From Paracyclopina nana (Eukaryota; Arthropoda; Copepoda; Cyclopoida; Cyclopettidae), in assembly GCA_019096065.1 (NCBI GenBank), contig JAGUCH010000004.1, forward strand, positions 682,001 to 746,000: a stretch of DNA of 64,000 nt, given 5' to 3'. This document shows, piece by piece, positions 1 to 64,000 of this stretch. The translations under genes were made by a program, and so were the position numbers. The first letter of the stretch is position 1; each line of letters opens with the position of its first letter. Under the pieces are notes generated by a model. That model ran no database searches. It saw only the letters and a program-made list of their open reading frames with translations, and was not told the origin of the DNA.

Positions 1-2
1 AA

Positions 3-3000
3 CTCAAGTCAATCCTGGAAACTAGGAGACAATTGAACTTGTCTGGATTTCTCATCAGTGGCCCATCTGGTAGTGGCAAAACTTCCCTCATTAGAAAAGT
101 TGCTCAAGAGGCAGATTTCTTTCTGCTACTTGTCCATTGCTCAGAAGTGTCAAGACCTCATCCTGGAGAAACTGAAAAGCTGCTCCAGGATCTGTTCAAG
201 AAAGCTGACCTTCATTGCCAAGAGGAGAAAAATGTAATGCTGATCTTAGAAGATATTGATTTGATCACACTTGACAGAGCCATCTGTCAATTAAAATCCT
301 TGATTGATAGCTATGGATTATCCATGATCATTGGAGCAACAACTTGCATACCCACAAATGTTCCTGACATTTTGCGAAGGCCTGGAAGATTCACTCATGA
401 GTTGTTCATTCAAGTACCAAATCTTGAAGAAAGAATGGATATAATTCAGGCTCTTGAACCAACACTTGAACATGACAAGTGTCTGGAGATCAGTCAATGC
501 ACACAAAGCTATCTAGGGGCAGATTTAGCCTCTTTCCTTTTTCATTTCTCAATCAATGCCTCAATATCAGAGTGTTTAAGATTAACAGCACCCTCTGGAT
601 TCAAGTCTGGAATTGGTTCTGTTCAACTGAATCCATTGTCGTGGAGTCAAATTGGTGGACTCAAAGAAGTCAAGGATAAATTGCAATCTGCAGTAAGATG
701 ACAGTTATATTTCTAAAAATAAATCCTGATTTTTATTTTATTTTTAGATTATGTGGCCTTTGCTGTATCCTGACATGTTCCAAAAGCTTGATGTAAAAAG
801 GACAAAAGGTTTGCTTATGTATGGCCCACCAGGATGTGGAAAAACTGTTCTGGTCAGAGCCATGGCTTCAATGGCTGGAGCAACATTTTTATCCATATCT
901 GCAGCTTCAATATTTTCTCCATATGTGGGAGATTCTGAAAAGTCTCTTGCTCAAGTGTTTCACAAAGCCAGATTGGGTGCTCCCTCTGTTCTCTTCATTG
1001 ATGAAATTGGTATGAAGCAGAATCTTTTTACTTGTACATAACTTTGTTCTTCTGCTAATCCACAACAGATGGCTTGGTGACAAATAGAGACGACAGTGGA
1101 TCTGGATCAGGGGTTCAAGAGAGAGTTTTATCTGTGCTTCTCAATGAAATGGATGGAATTGGGACTCTCCACCAATCAGCTGTTCGCTCGAAGGTAAGAC
1201 CTAATTGACATCATGAAGGAATATTATAATGTAAAATATCTGACATTGACTTGACTGTCAGTGGAGTTACTTGACCCTCTATTGACTGACTAGAGACTAA
1301 GTGCTCAGAACAGATTTTTCAGTGGACTGTCTTGACTTTCAGTGGACTGACTCTACTGGGCTCCTACCTTAGGATCTACTACGGACCCGGACTAGAAACT
1401 ACTGTGACGGACCAGGACTAGCATCTACGCCGGACCCGGAATAGAATCTACTGCCACAACATACCAGGAATAGAAACTACTGTGACAGAACCGGAATAGG
1501 ATCTACTGGGTAACATAACAGGAATAGCATCTACAAGGTTGAAACTAGGCCAGCAAAGTTAGTCAATACATCAGGTAGATAAATCAGCTAAGTTCAAAGT
1601 CCTGAAGTTTCGGCCAAGTCTTGAAGGTAAAAGGCAACTCCTGAAGTTAAGGTAAGTCCTGAAGTTTAGGTAAGTTCAAGGCAAATCCTGAAGTTTGAGG
1701 CAAGTCTTGAAGTTAGAGGTAAGTCTTGAAGTTAGAGGCAAGTCTTGAAGTTAGAGGCAAGTCTTGAAGTTAGAGACAAGTCTTGAAGTTAGAGACAAGT
1801 CCTGAAGTTTCTGCCAAGTCCTGAAGTATAGGCCTAGTCCTGAAGTTTTAGCCAAGCCCTTGAGTTGCCAAATCTTGATTTATTGGCCAACTCCTGAAGT
1901 ATCAGCTAGGCTGTGAAGCATATTGCATTTCAGCTTTAGTTTCAACTAATTCAAAGAATTAGGTCAGCCTAAATTCTCTTGTGATAAGAATAAGCAATAT
2001 AGGATTATACACCTCTAGGCTGGAGGATAACACGAATTATTTTTTAGTGTCAAGTGACAGATCACGAGTGAGCGGAGCGAACGAGTGATTGGCACGAGAC
2101 ACTAAAAAATAATGAGTGTTATCCGACAGCCTAGAGGTGTATAATCCTATTACTATTAGCTACCCCCAACATTTCAAGCATTGGGTAAAATTTAATTTAG
2201 GTAAGTTTTTTGGCTTGATTTTAGCAAGATATGCCTTAAATTTTGCGACTCGCTTACTGATGCATGAGCTCATCAAAGTTGACCCAGCGGGCTAGCCTGC
2301 AACATGCGCTTATTGCCGTGCGTCTTGCAACTGCGCCTGGCCGGCCGGTACGGCCATGTATATGCAGCGCTCGCCAGTTGCTATTTGTATTTGACCCGGC
2401 TCTTAACTAGCTTTTCATGAAGCAATTCGTTGGCTCAGAGGTAGAGCGTCGGCGCGCCAACCAGGTGTCCCGAGTTCAAATCTTGCTAGATCCTTCCTTT
2501 TTTCTATCATATTCAAATGAAATAGATGGCGCAAGGATCAAGTAAGGTATAATGATCATTATCCACTTGCAGATGCATAATGTTCATTATCCTCCTCTAA
2601 ATAAAACAAGAGTGAAAAAATCATGGAAAATATATGGTCGCAACTTATGTAATGCTCAGCCGTCTCAGCTAATAGTAATAGTTTATATTCCTAGTCTGGT
2701 AAAGATGCTGTTCCTGGTCTGTCATAGTAGTTTCTATTCCTGTATTGTCAAAGTAGATCCTATTCCTGCTCTGTCATGGAGTAGATTCAATTCCGGTACC
2801 GTCACAGTAGTTCCTATTCCGGCTCTGTCACAAAGTAGATTCGATTCCGGTACCGTCACAGTAGTTTCTAGTACAGTATGTCCTGGTAGATCCTATTCCG
2901 GCTTCCCAACTGAACTATTAGTCACCTAACTGAACTATCAGTTGACTGACTTAACTATCAGAGGACTGACAAGACTCTCAAATGGTTGACATAAATATCT

Positions 3001-6000
3001 GTCGTCAGATTAGACTATCAGTGATGTAACTTGACTCTCAGATAAATGAATCGGCAATCAGTTGAAAGACATTTCCATTGGCAGACATGACATTTAGTGG
3101 ACTATCATGATATTCAGTGCACTGACAAGATATTCTGTGTGTTGACAAGATTTTTTTGTGGATTGACATGATTTTCAGTAGACTGTCATGACATTCATCT
3201 GACTGAAATTATTATTAAGTGGACTGACATGATATTCAGTGGACTGACATAGTAAACAGTGGACTGACATGATATTCAGTGGACTGACATAGTAAACAGT
3301 GCACTGACATGATATTCAGTGCACTGACAAGATATTCGGTGCACTGACATGATATTCAGTGCACTGACACGATGCTTAGTGAACTGACAAGATATTCGGT
3401 GCACTAACATGATAGCCACTCAGCAAACAATCATGGTTGTCAGTGAAATGACTTAATAATCAGTTGACTGATATATTATTCAGTGGACTGACATGATAAT
3501 CAATGAACTGACATGATATTAGGTGCACTGACATAATATTCAGCACAATGACTATGACTCAAAAATCAGTGGACTGACATGACATTTGGTGCACTGACAT
3601 TAAATTTAGTGTACTGACATTATATTCAGTGCACTGACATTATTTTCAGTGCACTGACATTATTTTCAGTGCACTGACATTATTTTCAGTCCACTGACAT
3701 TATATTCAGTGTACTGACATTATATTCAGTTGACTGACATTATTTCAGTTGATGACTCTCAATTGCAGTTGTGAACTGATACGACATTCAGTTGCCTGAC
3801 TAATCTTTCAGTTGAACTAGTCCAATCTCAGAAAACAGACTTGACTCTCAGTAGATTGACTTGATTTTCAGATGACTGACTCACCAATGAGTTGACTTAA
3901 GCCAACTTGTCACACAGTTCAATGATTAGAGTGGTGTGGTTCAAGGGAGATATAAGGCAACAAGTTTATTAGATTTTTATAATGGGGAAATAGTGTGTTG
4001 AAGCTTATAGGAGGAGGTACAAAGTGCGCCTATAACAGAATCATATATTTGAGGCTACGCAGTTGCCATTCTTATTAGACTTATCACATGGCCTTATTGC
4101 TCATCTTGTGGAGTTTAGCCGACAAAAAATTGTGGATTGTGAACACTACAACTTTGGGGTTGGTGGCCATCACCAGTTCATCTTCATCTGGATGCCCTCT
4201 GAATTGGAGCCACAACAATTTGGCTCCATCATCATTGGAGGCACACAAGTTGTGAAAAGGTTGCTGCCAAATCTCTTGATGGGTAGACCGATTGGTCAGG
4301 ATGAATCCAATGTTCATGTCTAGCGTGAGAACAGCCTCTTGGCCTTTCCAAGTGCAGTTGGCCTTCATTTGGCCCAGTTTCTGTGAGGCTGCCAGTGTGC
4401 CCTGCACCAAACTAGTGAGCCAGGAATTGTGGCTGGATCTGGAAGCCAGCTGGAAGGTGTAGCAGAGAATGCCATTGTCACTGCCATACCTGATGGTCAG
4501 CTTGGAGGCTTTTTTCTCCTGGGCAGCCATTGCAGCTGCACCCATTAACAAAGAGGAGTGCAAAGCACTGAAAAGTATTGGTTTTGAATCAGTTCCAAGG
4601 GGAGAATAATGTTTTTTACCCTGTGTTTCCCATGATCCTGCATTGAACCAATCTGATGGTCTCTTTTGGATTGGACCACTCTTTTGGTGTCCAAGGGCAG
4701 TGATCCCACAGGAACAAGTGGTCATCACTGAGGACCATGAACACAGATTGAGTGCTGGTGTTGTCAGACATGCCAGAGTCAAAGGAGGTCTCTGAGGAGT
4801 AAGAGGAGCTCTTCTCCAGCATCTGAATGGCCCAGCCACATTTCAACACTCGATAACTGGTTAATGCACTGTTCACCTTGCTCATTGCCTCTTGCAAGGT
4901 GGCTTCAATTGATGCTGACAATGCTGCAAACCATTTGTCAGCCGATCCAACATTTACCCTGGAATAGTGGATTCATTCATCGCTATTTTGTCGTAAGCTA
5001 CATTTCACTCTTTATGGCTTTGATATGGCTAGCACAAGCTTGCCTAATCTTTTAAAGGGCAATTTAAGCAGATTTGCTCAAACTGCTCATGTGAAAAGAA
5101 AATGATGTTGAAAAATTTTACCTTATGAGCAGCGAATGCTTCTTGTTGGGACTTTGAACTTCGAAGGTGCAAAAGTCATCCATGAAGGTGTTATCCCTGA
5201 TCAAGCATGCCATATGCAGGGGTGTCCACTTCATCTCTGAATTGGGGCTGGAGAACTCATGATGTTTGGCAGTTTCCTCCTTGGACATAAAAGTGGGATT
5301 CTCCCATCCAAGGTCAGTCAAAAGCATGGCCTTTTGGAAGTATGGAGTGACCTCCTTCATATATTTCACCTCAAGATTGACCTCATTTTTGGTGTTTTTG
5401 AGCACTTGCACAGCTTCATCATGAGTGGCATTTCTCAAATCCGCCTTATCAACACTGAAACATGAAATCTATTCTTCAGACATGCTGTCATAACTTGACT
5501 TTTCCCTTCCCTACCTGACAATGGCATCTCCAATGAACAATTTGCCAGTGAGATCAGCTGCCATTCCCTTGAAGATCTTGGAGATCAAGATGGGCATTCG
5601 ATTTTCTCGACCGCCCTTGATGGAAATGCCCAGTCCTTGATTCTGCCCACCCTTGACAATTTTGACACTCCTCAATCCCTCTGGAGGTGGACCTGATCCT
5701 TGCCTATCCAGGGTCTGCTGCCATAATCCCTCAGGTTGCTCTTCATCCAAGCTAATGCCCAAATGGTGATCTGATATGGCAGCAGTTGCTTTGTACCATT
5801 TGGTCTTGATCAGGACTTCCACAGGTCCTTGATTGTCCATCAAATGCTTCATGATTACTGATGATTGTTATCTTTGGTGGTCATGTTGTCAAATAGAAGC
5901 TGTGTTGTTTTGTGGTGCTATTGGGACAGCAGCTAGTCCTCAACTGCACAAGGTAGTTGTTCTACTAGTTCTAGAGGAGCAGGTCAGGACAGTACAACTG

Positions 6001-7293
6001 ACAGTCTGCACTCGATCACTGGCTCACTCTGCTTTCTGCAAAGCTCTGCTAATGCAGATCTGCACACATCAGAATCTCCCTGCTAAACTCCATGGGCTGA
6101 GAAGAGGACCCTGCATTGCATAACTAGTTTCATGAGACGCGATGAGCAATCTTTTTTCCCTTTTCGACAAAGTTAAGATTTGGCCTGTGCAGTTTGGGGA
6201 AATCTGCTTGCAAAACTTTGAGGAGGAGAGGGCATGCTTTTTTATGCCACATAAAAGCCATTTGGGCTGAAAAGTTTTCGCAGGCTCAGGTTCGAATATG
6301 GGTAAAGTAAAAAGACTTGGCTTTCTTTGTCGTTAACTTTGAATTTTGTGCTAGCTCGAAAAGATAAATGTGTGTCATGTCATTTCATCTGCTTCTAACA
6401 TTTCAAAAGGGGAGTGAAAATTCAAAGTGTCAGTTCTACCAAGTACAATTTGGGGTGAAAGTTGATCTAGACAAGAGTAATAAGGAGCAGGTTTTCATTT
6501 CTTTTCTTCATGTGTGGGAGATCTTTTTTTTCCCACATTTTAAAGCGCTCATGAATGGGGATGATGAGCCTGAGGGCATATAATTTTGTGTGAGCTGAAT
6601 TTCATCATGGCATAATCATGCATCATTTTCTGAGAACAGCGCAAGTGCATTGCTAATTTTAATGGGCCAATATTTGCTCATGCTATCTATATGTGCAAAC
6701 ATGGCAGCATAGAGACACATATGGGTATATCCAGCTATTATAATCATTTTTAAATGTGGCTACGACAAGTAATTCTATCTCATTGACAGGCTCATCACGT
6801 GGCTGTAACACTAATAGAATACTAAAAAATATGACCATCTTCACCGAAAAAAGGGAACATTACTCATTCTCAATTGAGCTGTAATTTTGTATTTCTTGTT
6901 TAGGATTTGATAGACAATGATGTGATTGTGGTTGGAGCCACAAATCGTCCAGAACTTTTGGATGCAGCTTTGATGCGACCGGGTCGATTTGACAAAATAA
7001 TTCATGTTCCGCCTCCGGATGTGGAAAGTCGGCTGGAAATATTGAAAGTAGCCACTTTCAAAATGCCTCTCAGTGAAGATGTGGACTTGGCTGGGATTGC
7101 CTCAATTTGCCACAACTTTTCGGGCGCAGATTGCGAAAGTTTATGCAAAGAAGCTGCACTTCATGCAATGACTCGACATGGCCTGGATCATGTGGAAACC
7201 GTGTCCAAAGCGGACTTTGACCACGTTTTGGCCTCGTTCAAGCCTTCCATCACTGAGGCCATGGTGAAGCGTTATTCTGACATGACAGCCTAG
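3..7293 (+). CDS. AFG2B: AFG2B/SPATA5L1-type AAA+ ATPase, 5' end outside window
   Basis: Exons 3-692, 748-1009, 1069-1193 and 6904-7293 join in phase (488 codons seen; open to the left edge, so the N-terminus is missing). Two AAA modules are visible. The first has Walker A GPSGSGKT and Walker B LILEDID. The second has [15 protein letters not shown] and an arginine-finger region [19 protein letters not shown]. The segment [18 protein letters not shown] and the C-terminal [14 protein letters not shown] helix fit SPATA5L1 better than VCP or SPATA5. In other animals this protein works with AFG2A in a cytoplasmic complex that strips recycling factors from pre-60S ribosomes. The last intron is 5.7 kb, holds repeats and an antisense syntrophin gene, and could hide a further small exon. 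It converges on Rab7, with 134 bp between the two stops. Confidence 0.88.
1230..1560. repeat. Degenerate ~30-bp repeats in AFG2B intron, left arm of inverted repeat
   Basis: Units of the type GAATAGAAACTACTGTGACAG recur about every 30-40 bp from 1365 to 1535. Their reverse complement recurs at 2690-2910, giving an inverted pair about 1.5 kb apart. The same family is seen at 63650-63860. This looks like the arms of a non-autonomous transposon or foldback repeat. Confidence 0.7.
1600..1880. repeat. 19-bp tandem repeat
   Basis: The unit GAAGTTAGAGGCAAGTCTT (19 bp) with variants is repeated about a dozen times, best conserved at 1690-1800. The flanking sequence at 1830-1940 reappears inverted at the right end of the window (63890-64000), so the array belongs to a dispersed repeat family. 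Confidence 0.75.
1999..2150. mobile_element. Foldback (hairpin) repeat with 53-bp arms
   Basis: The left arm 1999-2051 and right arm 2098-2150 are near-perfect reverse complements, starting ATAGGATTATACACCTC and ending TTTTTTAGTGTC, with only a few mismatches. The 46-bp loop contains GAGCGGAGCGAACGAG. It has the form of a small foldback MITE lying inside the larger intronic repeat. Confidence 0.75.
2415..2505 (+). repeat. tRNA-like SINE head with A and B box motifs
   Basis: TGGCTCAGAGGTAGAGC at about 2431-2447 matches a tRNA D-arm/A box, and GAGTTCAAATC near 2473 matches a B box at the right spacing. The acceptor and T stems do not pair, so this is not an intact tRNA gene. A pol III-driven SINE remnant is more likely. 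Confidence 0.5.
2690..2935. repeat. Right arm of intronic inverted repeat
   Basis: Repeats of GTAGTTTCTATTCC and GTAGATCCTATTCCGG are the reverse complement of the units at 1365-1535. An open frame through them is only repeat translation. Confidence 0.7.
3050..3770. repeat. 18-bp minisatellite array
   Basis: The unit TATTCAGTGCACTGACAT (18 bp) repeats for about 700 bp with point variants such as GTGGACTGACATGA. Looser related copies (CAGTTGACTGACT) extend to about 3900. The whole array lies in the last AFG2B intron, just beyond the 3' end of the nested syntrophin gene. Confidence 0.85.
4084..5852 (-). CDS. Syntrophin, nested in an AFG2B intron
   Basis: Four exons (5852-5515, 5454-5122, 4958-4620, 4567-4084) join in phase to 497 aa. 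A split PH domain surrounds a PDZ domain whose core reads [20 protein letters not shown], followed by [17 protein letters not shown] as in alpha/beta syntrophins. A second PH domain follows ([18 protein letters not shown]). The C-terminal unique domain ([27 protein letters not shown]) is the family signature. Syntrophins bind dystrophin or dystrobrevin at the membrane and tether channels and signalling proteins through the PDZ domain. The start is the ATG at 5852 (MKHLMDNQ). All four exons lie on the minus strand inside the plus-strand AFG2B intron 1194-6903. It resembles alpha/beta rather than gamma syntrophins. Confidence 0.93.
5853..6903. other. Spacer: syntrophin 5' flank within AFG2B intron
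   Basis: I see no coding exon or clear repeat here. It should contain the syntrophin promoter and 5' UTR on the minus strand and the end of the AFG2B intron, whose acceptor TTGTTTAG is at about 6896-6903. Confidence 0.5.
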
Positions 7294-7427
7294 CATGATT
7301 GCTTCATGGTTTGTATTTTATTTGAAAAATGCAACGCAAAACTTCATTTTTCCACCGAGAAAATCATCGTACAGATTAATCTAGAAGTATATAGGGGGGG
7401 AATTTTTTAAAAGAGGGTGTCCACAAT

Positions 7428-8180
<753 letters not shown>

Positions 8181-8677
8181 TTACACTCTGCAAATGAATA
8201 AAAAAGTCGGGTAATCGCCGACGACACAGATTTTCCGCCAAAGTGACGGGAGTCAAACTCGCTCACCTGAACTGTATTGAAATCCTTGAAAATTGAACGA
8301 GGTGAGATGGGAGTTTTTTACGCTTTGCTCTTCTATTACGACTCTGGGCCTTGTGTGCACTACGGCTAAAAAGAAAAAAAGCCAACAAAGGGAACAGCTG
8401 AGGATAGCGCGCTAGCCAAACTTTTTGCGTCATTTGTTGTCTTTCCTTTCTTTGTCAAGCGTTACCAGAACTTCTACTTTGGTACTTAAGTGAAAAATGC
8501 CACTTTTATTATTCTATAAGCGCTATCAATTTCAAGATTTGACCAATCTGGTAACTCTGACCGTCACTAAATTCAAAAACTTGCTCAAGTTGATTTGTTT
8601 CGTCATTTTCGGTCTTTTGCAAATTGCAGAGTAGACATTATCTATATTGCAATGTAAGCGATTATTTAGTTTTCGAA

Positions 8678-10942
8678 ATGTTCAAAGTTTTTGCTCTAGT
8701 CAATTTGATTTTGCTCCCTTCGTTGTCACTCTCTGCTGTCAGTGACGATGACCTCCGATCTCTTTGGGTTCAATCCATGCTCAATGCTTCTGTGGAGAAT
8801 TTGCTGGAGGCGGACCATTTGCTTGCGGGCTTTGACAACTCCAAAAACTCATCAGGAATTAATTCTCCTCTGCATTTTGTTGCCAAAAGGTAATTTTCTT
8901 ATCCGATGAAATTTCCCCATGATGAGTTGTCACTTAGTTCATCTAGTGGATATCTGGAAAAAGTCAAGTATTTGGCTGACACGAGCCTAGACAAGGTTTG
9001 CGAGGCCAATGATGGGACTACACCTTTACTCGACGCTGTCATGCCCAACCAGCAACAAGTTGCGCTTTACCTGATCAGACATTATCCTCAAATGAACCAG
9101 CCCAATGCTAAGCAGGAATGGCCCATCTTCTTTGCTGCACAGCATGGCAACTACCAAGTTGTCAAAGAACTGTTACAACTTGGAACTCATGTGAACATGG
9201 ATGGTGTGTTGACTAAGACACTGACAATCGCTCTACAAGAAAATAATGTAGACATAGCCAGATTAGTCATGAATCATTCACCAAATCCAATGATGTGGAA
9301 TAGTATTGATCGGTTGAAGCTTGTTCTGCATTGGTCCACTGATGTGGTGAATTGGGTTTCTGGTCATGGAAATCTAGAGGTGATAAAGTTTCTGATTGAC
9401 AACTTTAATGCAGATGTTTGCCCAATTGATACCTCGACCGGAATGACACCTCTTGATATAGCAGTTCGGGTTGGGAACTATGAGGTTGTCGAATTTTACA
9501 TCAGCCAAAACTTGTGCAACCAAACAAATCCGCAAACTGGTCCTTCTGGCATCACTCTTCTACATTCAGCAGCCAGAAAAGGTGACATCAAAACTGTTGA
9601 TATGATATTACGCAACACTCAAGAGCACAATCCAAGAGTCTCGAATGAAGAAGCCCCCACTCCTTTCCTTTATGCTGTTGTTAAAGGCCATTTGGAATTG
9701 GTGCAGCATTGGTGCCAAAATTGGGGCTGTGATCCTCTCCAAAGAATCAGAAAGAGTACTGAAGAAGTATTCCATGGAAACACTGCAATACACATTGCCT
9801 TCCTCAACACTCACTTTGATGTGGCATTGTACCTCATGAGCTTAACTGACGACAAAAATCCTGCCAATGACTTTGGACTCACCCCTCTGCACTTGGTAAT
9901 TGGCAACAAGGAAGATGTTACTGCAGTGAAACTGATAACAAACCAAATTGAGAGAAGTAATTCCTGCCCAATCCATGCCTCGACTGAATTGACACCTCTT
10001 CACATTGCAGCTTCCATTGGGAAGCATGAAATTGTCCAGTTGTTCATCAGTAAAAAGTTGTGCAGTCAATCAAATCTGGAAACTGGTCCTTCTGGATATA
10101 CTCCTTTGCACATGGCAGCTAGGAGTGGTGACATCAAAACAGTTGATTTGATATTGAGCAACACCCAAGAGCACAATCCAAGAGTCTTGAATGAAGAAGC
10201 CCCCACTCCTTTCATTTATGCTGTCGCTAAGGGCCATTTGGAATTGGTGCAGCATTGGTGCCAAAATTGGGGCTGTGATCCTCTCCAAAGAATTAGAAAG
10301 AGTACCACTGAAGTATTCAACGGAAACACTGCAATACACATTGCCTTTGCCAATGGCCACTTTGACACTGCATTGTACCTCATGAGCTTAACTGACGACA
10401 AAAATCCTGTCAATGGATATGGGTACACCCCTCTGCACTTGGTGATTGGCATCAAGGATGGTCTTATGGCTGTGAAACTGATAACTGCCCAAATTGAAGA
10501 AAAGAATCCTGCCAACCGAAATGTATCTCAACTAACTCCTATGCATTTGGCTGCCAATGCTGGAAAATACGAGGTTGTCGAGTTTTTCATCCAACTTTTG
10601 ACTCCTACTGCTTCTGAAAATCCTCTTACCAGTCAAGGATTGAGTTGCCTTTCCTTTGCTGCTCACCATGGGCACCTGGAGTTGGTTCACTTGCTAACAA
10701 AAAGTATGCCTGTTCATTCCAACATATCCTTCAGAAGTTATCTGTTACCAGCAACCTCTGCCTTCCTCAATGGGCATTTTGAAGTGGGTGCCTATCTGGT
10801 GAGCATTTATTACAGGGAAGTACTCTTGCCAGCTATTCAATACTTTAACTGTGTACTGGTCTTGGTGTGCTTACTGGTGCACCGAATTGCTGTGATCCCA
10901 ATGCAAGTTTTGCCAAGTCATATTGTCTCTGACTTGTTTTAG
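8678..10942 (+). CDS. Secreted-type ankyrin-repeat protein
   Basis: Exons 8678-8889 and 8938-10942 (48-bp intron) encode 738 aa. The chosen ATG gives a signal peptide (MFKVFALVNLILLPSLSLS); the frame is open further upstream but has no better start. About 15 ankyrin units follow, with TPLHIAA/TPLHLVI cores. A 546-bp (182-aa) block is internally duplicated: 9440-9950 and 9985-10495 share long identical stretches such as HWCQNWGCDPLQRIRKST. The C-terminus ends in a hydrophobic stretch near NCVLVLVCLLVHRIAV that may be a membrane segment, or intron read-through after a GTGAGC at 10799. No catalytic domain is visible and I do not recognise an orthologue. Extracellular or luminal ankyrin arrays are uncommon. 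Confidence 0.75.
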
Positions 10943-11088
10943 AAAAGACCTATAGTATTTTGTATTATGTTTGACACAACTGAAACACATTTTACCATAC
11001 TTATGAATACATGTGATAAGAGCTAGGAAAACATGACTGTTTTCATCTTGAGCAAAAAATGACACATTTTCTTATCTGAGGACTGCAT

Positions 11089-12741
11089 ATGCTGACAAAG
11101 CAAGATAGTGAAGCTTACTCGGTCAAAATGAGCTTGATAGCTCTGAGACAGATTTTGAGGCCTCCAACATTAATTACGTTAGGGCGGCTGTTGCACACAA
11201 GAGTGGGCCAATTTGATGTTTCACTTCCAGTAGAGAAAGCTTTGACACCACCATCATCATGGTTCAAAGATCAGGCCTTCCATGATTTGGACAAGGTGAA
11301 TTTCAGAGTAACAATGTAACATTATGTTTGCCAATGCACTTTTCTATTGGAGAAAGCCATATTTGGCCAAGAGTGGATTTGCGTTGGCCATGTTGGCCAA
11401 GTCAATGCAAGTGGCAAATTCTTCTCTGGGTCAGTTGCAAAGGAGCCTTATTTGGTGGTCAATGATGGCTCAGAAATCAAGGCTTTCTACAATGTTTGCA
11501 GGCATCATGCAGCCCAATTGACACCAGATGGCACTGAAGGCTGCACCAACAAGTTAAGCCCATAAATTACAGTTCTAAAGGATGAAGTGGCAGGCATAGT
11601 TAGCGTTTCTTAGGTTTGAGTGTCCCTATCATGGCTGGACTTATTCAACCTCAGGAAGGCTGACAAAAGCCACGAGGTTGAAAGGCATTCAAGATTTTTC
11701 AGCCAAGAATTTTGGACTCATGCCCATTGCTGTTGACCTTTGGGGGCCTTTGATTTTCATCAATTTGAACTCGCACAAGAAAGCTGTCAAAGGGGAATTG
11801 GAGAATTATTTCACTCCTGTGAAAGAGGCTATTGAAAATGAGACAGGGGGAACATTTGAGAAAGGCTTGCGATTTGTTAAAAGAGTAACTTATGACATGG
11901 ACTGCAACTGGAAGGTAATATGCCAATTTTAGTGCAGTTATTTCTCAACATAATCCTATAATACATTGATAGGATTTTTACCTAAGATCCATAAAAATCT
12001 GATCTTTTATTTTTATTTATTATTATTATATATATTTGTAATATTTTAATATGCTTATTTGCTTATTGCTCCGTTCAAATCATCCCATTTAGTTAATTTG
12101 TGGCAGCAAAATTGGACCAAATTTGATTAGACCCTCGATCTTAATGAAAATCAGATAGGTTTTTGTGGACAACTATCTTGATGGAGGTTACCACGTGTCC
12201 TATTTGCACAAAGATCTCGCATCTGGTCTGGACATTGACTCGTACAAAACTGAGGTTGGCCCCCGTTTTTCGCTGCAAAAAGTCAAAGGGTCCAATGGGA
12301 GTGAGCATCAGGATCGTCTAGGGCAAAATGCTATCTATGCATTCCTCTTTCCAAACTTGATGATTAACCGGTATGGCCCCTGGATGGATACCAATGTTGT
12401 CATTCCATTAGGTACGATTCCTATGATTTTCCTCTTATTGGTCTTGATTGCACTATAAATTAGGGCCTAATACATCAAGGGTGACGTATGATTATTTCAT
12501 TGAAGAGTCCAAATGGGACTCTTTTGGGAGTGAGGTGGAAAGAGACAAGTACGTTGCTGAGTGCTTGAGAAATTCTGACCAAGTGCAGCAAGAAGATGGA
12601 TACATTTGCAGAGCTGTTCAAGCTGGGCTGGAAAGCTCTGGATATGATGTTGGCCGATATGCACCTGGTGTCGAATTGGCTGACCACCGATTTCATTTGC
12701 TGCTAGCTGAAAAGTACCAAGAGCACATTAATTCGGTTTAA
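11089..12741 (+). CDS. Rieske [2Fe-2S] oxygenase, choline-monooxygenase-like
   Basis: Five exons (11089-11295, 11353-11552, 11614-11914, 12159-12411, 12464-12741) give 412 aa. The N-terminal part holds WICVGHVGQV and a Rieske pair, CRH and, after the second intron, CPYHGW, which bind the 2Fe-2S cluster. The C-terminal catalytic domain has NWKVFVDNYLDGGYHVSYLH, with the D-x-x-H-x(4)-H type mononuclear iron ligands, and VQAGLESSGYDVGRYAP. This layout is that of plant choline monooxygenase and bacterial relatives (aromatic-ring-hydroxylating dioxygenase alpha family). The likely substrate is a quaternary amine such as choline, but that is inferred. The arginine-rich start after Met14 (LRQILRPPTLITLGRLLHTR) looks like a mitochondrial presequence, so the second ATG at 11128 may be used instead. 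It is unlike Neverland, which has a longer N-terminal membrane region. Confidence 0.88.
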
Positions 12742-13115
12742 GCATGCTGCATTCTCATTTACAAAGTTGTAGCAAAAGCAGTTAAACTACGCAATAAACT
12801 TGAGCTAAACAAAGGAGCGAATTATAGCAAGCAAATCAATGCAATGCCCAAGCATGACCTTGAAGAACACAATAATGTGAAGAAAATTCCCGCTCCTGTT
12901 TGAAATTAAGCACCTGTCAAATAGCAACGAGCGCTTTACTGAGAAATGATGAAATTACTTTGAAATGTTCCTGTTTGGGATAGCGCATGTCTTAGTACAA
13001 TGAGGTCCACTTATTTGGCAATTTTCCGTGATTTTTGGCCTTATTAGGCGATCACATGCCAATTATCTCTGTAACTACGTAAAAACGGACGGGCGAAGAT
13101 TTTTGCACTTTGTCC
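12742..13115. other. Spacer with no gene seen
   Basis: AT-rich sequence after the Rieske stop codon. An AATAAA at about 12791 may serve as polyadenylation signal. Nothing else is supportable. Confidence 0.4.
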
Positions 13116-13558
13116 CAGGGTGACCAGAAAATTTGAGTGGGTTGTAGCCAGATTTTCCCCTAAAATAGCCACGTTTGGCTATCTCAGAAAAATTGCTCAA
13201 AATAGCCACAAATTGGTAAAAAATAGCCACATTTTTATGAATTTTCGAGATAATCTAAGTTATCATGAAAAAATTTACCGTTTTTGGGAATTGTTGTGGA
13301 TGAAATCAAGTATTTAATTATGATTTTCTTCTTATAATGGTGGCAAAAGATTTCTAAAAAAGTCAGCCATTTTTGCAAATTTCATTTTTTCCCTGCTTTT
13401 TTGATGATTTTCAAGCGTTTATTAAGTGAAAATATCCAATTTTCGGACTTTTCAAAAATAGCCACAAATGGCTATGGCTATTCGGACTAAATTTCCGTAG
13501 CCACACACGGGTCAAAAATAGCCACTTTGGCTATAAATAGCCACATCTGGTCACCCTG
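13116..13558. mobile_element. hAT-like MITE, 443 bp, with 8-bp target-site duplication
   Basis: The ends are CAGGGTGACCAGA and TCTGGTCACCCTG, exact 13-bp terminal inverted repeats. They are flanked by the direct repeat CTTTGTCC at 13108-13115 and 13559-13566. An 8-bp duplication and a CAGGG start are typical of hAT elements. The interior is made of AAATAGCCACA motifs and has no transposase, so it is non-autonomous. Related partial copies are at 25400-25500 and 28220-28380. Confidence 0.93.
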
Positions 13559-13759
13559 CTTTGTCCTCTTCGATTCGAATTTGACCTCTTCCATTTCGCG
13601 ACTTTTGGCTTGTAGCAAGCGTTGCATTGACAGCCCAAATATTTCCGAGCATCAATAAATATTTCGCGGAATCAACGTGAGTGAAATTGTGTTGTGTAAA
13701 GCGAACACGTGACACGGCAAAATCGCGCACGTGAGACGAGTTTTTCATCGCAGTTCATC

Positions 13760-15069
13760 ATGGAAAGCCAAAGCTTGAACAACAGCCCGGCAAAAGTGAA
13801 AGATGGCGTCGTTCCGGACTTTAATCACAACGACGAGAAGCGATTTCGGCACAAGCGTCGCAACTCGGCTCCGGATTTGAAGCTCACTCCACCCCGAAGT
13901 CACACATCGAGGCCCACCTATGTGGTGCCCAAAAAGGACCACCTTCGACACAGGAGGATTTCGACGAATGGCGGCATCAGCCGAAGAGCCATTTCTCCCT
14001 CTGGAATCCGTGATTACTTGTCCCGAGCCGACGAGAAGATCGAGGACTACTTGGAGCGGATCGTGCAGAATGTGCACGACAAGGCCGAAAATGCTCAAGT
14101 CATGGTGCAGAGTTGTGTGCAGAAGCTGCGCGATTGGAAGGCGTGCCATTTTGGCCAGCTGCCCGCGTGGATGAGGGACAACGATTATCTCCACTTTGGC
14201 CACCGTCCCGAGCTCCCCAGCTTCACCGAATGCTTTCGCTCCATCTTCCGAATTCATACTGAAACTGGCAACATTTGGACTCATCTCATCGGGTTTGTGG
14301 CCTTCGTCATCGCCACCATTGTGTTTTATGTCAAGCCCTTGTGCGACAACTGCCACACGGACATTCAGGTAAAATCAATATACAGGTATCCATTGCTGCG
14401 AGATCCAGTTAGATTCAGATTTCCTTGCAGATCAATGACAAGCTGATTTTCCTGTGCTTCTTCATCGGAGCCATTCTCTGCCTGGCTTGCTCCACCCTGT
14501 TCCACACAGTGGCCTGTCACTCCAAGTCTGTGGCTGGCATTTTCAGCCGACTGGATTATGCTGGCATTGCGCTGTTGATCGTGGGCAGCGTGATTCCGTG
14601 GCTGTATTATGGCTTCTATTGCCAATTTTATGCCAAGCTGACTTACATTATAGCAGTGTCAGTCTGTGGCATTTTGACAATGATGCTCATCATGTGGGAG
14701 CGCTTCGACCTGCCCGATTTCAGGGTGTACCGAGCAGTCGTATTTGTCACCCTCGCCTTGGTGTCCGCCCTGCCCATCATTCACTTTCTCATCGATAACG
14801 GCTTCCACGAGTCACTGCAGAAAGGCTCACTTGTCAAGCTGATTGTCATGGGCTCCCTGTACCTCACGGGGGCCTTTTTGTACGCCGCCCGGATTCCCGA
14901 GCGTTGGCTGCCTGGCAAGTGCGACATATGGTTCCAAAGCCACCAGATTTTCCACTTGCTGGTGGTTGCCGCAGCATTTGTTCATTACCATGGCATTTCA
15001 GAGATGGCGATGCATCGTCTCACGATTTTGGGCCCTATGTGCCCAAGTCCACCTCCACTAATTGCATAA
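13760..15069 (+). CDS. AdipoR: Adiponectin receptor (PAQR family)
   Basis: Exons 13760-14368 and 14431-15069 give 415 aa. A basic cytosolic N-terminus is followed by the conserved WMRDNDYLHFGHRPELPSF region and seven membrane segments starting near NIWTHLIGFVAFV. The zinc-binding histidines are in place: STLFHT in the second segment and HQIFHLLVV near the end. This places it in the PAQR1/2 class, which act as zinc-dependent ceramidases in insulin and lipid signalling. The ATG at 13760 is the only good start; the frame upstream has none. The last residues after MAMHRLTI (GPMCPSPPPLIA) are unlike other receptors, so the true 3' end may use another splice. Confidence 0.93.
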
Positions 15070-15379
15070 TTGTCTCCTTCCACTTGTTCTAGGCTGTGAA
15101 GGTTTCAACACATATTTCACATATTCACAAAAAAATATTGATGCAAATATCACTGCAACAGCAAAAGTTTCACACCCAATTGCTTGTTATATGGATGCCT
15201 TTTTAGTCACCTTTTGTCATACACACATTTGAGAAATAAAATATTTTAAGGTACGACATAAATTTGATGTATTGCAAAATGCTTAAGGTAATAACAGCAC
15301 TAAAAGGTGAGCAAGAAGTGGATAAAGCAATATGGTCAGTAAACAGGCACAGGATGTAAAATCATGATCGTCATAGCTA
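15070..15379. other. Shared 3' region of AdipoR and F-box/WD gene
   Basis: AT-rich sequence between two convergent stop codons, with an AATAAA at about 15235. No gene is visible. Confidence 0.4.
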
Positions 15380-18300
15380 TCAGCATACAGTAAAATCCCA
15401 AAGCTTGACCGTTTTGTCGTAGCTGCCCGAGACGATGTAAAAGTCGTTGAATTGTAGGCACGTCACTCCATCGGTGTGAGATCTGAAAGGGCACAGGTGG
15501 AAATGGCCAAAATTAGGTAAAATGAATTAGGTCTTAAAATACCTGAGGGTCACCAATCTTTGGCCGGTTTCAAGCTCCCAAACTTTGAGGGTTTTGTCAT
15601 CTGAGCTCGACACAATTCTCCACGAGTCGGCTTGCAGGCACCGAATGACCCCAGTGTGGCCTTCGGAACTCATCCAATCCAAGGTTGAAAGGCAAGTCCC
15701 CAACTCGAGGTCCCAGAGCTTGATGGTACTGTCGAGTGATCCGGAGATGATTTTCCTGCCCTCCATGGACAACGTGGTGACAGCATCCCCATGGCCTGTC
15801 AAAGTCTTGAGGCAAGCAGACCTTGTACCCAGCATGGACCAGACTTTGATGCACTTGTCTTCGGACCCGGATAGGATCAAGTTGCTGGGCTGATTGTCCC
15901 ATGGCACATGCATGCACAATACCCTGCCATGGTGACCCCTGAGAGTGGCCTCACATTTGCCAGTTTTGAGGCACCAAATCTTGAGCGTTGCATCGTATGA
16001 GCCACTGATGACCAGCCCATGCTCGTGGCTCATGGCCACACACCTGACAGTGTCAGTGTGTCCCACCATGGTCACTCTGCAGCCAATCGAAGAGTACGAG
16101 GGTTGGATGTCCAGATCCCACACTTTGATGGTGGTGTCCACAGATCCGGACACCAGTCGATTTCCCTCCAAATGCAGGCATCTCACCTCTCCGGAATGGC
16201 CGGTCAAAGTCATCACTGACCAGGGACTGTTGGTTTTGATATTCCACACCCGAATGGTCTTGTCATGGCTGCCGCTGACAATTCGACCCGAATCAAATTG
16301 CACGCAAGAGATGGCCGCTGAGTGGCCTTCAAATGTCCGCACGTGGCACTGGCCTTTCAGCCACGACCTTCGAAGCTTGTATCGTTCACGAAAAATGGCC
16401 CTCCAATTGAGCCTATTCCTATGCCGTTCAATCTGCTCGAGATCTTCGTTGGCCGAGAGCCTCCATCTTGGCAAATAGCAGAGTCGATGCCAAATCCATT
16501 CGGAATCAATCAACTAGAATAATCCGACATACATAAAATTGCGAACAATTGATACATTAATTACTCACGTGATTCCAATATCGACAGACTTGCCGACATC
16601 GATTGAGGGTGATTGGGTCCAGAAAGCTGAGGATTTTGCTCACCAAAAGCGAGGGGAGCAATTGGAGGGGATCAGAGCAGCCATCCGGACAAAGAAAATG
16701 CAGGTCATTCTGGGTTGAGGAGCCAAGCCTTCCAGCCAACCAGTGGTATTGGGACGCTCCTAAGAATGGCTGGAAAAAAATTCCATTTGAGTACATTGGC
16801 CCATAATAAGCAACAGGTTCCCGTTTTAGTATGCCAATAGTACGTACTGCAAGCTAATTTATGTGCCCCATCAAGAAAAAAGCAATCCTCAGGCTGTTCT
16901 ATAACCGAGACAAGCTTATATTCAAGCATGGTTGCATAAGATAAAATGGCCAGTTCACAAAGTGGGGAGCATTGAGGAAATATGCGATACACACTCAAGA
17001 AGTTGGACAAATGCCCCAGGCGTCGTTTTGTTGTCAGCTATTTAAAGCATTCCCATTTTTTTGAGGTGGAAGAATTTCAAATTACGTAATAGCTAATTTT
17101 GCAGTAGGCCCGAAAATGAGCAAAAAATTAGTTGCGGTCTTGACTTGAGTACAAGCATGTGTTCATTTGAGCTGCTCATTTGCAACAAGATGTGAATCTC
17201 AGCGTCTGTTGTACTCGCTCTTGTAGAGCTCTGAGGTGAAAAACCTATATAATAGCAGATGGTTTGACCACTGCTCCTTCAGTTGGGCTCGACATGGCGT
17301 TCTTCAAGGTTACCCTCATAGTCGCTGCAGCTACTCTGACCACATCATTTGCTCAAAATGTTATTGTAAGTTGACTGACCTTTTAGAATGAAGTTCATAC
17401 ATCACACAAAGGAACCTAGTTTTGAAGCAGATTTTTATCACCTTTTTTGCTCCAAATGGCTTTAAATGAACATTTAGCTATGGCCTTCAACAAAAGACAG
17501 TAGATGGCGCTCAAAAAATCAGGTTACCAGACTGAGGAACTCATATTTTCGCCATTCCGCCGTCAAAAAAGCCAAAAAGTGTAGGTAGTGAAAAATCCAC
17601 TTCTGGTATTTTTTGTCACCCCTCTAAGGTGGCGCCATCAGAAATGCAAGCGACAAAACGCCTGAACTAAGTCTCAATACTGTGATACTGCTTGGTTATT
17701 TGGGCGTTTCCAGGAAGCATTTTGAAACCAGATTGCTAAATGATCTTTTAGCATGCCAACACTGATTTTAAAAATGCATTATCTCGTTTTTAGACTCCTG
17801 GAGGAACATTTCTGTTGCAACCAGGACAGCAAGTCAGTCCGTTTTTCTACTTCCCTCAGCAGTTTCAACAACAACAACAACAACAACAACAACAACTGCA
17901 ACAACCACAAGTACAATTTGCCTTCAACCAGCAATTCCCCAGCAATCACAGCTACAAAGAGTTCATCCTGCACAGTTTCTAAATAGTCCACAATTCATCA
18001 ATCAAGCAGTACAACAGCCAGCCACTGAAGCCAGAAATGTGGAACAAGTACTGGACTTTTCCTCCGGATCAGCTCAAGTGGCCCAATCCACAGCCACTAA
18101 GGTCAACCGCCTCACTGAGGACGAGCTGACAAAAGGCAGCAACAAGGCCTTTTCGACATTCCTTAGAGCCATCATTAGGGCCGACTTGAGAGAAACTGTG
18201 GACAGCTCAGATGACATCACCATCTTTTCCCCCATGAATGATGCATTCGAGAAATTCAACCAAGACGTTGAAACCATGCCCATTCCAGAGCTGAGGAGAA

Positions 18301-18894
18301 TACTGCTCAAGCACATCGTCAAGGGTACATTGCCCACGAAAAACTTGCAAAATGGCCCAGTAAGAATAGTCACGTATATACAGGCAAAAGTGTCAAAAAT
18401 GTTCTCTTTTTGTCCTTCAGCTCGTCACTTTGGGAGGCGAAACCGTGGAGATTAGAGTGAAACCCAATGCAGTATTTACCGTGGCTCACAACTCGGGAGA
18501 GTCGAAAATCACCGTGAAGAACATTGAGACCAAATGGGGATTAGTACATGTGATTGACAGCGTACTGACATAGTAACAAATATACAGTATATAATAATAT
18601 ACTTACGCTGATGCTTTTCACCGCGATTGTCCGCTGCGCATCGTTCAAATTGCTGAACCAGTGTGTCATGGCTAACAGGCCTTTTCGGAATTCTTGAGGC
18701 TCAAAATCGGTTCTTCGTCGGCTCAATGTCACTGGCAACTTGTACCGATGTGGCAGAGAATGGCTGCGTTTTCCCACATTCGCTTCAAAGTTGGGCTTCG
18801 TTTGCGGCAAATCCATGATTGTGACGATGTCAGATTCACTCAAAGTTCTTCGATTTGGTTCTTCTTCATCACTGACCAAAGACGTCACAGCCAT
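15380..18894 (-). CDS. F-box/WD40-repeat protein (SCF substrate receptor)
   Basis: Four exons (18894-18607, 16769-16569, 16513-15543, 15482-15380) join in phase to 520 aa. The first exon has a WFSNLNDAQRT helix like that preceding the F-box in FBXW proteins. The second has the F-box (LLPSLLVSKILSFLDPITLN, CRQVCRYWNH). The third and fourth have seven WD40 blades, each with a GH...SGS.D.TIKVWD core. The last blade is completed only by the short 3' exon (SHTDGVTCLQFNDFYIVSGS). The role is expected in SCF ubiquitin ligases, with the blades reading phosphodegrons. It is nearest to FBXW7/MET30-like proteins but I cannot assign one orthologue. The 1.8-kb first intron holds a plus-strand fasciclin gene. 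Confidence 0.85.
17246..17283 (+). promoter_or_regulatory. TATA box and initiator of the fasciclin gene
   Basis: TATATAAT at 17246-17253 lies about 30 bp before TCAGT at 17279-17283, the arthropod initiator motif, 11 bp ahead of the ATG at 17294. The arrangement predicts a very short 5' UTR. Confidence 0.6.
17294..18573 (+). CDS. Secreted fasciclin (FAS1) domain protein, nested; one-base frame break
   Basis: Exons 17294-17365, 17794-18359 and 18421-18573 encode a signal peptide (MAFFKVTLIVAAATLTTSFA), a Gln-rich linker with a CAA run at about 17870-17895, and one FAS1 domain. The domain runs from about AFSTFLRAIIRADLRE through FSPMNDAFEKF to HVIDSVL, the family's H2 end motif. FAS1 proteins mediate cell or matrix adhesion. 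The CDS sums to 791 nt: the frame shifts by one base near the CCCC run at 17937-17940. One extra C there would give a continuous Gln-rich reading, so a sequencing error or a true 1-nt deletion is likely. The gene lies wholly inside intron 1 of the minus-strand F-box/WD gene. Confidence 0.8.
17460..17660. repeat. Remnant of the ACCAGA/TCTGGT foldback family
   Basis: CCACTTCTGGTATTTTTTGTC at about 17599-17620, with the preceding GCCGTCAAAAAAGCCAAAA, matches the right arm of the element at 54592-55010. It sits in the first intron of the fasciclin gene. Confidence 0.5.
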
Positions 18895-19485
18895 AGTTTT
18901 TGACGCACTCTCTGCCTGTCTGTTTTTCTTTTCCCCCTTCTACTTTCGCGAGTTTTTTCATTGGTCTGAATTGGCGGGAAATGAAGCGTTATTTTTAAGG
19001 CAGAAAAAGTTTCCTCTTAAATCCATCTAAGCATTCATGCAAAGCTTTCTCACTTATTAGTATTCAGCAAATTGTACAACTTTTATTCTTTTGAGTATCT
19101 TATTTGCTAATAAATCGCTTTTTCCCGCGATTAGAGTGGTTGACCGCCTTAGAAAATATTGGCTCGAGCTAGTCCGATCCTTGCTTGCTAAAAAAGTTAT
19201 CGAAGGTGCGTGATTTTTTTCCGTCAATTTACCGCTCGTTAAGCTAAAAAATGAGAGGGTTAATTCTTCGCGCTTTTGTCAGGAAAAGTAAAATACAGAT
19301 GGAGGAAATGTGTGCACTTTCCTAAAATTGCTGTGATACGTTGAATTTACAACAACTCAGCAGGTAAAAGCTTCGAATTTCTCACTTGTCAGCCCTTTTT
19401 CAAAGTTTACGACTTCCCTGGCTTCAGCTTATTTTCACAGCCAGAGCGCTGAAAATTGGACATTGTCAGTTGCTGTAAAATAAGA
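18895..19485. other. Spacer: F-box/WD 5' flank and orphan-gene promoter
   Basis: The 590 bp between divergent start codons. No coding exon or repeat is evident; it probably carries two promoters. Confidence 0.45.
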
Positions 19486-20318
19486 ATGGCGAAAAGGGCC
19501 TTTATAGCACTCGTTGTTGCAGCCCTTATTCATGAATCATTCTGTGACACTGATATTGTGGCTAGAACCAATGCAATCTTGAAGGAGAAGATTACTAATA
19601 TGACAATGGAAGACAAAAAGGAAATACATTTAGTAAATGAATACAGGCAAAGCGCATTTTTGCATTTTGTTCAACATGATTTGGGCTTGGATATCCCTGA
19701 GAACACCACAGATTTTGAGTCATTTCTACGGTCTAGCATTCAATCAGGAGCACTCACAATTAAAAAAGTAACAAACATTGCAAACTACCAATCCAATTTT
19801 CAACAATTATGTGCTTTTTACAAGCTGGAGAGGTTGGATACTTATGCCAAAAAAAGCCAGCTGGTCTATGCCATTTTTCTGATCAAGATAATGCGATTGA
19901 AGCCTCAAGATTTGTCCATGACCCAACAGGAATTTTGCTCCTTATTGGATAACTGTGCTGGTAGCTATTCAAACATATTTCAAGCAAACCTACTTTCTTG
20001 CTTTCTAAAATCAGGCACTCGATCACAAGGCTGGGGAATTATTGAATGTTTTTTTCGCTTTGATCCATGATATTTTCGTTACAGCATATAGCGAGTTTTT
20101 TCTTTAATGTCCTTATAGAAACACCAATTGATGCAACAAATGCTATCACCAAAGAAGAATCACACGAGGTCAGAGCTCTTACTGTAAAATCCGACGAGGC
20201 AAATCAGCAAGAATCAAATGAAGAAGAGGATACTTTCTACGTAGCTAATTCGCAAAAACGTGGCGCAGAATTGGCCCTACTAATAGGTGCTGTCCATTTC
20301 TTTTTTGCCCTGCAATAA
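19486..20318 (+). CDS. Orphan secreted protein, probably GPI-anchored
   Basis: Exons 19486-19960 and 20119-20318 join in phase (GCT G|GT ... AG|AA) to 224 aa. The start at 19486 (MAKRAFIALVVAALIHESFC) gives a clear signal peptide; the frame upstream has no other ATG. The mature part is mixed helical with a few cysteines and one NMT and one NTT glycosylation site. The C-terminus is acidic then ends in AELALLIGAVHFFFALQ, a hydrophobic tail with no basic stop, as in GPI-anchor signals. I recognise no family. Without the intron the first exon would read on to a different end at 20070, so the splice is a prediction. Confidence 0.6.
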
Positions 20319-20930
20319 ATTCTTTCAAAAAAATACGTTCACATTACTGTACGAATTTAGCTCTAAAAATAGTTAGAAAAGTACATTCACTTCACAATTA
20401 ATAATGACATAGTTGAATGAAGATAGAGACCTTTAAAATGGCGTTAAATGTAAAAATGTCAAAGATCTCTTAGATAAAACAAATGTAATCTACCAGTTTT
20501 AAGGTAAATGAGCTGCTATTAAAAGTGCTATCTTGGCCTGAATTTGCATCTAAATAAAGTCGAATTATGGCTTATTTTTTCACACTAGACTCACTCTTCC
20601 CTTTTGAGAGATTCCAACTAGCTCTGCAGTTTGAGCTGTACCGTTATTTGTGACAAAAAAGTTCAGCTACTTTAGTAATAAAACTTTTTGGTGGCACTCA
20701 AGTGCTAAAAGAGGAGTATAATCCTGTATTTTTGTACATTATGGGCAACAGGGAGGTCCAAAGTTTTACTACATAAGAATTTTACAAAACTTTGGGGGCC
20801 CATAACTCCACTCCCAGGGGTCCAAGGGCAAACCTCCCTTGTCTCAATGAACCCCCCAGGGTAGACCCTCAAAATTCTCCATAACATTTCCAGAAAGCTT
20901 TCGGTGACACTAAACTCACTCATCAACGGA
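20319..20930. other. Spacer with no gene seen
   Basis: AT-rich sequence after the orphan gene; the segment at 20740-20900 has low-complexity C-rich patches. I see no gene or clear repeat structure. Confidence 0.4.
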
Positions 20931-21352
20931 TTATTAGGCTTCCGACCACCTATTTTGCCCCAAACAACCACCATTTTTCAGACCAAATAAAAAACGACCA
21001 CTTTTCCGACCACCTACCAAAAAAGAGCAGAAACTCACTTCCTCTTCACATATACTAAATACTGCCAACAATCGTGCACAAACGCGCACAAACGCGCACT
21101 TCCGTGCAAAAACGCGCACTTCCGCGCACGAACGCGCACTACCGCGCACGAACGCGCACTTCCGCGCACGAACGCGCACTTCCGCGCACGAACGCGCACT
21201 TCCGCGCACGAACGCGCACTTCCGCGCACGAACGCGCACTTCCGCGCACGAACGCGCACTACCGCGCACGAACGCGCACTACCGCACACTACCGCGCACA
21301 AACGCGCACTACCGCGCACAAACGCGCACAAACGCGCTCAAAGGCGCAATAA
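20931..21352. repeat. 20-bp GC-rich minisatellite with flanking repeat
   Basis: From about 21070 to 21345 the unit AACGCGCACTTCCGCGCACG (20 bp) is repeated some 13 times, very GC-rich against an AT-rich background. It is preceded by ACTAAATACTGCC and by CGACCACTTTTCCGACCA. Degenerate reverse-complement pieces (TGTGCGCGTTTGTG, GGCAGTATTTAGTA) occur at 24895-25000, so the array is part of a larger repeat family. Confidence 0.9.
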
Positions 21353-21535
21353 CTAACTCATATTAACTAAAAAAAAATGGGTCATTTACTCTCTTCTGAG
21401 ACCTGACTCAGCATTCTTGACCCAATTCTTAGCTCTGCTGAAAATTTGATGCACCTGAGTCAACCCCAACATGTAGATCAAGCAAGGATTTGTTTGAGTA
21501 GGGATTATTGGACTTGGGATTTTGAGCCATCAGTT

Positions 21536-21715
21536 TGTGTGACTAGGGTTTGTGAGACTAGTGTTTGTGTGAATAGGGTTTGTGTGAATAGGGTTTGGGG
21601 GTATATCTGCCAAACCGCAAATCCACCTAAACGCAATCCACTTAAACGCAGTCCATCTAAACGCAGTCCGCCTAAACGCAGTTCGCCTCAACGCAGTCAG
21701 CACCAATACACAGAC
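21536..21715. repeat. Two adjacent 15-bp tandem repeats
   Basis: GTTTGTGTGAATAGG repeats at about 21536-21600 and CCACCTAAACGCAAT-type units repeat at 21615-21700. Looser GTTTGT units recur at 22050-22090 and 22440-22500. Confidence 0.7.
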
Positions 21716-22743
21716 ATGATTATTTCGTAATGCTTGTGAACAAAAAAGAGTGATATTAATTTTAATGGTTTCTACGAAATCATTACTATATTAGGTCTTC
21801 TGGATTTATTACAGCATTGACTTGAAGGTGAATGTAACCCAACTGTTACCAAATTTGAGATTCTGGCTTATGCCATTAATTCTTAAAAAATCCTGTCTAT
21901 CTGATGCATGGGCCATTTTTCTGACAGAATGAACAGCATTGATCCAATCTAATATTTATGTTGCTGAGCATTTGAGAGACTTGCAGATTAGTTTTTAGGT
22001 AACAAACTCTTTCAATAGTTCTAATCAAATATGAGCTCATCTGAAAGGTTTGCGTGAATAGGGTTTGTGAGACTAATGTTTGTGAGAGAATAAAGATTGC
22101 ACAGTGGGTTTATTTGCCGATTTCACGCACACAGAAAAAAGTCGCGAAATCAAGTTAATCAACGTAGCTCCTCTTTTTTATTGGTCTAAGATGAAAATAT
22201 TGCACCCTAGCACCCAGGAGAACAAGTAAGAGCAGCCAATTCTGGTGGATATAATCATTTTATGCCATAATTTTGACTTCCCTGACTTGGTCACTCAATT
22301 GGATTCGCTTGGATTTGTACTCTACAGATAAGCCTACAAGTCTTGCAAATTAAACGCTTAAAATTGGTGGCAAAATCCGAAATCTGCGATTTGACGTAAT
22401 TTCTCGTTGTGCCTAATTCTTGTTGGTTGGGTTTGGGGACTGTAGGGCTTTTCTAAGGGTTTGTCAGAAAAGGGTTTGTCAGACAATTGGTTTGTCATGG
22501 TTTTTTAGACATGGGCTGTTGGGGTAGTATTTCAGAGAGTAGAGTTTTGTACAAAAATATATGTGAGACTATTATGTCTGAGGCAAGTGTTCTAAAAGAA
22601 AGCATTTGGTAGACTAGTGCATTTATTTTTTGTTAACATGTTCATTAAACCACTGAAGTCAAATTTTTGTGGGTATTTTGTCTGTGATAAATTATATTAC
22701 ACAGATATACTAGAACCTCTGAGAAAGTCAGCTCATCCATAGT

Positions 22744-24088
22744 TCATTTGATTTGAACTAGCAAGAACCATTCATTGATAGAAGCTTTCCTCATTAGCAA
22801 CCTAATGTTAAGGTTGTAGGTGTTGTCTGGAGTGAAGCCTGCAATTTCTGTAAATAAAGTCACAAGTTAGAGATAGGCTTGAAATGTAGCACCAGGGTGT
22901 AGTATCAGGGGAGGGATATGCAAGATAGGGTAGAGCAGGATATGGTAAACTAGGATTTGGGTAGACTAGGATTAGGTAGTCTAGGATTGGGAAGACTAGG
23001 ATTTGGGTGAAAAGATTTGAAGGACTAGGATAGGTGAGATAGGTAGAGTAAATAAGGTAAGGTAAAAATGGGTTGGGTATTTACTGAGGTTGTTGTTTCT
23101 AAGCTTCTAAAATCCACTTACTCAGATATTGCAATCTAAGGCATCCGAATGACAAGTTGAAGACATGCCACACAAACAGATAAGTGCTCAAAGCAGTCAT
23201 CACTGAAAAGTATATCCAGATAATGAGGTAAATCATTCTGTTGTCCTCATTTTGTCCAAGGAAGCAATGTCCGGATAATTTCCTGATTGTTCCGCTAGCA
23301 GTTTGGATAGACATCTTGGTAACAACATCCAAAGGGAAGGTATGTCCCATCAAATTACTCTGTGAAAATGTGAAAAACAAATAGTTTAGAATTAGATATA
23401 TTAGATAAGTATTTGTTAGGCAGAAGTGGGTAAAAGATTCAGGGGTATCTTTGGGGTTTCAACACTATGACTGGGTAGGCTAGGATTGGGTAGACTATGA
23501 TTGGGTAGACTGGGATTGGGTAGACAAGGATTGGGTAGACTATGATTGGGTAGACTATGATTTGGGAGAAAGGCTTTGGAGGACAAGGTAAGGTTACACT
23601 AGTTTATTTGGCAGACAAGGATTGGGTAGACTATGATTGGGTTGACTTTGATAGGGTAGATTATATTTTGGGACATTTGGGTTTGGAAGAATTGGATAAT
23701 GGTTATTAGAGTTGGGGTGAGGGAGAGTTTAAAAAAGAGAATATTTAGGTTTGGCTTTTGCTCTAGAATAAGGTATAGGTGACTAGGGTTTGGGAAGCTT
23801 GGAAAATGGTAGAGTAGCTTAGATATTTCTTTTCACCTGAGTTGAAAAATCAAGTCCCAGGTTGAGAAAGTCTCAGTTGAGGTAGAGGTTAGTAATATAA
23901 ATGTTCATGGCCAGAAGTAGAACATTCATCCAGCGACAAATCAAGTATTTGCAGTAATAGGTCCATAATTTTCCCCAAATAAGAGATATTGATCTTGCAG
24001 TCTTCTCCTTGTCATGGATGTGTTGTAGCATTTTGGAAGTTAAATTTCCTTCCAGAAATTGCCACAGTAGTTGGAATAGAGAAATCCA
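22744..24088 (-). pseudogene. Innexin 3' fragment with in-frame stop
   Basis: Three exons join in phase: 24088-23837, 23359-23122 and 22847-22744. The first has LLWQFLEGNLTSKMLQ and the third-segment region KYLICRWMNVLLLAMNIY. The second has TFPLDVVTKMS, SGTIRKLSGHCFLGQNEDN (second extracellular loop, CFLGQNEDN matching the innexin CVLPLNxxNEK pattern) and a fourth membrane segment. The third ends NIRLLMRKASINEWFLL. These are the innexin gap-junction landmarks. A TGA at 23875-23873 interrupts the frame where innexins have a conserved Gly (ITNLYLN-stop-DFLNLG). The exons for the N-terminal half are not in the neighbouring sequence. It is therefore probably a truncated pseudogene, though a distant 5' exon cannot be excluded. 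Confidence 0.75.
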
Positions 24089-24420
24089 CTACAAAAAAGA
24101 AGTAGCAGGGTAGTACACTTAGATTGTTCAGAAATCTAGGATATGGAGGGGAGGCTAGTAACAGGCAGAGTTGGGTATTGGAAAGTAGAGTACAATTCTG
24201 GAGTCAAATATGTAGCTGACTAGGATTGGTAGGACAAGGATTTGGTAGTCTAGGTATTGGGAAGCTAGGATTGGAAGAGCTAGGATTTTGATGATAAGAC
24301 CAACTAGAGTAGGATTAGGGTGCCTATGATTGGCAATTGCAGGAAAGAATAAATAAGAATTCGGGAGGCAAGATCAAGACAAATAGGATTTAGGATTATA
24401 GGATATGATTTGGGGTCTAT
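22910..24420. repeat. Degenerate 14-bp repeats in innexin introns
   Basis: GGGTAGACTAGGATT and GGGTAGACTATGATT units recur at 22915-23060, 23465-23660 and more loosely at 24215-24330. They fill the two innexin introns and the upstream flank. Confidence 0.75.
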
Positions 24421-24889
24421 TTTATGCTCCTGAACTTTCAGTACATGGGCAGTATTTAGTAGTTTGCAGAAATGGTCGGCCGTTAAAATTGACTCAGCTG
24501 CCTCAAATTTTCAGCAGAGGTCAGCAAAGTGTCAAGAATGCTGACTCTGCTCTTAGCTGAAAAAAAGCACTATTGCCACAGTGGGCCACGGAGACCCTTA
24601 ATTCTCCATTTCAGCCAAATTATGACATTCAGTTAAATAGTTGCAATGGGTTCTTGGTGATCAGAAATGACCATTCTAAATGCTCTAAATTCAATTTGAT
24701 TGATGAATTGATGATCTTTTTTTAAAAGCATCCCGAATTTGCAAAAAAATCTGTCAAAAAGTGGCTACAAGCAGTTATTGTTCCCTCAGAGCTGACAATT
24801 TTTTGTGTTGAAACCTTAAATTAGAGTTACTTTAAGTATTTTTGACTCTTTTTCATTTCAAATCAGTCAATTATCATCTCTGGGCAGAA

Positions 24890-25335
24890 TTTAGATTGTG
24901 CGCGTTTGTGGGCGTTTTGATCCATGGGCAGTATTTAGTATTTGCGCGTTTCTTCGCGATAGTGCGCGTTTGTGCGCGATTGTGGGCAGTATTTAGTATG
25001 GGCCCTTTCTTCTACAGAGTCTTTTAAGGCAATGACAAAGACAAACAAATTAGTCACTTCTCTAAGAAGCTTACATGAAATCGGAATTATTATTTTGGTG
25101 TCCAAGCACTTAGCAAAATGTAGCCTGATTCTTCAGAAGCCATCGTTAATCAAAGTGAAGCTTGGATTTTTATAATTTTATATTACTTTGGAGATTAACT
25201 TTTTTGAGAGTTTTATTTATCTAAAATCGTTTCCAATAGGAAAAATGTGCATTTAAAGAATTCAAAACGACCACTTTTCCGACCAAATGAAGTCAAAAAC
25301 GAACACTTTGGTCGTTTCCGACCACCGTTGATAAC
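24890..25335. repeat. Dispersed repeat copies related to 20.9-21.4 kb
   Basis: TGTGCGCGTTTGTG and GGGCAGTATTTAGTATG at 24895-25000 are inverted relatives of the flank of the 20-bp array. CAAAACGACCACTTTTCCGAC at 25265 matches 20985-21010 in direct orientation. ACCGTTGATAACTCTGAG at 25325 resembles the inverse of ACTCATCAACGG at 20915. The pattern suggests an old composite element bounded near 20.9 and 25.3 kb. Confidence 0.5.
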
Positions 25336-25589
25336 TCTGAGTTTTGAGAACGTTCTACTCACCAAAATCTAGCGCTCTACGTCTGGCTTTCTCGACGGTC
25401 GGAAAAATTTCCATAAAGCCACAAATATGCTGAAAATAGCCACATTTCAAGGGATTTTCAAGTTGAAATTAACCATTGTGATATGGCTTTCAGTATATGA
25501 GTGGACGAAAAATTGATTTTAATCTAATTTTGGTAGCAAAAGAGTTGAAAATCAAGTTAGTTCTTAAAAAGATTTTCAAGCATTCATTA

Positions 25590-25622
25590 ATTGGGAGCGG
25601 GCGCGCGGAGCGCGCTCGCTCC
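25590..25622. repeat. GC-rich short palindrome
   Basis: GGGAGCGGGCGCGCGGAGCGCGCTCGCTCCC-like sequence can fold on itself (GGGAGCG...CGCTCCC). It stands just ahead of the GGCACACAAT arrays. Confidence 0.5.
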
Positions 25623-25639
25623 CACAAATCATTCTGACA

Positions 25640-26530
25640 CGGTCAAAAGCGCTCCTACTAAAAGGCACACAATGCCCACAATTGGCACACAATGCCCACA
25701 ATACCCACAAGGCACACAACCGGCACACAATTACTAAAAGGCACACATTGAGTTAAAAAAATAAAAATTAAATGAATCCTAAAAGAAAGTTAGAAAGTGG
25801 TTGCCTGTTTCTAGCTTAGCAATGTTCCAAATATAAAAGTACCTTCTTAAAAATACAAGGAATCACAATTTAGCTAATATTATTTAACATTAGATAATTT
25901 GATGCAGCTTCCAAAAATGTAAACACGAAAATTTTCTGACTTTGCTTTGCACACAATGATGGCACACATTGGCACACAATGGCACACAACAGCACACAAT
26001 GGAAAGTGGTTGCCTGTTTTTAGATTAGCTGTGTGCCAAATATGAAATTAGCCTTTAAAATTATAAAGAAAAATAATTTGGCTTTTATTATTTAACCAAA
26101 AATAAAGATACTTTGGGAGAGCTTCCAAAAATGTAAACAGAATAATTTTCCGACTTTGCTTAGCTGAGATAATGCTAAAATTCGAGCAATTACCGCTAAA
26201 TCCATTGTTATTAACAACCCAAGCACATGATCGAATTAGTTTGATTTTTTACTCCTTGTGTGCTTTTTAATAATTGTGTGCCATCATGGCACACAATGGC
26301 ACACAACGGCACACAATGGCACACAATGGCACATAACGCCACACAATGGCACACAAAGGCTCACAATGGAAAGTGGTTGCCTGTGTTTAGCTTAGCTGTG
26401 TGCCAAATATGAAATTAGCCTTTAAAATTATATAGAATAATAATTCGGCTTTTATTATTTAACCAAAAATAAAGATAATTTGGGAGAGCTTCCAAAAATG
26501 TAAACAGAATAATTTTCCGACTTTGCTTAG
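25640..26530. repeat. GGCACACAAT arrays with three ~170-bp interspersed copies
   Basis: The 10-bp unit GGCACACAAT is arrayed at 25660-25750, 25955-26000 and 26285-26375. After each array comes a copy of a segment starting GGAAAGTGGTTGCCTGTTT and ending TTTTCCGACTTTGCTTAG (about 25795-25945, 26000-26165, 26367-26530). The later two copies are the most alike. This is a higher-order tandem repeat. Confidence 0.85.
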
Positions 26531-27173
26531 TCAAAAAACGTGATTTCCCATTCACAACAGTAACATAACAATAACAAACGCAAGTAGCACGCCTAGCGGA
26601 GGGAAAGTTGAAACATTTGGGATTAGGGAGTAGTCGATTCAAAATTCAGTGCTACAAGATCCCTTGATGTGAGCGTGCAGTGAATTTTGGATCTTTTACA
26701 TCGTCTAACAAGAAAAGGATAAAAAAAAGGACCGATCTTAGGGCAATTTTTGTGTGCATTAGCAATTTTTTTAGTTTCGTGTTGGCTACAAGTTTTCTAA
26801 ACTGTTAGAAATCATTAAGATCAATGGAGCCAGTTTTTTGGCACTCCAATTGAGAAGTCTGGAGATTATTTTGATTCTTCTTTTTAAATTCAGCCTCAAA
26901 AAAGTAGTACGGTTGTGTAAACCGTGAACCCTGAAATCCCAAGTATTTCTCCAGTAATGTCACTTGATGGCGTATCATTGTTATGATACTTTTGTCTATT
27001 GCTACGCCGCTGCGTTGATACTAGCTCTATTTTCACAATAGGGGGCGCTGTTTACCCTTGACGACAGGGACTATATTTGGAGCAACTGTCGCGCGTAAAA
27101 CTTGTCATGTGACTAAGGGTGGCAATTTGATTGGCTAATCGGTGGAGCCAGGCTCGAAAAATTTGGTTTCAGC

Positions 27174-27607
27174 CAGAGACTTATATAACAAGAGAAGTGC
27201 TACTGGGCGAGGCTTAATGGGGTGCGTTTGCAGATCTGCTGCACGCCGCAAAAGAGACTACAATGGAATTTTGGTCGCGGCTGCCTGAATTTGGGCTGGG
27301 GCCGACTTTTGGTTGCTAATAATTCCTTAATGAGTCAACTTAGCCAAAATAGTCCTATTTTACGAGATGCTTAATTTTGTTAGGGCTATCTTTTTTCTTT
27401 TATAAATATTTTCCCAACCATTAGGAATTAAAAGTTGTAAAACAGAGGTACCAGTTGGCGTTTTCCTTTCTGGATCAATTCAGCCCACTGACTATTTTAT
27501 TAGAACAGCTGACCCAAATGTTTTAAAAATCTCTTGTAGCACTTGGCGCGCGCTCGCGTGCAGTGAGAATGCAAGAAGTAGCACTTCTCTTTCTATATAA
27601 GTCTCTG
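27174..27607. mobile_element. hAT-like MITE, 434 bp, with 8-bp target-site duplication
   Basis: Terminal inverted repeats begin CAGAGACTTATATA and end TATATAAGTCTCTG, with GAGAAGTGCTACT continuing the match inward. GTTTCAGC flanks it on both sides (27166-27173 and 27608-27615). No transposase frame is present. The family differs from the CAGGGTG element at 13.1 kb. Confidence 0.93.
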
Positions 27608-27837
27608 GTTTCAGCTATGAAAAGCTTGGAAATTTGCGTGAGCTACACATGGTTTTATGGCTTGAAAGGGTGCAATTTAATCATTAGAATTTGTCATATT
27701 TTTTTTTTTTAGAATTAGTGCACCTAAAGCCAAAAAAGCCCATTTTTTATCGCCTATGTAGTGTAGCCATGTCAAATGTACTAGGCAAAGTTGCCGCGCT
27801 AGATGGCGCATGAAATCTAGTGACTTTACGCCTTTGG

Positions 27838-28155
27838 CTTATACAGATCTTTGTTTATTATGATCTTCTCTTCAATGGGAAACTGGTACTGAATTAAAAT
27901 ATGGATTTTTGTTAGATGCTATCTAACCACTGAACTAATGTGTGACGGGAAATGCTGAGTACTAATTTTTGGGGGGACTGGGGAGAAGTGCTTGCCCACC
28001 ATAATTACCTTGCAAAGCTACTGACTTTATAGGGGTGAATGACTCAAATAGTGCTAAACTGGCATACAGATCTTTGTTTATATTGATCTTAGCTTGAATG
28101 GGAATCTGGAACTGAATTAAAATGCGAATTTTTGTTAGATGCTATCTAAAGCCAA
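27838..28155. repeat. Direct duplication of ~90 bp
   Basis: The segment ATACAGATCTTTGTTTAT ... TTTGTTAGATGCTATCTAA occurs at about 27840-27928 and 28064-28152, some 224 bp apart. Confidence 0.7.
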
Positions 28156-28219
28156 GGCCAGGTCTACTTTCAAAAACGCCCGCTCCCTGCTGTCCACATT
28201 GTGGACGCCTAAATCTAGT

Positions 28220-28385
28220 TTAAAAAAGCTTTAATGCTTTTCTCAAAAATAGTCACAAAAGGCTACGGCCAATAGCAGAGACTTACATTTTAAAAATATC
28301 TAAATTTCCGTGGCAAGATTTGGGCCCAAAATAGCCAATTTGACTATAAATAGCCACTAGCCACACCTGGTTACCAGTCAGTATA
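28220..28385. repeat. Partial copy of the CAGGGTG MITE family
   Basis: CTATAAATAGCCACTAGCCACACCTGGTTACCAG and the preceding CAAAATAGCC motifs match the right half of the 13.1-kb element with divergence. The left end is not clear. Confidence 0.5.
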
Positions 28386-29271
28386 AAGAAACTCCATGCT
28401 AGGATAAGAACGGCATCCTGATTGGTTGGGGCAAATATGCGGGCGTGCTCTCATTAGCTGACAGATGAACAGCATAAATGGTTTCATCTTACTCTATACA
28501 AGTTGAGACTTGAGGGTTCAAATAATTAGACTCAATAAGAAAAGTAATTTCAGCTGCTTTGAAAATTTGCTTCTCGTGAATTTTTCTCTAGTGTTTTTTG
28601 GAAAAGTATACTGACGAATGTAGAACCTAAGATTATCTTCAATCTTAAACGTCCGGATTCATTATAAAAAAGGATGCAAGTCTTCGTAATTGCCTCAAAA
28701 ATTGTGGTCCGTTCCATCGAAATGGCTTTTGGCCCCACCATTTAATAGAGCTACGTGCACGCCTCAGCTTTTAAAATGGCTCTGCCGTTCTTATTTCAGC
28801 ATGGAGTTCTTTAAGTCAGTAGACTGTTTCAATCTGCTGGCAGACGGCAGCAGCGGAAAATAGTAATTCACCCGTTTTTCCCGCCACAATTTGAGCCAGG
28901 CACAGCAAAGGAGACAACAAGAGCGCCACCTGGCACTCAACACTGCGCTCGTCAAAAAAGGTAACGCGTAATCGCCGATTTGTTTTCGCCCCGACGATTT
29001 GGCGAGAAAATACCAAAGTAAACACGGGATAAATTGGGTGCATCAGCTGACGCGAATTGAACGAGGGAGGAATCGTGAGTGGAACGTTTTTGATTGCCCC
29101 TCCCTCCGGAATGTGGGTTGGGGGATATTTAAAGGGCCCGTATAAGAATGGCGTGTACTCGCCTGCCCGTGCCAGTCTAAGTTGAGACGCGAAGTCAACA
29201 ACAACAACAATAACATCCGAAGTGAATTTCTTGCAGCTTATCCCAGTTCAGAGGGCAAGAAATCCAGCAAG
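28386..29271. other. Spacer and DRAP1 upstream region
   Basis: No coding exon was recognised. A TATTTAAA at 29126-29133 and the CAACAACAACAACAATAA stretch near 29198 probably belong to the DRAP1 promoter and 5' UTR. Confidence 0.4.
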
Positions 29272-30320
29272 ATGCCCATCAAGAAGAAGAAGTATAACGC
29301 CAGATTTCCGCCGGTGAGTGCCGCTCAAGATGGCTGCTGCTGCTCCAGCTTCAACTGTGACTTTTGACGCTACTTTTTTTGCAGGCTCGCATCAAGAAGA
29401 TAATGCAGACTGACGAGGATGTGGGCAAAGTGGCCGCCGCCGTTCCAGTCATTATCTCCAGAGCCCTCGAGTTGTTTGTGGAGAATCTGCTCAAAAAAGC
29501 CAATGAAGTCACCACAGAGCGTGGCGCCCGAACGCTGACTCCAAGCCATTTGTGAGTTGACGTCAATTTCTCTGTTGACAGCCATAATAGTTTTCTTCGC
29601 TCCCCATGCAGGAAAATGTGCATCAAATCCGAGGGTCGATTTGACTTTCTCAAGGAGCTTGTTTCCTCAGTACCTGACTTGCAAGGCGATACCGATGAAC
29701 AGACAATGACAGGTCTTGATTTGTCAGTGGCAACTGACCAAAAACTGTCTCAAAGACTTCTCAAATTACCGCGGCAGCTCAGCACTCCTAAACCAAGGTA
29801 ATGTTTTTTAAAGGCAGGGCACTTCTTTTGCACTCGGACTTAATGTTGGCTTTCTTTGTTAAGAGGGCGACCACGTGCAGTGTCCGCTGATCTCGAGTCA
29901 AAGATACCAAAGAAACGAAGGAAATCCAACAAAAGACAGCCCAAGTTCGTCGATGAAGACTTCAGCAATGGGTCAGCTGATGACCTGGAAGATGACCTCA
30001 ATGAGGCCAATCATGCGATTGTGAGCAATAATGACTCCTCTGCCGTTGTGACATGCACCGTGACAACGCACATTAATAATGGGTTCAAGAATGGCCTCGG
30101 CTTCACCCTGTCCATCCCGTCCACATCTTTGACCTCGGGGCCGCTCTCCACGCTCACCTCGCCCTCCTCGTCGCCGTCGAAAAATGGCCTCGTCATAGCG
30201 GAGGATGAGGCTGGCTCTGAACCTGACAAGAAGCAACCCAAGTTGGCATTAGTCGCTCACCACGACAAGAAAGAGTTGAATAATGATGTCGTGGTGGATG
30301 AAGATTACGATGACTGTTAA
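29272..30320 (+). CDS. DRAP1: NC2-alpha (DRAP1) histone-fold corepressor
   Basis: Exons 29272-29313, 29385-29551, 29612-29797 and 29864-30320 give 283 aa. The N-terminal histone fold is almost identical to animal DRAP1: [39 protein letters not shown] and [18 protein letters not shown]. The tail is low complexity with a GRPR AT-hook-like motif, basic KKRRKSNKR and an acidic end (DEDYDDC). With DR1 (NC2-beta) it forms a dimer that clamps TBP on DNA and blocks TFIIA and TFIIB. The ATG at 29272 agrees with the conserved family start [14 protein letters not shown]. Confidence 0.97.
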
Positions 30321-30527
30321 GAAATTCAAGGCACTTCAATTAATCATCAAATTACTACTCTAGTGTGGATCTGGAATACTTCTTCAATGCTTAACTAATA
30401 TACACACACAAGCAATAATAAAAATTAACTTGCGTCCATTGATATCAGATTACACACTTAGTGCAAGGCTCACATTACGAAGCTGAAAGATAGGCTCACT
30501 TGTTATAGCGAACATTATTAGCAGTTT

Positions 30528-31784
30528 TTATTTGTTCCATGAATTCTTGTACCATTTTCGACCAGATGCGCCCAACTCTGTCCCGCTCAGAGTGTGAGTC
30601 GTTTCCTCCTCGCTGTCACCGTCTGATTCAAGTTCAATTACTTCAGGAAGCTTTTTGGCTGGTGCACTTTTACTAGCAGTCTCCATTACAGTTTCTTCTT
30701 GATCTAGATCTTCGATGGAAGGATGCAGCTCAACAATACCATCTTCCTTGGCCTCAATCACAACATCGTCATCATCATCGTGCTCGGTTAAGTCAACATC
30801 TGGCGCAGCTTCATTTGAAGCCATTTTTTCAATGTCAAGTTTGGCCGGCATGCGTTCGTTGGCCAATATGCTTTCCAGCCTTTTCATCGAGTGAGCAAGG
30901 CCAAGTGTGTCAGCGTTGGCAGGAGATTTTCTCAACTCCTCGTCCTTGTAGAGAGCATTTTTGATCAGCTCCACGGTGGACTTTGCATTTTCACCAGCCG
31001 AGTGTGTCAGCTTCAACACTAGATGCTTGTCAATCATCATCTTGCCAGCCAGATGGAGTGTACATATTTCTTTGTTGGGGTTCATTCCAAGCACCACTTT
31101 TCCATCCATGACACTTTCTTCAATGCTCGATGGATCCTTGATTGTGGTGACATTCTTACTGCTGTCATCCGGGTTGGTGAAAAAGCCGTACGTTGTGCAA
31201 ACAGGATAGTGGTTGATCGCCAGCTTGACAGGATCTTTTTCGGAGGTGGGATGTATGGTGACAACGTTGCCGTCCAATGACACATCCGGCCTCCTGAAAT
31301 GGGCCAAAGCTGACAAGCCAGCAATGCTGGCACAGTCCGTCACATTTCCTTCATGGTTCAGGACTCGAATGTCCAGTCGAATGGCCCACACTTTCTCCTC
31401 GGTGACAATGCAAAGAGACTCGGTGTCAACAGCTTTAGACTCTTTGAGGCACCTCTCAAGTTGCCTCGTGACCTCGGTGACCTCATCGTCCACACCTCCG
31501 TAAGCTTTGTTGATAAATCTTTGCGAGCACATGGGAGGAAACTCCACATGGATGAAAACCATGCCCTCGTTGGACCTCGTGGCTCGCGGCTCCATGACTG
31601 AGCAAGACACTTGCGCAGACACTCGTGTTTGGCCAAGTGAAACGACGCACGATCCAAACTCGGAGCCGAAATGAATCTCAATATTTCGTCTCTCGTCAAC
31701 ATGTCTCCCGTCCGTCCGACGTCCGCCCAAAATGGCGTCCAGGATAAAAGCTCGCTCCAAATTGGAAACTGGAGTGTCTTTCAT
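30528..31784 (-). CDS. EXOSC9: Exosome subunit RRP45/EXOSC9
   Basis: A single exon of 418 aa. The RNase PH fold is visible: RRTDGRHVDERR near residue 22, LGQTRVSAQVSCSVMEPR, and ALxxFRRPDV followed by the second half to about residue 280 (LCxLHLAGKMMID). The acidic C-terminal tail has an LPEVIELESD stretch like a SUMO-interacting motif. RRP45 is one of six ring subunits of the RNA exosome and is catalytically inert in animals. It is divergent from MRPS7 with 180 bp between start codons, and its length is close to human EXOSC9. Confidence 0.96.
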   Translation of the reverse strand: MKDTPVSNLERAFILDAILGGRRTDGRHVDERRNIEIHFGSEFGSCVVSLGQTRVSAQVSCSVMEPRATRSNEGMVFIHVEFPPMCSQRFINKAYGGVDDEVTEVTRQLERCLKESKAVDTESLCIVTEEKVWAIRLDIRVLNHEGNVTDCASIAGLSALAHFRRPDVSLDGNVVTIHPTSEKDPVKLAINHYPVCTTYGFFTNPDDSSKNVTTIKDPSSIEESVMDGKVVLGMNPNKEICTLHLAGKMMIDKHLVLKLTHSAGENAKSTVELIKNALYKDEELRKSPANADTLGLAHSMKRLESILANERMPAKLDIEKMASNEAAPDVDLTEHDDDDDVVIEAKEDGIVELHPSIEDLDQEETVMETASKSAPAKKLPEVIELESDGDSEEETTHTLSGTELGASGRKWYKNSWNK

Positions 31785-31964
31785 TTTTACCCACGTCGGT
31801 TTGTTTTCCTCCGAACTGAAATCGTGACAATTTTAACGCTCGACTAATTCGCAAAAAAATTGTCAAAAACGCCTTTTAAAACAAAGAAAAAAAAATAACA
31901 TTGTTTGGTAGCTCTGTTTGTTTACAGCTAATTTGTAAACAAAATTTCGCAGAAAATTTTTAAC
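31785..31964. promoter_or_regulatory. Bidirectional promoter region of EXOSC9 and MRPS7
   Basis: The 180 bp between two divergent start codons must hold both 5' UTRs and promoters. No TATA box is evident on either side. Confidence 0.5.
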
Positions 31965-32630
31965 ATGTTTCTGCTCAAGTTATCACCTTGGAGCCGAATG
32001 GCGGCGACGAGGCCCATGTCAATGTGGCCGGGAAACTTTACCGACCCCATTGAACACAAGGATGAAATTAGAGCTGCCAAAGAGAGTGGAGAGTATAAAA
32101 GGAAAACGCTTTTGCCCATCAAAGCTGCGAGCAAAGATGCCAACTGCTCTGTGTTCCTGCCAAAAGAAATGTTAAAGTTCCAGAAAATGATTCTGAAAGA
32201 AGGCAAAGGTTTCGTGGCCTTTGAAGAGCTTCGCCTCACCTTTCAGGCCATCAAAGACATTCAGCTGAAAAAGTACTACAAAGCCAGCGCTGAACGGAGA
32301 GAAAACATCGTCACTGACCCTGCGGAAATCCTACGGATGGCTGTCGAAAACGCAAGGCCTCTAATGGCCATTCAAAAGGTCAAAGTGGGCTCTGTTGTTT
32401 ATTCTGTGCCTGCCCCAATCACGTATGAACGATCTCTCTTCACTGCTCGCCAGTGGATTCTAAATGCAGCTCGTGATCGAGAAAGGGGCAAGTCGAGGCT
32501 TCACACTACCTTGGCTACCATTCTCATTGAGACGGCCAATAACACTGGCAGGGTGATTTCAGTCAGAAATGAGCACCACAAAACATGTGAACAAAATAGA
32601 GCAAATGCTCATTACAGAGTGTCAGCCTAA
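31965..32630 (+). CDS. MRPS7: Mitochondrial ribosomal protein uS7m
   Basis: A single exon of 221 aa. The basic N-terminus (MFLLKLSPWSRMAATRPMSM) is a mitochondrial targeting sequence. The uS7 core shows PAEILRMAVENARPLM, KVGSVVYSVPAPITYERS and ARQWILNAARDR. It binds the 3' major domain of small-subunit rRNA in the mitochondrial ribosome. An AATAAA follows the stop at about 32637. Confidence 0.95.
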   Translation: MFLLKLSPWSRMAATRPMSMWPGNFTDPIEHKDEIRAAKESGEYKRKTLLPIKAASKDANCSVFLPKEMLKFQKMILKEGKGFVAFEELRLTFQAIKDIQLKKYYKASAERRENIVTDPAEILRMAVENARPLMAIQKVKVGSVVYSVPAPITYERSLFTARQWILNAARDRERGKSRLHTTLATILIETANNTGRVISVRNEHHKTCEQNRANAHYRVSA

Positions 32631-32783
32631 ATGAAACAATAAAGACTTTTTCTTATGAGGCTGCAGACTTGGTACATTACTTCCCAAAGGAATAGCAGCA
32701 CTAAGCACAGAACTGAGTCGTACATAGTAGAGTATTTATTGATGATAAATTCTGTTACCTATTCTGGTAATAAATACTTTCCT

Positions 32784-35256
32784 TCAGGGCTTCACTTCTT
32801 GATTGACAAACGCCATAATGGACTCTTTGGTGCAACCGAAAGCTTTGCCGAAATCCTTAATGATCTCCTCCGCCAATGTGAACTTGTAGCCTTCGATGAT
32901 CTGAGCTCGGTGCTCAGGCTTGAGGGACTTGTTGGCGAGAATGTCATCCAACCGGGGGAACTTGGACCTGGCTGAATTGAAAGCGTCAATCAAATCGGGG
33001 TCAAAATAGCGCTTCTTTCCGTGCGCATTGTACAGCAAAGACTCTTGCAGCACTTTGTTCAGAGGGTCGACAACATCCTTGATTTTGCATTTCTCGGCCA
33101 ATTCCACAAGAGCTTCAACTCGCCTCGGATCGGTGTCTTCACAACCCTTCCATTTCAAAATGATGCCTTGGCTGGGAATGGTAATCACAAAGCCCTCCAC
33201 CTTTTGGCCCACCAGATCCCCGGCCATTTTTGCAAACACTTTGGTCGTTGGCAAGGTCTGCAAAATTGGCACTGTCAGCATGCCAAACCGGTTGAACAAA
33301 TGCTTCAATTCGCCATTGAGCAGAATCACGAAAAAGTCGTTCGCCTGAGCTTCCTCAGAGTGGACTGAAAACCCACGCAAGCCCAGGACTCGGATGACTT
33401 TTTGCACCTCATTGGAAGGCAGGGGTTGATTCAGAGCCAGCCCAAGGCCAAATCCATAAAACTGGCCACTCACCAAGGACCTTGACGCGTAGCCAAACTT
33501 ATCCTCTTTGGAGCTGGCTGTGCCCTTCTGCAGCCATTCCCCGAACACAGTGACGCTGAAATCCAAGTAGGGGAAAATTTGCTTGAACACCACGGCAGGA
33601 ATGTCCCTGACAGCCTTCAAAGGCTGGCCAAGAGATGCCAAGGATTCACCAGCAAATTGGGTGTCAGCAAGCTCTTTGGGGTTTGGGTTCACTAGCAAAA
33701 CTTTCCTTCTTGAACAGACAAGTCCACGTGAGGAAATGCTCAAGTTGGACCCGTCCAACTTCTCAGACACCAAGGCAATTGGGTCAGTACGGGTTAAATC
33801 TGCCATACGATCAGGACACAGGTAGACACTTGGGATTTCAGGCCATTGGTGGGGGCAAATGTCACCAGGTTTATATTTGGAGAAGTTGACTTTTTCAGCT
33901 GCAGTATTGGTGGTGGACTTGTGTATTGGCTTGCCCTTTTTGGTGGGAGGTTTCACAGCTGCGGTCGTAGGAGCAACCGGCGGTTTGGTAAGGACAAAAT
34001 CTGCAAGGTATTTATTTAGTAGCACTTTTAAAAGTACAGCAAGATTCAGGCCCCAGATGTGTATTATGATATTTGTTAGTGGTAAAATTCAACAACAAAA
34101 CTGTTAGCAGTCAAATGTGGGTTATTAAAAAATCTTATTCGATTATCAATATTTTTTGTTGGCAGTAGAGACCCCATCATTATTAACAACCTGTAAAATA
34201 TCAGAATACACACTCTGAATTTCTTTTTAAGCAGGATTTAGCAAAAAATGCTCCTACCTTCCTCAAAGGACTTTTCGCAGCGTTTCATCCATTCTTGGAT
34301 GGATGGCGGCAATTTCGGCCCTCCTTTGGCCTTTTTCATCAGGGAGTAGGCAAACCCGTCTGCAACGGTGAAAAGGCCGCACGCCAAAAACTTGGACTTT
34401 TTCAGGCTTGGCTCAATCATCGCTTTGACCGATTGCGTATAGCTGGCAATGCAAAGTTCATCCAGCAGCGATTCCACGAGAGCAGACTTGATGTCACTGC
34501 TGACCAGGGGATGATTGAACAAGTTGAATCTACGGGCAAAATAGCGCACCAAATTGACCTCTCCTTTCACCACACAAGTTGAGGTGGGCGAAGTGACAAG
34601 CTCCAAATCTTGAGCTACAAAAAAAAAGAAAGATTAAAAAAGGCAATTCAGAGTAAAGTGTGCCATACCAGCTGTCCAAATGAGAGTGATATTCAAGTCA
34701 GCCAAAGTTCTGGAGGAGCAATTTGAGGCAGGCAAAAAGTCGAGCAGAGCATTGGGAATTCCCTTGGGCAAACTCGAGTGGACATGGGAGCAAACAACAA
34801 CCTGAAGACTGCGCTGCAATTGAGCGCAAATCAAAGGCAAAGACAACGGCGCATTAGTAGGTGGGGCACGGATAACAATGTCACGCACACCCTGCAAGAA
34901 TAATTGAAATCAAGTACGGTTGACAGGCCAAGAATAGCGAAAAAGGCACCCACGTGGGTTGAAGAAGGTTCCAATGTTGTCTTCTGCTGCAAGCCATTCA
35001 CTTCCAGCTTGAGAGCTTCCAATTGATTGATAATCTTCTCTTGTCGCTCCTCAAGAGCTTTCAAAGCTTCGTCCTGCAAATAAATTAACGCGCTTGTTAT
35101 GATTGACGATATGGTTTTTAACGTGTTGCCATTTACCGAACTTTCGCTTTGTTGAGTTTCGAATTTTTGGATGCTCGGAAGTTTGTACATACAAGTTGGC
35201 AAGTCGAATTCCATGTTTGGCGGAATGATCGGTGGTAGCCGATACATCGTCGACAT
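32784..35256 (-). CDS. AIMP2: AIMP2 fused to an RNA-ligase-type nucleotidyltransferase domain
   Basis: Five exons (35256-35137, 35073-34954, 34891-34669, 34614-34258, 34000-32784) join in phase to 678 aa. Residues 1-273 are AIMP2: the DLPTCMYKLPS motif, a leucine-zipper helix (EERQEKIINQLEALK), DIVIRAPPTNAPLSL and a GST-C-like domain (FTVADGFAYSLM, IQEWMKRCEKSF). After a Pro/Lys linker (PPVAPTTAAVKPPTKKGKP) comes a covalent nucleotidyltransferase: motif I KLDGSN (lysine near 354), FGEW (near 426), EGFV (near 542) and LKWK (near 556). The last exon has no start codon before the ligase domain, and the AIMP2 exon reaches a GTAGGA donor without a stop, so fusion is the natural reading. AIMP2 scaffolds the multi-tRNA-synthetase complex. 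Intron retention would end plain AIMP2 nine residues later. Confidence 0.88.
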
Positions 35257-35939
35257 TTTGAGCGATGCCTGGTTTCTGCCTACCACGAGCGGTTACCAAG
35301 ATGATGAAATGGTGATAGGATAAAGTCCGTGAAAAGCCGTGCGTGAAAAAACTGGTAATGTTCGGTTTAGCTCCGTTATTCAAAACCGACATGTTATCGT
35401 CTACTTTCATCTTATTCGGCTTAATGCGCTCCCTTCACTTGCATTTATTCAAATTGAAAACGACTTTTTCAGGCGCCTCAACTCAATTTCAGCTCAATTT
35501 CAGTTGTAAATTCCATTTTTTTGGTAGCGTTTCATACCGATGTTTTTAAGGTATCTAAAAATAAGAGCAAGAAATTGTCATATTTTCTTGCACTTTATTG
35601 AAGAACGGCGCTTATTTTTGACTAACATTTGAAAATAGGTATAAAATGCCGGTCTGCTTTTAGTACAGTTTTGGAAGCTAATTACTTTTCTTTTTTGAGG
35701 CACATTCAGGCAAGCAAATTCAGAACAAATAGGAATCTACTTTGTTAAGTAAACTTCTCTTTGGTAAAAAATTAGGCTCCCCATAATTAATATTACAAGT
35801 CTTTTGTTTACACTGTATTGCTACTGCAAATTTCATTCTGATTTGGAATCGTAGCTGAAGTTGACTTCAATTCGATCCATCAAGAATTTGGCATAAAAAG
35901 AAGAAGCCGCTTTGTTGATTTGTGACTTTTCTCGCGAAA
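35257..35939. promoter_or_regulatory. Intergenic region between divergent AIMP2 fusion and BRD7/9
   Basis: About 680 bp with no recognised exon. It should contain the promoters of both genes; no TATA box is obvious. Confidence 0.4.
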
Positions 35940-37892
35940 ATGGGGAAGACAAAGCACAAGAAGCATCACCGCCATGGCGACGGCGAAGACGATGCTGGTG
36001 ACGAGTCTGGAGCTGGGAGTGGGCTAAAATTGATTCTCAAGGTGGGCTCCAAAGGCCACGAAAAGCACAAGAAGAAAAAGAAGAAGAAGGACAAGAAGAA
36101 AGAGCGGGACAAGGAGCGAAAGCACAGACATCATCACAAGGAAAAGAGGCCGATCGAGGCTAGCGATGTCATAAAATCCGAAGAAGTTGCATTAGTAGAA
36201 GTAAGTCGCTCTTTTTTCTCTAATGTTCAATTTTAATGACAATTGTTTTCAGGGCGAAGAAGTGACTCGGGAGCGGTCTCAAAAAGCCCTTTCACGGCTG
36301 CTGGAGTATATGCTGAATCACCTCCAGAGTAAAGATACCAACGGGTTCTTTGCCAACCCTGTCAATGACTTGATAGCTCCAGGATACTCGAGCATTATCA
36401 GCCAACCCATGGACTTTTCGACGATGCGGTCAAAGCTGCAAGACTACAAAGACCTGGCCTCGTTCAGGGCCCATTTTGAGCTCATCTGCACCAATGCCAT
36501 GACGTACAACACAGTGGACACAATTTACTACAAAATGGCGGCCAAAATGCTGCACTACGGGCAGAAATTCTTCAGCGTGGACAAGCTGCGAGCCATGAAA
36601 AAGCATTTACCTTTTGCTCAAGCCATCCCTGACGAGTGCTTGGGCATCGATGCCTCGTCCACTCTGGAGAGCGATCAAGCCATGGATGAGGATCCCGATG
36701 ACGATGTCAATGACGTGTCCAAAGTCATCGAGGACATTCGCGAAGTTGTGCGCAGGCCTCCCGGCCGATTTGAGGCCATTCCCGATGACCTCACCGCAGC
36801 TGAGATCCTCGAGCAGGCCAAAATGGCTGCACGAGGAGCAGCCAATCGACTGAAAATCTACAAGCCGGATTCGAAAATGGGATTTCTGCGGCAGAAGCCT
36901 GACGGCAGCACAAGCCTCAAGTTCCTCACGGGAACCGCGGGCGTTGTGCCTGGCACTGACAATGAGAGGCCTGTCAGCCTTGGCCAGCTGATTGGTAAAG
37001 TCAAGCAAGGCACGGGCTCGATCCAAGGCTTTCGTGAAGACCGCAGGAATTTGGCCAAGGCCATTCACCCGTTGTACTATGGAGCCTTTTCCACCCATGG
37101 TCCAAGCTACGACTCGACGTTCTCCAACCTGACCAAAGAGGAAACCGAGTTGGTCTACCGGACCTACACGAATTCAGATGGAGTGCAGTATGCGGAGAGT
37201 GTGCTCAACTATGCTGGCAATTCGGACAATTTCCTCATTTCGCACATTGTGCACCACTTGCTCAACGTGCTGGGCAATGGTGAGCACAAGCAGACCTACA
37301 AATACATCGAGGAGCGGAAAGCCATTCGCAAAGAGGAGGAGCTGCTGGATTACGTTTTCCAAGACATGAACGAGGAAATTGCCAAAGCCAAAGCTGCTGA
37401 GAAAGCAGAAGAAAAGGACGGAGTTGACTTTGAGTCACTCAAGTAAGTCAGCCAAGAAAGTAAAGTCAGCCAAAATAAATTGATGATTTTTGTTTTTGCA
37501 GGTCTTTGCAAGATGACGGAATCGACATGAGTTTCTTGGAGAACTTGCAAAAGTTCTACAGCCCTGATGCCGTGGCTGAGGCCAAAAAGGCAGCAGTGGA
37601 CTCGGAAGAGGCTGAGCTGCTCAAGTCCAATGCCGAGTTGATTGCCCAACTGAACAAGGTGCAATCGGAGCGGCTGAGTGCAACCCCACCACCCCATTTC
37701 ACTCAAATGCAAAAGCCAGGCGAGAAGGAACTGGAGCTGGCCTCAAGCATCCAGACCAATCTGGTAGAAATCATTGGCCAGCTGAAGCCCGAGTCACTGG
37801 TGTCTGAATCTCTGATCCAATCCACCTTGGGCATCAAGCCTGCTGCTGTCAAAGAAACGATGGCCCAAGCAGTAGCAATGGAAGTGGAATGA
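35940..37892 (+). CDS. Bromodomain protein BRD7/BRD9
   Basis: Exons 35940-36200, 36253-37442 and 37502-37892 give 613 aa. A Lys/His-rich N-terminus (KHKKKKKKKDKKKERD) precedes the bromodomain at about residues 96-200 (FANPVNDLIAPGYSSIISQPMDF, with the acetyl-lysine Asn in CTNAMTYN). The DUF3512 region follows (GFLRQKPDGSTSLKFL, HPLYYGAFSTHGPSYDSTFS). Arthropods usually have one gene equal to vertebrate BRD7 and BRD9. These are SWI/SNF chromatin-remodeller subunits (PBAF or ncBAF). The stop is 53 bp from the stop of the convergent gene. Confidence 0.95.
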
Positions 37893-37945
37893 TGGGTTGT
37901 AAAAGTATATATTTTGGCTTTGAACTCTGTGTTGTATATAAGGTA

Positions 37946-40343
37946 TCAGCATTCCGAGGGCAAAACTGATTTGCCATTGTGTATCTTAAGCTTGATTGGT
38001 GGCTTCGTCAAGGCTTCTAAAGCCATTAGAAGTTGCTGGTTGCGCGCCTTCTCCATGTGGAGCATCTTGTTCAGTCTCCCGGAGACTTCGTTCAGCCTGT
38101 CCACCTCATTTTTGGCCCACGTCAGTAATTTGATTTTCTTCTCGTTGGAATCAATCAGAGTCTTGGCCTGGGCATACATGTCACCCAACATGAGTTGCCT
38201 GATCTCGGTGAACAGCTCAGTTTCAGCTTGTCTTCGCAAACGCTCCGCTTCCGCTCGGGATCGCGCCGCTTCGGTGTCCTCGCTTTCAGCAACGTCTTCA
38301 GCGGAGGAGTGCTCAGAAGGTTCCTCCGGCTCAGCTGAAATCGTGGATCGACTCCTCTTCCTTTTGAGGATGGGCGATTGGTCCTCTTTTGAGGCGCTTC
38401 TGTTCTTTTTCCGCAATGGCGGATGTTGGTCTTCTTCCTCGCTTCTATCCTTGTCATCATCACTGGGAACCTCCAATGGATTGACAGATTCCTCTATGGC
38501 AAACACTCGCTTGGGAGTGCGTTTCCTTCCCGATTCTTCCCTCGGTGGGGGCAATTTCCTATTAAAACAAACATAAATGGTAGCTTTTTGCTTTTGATAA
38601 TAGAATCAAAAGAGTATATAGAGGGAAAGTTGATTAAAACAAGGCTTTCTTGGTCATAAAGAGAGCATAAATGATTTTTGCCAGAGGCAAGCCTTTTTTT
38701 GTAATTGAACATAAAAGATGTAAAAAACAGCTAACTACTATTACTTCTTTTAGTAAATATATGAACGTGCGTAAAAGTGCTTACGTTGCTTTCAGTTGAA
38801 TTTTAAACTGCTCTGCTTTCTCGGCCTTTTTTTCCGCCTTCTTCTCGGCCTTTTCCGCCCTCTTATCAGCCTTTTCAGACTTTTTAGGCGCTGACGATGC
38901 TTTGACAGGAGGAGGAGCCTCCATCTCCACAGTGACAATGCCTGCGTTTTGGATTATGACATCTTGATAATACTGCTGGCCATTCTTCCTCTTTCTGCCA
39001 GCTCCAGGACGAGCTCCTCCTCGTCCTCTCAGCGATAAATCTTGAGATGGGTCATACACCTTTTTGAGAGGAGAGATGAGGCTCTTCAGACGCTTCTCCT
39101 TAATTTTCTGAAGAGAAGAGTCGAAAATCTTGATCACAGGCGGACTAGTCACTATGACAGGCTCCTCAATTGGATCATCTTCCACAATGAGTTCACTTTT
39201 GACAGGTACGAAGCTGGGATCGTGCACAACTGTGTCAGGGACGGAGTTGGAGCTGTCCAACTCCTCATTGGCCATGAGAGACTCTTCAAAAGTTTTCGAG
39301 TCCACCTTTTTCAGCAAACTGGGCTTTTTTAGCTGCTGCTGCTGCTTCTGGAGGGATGCAAGATTGACAATCTTAATGGAGCTGCTATCTTGGCTGACAT
39401 CTTTGGCCAAGTCGTCCTCATATGTGATGCTGATCAATTCTCCAGTTCGTGAATCAAGAGACTTTTTGCCCCCAACTGACACAACTTTTAAACCGCTATT
39501 GCTCTTTTGTACTTTTTTGGGCTGCTGCTGTTGGTTTTGTTGGACCACTGACACTGATTTCTGCATGCTTCTGAACTCATTGAGGCTGACGTTGAGCAAT
39601 TTGGGCTTTTCCTTCACTGCTGTCATTGGTGGCTTTGACGGTTGAGGAATCGGTGCTTTAATGCTCTGCTCAGTGTCAATTTTGTCCACTAGCTTGTCAA
39701 TTTCACCGAAAAGGTCCTCGTCTGCACCATTTCTTGTTTTTGACAGGAGAGTCCTGAGCTTCCGCAGGGACACGTCCATGTTTGGCGTGTATAGCTGCTC
39801 AATGTAGATGATCGTGATGCATTGGGACAAATCCAGATTCGGAGTTGGAATGGACAATCCGTTGATGAGGAGCTCGGACACAATGTGCCCCACCATCATC
39901 TTGTAGTCCATGTACATGACGTCACACAGCCTACACACGTACATTTTCTGCTTCATTTCCATGAGATCTTCACGATTGTTCCAGCATAGGGGGCTCAGTT
40001 TGTGCTGGAGCAGCAGCGTCGCCGACTCAAAGGTGTCATTGCACACGGAGCAATGAAAGTAGGAGTGATCTGCCAATCTTTTCGACAGGGACGTATACGT
40101 GAATGAAGTGATCCTTTCAATCTTCATAGGACACTGATTGAGCAGGCTCGTCAAAGTGCTGAAATGGTGGTCATTGCTGTTCAACAGCCTCACATCATTG
40201 GCCTGCAGACTGAGTTCACTGTACATGTATTTCAGCCTCTGGGTGGCCTCAGACTCCTCCACGCGAACCTCGACACCAGAGGCCGACGAACTCTTTTCCA
40301 ATCTGACAATGCTCTGATTAATAGGTGAAAACGCCGCCGCCAT
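37946..40343 (-). CDS. Nuclear zinc-finger/coiled-coil protein, unrecognised
   Basis: Exons 40343-38785 and 38558-37946 give 723 aa. Residues about 95-180 hold C2H2-like fingers (FHCSVCNDTFESATLLLQH, YVCRLCDVMYMDYKMMVGH). The middle is Gln/Lys/Ser-rich. RGRGGARPGAGRKRKNGQ near residue 450 is an AT-hook-like basic patch, followed by an EKAEKKAEKKAEKAEQ charged helix. The second exon is acidic then coiled-coil (ARSRAEAERLRRQAETELF, LNEVSGRLNKMLHMEKARNQQ). It looks like a chromatin or transcription regulator, but I cannot name the family. The ATG at 40343 is preceded by untranslated sequence. Confidence 0.8.
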
Positions 40344-41886
40344 CTTGCTTCACAAACTGGTTAAGATCTTCAACTTTATAATACTGATGCTTCCCTCCAC
40401 GAAAATGCACTATAAACACAGGTGAAATGATCACCTTTCTTCCTTAAAAAGCCAATTTCAGTCACTCTGCCCTCAATTTTGAATCACTGGAGGCCAAATT
40501 AGGCTAAATTCAAACTTTTGTTTTTTCAAATGTCAGCTGATGCCAAAATTCAAAATGGCGGATTTTTCTTTGTTTCAAAGTTTGATTTCCTGAAGGTGAT
40601 ATTTGGCGAGCCTCAACTAAGGCCAGCAAAGGCCAAATCAAACCAAAGAAGGCGATTCACTTGATTTCAAAGGACGCGTCAATTTTAGTATCTTTGTTTA
40701 CAGTTTTGCAGGACGCAGGAATCGGAAATTGTACTATGGCAAAATGGCGGAATTTTTAATAGATCGAGCGCAAGCTCGACTTATTTACTTTTATCAGGAA
40801 TCAAATCAACCACGTGTTCGCATCAAGATTACGAAATCAGGTTAATTCGAGGAATTCATAATTTTGCAGTGTCGTAGAACAACGTTTAATGAAGATATGG
40901 CCAGTAAAGCATCCAATAATACGATTACAGAGGTCACAAGAGAATTCTTTTGAATAGACCATCTTCTTAAAAAGCAATATTATCAATCGCCATATTTTTT
41001 ATATAATATGCAGTGATATCTTTACCGACAGTTGCATAAAACTTGATTAAACTCATTTTAGATTACAAATCAAAATAGCTTTAAAAATGGAAGCTTTGAT
41101 AAAAATTATCTTGCATTTGTCAGCTGTAAGAAATGAAATGCAAATATCTAAAGGTTGCTGGCCTCTTTCAAAAATCCAAGTTTACCATCAGCCTTCTATC
41201 AAACAAATTGATCATATGACTCGTTAAATAGTTTGAAAATTGTTGGCTCGCTTCTGCTTTAGGTGCGACAAAGTGGAAAGGTTGCGTGATAGATGATACC
41301 AGTCGGATCATAAGCAGCGTTGCTCTCCCCATTGAGTCGTTAAAAGCCCTCTTGAATGAATCTGCAAAGGCGGGAAAATTGCTTCTTTGCTCAAAACAGG
41401 TTTTATTGAGTACCAAATACTTCTATCCGGATCAATCAAAGGGCAAAAATGATCACGTTGCCTCTATCTAAAATCCCTCTTAATCACTAGAGCATGAATC
41501 TATGATTATGATCTATTTTGCTCTAGGAATATATGTTTGGGAATATTTATTCAAGTTAAGAAATGAAGACCTTATAATCTTTGCAATAAAAGCTAGTTTT
41601 TCATGATGGCTCCTTCAAGCCAAGATTCATTGGATTTTTCACGAGTCAATTTCAAATCTTCAGATTGAAGATTATCGTGGTTTTGAAGCTATTGTAGCCT
41701 AATAGTTTCAATTACAAGCTCTGCGAATTATCACTTTGCATGGAAATATGGCTTAAATTGGCACGAATACATGTTTTGCACATTTTTTCAAAAACCACGT
41801 GACTGCCGCGCCGATTGTTTTCAGTCCTGTCATTCTGGTAACTTTGTTATTGTTTTGAAAAAGTTGCCGAGAAAAAAGTCGCGAAA
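40344..41886. other. 1.5-kb spacer with no gene seen
   Basis: AT-rich intergenic sequence with the promoters of two divergent genes. Overlapping frames at 41168-41471 have no domain or coding signature that I can support. Confidence 0.4.
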
Positions 41887-42990
41887 ATGGCAAGCTCAAC
41901 AGTTTACCATGAATGTGAGTCCAATTTGGACCTTGGCTTCGCCGAGGACGTGCCAACCTGGATTTTGGCCTCAAGGTTCTTCCGTAGCAAAATGGGAGGT
42001 CGGCCATCTTGGCTCAATTTGGCGGACATTCCCAAAAATGAAGATTTGCAGTGCCCAACCTGTTCCGCGTGTCTCACCTTTCTGCTGCAGATTTACGCTC
42101 CAATCGAATCAAACCCCGATTGTTTTCACCGAACAATCTTCATTTTCATGTGCTTGAATCCTGGCTGTCACCAAGGATCAGCTGGTCAAGGGTTTCTCGT
42201 GCTACGTAATCAGCTGTCTAGGAAAAATGACTTTTTCCCCTTCGAGCCGCCTGTGGAGAGCCCCGACTGGAAGTGTGAACTGAATGTGGGGAAATTTAAT
42301 CAGGTTTGTCGCGTGTGTGGCCTCAGAGGCTCGAAAAAGTGCTCAGGCTGTGGCAAAGTGAACTATTGCTCAAGAGAGCATCAGACCACTGATTGGAAAA
42401 TGAGGCATAAAACTGAATGCAAGAGTGAGGAATTTACCTTCGTCTTCAATGAGAACGAGGACATTTGCGAAAATGCCCTACTTCTCCATAAAGAGATTGT
42501 CATGACTGGAGACGATGAGGAAATTTCGGACTCTGACGAGGACGAATCGAGGGAGGTGAATATTGATGCTGAAATCGCCAAAATCAAGCAACTCGAGCAA
42601 AACGGAGAGGTGAAATTGAGCAGTGCTGACTTGGCCGAATTCGCTGAGGAGGATCAAGTTGCCAAAGACAAGCACTTCAAACGGTTTCAGAAGGTTGTCA
42701 AGGCTGCTCCTGATCAGATCATAAGGTATCAAAAAGCATCAGAGCCTCTTTGGGTGAGCACTGAAAACATGCCTGACACTGTCGACAATTGCCAATATTG
42801 TGGATCCAGAAGGGTGTTCGAGTTCCAAGTCATGCCCCAGCTCCTGTCCATATTGAAGCTAGACAAGTCTGCCAATGAGGAGAGCATTGATTGGGGAACT
42901 TTGTTGGTGTACACGTGTGAAAAAAGTTGCAGTAGCGCACTTGAACCAGCTTACAAAAAGGAATTTTTATGGAGGCAAAACTTTTCTTAA
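41887..42990 (+). CDS. PDCD2: PDCD2 (Zfrp8) ribosome-assembly chaperone
   Basis: A single exon of 367 aa with the stop TAA at 42988-42990. The TYPP domain starts DLGFAEDVPTWILASRFF and has CPTCSACLTFLLQIYAP. A MYND finger follows: CRVCGLRGSKKCSGCGKVNYC with H/C ligands to CKSEE. The C-terminal PDCD2 domain has QIIRYQKASEPLWVS, NCQYCGSRRVFEFQVMPQLL and WGTLLVYTCEKSC. It chaperones ribosomal protein uS5 in 40S assembly and is needed for stem cells. The start ATG at 41887 is close to a Kozak context (AAAATGG). It is the first of three close tandem genes. Confidence 0.97.
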   Translation: MASSTVYHECESNLDLGFAEDVPTWILASRFFRSKMGGRPSWLNLADIPKNEDLQCPTCSACLTFLLQIYAPIESNPDCFHRTIFIFMCLNPGCHQGSAGQGFLVLRNQLSRKNDFFPFEPPVESPDWKCELNVGKFNQVCRVCGLRGSKKCSGCGKVNYCSREHQTTDWKMRHKTECKSEEFTFVFNENEDICENALLLHKEIVMTGDDEEISDSDEDESREVNIDAEIAKIKQLEQNGEVKLSSADLAEFAEEDQVAKDKHFKRFQKVVKAAPDQIIRYQKASEPLWVSTENMPDTVDNCQYCGSRRVFEFQVMPQLLSILKLDKSANEESIDWGTLLVYTCEKSCSSALEPAYKKEFLWRQNFS

Positions 42991-43017
42991 CTTTTTCAGC
43001 CAAATAACTATCACAAC
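42982..43017 (+). promoter_or_regulatory. 3' splice site between PDCD2 stop and CARNMT1 start
   Basis: TTTTCTTAACTTTTTCAG ends at 42999, overlapping the PDCD2 stop codon, and the CARNMT1 ATG follows 18 nt later at 43018. This is what a trans-splice or 5'-UTR acceptor looks like. There is no room for a poly(A) signal and promoter in the 27-bp gap. Confidence 0.6.
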
Positions 43018-44098
43018 ATGGAGGTGGAGGAGTGCATGCCAAGGGTGATTCAAACAATACAGAATTACCAAGAAGACATTGTCAACAGGGTGTCCTACAT
43101 GCAGAGAGCTTTTTCTGAAGCCTCCATGAAGCACAAGAATGTCTTTTTGAAAGCAGGCCTTGGGAAGTACATTGAAAACATTCTCAATTGTGTTGAAACC
43201 AACCAAGGCGTGCTCAATGAAATTTTGCAGTCATGTGACATTGAACTGGAGCCAAATACTTCTGTAAGTTGACGTTTTCTCATTTAGCCAACTTTCAATG
43301 TATGATTTTCTGTAGATGACTCAAACTTTAAAAATGGACCATGAGAAATTGAACGACTGTTTCATACAAATTGCGAGGGAATGGAGCAGCGAGGGAGCCA
43401 AGGAGAGAGAAGAGTGCTTTGCACCCATAATAGAAGAGCTGCGAAACTTTGATGAGTATGAGGAAAAAGTGGTCCTGGTTCCAGGCTGTGGGCTGGCAAG
43501 GCTTCCGTTTGACATAGCCTCTTTGGGCTTTCAAGTGGTTGGCAATGAAGTTGACCCTTTCATGCTACTGGCTGGCAATTTTATACTCAACAACTGTGAT
43601 CAAGTGAATGGCCACAAAATCTTCCCATGGATTTTTGACCTGTCGAATAGAATCAGTTCTGATTGGGTCACTTCCCCTGTGACCTTTCCTGACATTGATC
43701 CCAGCTGCAGGCCTGAAGGTTTCTCTTTGCAAATGTTGTCAGGGAATTTCCTTAAAGAAGTGGAGGCCAATCTTGAAGAAAAAAGTGTTGATGCAGTTGT
43801 CACTGCATTTTTCTTAGACAGTGCTCCCAATGTGGTTTCCTATGTGGATGTCATTAGCAAACTCATCAAGCCAGATGGGATCTGGATCAACTTTGGTGGC
43901 CTGAACTTTTCATTTGAAATGCTGCCATTTTCATTGGCAGACCTGAAAAAAGTGATCCAAAGTGCTGACTTTGAATTCATCAAGGATGAAATTGTGCCAT
44001 CCTCATATGGACAGTGTGACAAGACTTCAATGGCCAGCTCAACTCTGCAATGCTCATTTTTCACCTGCAAAAAGAAACTACCCAAGAAATCAAAATGA
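43018..44098 (+). CDS. CARNMT1: Carnosine N-methyltransferase (CARNMT1)
   Basis: Exons 43018-43263 and 43316-44098 give 342 aa. The N-terminal helical part (VSYMQRAFSEASMKHK) precedes the SAM-dependent methyltransferase: WSSEGAKEREECFAPI, VLVPGCGLARLPFDIA (motif I), FPDIDPSC, VVTAFFLDSAPNVVSYVD and KPDGIWINFGG. This is the UPF0586/C9orf41 family, which methylates carnosine to anserine and also targets protein histidines. The enzyme is slightly shorter than human because of the short N-terminus; an upstream exon is possible, but the adjacent splice acceptor suggests this ATG is the start. Confidence 0.93.
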
Positions 44099-44119
44099 AG
44101 CGACTGACAACAGTATTTA

Positions 44120-44145
44120 ATTCATTTTTTGATGTGTTTCAGAAG
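44120..44145 (+). promoter_or_regulatory. 3' splice site just before NAT9 start
   Basis: TTCATTTTTTGATGTGTTTCAG ends at 44142 and is followed by AAG and the NAT9 ATG at 44146. The arrangement repeats that seen before CARNMT1. Confidence 0.6.
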
Positions 44146-44745
44146 ATGAAAGCAAACTGGAATATTTCGCTGGTTGGCTCCAAGGTCATTTTGGTCCCAT
44201 ATTGTGAACACCATGTGCCTAAATATCATGAATGGATGAAAAGTCCCGAGCTTCAACACTTAACCGGCTCTGAACCTCTCAGTCTTGACCAAGAATTTGA
44301 AATGCAGAAAACGTGGAGAGACTCGGAGGACAAATGCACATTTATCATTTTACACCGTGAAACATTTGACAGTCTAAAAGGTGACCGTGAAATTGAAGCC
44401 ATGATTGGTGACACCAACATATTTCTACGAAATGAAGATGACGTCCTTGTAGGCGAGGCAGAAATTATGATTGCTGAAAGTAAATTTCGAGGACAGAAAT
44501 GTGGCCTTGAATCCATTTGCCTCATGCTGCTTTATGGTGCTAGGCAATTACACATTCAGTTGTATGAAGTGAAAATCAAGTTGGACAATGTGCAGAGCAT
44601 CAACTTGTTTGAAAAACTTGGCTTCGTCAAGACTTCGACTAGTGAAGTTTTCCAAGAAACAACCATGAATGTGGCAGTTGATGAAAAGTGGCTTATTACT
44701 ATGGAAAACATTGGACATTTGAATATACAAGCGTATAAGCATTAA
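44146..44745 (+). CDS. NAT9: N-acetyltransferase 9
   Basis: A single exon of 199 aa. The GNAT domain matches NAT9: LVPYCEHHVPKYHEWMKSPELQHLTGSEPLSL, KCTFIIL, MIGDTNIFL, GEAEIMIAES and FEKLGFVKTSTSEVFQE. NAT9 stabilises microtubules and limits JNK signalling in flies. In the acetyl-CoA loop the usual RGKG(L)G is FRGQKCGLES, which is a little unusual. The frame upstream is open, so an N-terminal extension to 44050 overlapping CARNMT1 is possible but unlikely given the conserved start MKANWNISLVGSKVILVPY. Confidence 0.93.
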   Translation: MKANWNISLVGSKVILVPYCEHHVPKYHEWMKSPELQHLTGSEPLSLDQEFEMQKTWRDSEDKCTFIILHRETFDSLKGDREIEAMIGDTNIFLRNEDDVLVGEAEIMIAESKFRGQKCGLESICLMLLYGARQLHIQLYEVKIKLDNVQSINLFEKLGFVKTSTSEVFQETTMNVAVDEKWLITMENIGHLNIQAYKH

Positions 44746-44847
44746 AATTATCCCTTTAAAAAAACTGGCGGGTCTTGCGCCAATTTAAAATAACAATATG
44801 AGCATGTGGCTGAAACTATGATAACAAAGAGCAAATTTTGAAAACAG

Positions 44848-45030
44848 AAATGTGTCCCTGAACCCATTTGCCTCATGTTGCTTTATGGTGCTAGGCATAT
44901 TCACATTCAGCAGTATGAAGTGAAAATCAAGTTGGGCAATGTGCTGAGCATCAAGTTGTTTAAAAAACTTGGCTTCATTAAGACTTCTTCAATTAAAGTT
45001 TTCCTAGAATTTTTTTCCCCATGAATGTGT
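44848..45030 (+). pseudogene. Partial NAT9 duplicate
   Basis: This segment repeats NAT9 44500-44665 in direct orientation (TTTGCCTCATG, GCTTTATGGTGCTAGGCA, CAGTATGAAGTGAAAATCAAG, AAACTTGGCTTC) with scattered changes. There is no open frame over its length and it lacks the 5' half. Confidence 0.85.
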
Positions 45031-45034
45031 CAGT

Positions 45035-45260
45035 TGGGTGCCGTCACTAAGGCCTAAAATGAGGTGGGTTTTAGGATCTAAAATCAAAGTGGGTTTTACG
45101 ATCTAACAAATTGGGTTTTAAAGCCTACAGATTTGGCATCAGGGTACTAAGATCTAAGTGGAAAAATCAAATAAAGTTCATCATGGGTTTTAATATCTAA
45201 AGGCTAGGGTTTTAATATCTAAAGGCCTAGGTTTTATGATCTAACAGCATGGGTTTAAAG
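45035..45260. repeat. GGGTTTTAAGATCTAA repeat
   Basis: Units of the form GGGTTTTAGGATCTAAA recur about every 20 bp after GGTGCCGTCACTAAGGCCTAAAA. The same sequence, inverted, ends the element at 56570-56990 in a DIP2 intron. Confidence 0.75.
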
Positions 45261-45369
45261 ATCTATTGCATCAGAACAAAAAAAAGTATTCTCAAAACCA
45301 TGTTGCCAACTAAAACCTGAGCAAGCATTACATGAAAATTAAACGCTAAATGTGCTCTGTGCCTACATG

Positions 45370-45530
45370 CCTGATCTCCGGCACATTGCACTTCTTGCAT
45401 AGTGATCAAGTTCTGGCCAAATTCTTGAAGGGGGACATTCTTTATGAAGCCACCAGAGTCGATGATCAAGTACTTTGACAAGGCAGGTTTCACTGTCAAT
45501 CCATCCTTGCTTATCTTTCGCTTTTCTTTC
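45370..45530 (-). pseudogene. NOB1 N-terminal fragment
   Basis: The minus strand encodes KYLIIDSGGFIKNVPLQEFG followed by QNLITMQEV, the start of the NOB1 PIN domain including its first catalytic Asp. The next family block (EIRDxATRRRLA) appears only in a shifted frame and no further NOB1 exon lies downstream. It is best read as a retro- or duplication pseudogene fragment of this pre-40S endonuclease. Confidence 0.6.
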
Positions 45531-45814
45531 ACCACTGCAATTTGACAAACTTTTCCATGTGTTTTTGTTTTGAATAGATATTCAGATAAACTGTGAGAGG
45601 TTGCGAGGTTTACTCGCCAATAAGTTGCGCTTATTTTGTAAACAAAACATATCACAATCAGTGACTTTCTCTCTTCAGTCTGTTGGATCTCAACAAGTGC
45701 TTTCTCTTAGGGCTGAAATAGAAATGAAGTGAAAACGGCGGGTGTCGCCCATTGATTTAACATATTTTACCGCGGTGTTGGTTCAATAATCGCAGTTGAG
45801 TCCTGACGCCGAAC

Positions 45815-46474
45815 ATGACCGGAGCTAAGCGAAAAGGAGGCTCTACAACTTTAAAGTTGGAATTGTCTGACGAGCAGAAGAATGACATTAAGGAAGCATT
45901 CAACTTATTCGACAGCTCCGGATCCGGAGTGATTGACACCAAAGATCTCAAAGTTGCCATGCGAGCATTGGGATTCGAACCTCGGAAGGAAGAGATCAAG
46001 AAAATGCTCTCCGAGGTGGACAAGGACAACTCTGGCAAATTGACTTTTGACGCCTTTTTGACCCTGATGGCCAGCAAAATGTCTGAGAAGGATACCAAAG
46101 AGGAAATTTTGAAGGCTTTTAAGCTATTTGACGATGATGACACGGGGAAGATTTCATTCACCAACCTGAAACGAGTGGCAAATGAGTTGGGAGAAAACCT
46201 AACTGACGAGGAATTGCAGGTAACTTTACTGGGTTTGTAAGCATACAAAAAAACTTAGAAGAAGGGTAATGGATGTGCCTTTTATTGTTATGGTGTCATA
46301 AATAGACCATAATCGTAGAACAAAGATAGCTTTGTTGGTTGAGTCACGCAAAGGATTCTTTTCAAAAGTACTTTTTGTGCACAGGAAATGATTGATGAAG
46401 CTGATCGGGATGGCGATGGAGAGGTGAATCAGGAGGAGTTCTTGCGAATCATGAAGAAGACAAGTCTGTATTAA
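45815..46474 (+). CDS. Centrin
   Basis: Exons 45815-46219 and 46385-46474 give 164 aa with four EF-hands. Hands include [39 protein letters not shown] and [30 protein letters not shown] and [18 protein letters not shown] are centrin signatures, matching the centrin-1/2 class. Centrins act at centrioles, in nuclear pores and in XPC-mediated repair. The last EF-hand is encoded by the short second exon. Confidence 0.97.
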
Positions 46475-47280
46475 ACAAGTCAAAATTAGGGGAAGTACTG
46501 TCCCTACATAATAAATATCCTTTCCTTTGCCTTAGTTACCTTGGCATGATATCATTAATCAAGCTAATTTATAGTGGTTACTAAGGGGCCACACTTATTT
46601 TTAGTCTAGGTCTTGATCAGCTCCCTTAAAGCTGTTAACATCATGCTAGGCCATTCATGACATGTTTTTGTGTACCGCCCTTTCTATTTCTATAGCTGCC
46701 CTTCCACTACTTGCACTCTATTGCTACAGTTTTTATGATTTTGTGCCATCGTCCATTGCGCTTACGACACTTTTACAAGATGTTCTTAATTGCAGAGTAG
46801 GTACTTCAATCATCCATTGGTTTCTTTATTGTTAGTCATAGTGGCAAGGGGAGTTGTTAAAGGAACGGGATAATTTGGCTAGTAGATCGCTGTGATTAAT
46901 TCAGGATCTAGGCCGTGTTTAGTTGCGAATGACATGACAGAAGACCTTGAAAGTTTGTTTGGCCCATAATCGACTTTTACTCGTAAAAAGCAAAAAGTGC
47001 AAAACTGCTGCAATATTGAGCAAGTCAACTTTTTCTGGCCTTCCACACCAGGGTAAGGCTCAAAAGTAAGACCTAGTAACATGAATCAGCTAATTTCAAT
47101 CCCTTCAGAGTTTGTTTGCCCCTGTTGGAATTTGTTTGCACTATTATGGTACTGTTGAGGACAAAGTAATTTTTTATGCTTTTATTATGGCCTTTTTGGC
47201 CTTGAATCATGTGAATGACATGACAGAAGACCAATAAAGTCAGTTTTTGGCCAATAAAGCTTCTTAAAAGTTTGTTTGGC
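46475..47280. other. Spacer with short direct duplication
   Basis: GAATGACATGACAGAAGACC and AAGTTTGTTTGGCCCATAATCG occur at 46926-46975 and again at 47212-47290. No gene is seen. Confidence 0.5.
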
Positions 47281-48770
47281 CCATAATCGCATCAAATGAT
47301 CATAGATCTTAAAGATAGTTAAAAACACTGATCTTTGCGATCTATAAATGGACATTTTTTGCTAATATTTAGATCACAGTGGTGATCGCGCTAGCAAAGC
47401 TGATCAATGTAAGCTATTGTAAGGATATTTTTTAGTTTTAGAAAACAGAGATTCATATTTAGATCACTATCAGTGTTTGGGATCTAGAAGTGGACCTTTT
47501 AAGATCATTGAAGACTCTGCACAGCTTTTTCGAAAGTCTAGGGTAAACTAAGGCCCTTTTCACCTGCAAAAATATCAACAAAATAATGCGCGATGCTATG
47601 CTGATATTTGCAAAAATCCGTTATTTATAAATCATTTTTCAGATTTGGACTTCGGAATCGGTCTATTGGTATCCAAAGCTATCCAACACCAACATAAAAA
47701 TTCTCAATTTTTCAGTACTTCTCTTAATTATTTTGACAAAATATGAGCAATAATATGCAGGGGGTCTGTATAAATAAATATAGATGCGTTAGATGATAAA
47801 GATGACTTAGATGATCATCTTTGTCATCTATATTTGTACCGTTTTTGGTCCAAATATAGATGATTTTGCCGATCCTCATCTGTATATTTGTACCACCAAT
47901 CTCCTGCACTTACAAGATGTATAAAAATAGATGTTTTTTTACTGTCATCTATATTTGGACTAATTTAGATGATTGCAATTAGCTATGCTGAGCTACTCTG
48001 AAGGTAATGTTAAGCTTGACCCAAAATAGTTTTTAAATATATTCCACCTACCAATTGGCCAAACTATGTAAAACCTTAAATAAAAGAAATTAAAATTAAG
48101 AGTTTCATAAGAATTTACAAAATAAATTGTACTTTTCCAAATTATCACTGAGCTTGATAAATAAAGCATGAGAAATCAGCCAAAAAATCCAACTTTTTTA
48201 AAAATGCTTTTTTGGAATAAAAATCAAGTGAAATATTGAACTTCTGTATCAAATTTCAAGATTTGTGGCCCTATAAAATTATAGCTATTATTTTAGGTAT
48301 TTAAAAATTCTTGGATTTTCCTTACTATAAAATGAAAAGTAATCATAATTATTCTGATTATTTTCCCTAAATACAGATTTTAAAAGAGCCAAGTATTATA
48401 AGGAGCAGTATTTCAAAAAACATCATATTTGCTTGAGCTTGGTTGAAGTCTAAAATCATCTATATTTGGTCCAATTATAGATGGCTAATCCAAGAATCAT
48501 CTAGTATGTTTATACCGCACTTTAGCACAGGCAAGAAACAGTCCAAATATAGATGAGGATTGTCAAAAATCATCTGAAAACAGTACAAATCAAAGATGAT
48601 CATCTAAGCCATCTAAATAATCTAACGCATCTATATTTATACAGAGCGATATGCAGGTGAATAGGCCTTAAATTGATTTATTTGAAAAGGCAGACTATCC
48701 ATCTGTTGGCTCTGGGATGTTTTACTCTTTTTATTTAGTTTGTTAAGAGAATATTAAGGTTTTATAATTA
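47281..48770. mobile_element. Composite repeat: CACCTGCA element split by a younger insert
   Basis: Sequence on both sides of the 888-bp insert at 47761-48648 is related to 58390-59190. The CACCTGCA element starts near 47559 (CACCTGCAAAAATATCA) and its other end (ATATGCAGGTG) lies after the insert near 48651. The flank 48650-48770 matches 58860-58985 in inverse orientation. Confidence 0.8.
47761..48648. mobile_element. Long-TIR element (888 bp) inserted with 8-bp duplication
   Basis: ATATGCAG flanks both sides (47753-47760 and 48649-48656). Terminal inverted repeats of more than 100 bp begin near CTGTATAAATA and read TAGATGCGTTAGAT, then GCTTAGATGATCATCTTTG on both arms. The middle is AT-rich with no transposase. 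The uninterrupted relative at 58960-59165 acts as an empty-site comparison. Confidence 0.9.
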
Positions 48771-49316
48771 TTCAGCCCTCAGGTTGATGTGAGCATTTAT
48801 GAAAAATCCGTTCTTCCATTTGCTTCAATTAGGAGAAGCCATTGCAACAAAATTTCCATTTTCATGGCTGCAATTGGTAACTAGTTACTGCATTGCAAAA
48901 AAGTAGGAAAGAGAACAACCAAGTCCCTTTTAAAGAGTTGTCAATTCCTCTCTGGTATTTTTTAACACTTTTGCTTACTGATTCAGAGCCAACACAATGG
49001 TAATTAATGGCAAGACCTCTTGTCAATGATTCAAATTCAAAAGTGAACTTTGAAGCTGTGTCAAAACCAATCTCATAACTTTATTATGACTTGTGCCACT
49101 AATTTGTGTCCTAGATGCATTAAATGTTCCAACTTGAACATGATCAGTGGCTAGCATAACTATCACTGACTACTACAATATTGCTTGTTGGCAAAATATC
49201 TAGAGTTTAAAATTGCTTTGGGCAAGACAAAGCATTTGGTGCTTTAATTTTTCATGGCATTCCAAACAAAGGAATCTAGGGTTATAAAATATACTATGCA
49301 AAAATGCAGTCTGCCA
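48771..49316. other. Spacer with no gene seen
   Basis: AT-rich sequence between the repeat block and the 3' end of SLC66A3. Nothing supportable. Confidence 0.4.
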
Positions 49317-50137
49317 TCATTCAAGCTTGGCAGGTTTTGGTGATGGAGGCCGGAATACCAGAGCAGTTATGACCACGCAAATGTTAAGAAACACTGACAA
49401 GCCAAAACTGATGTACAAATTGATATCTTGGCTCTCAATCCAAACTGTTAGTAAGCGAGCTGAAAAAATGCAGCAGTTTCAAAGCCATCATTAGGGAAAG
49501 GAAGCAATCACAAAGCTTACCTGAAGAAGTAAAAACTGTAGTAGCATAAGGAAATATGCTAACCAGATCTCCTCTGTTAGTTTTGATTATTTCATGGACT
49601 TGGAAAAGTTTCCCAACTGAACTGATGGGAGGATTTATGCTCTAGAAAAACACAAAAAAATACTTTTTTATGATTTTGCCCTAACTTGAGGCTTACAATC
49701 AAAATCTGAAGAAACCAGGCAGGCCCATGAATCCACCAAAAGATAATCAGCAGATAACAGCCCAAAAATGCAAGAATGCCAGGCAAATTGGCAATTTTGT
49801 TGCATCTCAAATGCAATATGATTATGACTAGTTGCTGCAATAGAAGCAGTGGATACTCCAAATAGTCAGTGTGAGGGTACCCATGAAAAGTGAAGTAAGC
49901 AAAGCTCATGGTCCATCTAAAAGAGAAACAGACAGTTCAAAACTGAACCAAAGCTCAGAGCTGAGTTAAAAGAACTGGTTACGTTATGAGTTCCAAGTTG
50001 AGGTTGAGAAAACTGAGTCCCTCAGTGGTTTGTAGTCTGACAATGCTGAGAATCTGTGGGACTTTTGAGAATCCACACGTAACCACAGTAAAAACATTGA
50101 GGAGCTGCTTGAAATTGGCTAAGCCAGAGGTTGTCAT
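49317..50137 (-). CDS. SLC66A3: PQ-loop transporter SLC66A3 (PQLC3)
   Basis: Exons 50137-49983, 49916-49697, 49641-49521 and 49459-49317 join in phase to 212 aa. The first exon has the first PQ-loop, FSKVPQILSIVRLQTTEGLSFLNL. The second has FAYFTFHGYPHTDYLEYPLLL and further membrane helices. The second PQ-loop region is weaker (SVGKLFQVHEIIKTNRGDLVS, with PQ altered to LF). The end is VFLNICVVITALVF then a short cytosolic tail. This is the PQ-loop family of lysosomal and ER membrane proteins related to MPDU1; the transported substrate of SLC66A3 is not established. Confidence 0.9.
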
Positions 50138-50623
50138 GATCACGGCTGAGTTGGAACATGTAAAACGACTTTGATTTGTAAGTCTGCTAAGAAAAACGAG
50201 ATTTTGATAGCATTAGTAATCCCATTCAGTAAAATGAAGGACTCATTTGCTTTCAGATTTTTAAAAATATTTGCTTTATTCTTAATCAATTTATGTATAT
50301 ATTTTATCAATTTTAGATTTTCAGTATGCTTAAAAAATCATTGAAAGTTAAACAAAAAATAATGGACTATTTCTTTTACTTAATCTTGGCGAAAGGGCTC
50401 TTCCTTAAAGTGCTACCAGAGTCGAATGTTTCTATAAAATATGCAGCAAAAATTTGACTGTTGCTGGCAATAAATTCTTCTATTTGAAAATTTCTCGCCA
50501 AATCAGCTCTGGTTAATGGTTACTTATTACTGAAATCAAACATAGACCTCAGGATATTCAAAGTTTGACAGGATCTTCACAGTCTTGAGTATTTGGCAAT
50601 CTTGCCAAATTAATAGAGGCAAA
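50138..50623. other. Spacer: divergent promoters of SLC66A3 and BTB-ZF
   Basis: About 490 bp of AT-rich sequence between the two start codons. No gene or repeat seen. Confidence 0.4.
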
Positions 50624-52728
50624 ATGGGCTCCATAGAGAGCGAAAAGTATTGCTTGAAGTGGAATGACTTCACGTCGAATCTGTCATCGGCGTTCAATGA
50701 ACTCCGAGATGATGAGGATTTCTTTGATGTCACCCTCATCACTGAGGAATCCGAAATTAGGTGTCACAAGCTGATTTTGGGCGCCTGTTCCCCGCATTTC
50801 AGGTATGAGTCTGATCTGGAACTGACTTGAAAATTGTCAAAGAGTGCACAAACTGACACTTGTTTTGCAGTTTTCCTGTAGTTGCATTTTTCTGCTTTCC
50901 ATTTCAGACACATTATTAAGAGGCTTTCAACCGTACAAAACCCAGCTATCTATCTTCGAGGAGTCCGCCATGAAGACATAAAAAATATCCTGGAATTTAT
51001 GTACCTTGGCCAGGTGTCCGTGGGCCAAGAAGATCTCGACTCATTCTTGAGCGTAGCACAAGACCTCATGATCAAGGGCTTGACGCAAAACCAAGATGGC
51101 AGCGCTTCCAATGCTGGCTCGTCTGCATCTCATACCTTCAGCTCAACTCCCAAAGCTTCCACATCTACAGAAAATCCACCACCCAGTAAGCGCCAAAAAA
51201 TGAGCAAAAGCAGCGGGGACGCCATCAAGAGCAGTACAAAGAAGACGGAGATCAAGCAAGATCCCGATCAGGTGGTCAATTTGGAGCAGGAGCAAATGGA
51301 AAATTACGACGAGTATTATGAGGCTGGTCCATCTGAATCCGGAGAGGAAGGCAAAGGTAGGGATAACTTTTTTTATGATGCTTCACTAACGAAATAGTAG
51401 GATATTGTACTGCAAATTGAGAAAGTAGCTGAAAAATACTTTGCTGGGCAAATGGTCACATTCATCTGAAGATAGTTTAATAATGATAGGTTCAGAAGAC
51501 GACAGCCAGATGGAGCTAGGACTGTGTGATTTGGAAGATGGCACATCAATGTGCCTGAAATGCAACCGAACATTGAGCAGCCCAATTCAAGCTCGCACTC
51601 ATTTCAAAGAGATTCACATGACTGACAAGTCCCAAAAGAAATTTGTCTGCACAGTGTGCCGCAAAGGCTTTGCTGTGAAAAGATACTTGAACAACCATAT
51701 GCGAACTTTGCACGGGCTCACACAAAGCATGCTTAGGAATACATATGTACCACATTGAGACAAGGCGCTGATGATGATGATACCTATCCGCTTTTGTGAC
51801 TAGGTCTGGCTCCCAATCCGCAAGACGGGACGGTGACATGCCTCGAGTGCTATAAAGTGTTGGCCAATCAAGCCTGTGGCCTCGCACATTATCGCAATAC
51901 GCACATTGCTGTCGCCAAAACGTGTCAGATTTGCCATAAAACCATGAAAAACAAGCATACTCTCAGCCAGCATGTGAAGCAAATTCACGGAATTAGTGCC
52001 AAGATGTTGCAGAATAGATTTGTGCCCACTCACTGACAATGCCTAGTCCACACTTTACACAGAATAAATATAAAATGCTATGAGAATGAAGTTGAAAAGG
52101 TCATTCCAGTGCTTGACCTTAAAAAGTGTAATTTTCTAGGTACTCAAGCTGAGGAGTTTGGTTTGGCCAGATCTGCTGCTGATGGTACCATCACTTGCCT
52201 CAAATGTTTCGCCACATTTCGACAGTCCAGCAGTGCCAATCGCCACTACAGAAATCTCCACATGGATGTTGAGCCCAAACAGTGCAAATTTTGCCTGCGA
52301 ACTTTCAAGCATCAACATAGTCATAACGAACACTTGCGAGTTGCTCATGGTCTTAGTCAGTCAATGCTTAAAACTAGATTTGTGCCTCCTAGCTAGATCA
52401 GAGGAACTTGTAATAAATACACTGTGAAAATACAAATGGCTTACATGAAGATCTACTTTTTTTAGGACTAACACATGCTGAGGGAGAGGGTTTGGCGAAA
52501 ACAGACGATGGCATGACAACTTGCTTGAAATGCTTTGCCACATTTCGACAGTCTGGTAGTGCACATCGCCACTACAGAAATGTTCACATGAATGCAAAGC
52601 CTCAACAGTGCAATTATTGCCTGCGCACTTTCAAGAACCAAGATACCCTTAAAAGCCACATGCTCGCCATTCATGGTTTTAGCCAAGCTTTGCTCAAGAG
52701 TGGATTTGTGCCTCCCTTGAACTCTTGA
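50624..52728 (+). CDS. BTB-zinc-finger transcription factor with four alternative last exons
   Basis: Common exons 50624-50802 and 50908-51356 encode a tramtrack/lola-type BTB domain (YCLKWNDFTSNLSSAFNEL, FFDVTLITEE, CHKLILGACSPHF, ILEFMYLGQVSV) and a Ser-rich linker with a KRQKMSKS basic patch. Exon 2 ends in phase 1 (G|GTAGGG). Four downstream exons each start in the matching phase after an AG and each encode a linker, two C2H2 fingers and a stop: 51490-51758, 51804-52036, 52140-52396 and 52466-52728. All four end with the same pattern HG..Q.ML...FVP. Each isoform therefore keeps the BTB and swaps its DNA-binding part, as in lola, ttk and fru. I cannot name the orthologue. Confidence 0.9.
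51490..51758 (+). CDS. Alternative terminal exon 1 of the BTB gene
   Basis: Begins GT TCA GAA after TGATAG. Fingers: MCLKCNRTL..H..EIH and FVCTVCRKGFAVKRYLNNHMRTLH. Ends RNTYVPH. Confidence 0.85.
51804..52036 (+). CDS. Alternative terminal exon 2 of the BTB gene
   Basis: Begins after GTGACTAG. Fingers: CLECYKVLANQ..HYRNTH and CQICHKTMKNKHTLSQHVKQIH. Ends NRFVPTH. Confidence 0.85.
52140..52396 (+). CDS. Alternative terminal exon 3 of the BTB gene
   Basis: Begins after TTTTCTAG. Fingers: CLKCFATFRQSSSANRHYRN.H and CKFCLRTFKHQHSHNEHLRVAH. Ends TRFVPPS. It is closely related to exon 4 (CFATFRQS...HRHYRN shared), a recent duplication. Confidence 0.85.
52466..52728 (+). CDS. Alternative terminal exon 4 of the BTB gene
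   Basis: Begins after TTTTTTTAG. Fingers: CLKCFATFRQSGSAHRHYRN.H and CNYCLRTFKNQDTLKSHMLAIH. Ends SGFVPPLNS. Confidence 0.85.
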
Positions 52729-52970
52729 GATCCAATATTATTTGATTTTGTAGAATAGCTCATTTGAAAGAGGTTGTCATCATTTGCCATTTGAATTTTT
52801 TTCAGCTCCGCTTCAGCTTGACCCCTTGATTTAGAAAAAAATGAGCAACTCTAAGCGTAGGTTTGGACCTTTCATTGACTACTGTATGAAAGGCCAATAA
52901 AGGCTAGATAATCATGGCCTCGTCAAGATTCCCATAAACTCATAAAATATAGCTTTTTCACGAAAGTAAT

Positions 52971-53577
52971 CACAATGACTTGAAGAAGGTCCTAACGCAA
53001 ACTGAATATACAACACCCAAAAAATACACATTTTTTGAAAGCTTATGTTCTTAGGGTTCATTTGGTAGTAATATAAAAAATTCTGGCCTATGGCTTCCCA
53101 TAACATAAAATTTTCAAAAACATCTAGCACCTACAGTTTATTATTTTTTGAGATTATTAATGGCAATGCCCCCGTCTAAAAACAGAAGATCTAACTTTTT
53201 TTATTTCATAAGCAAGTCTGTAAAATGTACTCAAATTGATATATTTGCTGCCAAGCTTATTGTGCAAAATTAATCAAGGTGGCAGTAATCAACTTTTAGC
53301 ATAGCTATATCTCCGTTTCTGTTCATCCTGGCGATTTTACTATGAATTAACTTAAGTTTTAATTTTGAATTTTAGTGGGTGTCATTGAAGCTAACTATCT
53401 CCAAAAAAGAGCCGTTTTTGCGCAAAGCGTTTTTAAAAATTGTATGCTACTTGAAGCGATAGGCCAGGATTTTTATTCTATCGCCAAATGAACCCTTGCG
53501 ACATACGCTTTCAGAAAATATATAATTCTTGGGTGTTGTAAGTAGTTTGGGTTAGGTCCTTTGCCAAGTCAATGTGT
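52971..53577. mobile_element. MITE with long terminal inverted repeats (~600 bp)
   Basis: Left arm from about 52971 (AATGACTTGAAGAAGGTCCTAAC ... TTCATTTGGT ... GGCCTATGGCTTC) is matched inverted by the right arm to about 53577 over roughly 130 bp. A second copy, lacking the right arm, is at 59204-59690. No coding frame inside. Confidence 0.85.
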
Positions 53578-53862
53578 AACAGGTGCGTTCTCATTAAAAC
53601 TCTTTGTTTATTCAATAATAATATTGCAGTTTGTGAAAGGAGAAGGAAGCTATAATAATGATGACGTAAAAACAAAAGAAATAATGCCTAGGTTGCAGTA
53701 AAAAGGAGAAGCAGATCATGCACAAATAAAGAATTATGTTAAGCATTTTGAGCATATGTTGAACACATCATCATCAGGGCAATAATAGCATACAAACATC
53801 ATTGCAGGGGTAGAAGGAGAGGCTATCATCTTCATTCTTGAATTAGTACTTTTTGGCATAAT

Positions 53863-56800
53863 TTACATGTTATAAGCCACGTAAATGGGGTCCAACTGAT
53901 CGGCCAGGAATCCATCCCTGAGATGCATGCGCTGCTTTTCGCCTCTGGAGTTGATTGGCACCGTGCCAGGGTCAGCGATGACCACAATGCCCACGATCAG
54001 GTGATGCTCTTCCAGCACTGTGTTGGTGATCAAGGGGACCAGGTCAAGAGCTTCCGTCTCTGGCCCGTCCAGTTCAGCCACAACCACGAGCAAATTCGTC
54101 CACGTGAACACAGCGCTGAAAAATCATCCAATGCTTACATAGTTGTGACAAGTGGTTAGTTGATAGTAGTTACCATTCAGCAATCTTTTTGTGGGCCCTC
54201 ATCACCGAATTTTCTATATCTATGGGATGATATCGCATGCCTCGCAAAATCAGGGTCTCATCCAGCGAGCCAACAACAAAAACAGCATCATGATAGTCTG
54301 GAACATAAAAATGAGTTTTATCCGTGCTTGAAAAAAAAAAGAGTTTTGGGATTGGAGCTCACCTCCATCAGATCCAATGGCCTCGGTTCTTCGTAGGAAT
54401 CCTAGATAGCCCGTTCGAGCATAGACTTCACCCGTATTTCCTGTGACTAGTCGGGCATTGAAATGGTCCTGGTAGCTCGAGTCATCTCCATATATTGTAA
54501 AGTAGCCGCTTGCGTTGTGCGGACTTTGCACCCAAATCTGCGTAATAAAAGTATGGATGAAGAGGCTTTATTTAGCTAGTTTTAGCCAAAATACCAGAAG
54601 TGGCTTTTTTAGCAATTAATACTTTTTGGCATTTTTGACAGTAGAATGGCGAAAATGGCTTGGTGTTGTGCGCAATTTCTGCTGACACAAATCTTTGCTC
54701 CATCTATATTATTTAAATACAGCAAATGGAACTGCCAACTAGAATAGCCAAAATAACTTGAAAGGTAACAGCATATCAAATAATAATAATTTACAAGACA
54801 GATCAGCGTTTTTAAAAGTGGAAATTGCGTTGACTACCAACCTTTTTTCATTATATGGGCTACACTAAAACATATGCATTAATAATCCGGTAGATGGAGC
54901 AACGATTTGCTGTAAGCAGAAATTGCGCATGTTACCTAAATATTTTCGCCATTTAACCGTCAAAAATGCCAAAATAGCAAATATATAGGCAAAAAGCCAC
55001 ATCTGGTATTTTTGCTCTGCCACGTCATTAGTGGTGCCATAAAATGTCTAAACTTAGGGGCTTTCCATGTGGTGCTTTTTTGACACTAAGTTACCAAAAT
55101 TCGACACGACAATCAGTGCTAAATTTTCCAAGTTACCGAAATTTGTCACATCACAGCACAGCACAGCACAACACAAGCCAGATGGACAAAAGCATAAAAG
55201 TTTGTTTTTCATCAAGAGTTACCAGACTAAGCAGAAAGTCATGCAGCTTAAATTGGTGTTTTTTTGTAAGAAAAGGGGATAAATGAAATAAGGTATGAAA
55301 TAAAGTGTGTTTTGGTTGCTTGTTACATGTACATCTGCCAGTCGCTCCTTGACACTGTCACTATTGCGCATTACATAGCACACAGTTACCATTTTTTGAC
55401 ACTATCACTAATTTACTGTTTGTTGACACACCACATGGAAAGGCCAAAAACACGTACCTCTCCCAAATGAGAATCTCCACATTGGCCTTTCGTTTCCGGA
55501 TTGGCAATAATGACATTGACGCCTGGCAGCAATTTGCCCGACTCCATGACAGCCAGGGAATGCGGAGCGCCCCGCTCCGTCAAGGTGACCCTGTCATTCC
55601 GGAGAGCCCTGAGGTCGACATAAACCGTCGTGGGGTCCGGACTGCTTGCCCCTTGCAAGCATATGGCCACATTGACCCTGCACCCGAACGAGGTGGAGAC
55701 AGCCCTCGGACTCAGGCTGAGGCTGGCAAACAGTTTGGTGAAGGCATCGCAGAGTGAGATTCGAGGCCGCTCCTCGGCCACAACCACACACGTCCTCACG
55801 CAGGCCAAATTCAGGCCTTTGGCCTTGAGCTGTGGCACCGAGCCTCCGAGGCCCTTGGTGCACAACTCCATGACTCCATAGGAGCAGAAAGTGTCTCGCA
55901 CCTTGTATTGGGAGACGGCTGTCAGCCAGACCGCAGGATTGGCCTCGACCTCCGAGGGCGGGATCAGGAGGCTGTGGTGTCCGGAGTAGACCGAGCTCAA
56001 GCACCACAACGCGAAGCCGAGGCCGCAGTAGGGGTCCAAGCAGAGGGCCACGTGTCTGGAAGGGTACAATTCGCACTGGAGCTTCATGGCCCGACAAAGC
56101 GCCGTGGTGGAGGCGTGGCTCATCTTGATTCCGGCCAACATGCCCGTGGTGGAGACGGAAAAGTCCAAAAAGGCCAGCATTTCAGGGGTGGGCGCGCGGT
56201 AGACGCCCGGCAGCTTTTTCTTGCTGAGGTCATCGGTGTCGAGGGTTGGCGGCCAAGACTTGATGTCAACCACGTTGCTGGCCTCTTTGGACTTGAGCAG
56301 CTTGATGACAGCCATGGAAGAGAGGACTATGGCGGATTTGGACACGTCCACAATCATGCGCACGGTGGGCAAGGTGGTCTGGAGGTTTTGCGGGTGTGGA
56401 GGCCGAATGGTGACCGGCACGACGCCCACGTAGAGGCAGCCGTAGAAGGCGGCGATGAGATCGAGGCCGGGTGGGTAGACGAGTGCCACGTGATCACCAG
56501 TATTCAAGCGTCCCTAAAAAACATTAATTATAGGAGGTTAAAAAATAGGGACTAGTCTAGAGAAGTAAGAAAGGCCTAAAATAGGGGTTTGTTTTAGGAC
56601 CTAAAATCATGGTGATTTAAGATCTAAATAGATGGATGTTACGATCTAATCATCTGAGATATACATTGAAAAACAAACACTTTTTTAGGTTTCAGTAGAC
56701 TGCTCTTTAAAATACCTTTGAGCTCTGAAAACAGGAAAGTGACTAGCAAGAACTTCAACTTTTTAAATTTTTGAGTCATTGTAATGCAAAAAGGTACATG

Positions 56801-58244
56801 GGAAAGCTAATTATTTGAGCTTTGATTTGATTGGTGCCTTCTAGCTTCTTAAACTGTTGCAAATCCTGTTATTTAGACCTAAAAAGCCTATTGGTAATAC
56901 TCAAACCATTTTTTCAACTTAGAACCCATGTTACTTAGTTAGATCTTGAAACCCACCTCATTTTAGGCCTTAGTGACGGCACCCGTTTAAAGGCTCCATT
57001 TTTAGTTTTTTGACAATTTCAAAGCTTTAAAAAAGGTCACAAAAAAAGACAAAGCACATCAAAAATGGAACCATCTGAGCGAGTGGCATTTCACATACCT
57101 TTTCGATGAGGAGGCAAGCAATGCGTTCAGCCTTCTTATGCAGTTGAGAGCAAGTCATGTTTTGCGAGACCGTGCCCTTGGCATTGAGTAGAGTGAAGAG
57201 CTCGTGGTCCGGAGTGGCATGTGACCTCCAGCGTAGGATTTCCGAGATGAAGTGGTACCTTCGTCCCTCCGTTTCCTCCTCGAGTCCTCCGACGTCCCGA
57301 CCACGTGCAGCCGCCAGCCGGTTGCCCTGCACGAGATTGCCCACAATCACGGAGGCGGGGCCGACATCCGTGTGCACCTCTCGCGGCTTGGGCAGATTGG
57401 TGATGCACGTGTGCGGACACATGAGTACGTTGGCAGGGTGGAGGCTGCCGTCGATGAACCTGCGCTTCGTTTCTGACAAGTGGATCCCACCCAGGGGCGT
57501 CTTCGGGAGGTGATTATGGGGCACCAAGGCCAGGCAATAAAGGCCAACCTGGTGTATGCTGTCCACAGCTTGGAGCACGCGTGACATCCACTGGAAGCTC
57601 TCCTCCTCGGAGCAATCCGGCCTTTGCTCGGCCACAACGCAAATCCGCTCATCCCGGAGGACTCGGATGGAGAAGACCGCGATGCGTCCCCGATAAATGA
57701 ACTTCATGGGCTCCACTGCGAGGACAGTGGCAATGATGTCATCCGTGTTGTGCTTCCTCCCCGTCACGGTCATGAGGCCTTCGCGAGAGCCGCACACGAA
57801 GACAAGGCCACCCGGGCCCAGAAAGCCCAAAAGGCCGGTGCGCACGAATTCCCCGTCATGCACGGCCCCCGTGGTCTCGTTGGTGGCCTTGATTTTGAAA
57901 GTGGTGTTGGTGAGGCCGGGCAGGCCCCAGTAGGAGGATCCCACTGCTCCGGATGACATGCAAATCTCGCCCACTTCGTCGGTCTTGCAAATGACCGGCT
58001 GGCCTTCCACCTTGATGACAGCCAGTGTGGCGCCTGGCAATACTTGTCCGCAGTCTTGTAGCGTGAGCGAGGTGAGAGAGTTCTCCTGGTCCACGCGTAC
58101 GACTCCGTGACTCAATCCGGACATGGACAGGACTCCTCTGCCCGTGGCGTTGACGCCCTCTCGTCCGGGCCTTCTGATGGAGACGGTCATCCCCTCCGGG
58201 GAGCTGGCACAAGGACACATTGCATCTGGCCTTAGGCCTTTTGC
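53863..58244 (-). CDS. DIP2: DIP2 (disco-interacting protein 2), C-terminal half
   Basis: Exons 58244-57099, 56513-55458, 54537-54363, 54297-54174 and 54115-53863 join in phase to 917 aa; the 5' part is beyond the window. The first exon holds the end of the first adenylate-forming domain (SKGLRPDxxCPCASS start, RTGLLGFLGPGGLVFVCG, GLMTVTGRKHN, PLGGIHLSETKRRF, MCPHTCITNLPKPRE). The second has the next adenylate-forming domain (GDHVALVYPPGLDLIAAFYGCLYVG, DFSVSTTGMLAG, RTCVVVAEERPRIS). The last exons end RGEKQRMHLRDGFLADQLDPIYVAYNM, the conserved DIP2 C-terminus. DIP2 proteins are AMP-binding enzymes that regulate lipid (diacylglycerol) levels and axon patterning. Two introns hold transposon-like repeats. 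Confidence 0.96.
54592..55010. mobile_element. Foldback MITE in a DIP2 intron
   Basis: ATACCAGAAGTGGCTTTTT at the left is the inverse of AAAAAGCCACATCTGGTAT at the right. The match continues inward (TGCGCAATTTCTGCT...TGCTCCATCTA against the inverse near 54890-54935). Arms are about 120 bp. A relative lies at 17460-17660. Confidence 0.8.
56565..56992. mobile_element. GGTGCCGTCACTAAGGCC repeat in a DIP2 intron
   Basis: The left part begins with AAGGCCTAAAATAGGGGTT and GATCTAA repeats; the right end AACCCACCTCATTTTAGGCCTTAG...GACGGCACC is its inverse. The same end is present at 45040, so this is a dispersed inverted-repeat element. Confidence 0.7.
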
Positions 58245-58374
58245 CTGCAAAACCCAATATATTTAATTAATAATCGTACATCAAAACACATCATCATATC
58301 TTTAAATAAGCATGCATTAAATTGATCATATCTAACATAATCATAAATTAAAATAATCATATTTTTAGATGGGC

Positions 58375-59190
58375 TCCATCCATATATAGATCGCAAAGAT
58401 CATAAAGATAGTAAAGATCACTGATATTTGTGATCTATTAATGGACATTTTTTGTTGATATGTAGATCACAGTGGTGGACGCGCTAGCTAAGCTTATCTA
58501 TATATGGACATTTTCTAGTTAGAGAAAACAGAGATTCATAATTAGATCACAATCAGTGTTTATGATCTTTAAGTGGACCTTTTAAGATCAGTGAAGACTC
58601 TACACGACTTTTTACTGAGCCTAGGGTAAGCTAAATTGATTTATTTAAAAATGCAGGACTTGATTGAAGAATGCTTTATTATTCTGTTTCAAATCAAAAC
58701 GTTGTCAATATTATTTATATTTTTCATAAATCCATTCTTTCCAAACAGTGGAGACAAAATGCCAAAGAGCAATTTCAATCTCTTACTGTATTTGTTGGCT
58801 TTTAGTTGCCTTTTTTATACTGCAACTTACATCAACTCGAGGGCTAAATATCTATAAAACCCTATTCTCTTACCAAACTAAATAAAATAAAATGAGTAAA
58901 ATATCCTAGGGTCAACAGAGGAATATTCTGTCTCTTCAAATAAATCAATTTAGGGCCTGTTCACCTGCATATTATGGCTGATATTTTGTCAAAATAATTA
59001 AGAGAAGTACTGAAAAACTGAGAATTTTTACGTTGGTGTTGGATGGCTTTTGATAGCAATGTACCAATTCCGAAGTCAAAATCTGAAGAATGGTTTTAAA
59101 AATACCAGATATAAGCAAATATCAGCATAATATCGCGCGTAATTATGTTGATATTATTGCAGGTAAAAAAAAGATGTGCAGAGTCTTCAA
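58375..59190. repeat. Second copy of the 47.3-48.8-kb repeat, without insert
   Basis: 58385-58610 matches 47290-47530 (GATCACAGTGGTG, CGCTAGC). 58960-59165 is the CACCTGCA element, here continuous. CTAAATTGATTTATTT occurs at 58632 and inverted at 58942. A 73-codon frame at 58636 within it has no recognisable domain. Confidence 0.75.
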
Positions 59191-59203
59191 TGATCTCAAC
59201 ACA

Positions 59204-59690
59204 TTGACTTGAAGAAGGTCCTAACCCAAACTCTTTACAACACCCAAAAAATATACATTTTCTGAAAGCTTATGTTCTTAGGGTTCATTTGGTAGCAATT
59301 TAAAAATCCTGGCCTATGGCTTCCCATAACATAAAATTTTCAAAAACGTCTAGCACCTACAGTTTATTATTTTTTGAGATTATTAATAGCAGTGACCCCC
59401 TCTTAAAAAAGGAGATCTAACTTTTCTTATTTCATAAGCAAGTCTGTAAAATGCACCCAAAATGAGATATTTGTTGCCAAACCTATTAAGCAAAATTAAT
59501 CATGGTGCATGGTGGCATTAATCAACTTTTAGCATAGCTATATCTCCGTTTCTGTTCATCCTAGCTATTTTACTATGAAGTAATATAAGTTTTATTTTTG
59601 AATTTTAGTGGGGGTCATTGAAGCTAACTATCCCCAAAAAATGAGCCGTTTTTGCGCAAAACGTTTTTAAAAGGGGATGAGTATATTCTC
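59204..59690. mobile_element. Truncated copy of the 52.97-kb MITE
   Basis: Aligns with 52975-53440 almost throughout (GACTTGAAGAAGGTCCTAAC, CTTCCCATAACATAAAATTTTC, CATAGCTATATCTCCGTTTC) and stops before the right inverted arm. Confidence 0.85.
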
Positions 59691-61070
59691 AGCAGTAGGG
59701 TTATTTGGGAGCCCTGTGCATATAGTTTGAGCTATCAACCTGAAATTTGGTACGAGCATTCCTCTCCTCATCGCGCATGATGTTTATTAGCGGCACTTTT
59801 TGATTTTCCGCCAAATGACAGACTTCCATTTTTCTCCGCTCCCTGATGATCAAATGAGCTGAATTTTTGTGGGTGACTCTCATTTTGCAAGGGCTACAAC
59901 TTTTATTAATGACTTTTTTCCAAATTCGGACTTCCAAGGGGACTTGTTTATGGACATTTTTCGTATTTTTGTGTTATCTCCTACAGGACTCAACCAAATG
60001 AGCTGAATTTTTTTAGCCTGGCCCTAACTTTGTATTCTCAACAACTTTTATTAGTGTTATTTTTGCGCTAAGTAACTTTTTAGGGTGGCTGTGTAAGGAT
60101 ATTTTGGCTATAACTGCCCTGCAGTGCACTACAGTGCAATCAGGCTCATATTTCATTTATTCTGATTATTTTTGCATTTCCCTACAATATGTATTTCAAC
60201 TTTTTTTCACCTGATGAATTCTTGGGGCACCTGTTGATGAAAGTAAAAGAGCCATTTTTGAAAAGCAGTAATTCAAATATACTTTTGATCACCTGAAATC
60301 AGCTGCTTGCTCTTTTTGAGGGGCTAAGAATGAGGTCATTTCAGAAAAAGGTCAAAACATGACTATGAAGGCCAGCCTTGAATCAAACCAAACACACAAC
60401 ATCAGCCATCCAAATTGCTCTTTTGAGTCACAATTATAAAGTGGTAATTCAAACATTCTTATGATTAGCTGAAATCAGCTGCTTGTATTTTTTGAAGTGC
60501 CAAGGATGAGATCAGTTCAGAAAAAGTTAGCTATGTGGTACATGCTTGTTCATTAAATTTGATTGGGTTACATTTGTAGGCTGGCTCCCAAACTTCGAAA
60601 AGAAAGAGTTTGGGCAGGACATTGGCGTCTAATCTAACATAGTAAACAGTTCAGAGATGGCTCTGCTAGCAATTCATTTATTTGTGAAATTGTTCTTATC
60701 AATAACTTTTAAGTTTTAAGATTTCAAAAATCATCATTAACAGATCAAAAAGCCTTGCCATCCACATTTAAGTAGGGTAGTCAATCAAATTTGAGTGCAG
60801 ATTGTATGGAACTGACTGTCCATTACAGGATTCTTGGCTAAAGGGCCTAGGAAAGGATAAAAAATCTGTTACACAGTACACACTATGTCAACAATAGTGA
60901 TGTCACTTAAGTTCAGCCACCATCAAGTATGTTCTGATAATAAAGAGGGCTATGCCCATGTGTCAAGCTCCACCAAAAAAGCCCATACTTTTGATCATTG
61001 CAGGTGTCTTAATTGTCACCATATCAATATGTCCCATTATAAGTAGCTTTAAGCCCTAAACCAAACATTC
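59691..61070. repeat. AT-rich region with internal direct repeats
   Basis: CAAATGAGCTGAATTTTT recurs at 59853 and 59995. GTAATTCAAA...CTGAAATCAGCTGCTTG recurs at 60270 and 60444. No gene was recognised. Confidence 0.5.
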
Positions 61071-61119
61071 TTGAAGCATCCAGTAATATACCCTGCTAGA
61101 TTGGCCTATGCTCAATGTA

Positions 61120-62470
61120 ACATGGCATACCGTCACATAGCGTATTGTCCCATAGCAAATGGTCTCATAGTATTTTGTCCTATATCATTTGGTCTCATAG
61201 CATATTGTCACATAGCATATTGTCACATAGCATATTTTCTCATACAATATTGTCTCATAGCATAAAGTCATCTAGCAGATTCTTCCATACCAAATTGTCT
61301 TATAGCAAATTGTCCCTTAGTAAATTGTCTCATAAACAAATTGTCACACTATGAGACAAAATCCTATGAGACAATTTTCCATGGAGCAATATTCTATGTG
61401 ACAAACTGCTATGAGACAAATTGCTATGAGACCATTTGCTTTGGAGCAAAATGAGATGTAATCATATGTGACAATATGCTATGGGGCAATTTACCATGTG
61501 ACAATATGCCATGAGACAATAGGATATGAGATAATCTGCCATTTGACAATAGGAAAGGGGAAGCAACATTTTCGGACGTCAGTTCAGATGCGGTGACGTA
61601 GAAGCGCGCACAAGAAGTTGACCCGTGCCTTATAAGTGTTACAAGGCTTGGATTTTGATTTCAGGCCAAAAGTAGCCAATTTCATCTAGCAATACAGTCA
61701 CTTTATATAAGCATAACCATTCTGGAAGCACTTTAATTGGTGCCTTGGCTTACCCAAAAGCCAGCCCTTAAGCCAGCCTTGAATTTCACTAAAAATTGAA
61801 ATTTCAAGCAATGTAAGCCTCAAAATATGGTCAAATGATAATGAAGTGTAACCATTTTATGGCAGTAACAAGTGAAGCCATGCTAAAATATCACCTTGCC
61901 AAATATAATCAAGAGAAAAGCTAACCTAACAGTTGCGGACATCTTAACTTGGGTCGCAATTTGACGTCCAAAAACTTACGTAATTAGTCGCTAGGCTAGA
62001 TATGGGGTCTGCTTACTGTTTCCTATAAGCTATAGACAAAATGCTATGAGCCATTGTGCTATGAGACATTGACTATGGGACAATTTGCTATGAGACAATA
62101 TGCAATGAGACAATAAGCTATGTGACAATAAACTATGAGACTATTTTCTATGTGACAATTTGCAAGGGGCCATTGTTTTATGTGACAATATGCTATGTGA
62201 CAATTGCCTTTGTGACAATTTGCTTTCTTTAGTAAAAACAATATAGCCATGTTACCTCATTGGCTATGGAACAATCTAATATGTTCAAAAGGGATTTGTC
62301 ACATAGCATATTGTCACATAGCATATTGTCACATAGCATATTATCACATAGCATATTAACACATAGCACAGCAAATTGTTCAATAGCAAATGTATATTGT
62401 CACACAGCTTATAGTAGTATAGCATATTGTCTCATAGCATTTTGTCTCATTGCATACCCATTGAGCCATG
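61120..62470. repeat. 14-bp CATAGCATATTGTC arrays in head-to-head arrangement
   Basis: Units CATAGCATATTGTC run at 61125-61345 and 62295-62450; the inverse units GACAATATGCTATG run at 61345-61560 and 62035-62225. The four arrays are placed symmetrically around a non-repeat core at 61570-62030, as in a foldback element with satellite-like arms. Several short frames across the arrays are repeat translations. Confidence 0.85.
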
Positions 62471-63125
62471 AGAAACAGTATGCGCTGGCTGCACTGTTGC
62501 ACTAAATAAACCAGCCAAATTGGCCAAAGTGCTTACCCGGTTTTGATGACTCAATCAGTATAGCATATGGTTTCATAGCATATTGTCTCATTACTAATTA
62601 TCATGCTATGTAACAAGATCGGGAAGCCAGAATAGGATGGATCTACCAGGACATACTGTGCTAGAAACGAATGTACTGTTCAAATCCGTGTCCGCAAAAA
62701 TCCGTGCAGCCGTTCCGTGATAATCAGCCCCGCAAATCTCCGGTAATCCTCAAATAAAATAAATATTGTCACACAGCTTATAGTAGTATAGCATATTGTC
62801 TCATAGCATTTTGTCTCATTGCATACCCATTGAGCCATGAGAAACAGTATGCGCTGGCTGCACTGTTGCACTAAATAAACCAGCCAAATTGGCCAAAGTG
62901 CTTACCCGGTTTTGATGACTCAATCAGTATAGCATATGGTTTCATAGCATATTGTCTCATTACTAATTATCATGCTATGTAACAAGATCGGGAAGCCAGA
63001 ATAGGATGGATCTACCAGGACATACTGTGCTAGAAACGAATGTACTGTTCAAATCCGTGTCCGCAAAAATCCGTGCAGCCGTTCCGTGATAATCAGCCCC
63101 GCAAATCTCCGGTAATCCTCAAATA
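62394..63125. repeat. Tandem duplication of 363 bp (369-bp period)
   Basis: 62394-62756 and 62763-63125 appear identical base for base as far as I compared, separated by 6 bp. Each copy ends in AATCCTCAAATA. The event is very recent or is an assembly artefact. Confidence 0.9.
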
Positions 63126-63549
63126 CGTACATATGGATAGTATTTTTCTTTAGAAGGTTTGGTGAGTTCAATTTTAAAAGTTGCTACAGTGATTGCGCAT
63201 CAGCAATCATCAAAAGATGCGCACACAACAGCATAACTCTTTTGTTGTCATGCTTCTGGAAAAAAGGCTGGACAAACAAGATGGTTTGTCTCTTTCTGGG
63301 TTCCAACATGCACTTACAGGGAGGCTAGGATTTTAAGCCCCTCTAACCAGTCAATTCAACCACTTCAGGTACAAAGGCCTTGCATTAATTCATTGACAGC
63401 AAGCACTCATGATTTTAGCACTGCTCTTCATAGCAGCCAAGTTCTATCCAAAAATTCTAGTAAAATCCAGAAAAATCAAGATTTGACATTCATGGATGAA
63501 ACAAATATTATTTCTACTATAAGGCAAAGTTGATTAAAATACATTGAAT

Positions 63550-64000
63550 GGTTTTTAATTGAGATGATTTTGATTGAACGGATTTTCACGGAACGGATTT
63601 TTACGGAACAGAATATAACGGAACAGAATATAACGGCACGTATTTCAACAGATATACCCTAGAAACTACTGTGACGGTACCGGAGTAGAATCTACACCAA
63701 GACAGAGTGGAATAGGAACTACTGTGACAATACTTGAATAGAATCTACTCAATGACGAGCAGGAATAGGAACTACTGAGACAGTACAGGAATAGAAACTT
63801 TTGGGACAGACCAGGAACAGCAATTTTAACCAGACTAGGAATGTAAACTGTTGCCAATACATACCTTACTAGAATTTAGACCGACCAAATACTTTGAATT
63901 TGTTGAAACTATAAGTGAAATGCAATTGACTTCACAACCTAGCTGATACTTCAGGACTTAGACAATGCACCAAGATTTGGCCTAAACTTTAATACTTGGC
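63550..64000. repeat. Repeat family shared with the left end of the window
   Basis: GAACGGATTTT/AACGGAACAGAAT units at 63575-63640 lead into GAAACTACTGTGACGG and AGGAATAGAAAC units (63662-63840) like those at 1365-1535. CACAACCTAGCTGATACTTCAGG at 63935 is the inverse of 1880-1915. Confidence 0.75.

What the first reader, a model, noticed from the sequence alone, without database searches (positions are those of the whole stretch)
32784..35256. AIMP2 fused to an RNA-ligase-type domain
The AIMP2 scaffold of the multi-tRNA-synthetase complex reads in phase, through a standard donor (GTAGGA) and acceptor (CTTGCAG), into an exon for a covalent nucleotidyltransferase with motifs KLDGSN, FGEW, EGFV and LKWK all present. 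The ligase exon has no start codon before its domain and AIMP2 has no stop before the donor. I know of no described AIMP2-ligase fusion. It suggests repair or sealing of cleaved tRNA (or other RNA) at the synthetase complex. The motifs and phase are seen; the function is inferred.
Basis: partly seen in the sequence, partly recalled or inferred. Interest (0 to 1): 0.9.

Follow-up and report, generated by a model that had tools for sequence, protein, structure and literature searches.

The report
tRNA-synthetase scaffold fused to RNA ligase
In a copepod-like crustacean, the AIMP2 protein that holds the tRNA-charging enzymes together carries what looks like an RNA-joining enzyme as its tail, which suggests that broken tRNAs are mended where they are charged.

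Summary
On the minus strand, 35256-32784, five exons with GT-AG introns give a 678-residue protein: AIMP2 (LysRS-binding motif, thioredoxin-like domain, weak GST tail) followed by an RNA_ligase domain (PF09414, 41.2 bits) with the nucleotidyltransferase motifs.

It is not one genome's oddity. Eleven database entries, from at least seven lineages, carry both parts, among them NCBI's 'uncharacterized protein AIMP2' isoforms X2 and X6 of the salmon louse. Fused proteins fall in both main branches of the ligase tree, so the fusion is probably old.

New here: in calanoid-type relatives the same AIMP2 body ends, after one shared junction, in a stop, a ProXp-ala tRNA-editing domain or the ligase. AIMP2 looks like a socket for tRNA quality-control enzymes.

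Most likely mechanism: an ATP-dependent 5'-3' RNA ligase, distantly like T4 Rnl2, tethered to the multi-tRNA-synthetase complex and resealing broken tRNA. Fusion and motifs are shown; docking, ligation and substrate are inferred. No transcript of this species was seen, and structure prediction never ran. The listings of seven paper searches showed no report of either fusion.

The parts
32784..35256 (-). whole coding stretch of the AIMP2-RNA ligase fusion, five exons, 678 aa
   Evidence: spliced translation
35137..35256 (-). exon 1, start codon and LysRS-binding segment
35164..35250 (-). AIMP2_LysRS_bd PF16780 match, the only one found in the genome
34954..35073 (-). exon 2, heptad-like segment LKALEERQEKIINQLEALKLEVNGL
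   Evidence: zipper-like nature read by eye, not tested
34669..34891 (-). exon 3, thioredoxin-like domain
34673..34888 (-). Thioredoxin_16 PF18569 match
34258..34614 (-). exon 4, GST-C-like part of AIMP2 (PF00043 12.2 bits, below cut-off)
34001..34257 (-). intron 4 (phase 1) between AIMP2 and ligase; retained, it gives GRSIFC and a stop
34183..34190 (-). candidate alternative end: acceptor TTTTACAG ending at 34191 would give a stand-alone AIMP2 ending ...FEEGC; AATAAA follows at 34016. Not shown to be used
32784..34000 (-). exon 5: Lys/Pro/Thr-rich linker plus the whole ligase
33147..33770 (-). RNA_ligase PF09414 match
33744..33764 (-). motif I EKLDGSN (Lys354 at 33759-33761)
33705..33713 (-). 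motif Ia-like SRR
33537..33542 (-). motif III Gly-Glu of FGEW
33447..33452 (-). motif IIIa Phe-Gly
33192..33197 (-). motif IV Glu-Gly of EGFV
33147..33155 (-). motif V KWK

Best explanation
The gene makes one protein in which AIMP2 is joined in frame, through a Lys/Pro/Thr-rich linker, to an ATP-dependent covalent nucleotidyltransferase of the RNA ligase kind. AIMP2 is the scaffold that holds LysRS and the two halves of the multi-tRNA-synthetase complex. The AIMP2 half should dock the enzyme on that complex. The ligase half would take AMP on Lys354, pass it to an RNA 5'-phosphate and join that end to a 3'-OH, so that tRNAs cut in the anticodon loop are resealed at or beside the enzymes that recharge them. 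Ends left as cyclic phosphate and 5'-OH would first need healing by other enzymes. In calanoid-type relatives the same junction instead brings in a ProXp-ala editing domain or a stop, so the AIMP2 C-terminus acts as an exchangeable socket for tRNA quality-control enzymes. Shown: the fused reading frame, its recurrence in relatives, the intact motifs, the alternative tails. Inferred: alternative splicing as their cause, docking, ligation, tRNA as substrate.
For: In-frame five-exon gene. Pfam domains of both halves. Eleven database entries with both halves; they are not all independent (P0064/P0065 are isoforms of one salmon louse gene, P0060 to P0062 are nearly alike), but stand for at least seven lineages in the tree. 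Open frames of 631, 700 and 775 codons on contigs of 1975, 2212 and 2386 bases imply spliced RNA or intronless genes. Fused members in both main branches of the ligase tree. Residues of motifs Ia to V (R371, GE, FG, EG, KWK) and of motif I are unchanged in 61 of 61 rows; motif I was used to pick most rows, so its own invariance is partly circular. The only match to the LysRS-binding motif in the genome is here. hhalign puts motifs I, III and IIIa in register with T4 Rnl2 (E 0.008) against 0.11 for this genome's DNA ligase III and 0.24 for an unrelated T4 protein. The same AIMP2 junction carries a ProXp-ala domain in relatives. Precedents, from passages read: RLIG1, a human 5'-3' RNA ligase, seals tRNA-Lys anticodon-loop breaks in vitro (PMC11494293); a YbaK-like protein belongs to the trypanosome synthetase complex (PMC4394549 section 9).
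Against: No transcript or protein from this species was seen. I found no activity reported for a member of this ligase family. PF09414 is not specific: this genome's DNA ligase III also passes it (28.9 bits), and some fused relatives fall below its cut-off (P0042 21.4, P0060 19.5; P0059 had no match at E 0.01 or less). The T4 Rnl2 match has an hhalign probability of only 5% and covers 96 columns. No solved structure matched the family by sequence. Structure prediction could not be run. In 4 of 11 fused relatives the ligase half is less like the window's than the AIMP2 half is. The genome has RtcB-like and 2'-phosphotransferase-like matches, so ordinary tRNA splicing need not depend on this enzyme. 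P0031 and P0034 carry the ligase without AIMP2.
Confidence: 0.55

Rival explanations
1. The fused enzyme is a true RNA ligase held on the synthetase complex, but its main substrate is not tRNA: for example cleaved rRNA, mRNA or other RNA, or it acts away from the complex.
For: Human Rlig1 is described as required for 28S rRNA integrity (PMC13244148, abstract in the search listing only). No substrate evidence was found for this family.
Against: AIMP2 is the docking protein of tRNA-charging enzymes, and the alternative tail at the same junction is a tRNA-editing domain.
Confidence: 0.25
2. The domain is a covalent nucleotidyltransferase with another job: DNA nick sealing, RNA 5' modification, or adenylylation of something else.
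For: PF09414 also matches this genome's DNA ligase III. I found no assay of any member of this family.
Against: No DNA_ligase_A_M or other ligase family matched the window domain at E 1 or less. T4 Rnl2 aligns better than DNA ligase III in profile comparison, though weakly.
Confidence: 0.1
3. Catalysis has been lost and the domain is only a structural or RNA-binding part of AIMP2.
For: In 4 of 11 fused relatives the ligase half is less like the window's than the AIMP2 half is, and in 1 it is equal.
Against: Motif residues outside motif I (R371, GE, FG, EG, KWK) are unchanged in 61 of 61 rows, whose identity to the window runs from about 27 to 74%. In 6 of 11 fused relatives the ligase half is the more conserved one, e.g. 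207 of 356 against 105 of 209 with P0003.
Confidence: 0.05
4. Two separate neighbouring genes: AIMP2 ends in the retained intron (GRSIFC) or at a short alternative exon, and the ligase starts at Met339 from its own promoter.
For: Reading on gives a stop after six codons. An alternative acceptor at 34191 followed by AATAAA at 34016 could end an AIMP2-only mRNA. Stand-alone AIMP2 proteins exist in relatives.
Against: Starting at Met339 would drop the conserved HQWPE segment. Eleven database entries carry both halves in one open frame, three of them on contigs that leave no room for introns. An AIMP2-only form can exist beside the fusion.
Confidence: 0.03

Closest known systems
AIMP2 (p38), scaffold of the metazoan multi-aminoacyl-tRNA synthetase complex
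   Same: LysRS-binding N-terminal motif and thioredoxin-like domain, with a weak GST-like tail; only canonical copy found in the genome
   Different: Carries a ligase domain; AIMPs are generally considered non-enzyme factors with a scaffolding role (abstract of PMC7382500 as shown in the listing)
Rnl2-type RNA ligases (T4 Rnl2, trypanosome editing ligases; Pfam PF09414)
   Same: Motifs I to V in order; PF09414 above its cut-off; motifs I, III and IIIa align with T4 Rnl2. That trypanosome editing ligases are of this type: PMC3400036, passage
   Different: Distant: hhalign probability only 5%, no solved-structure sequence match; fused to a synthetase scaffold; about 120 C-terminal residues lie outside the Pfam match
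RLIG1 (C12orf29), animal 5'-3' RNA ligase
   Same: An animal 5'-3' RNA ligase that can seal tRNA-Lys anticodon-loop breaks in vitro (PMC11494293, passages)
   Different: Different family: the window domain did not match PF17720 at E 1 or less; the passages read do not describe RLIG1 as fused to a synthetase-complex part
ProXp-ala / PRORSD1 trans-editing enzyme fused to AIMP2 in relatives of this gene
   Same: Same AIMP2 body and same junction, another tRNA-acting enzyme as tail
   Different: A deacylase domain, not a ligase; no match found in the window's genome
Trypanosoma brucei synthetase complex with MCP3 (YbaK-like)
   Same: A relative of a tRNA-editing enzyme held in a synthetase complex (PMC4394549 section 9)
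   Different: Separate subunit, not fused; editing, not ligation
Branchiostoma floridae RNL
   Same: An animal 5'-3' RNA ligase (PMC3400036, passages)
   Different: Stand-alone; described there as weakly similar to yeast and plant ligases; not compared here

Membership tests
AIMP2 | N-terminal LysRS-binding motif (PF16780) | tested here: met
   32.1 bits, cut-off 27; single match in the genome
AIMP2 | thioredoxin-like domain (PF18569) | tested here: met
   62.9 bits, cut-off 26.5
AIMP2 | C-terminal GST-like domain | tested here: inconclusive
   GST_C 12.2 bits, cut-off 20.7; in the relative P0069 solved AIMP2 chains align over residues 96-280, not tried for the window protein
AIMP2 | assembly with LysRS and the other synthetases | not testable with these tools
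   needs co-purification
RNA_ligase PF09414 (Rnl2-type) | profile score above the curated cut-off | tested here: met
   41.2 bits, cut-off 27; caution: DNA ligase III of the same genome scores 28.9
RNA_ligase PF09414 (Rnl2-type) | nucleotidyltransferase motifs I, Ia, III, IIIa, IV, V in order (motif names recalled) | tested here: met
   present in the window and across 61 aligned rows
RNA_ligase PF09414 (Rnl2-type) | resemblance to T4 Rnl2 itself over the whole length | tested here: inconclusive
   hhalign E 0.008, 96 columns of the N-terminal part only, probability 5%
RNA_ligase PF09414 (Rnl2-type) | seals 3'-OH/5'-P RNA with ATP | not testable with these tools
   needs a bench assay
ATP-dependent DNA ligase | DNA_ligase_A_M domain (PF01068) | tested here: not met
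   no match at E 1 or less, whereas the genome's DNA ligase III gives 202 bits
RLIG1 | RLIG1 profile (PF17720) | tested here: not met
   no match at E 1 or less

The most novel reading that the evidence does not exclude
In copepods the AIMP2 gene is a splice-controlled socket. One scaffold body ends as plain AIMP2, as AIMP2 with a ProXp-ala editing domain, or as AIMP2 with an RNA ligase, turning the tRNA-charging complex into a tRNA proofreading and repair station. The lineage of this window has kept only the ligase tail, and its complex reseals tRNAs cut in the anticodon loop, perhaps first those served by the docked LysRS, and recharges them on the spot.
Probability: 0.4. Interest if true: 0.92.

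Novelty: new variant of a known kind. Interest (0 to 1): 0.82.

Why it matters
AIMP2 is treated as a non-enzymatic scaffold. Here it carries what looks like a catalytic RNA-repair domain, and in relatives a tRNA-editing domain, at one exchangeable position. That would make the multi-synthetase complex a place of tRNA repair as well as charging. It offers a gene-level handle on what the complex is for and on whether animals mend cleaved tRNA by 5'-3' ligation, a kind of activity reported in human nuclear lysates over 30 years ago (passage of PMC11494293). The salmon louse gene model shows that the fusion already lies in public annotation under the name 'uncharacterized protein AIMP2'.

Tried and rejected
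Separate genes: rejected on the relatives' single open frames and on the missing start codon before the conserved HQWPE. DNA ligase: disfavoured. Phage, viral or prokaryotic source of the ligase: none confirmed in IMG/VR, GTDB genome contigs or phage records; see only places that match two short patterns exactly, so they do not show absence. PHROG 548 'RNA ligase' matched weakly, E 0.00036. The source is open: stand-alone members (P0015, P0043, P0049, P0052, P0054) form their own branch when taken as outgroup and bear no organism names. A second AIMP2 making the fusion dispensable: the genome's other Thioredoxin_16 match lacks the LysRS motif and is very divergent. Loss of RLIG1: not decidable, because the control rang nowhere. 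A PRORSD1 exon in this genome: none by profile or by protein; both search exon by exon and could miss small exons. The species could not be named: no COX1 match in the assembly and nothing decisive in the paper search.

Papers: ten searches. Seven bear on the fusions; what I saw are listings with abstract beginnings: 3 of 3 papers, 20 of 1451, 2 of 3, 4 of 4, 10 of 13, 15 of 116, 10 of 10. None of these listings shows an AIMP2-ligase or AIMP2-ProXp-ala fusion. The library is open-licence PubMed Central only. Passages were read in PMC4394549 (section 9 whole), PMC11494293, PMC3400036 and PMC6105596; of PMC7382500, PMC9425024 and PMC13244148 only the abstract beginnings in listings. First-pass ideas that I dropped: I took the plus-strand neighbour at 31932-32630 for another mitochondrial ribosomal protein until Pfam showed Ribosomal_S7; I took the hydrophobic start of the L005 paralogue for a membrane anchor and now regard it as possibly intronic sequence.

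Full report
What is there. The finding lies on the minus strand. Five exons (35256-35137, 35073-34954, 34891-34669, 34614-34258, 34000-32784) with GT-AG introns give a 678-residue protein with the junction in codon 274, phase 1. The boundaries were set by hand; for the exon 2 donor three cuts were tried and the one that keeps frame and GT was taken. Pfam finds the AIMP2 LysRS-binding motif (32.1 bits), Thioredoxin_16 (62.9 bits), a GST_C trace below its cut-off (12.2 bits), and RNA_ligase PF09414 (41.2 bits) in exon 5. The first in-frame Met of exon 5 is residue 339. HQWPE at 324-328 lies before it; its Trp and Pro are the same in the 51 of 61 rows that have letters there. So the complete ligase can only be made through the fusion. 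The window is bases 682001-746000 of contig C4 (9.7 Mb) in a 92 Mb assembly of 10 contigs. The gene stands between host genes: an RNase PH family gene and a Ribosomal_S7 gene on one side, a bromodomain/DUF3512 gene on the other.

Copy number. PF09414 matches three places in the genome: this gene and two copies, 98.3% identical, of a DNA ligase III-like gene. PF16780 matches once, here. PF18569 matches twice: here and in a divergent AIMP2-like frame at the end of the PheRS alpha gene. The fused gene is thus the only canonical AIMP2 found; these searches go exon by exon.

Relatives. A search with residues 250-678 found 15 proteins among 7999 scored candidates; a profile of ten ligases found 58; a profile of four fused proteins found 49. 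Of those 49, 7 join AIMP2 and ligase, 18 join AIMP2 and the tRNA_edit domain PF04073, 7 are AIMP2 alone, 16 are ligase frames without AIMP2 (many may be single exons of genomic contigs), and 1 has PF04073 alone. Over the three searches, 11 entries carry both AIMP2 and ligase sequence: P0002 (part of AIMP2), P0003, P0008, P0009, P0042, P0059 to P0062, P0064, P0065. They are not 11 independent cases: P0064 and P0065 are isoforms of one gene, P0060 to P0062 are nearly alike, and P0008 and P0009 are close; I count at least seven lineages in the tree. For P0042 and P0059 to P0062 the precomputed Pfam list shows only AIMP2 domains, and for P0002 and P0008 only the ligase; the other half is seen by alignment. 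PF09414 scores below its cut-off in P0042 and P0060 and gives no match at E 0.01 or less in P0059. P0064 and P0065 are NCBI models named 'uncharacterized protein AIMP2 isoform X2 / X6 [Lepeophtheirus salmonis]'. P0003, P0009 and P0059 have 631, 700 and 775 codons on contigs of 1975, 2212 and 2386 bases, so they come from spliced RNA or intronless genes. Identity of the window to the 11 runs from 79 of 267 (30%) to 105 of 209 (50%) in the AIMP2 part and from 103 of 347 (30%) to 208 of 354 (59%) in the ligase part; the ligase part is the more conserved in 6 of 11, equal in 1, less in 4.

Age. In a careful tree of 47 of the 61 ligase rows (14 close relatives left out by hand), rooted on five distant rows that I chose, fused proteins occur in both main branches: with the window (17 rows with the salmon louse, support 88/84) and in the other branch (25 rows, 100/99). 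The salmon louse row is on a long branch and its place is unsure. Two long proteins of the second branch, P0031 and P0034, carry the ligase behind a low-complexity stretch without AIMP2, so separation or another start also occurs. In the AIMP2 tree (34 rows; P0002, P0065, P0084 and P0091 not entered) the window groups with P0003, P0008 and P0009 (SH-aLRT 99), which are also among its nearer kin in the ligase tree.

Alternative tails. P0068 and P0069, whose names carry the accession GFUD of the Neocalanus flemingeri transcriptome (identified in a passage of PMC6105596), are identical over 350 residues and then end (KSE) or go on into PF04073 (KSGKEN...). P0042 (ligase) and P0063 (PF04073) are 98.7% identical over 298 residues up to the same point. 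P0066/P0067 and P0079/P0080 repeat the stop/PF04073 pair at 99.4% and 99.7%. The other 7 of 11 pairs that I compared are 44.9-74.4% identical, as for different species or alternative exons. The first residue after the junction is Gly, Glu or Asp, as a phase-1 intron after a G would give, and the window's junction is phase 1 with Asp. The PF04073 domain of P0069 is a PRORSD1/ProXp-ala relative (PDB 8huz, E 1.3e-38); known ProXp-ala hydrolyses mischarged Ala-tRNA-Pro (abstract of PMC9425024 in the listing). In the branch of the AIMP2 tree that holds these proteins the three kinds lie mixed at the tips; the window's own branch holds ligase forms only. Alternative splicing of one gene is the simplest reading, but no genomic DNA of those species was seen, and P0042/P0063 could be alleles or near species. 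The window genome shows no PF04073 match. Its intron 4 holds a candidate acceptor at 34191 that would give a stand-alone AIMP2, and an AATAAA at 34016; use of either is unproven.

Enzyme. Across 61 rows (the window and 60 of the 92 fetched proteins), Lys354, Asp356, Gly357, Ser358, Asn359, Arg371, Gly427, Glu428, Phe457, Gly458, Glu542, Gly543, Lys556, Trp557 and Lys558 do not vary. Rows were selected by motif I except P0017 and P0019, so only the motifs after it are an independent test; proteins without the motif and fragments were left out. The family is distant from everything solved: no PDB sequence match for the single protein at E 1 or less, and none convincing for the profile (best E 0.28, a CutA-like protein; an ATP-dependent DNA ligase at 0.29). 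hhalign places motifs I, III and IIIa on T4 Rnl2 with E 0.008 and a probability of 5%, against 0.11 for DNA ligase III and 0.24 for an unrelated T4 protein. This supports an RNA-ligase-like active site but is weak taken alone. PF09414 also matches DNA ligase III at 28.9 bits, yet that protein gives 202 bits to PF01068 and the window domain gives no match to it at E 1 or less.

Mechanism. AIMP2 holds LysRS by its N-terminus and joins the two halves of the complex (PMC4394549, passages). A ligase at its C-terminus would sit beside the charging enzymes. Human RLIG1 shows that a 5'-3' ligase can reseal tRNA-Lys broken in the anticodon loop when the ends are 5'-P and 3'-OH; ends with a 3'-phosphate would need changing first (PMC11494293, passages). 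The genome also has RtcB-like and Tpt1-like matches, so tRNA splicing probably has its usual enzyme and this one is more likely a repair enzyme. The trypanosome complex holds a YbaK-like protein (PMC4394549 section 9), a precedent for quality-control enzymes in such complexes. The fused frame, its recurrence, the motifs and the alternative tails are shown; docking, ligation and tRNA as substrate are inferred.

Organism. The named nearest relatives are copepods (Lepeophtheirus, Neocalanus), so I take the window for a copepod or close kin. This is inference; that Neocalanus is a calanoid is recalled.

Verdict. None of the listings of the seven relevant paper searches shows a report of either AIMP2 fusion; two of those listings were cut far short (20 of 1451, 15 of 116), and subscription papers and preprints were not covered.

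Noticed in passing
G000:C4 about 1335370 (L005:1180-2076): An AIMP2-like frame (Thioredoxin_16, 55.9 bits) starts inside the last exon of the PheRS alpha gene, in another frame; the LysRS motif was not found there. Its hydrophobic N-terminus may be intronic sequence. An overlapping or two-cistron arrangement of two synthetase-complex genes deserves a look.
   Followed up: partly
L002 (G000:C7:209285-212800) and L003 (G000:C2:6577610-6581125): Two copies of a DNA ligase III-like gene on different contigs, 98.3% identical over 3363 bases, so a recent duplication or transposition.
   Followed up: partly
P0031 and P0034: Relatives of the ligase with about 240 residues of low-complexity sequence in front and no AIMP2: either a secondary split or another transcript start of the fused gene.
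   Followed up: no
P0015, P0043, P0049, P0052, P0054: Stand-alone distant relatives, no names given; they may hold the origin of the animal ligase.
   Followed up: partly
G000 whole genome: No PF04073 (ProXp-ala) match by profile or protein: possible loss of this editing enzyme in a lineage whose relatives hang it on AIMP2.
   Followed up: partly
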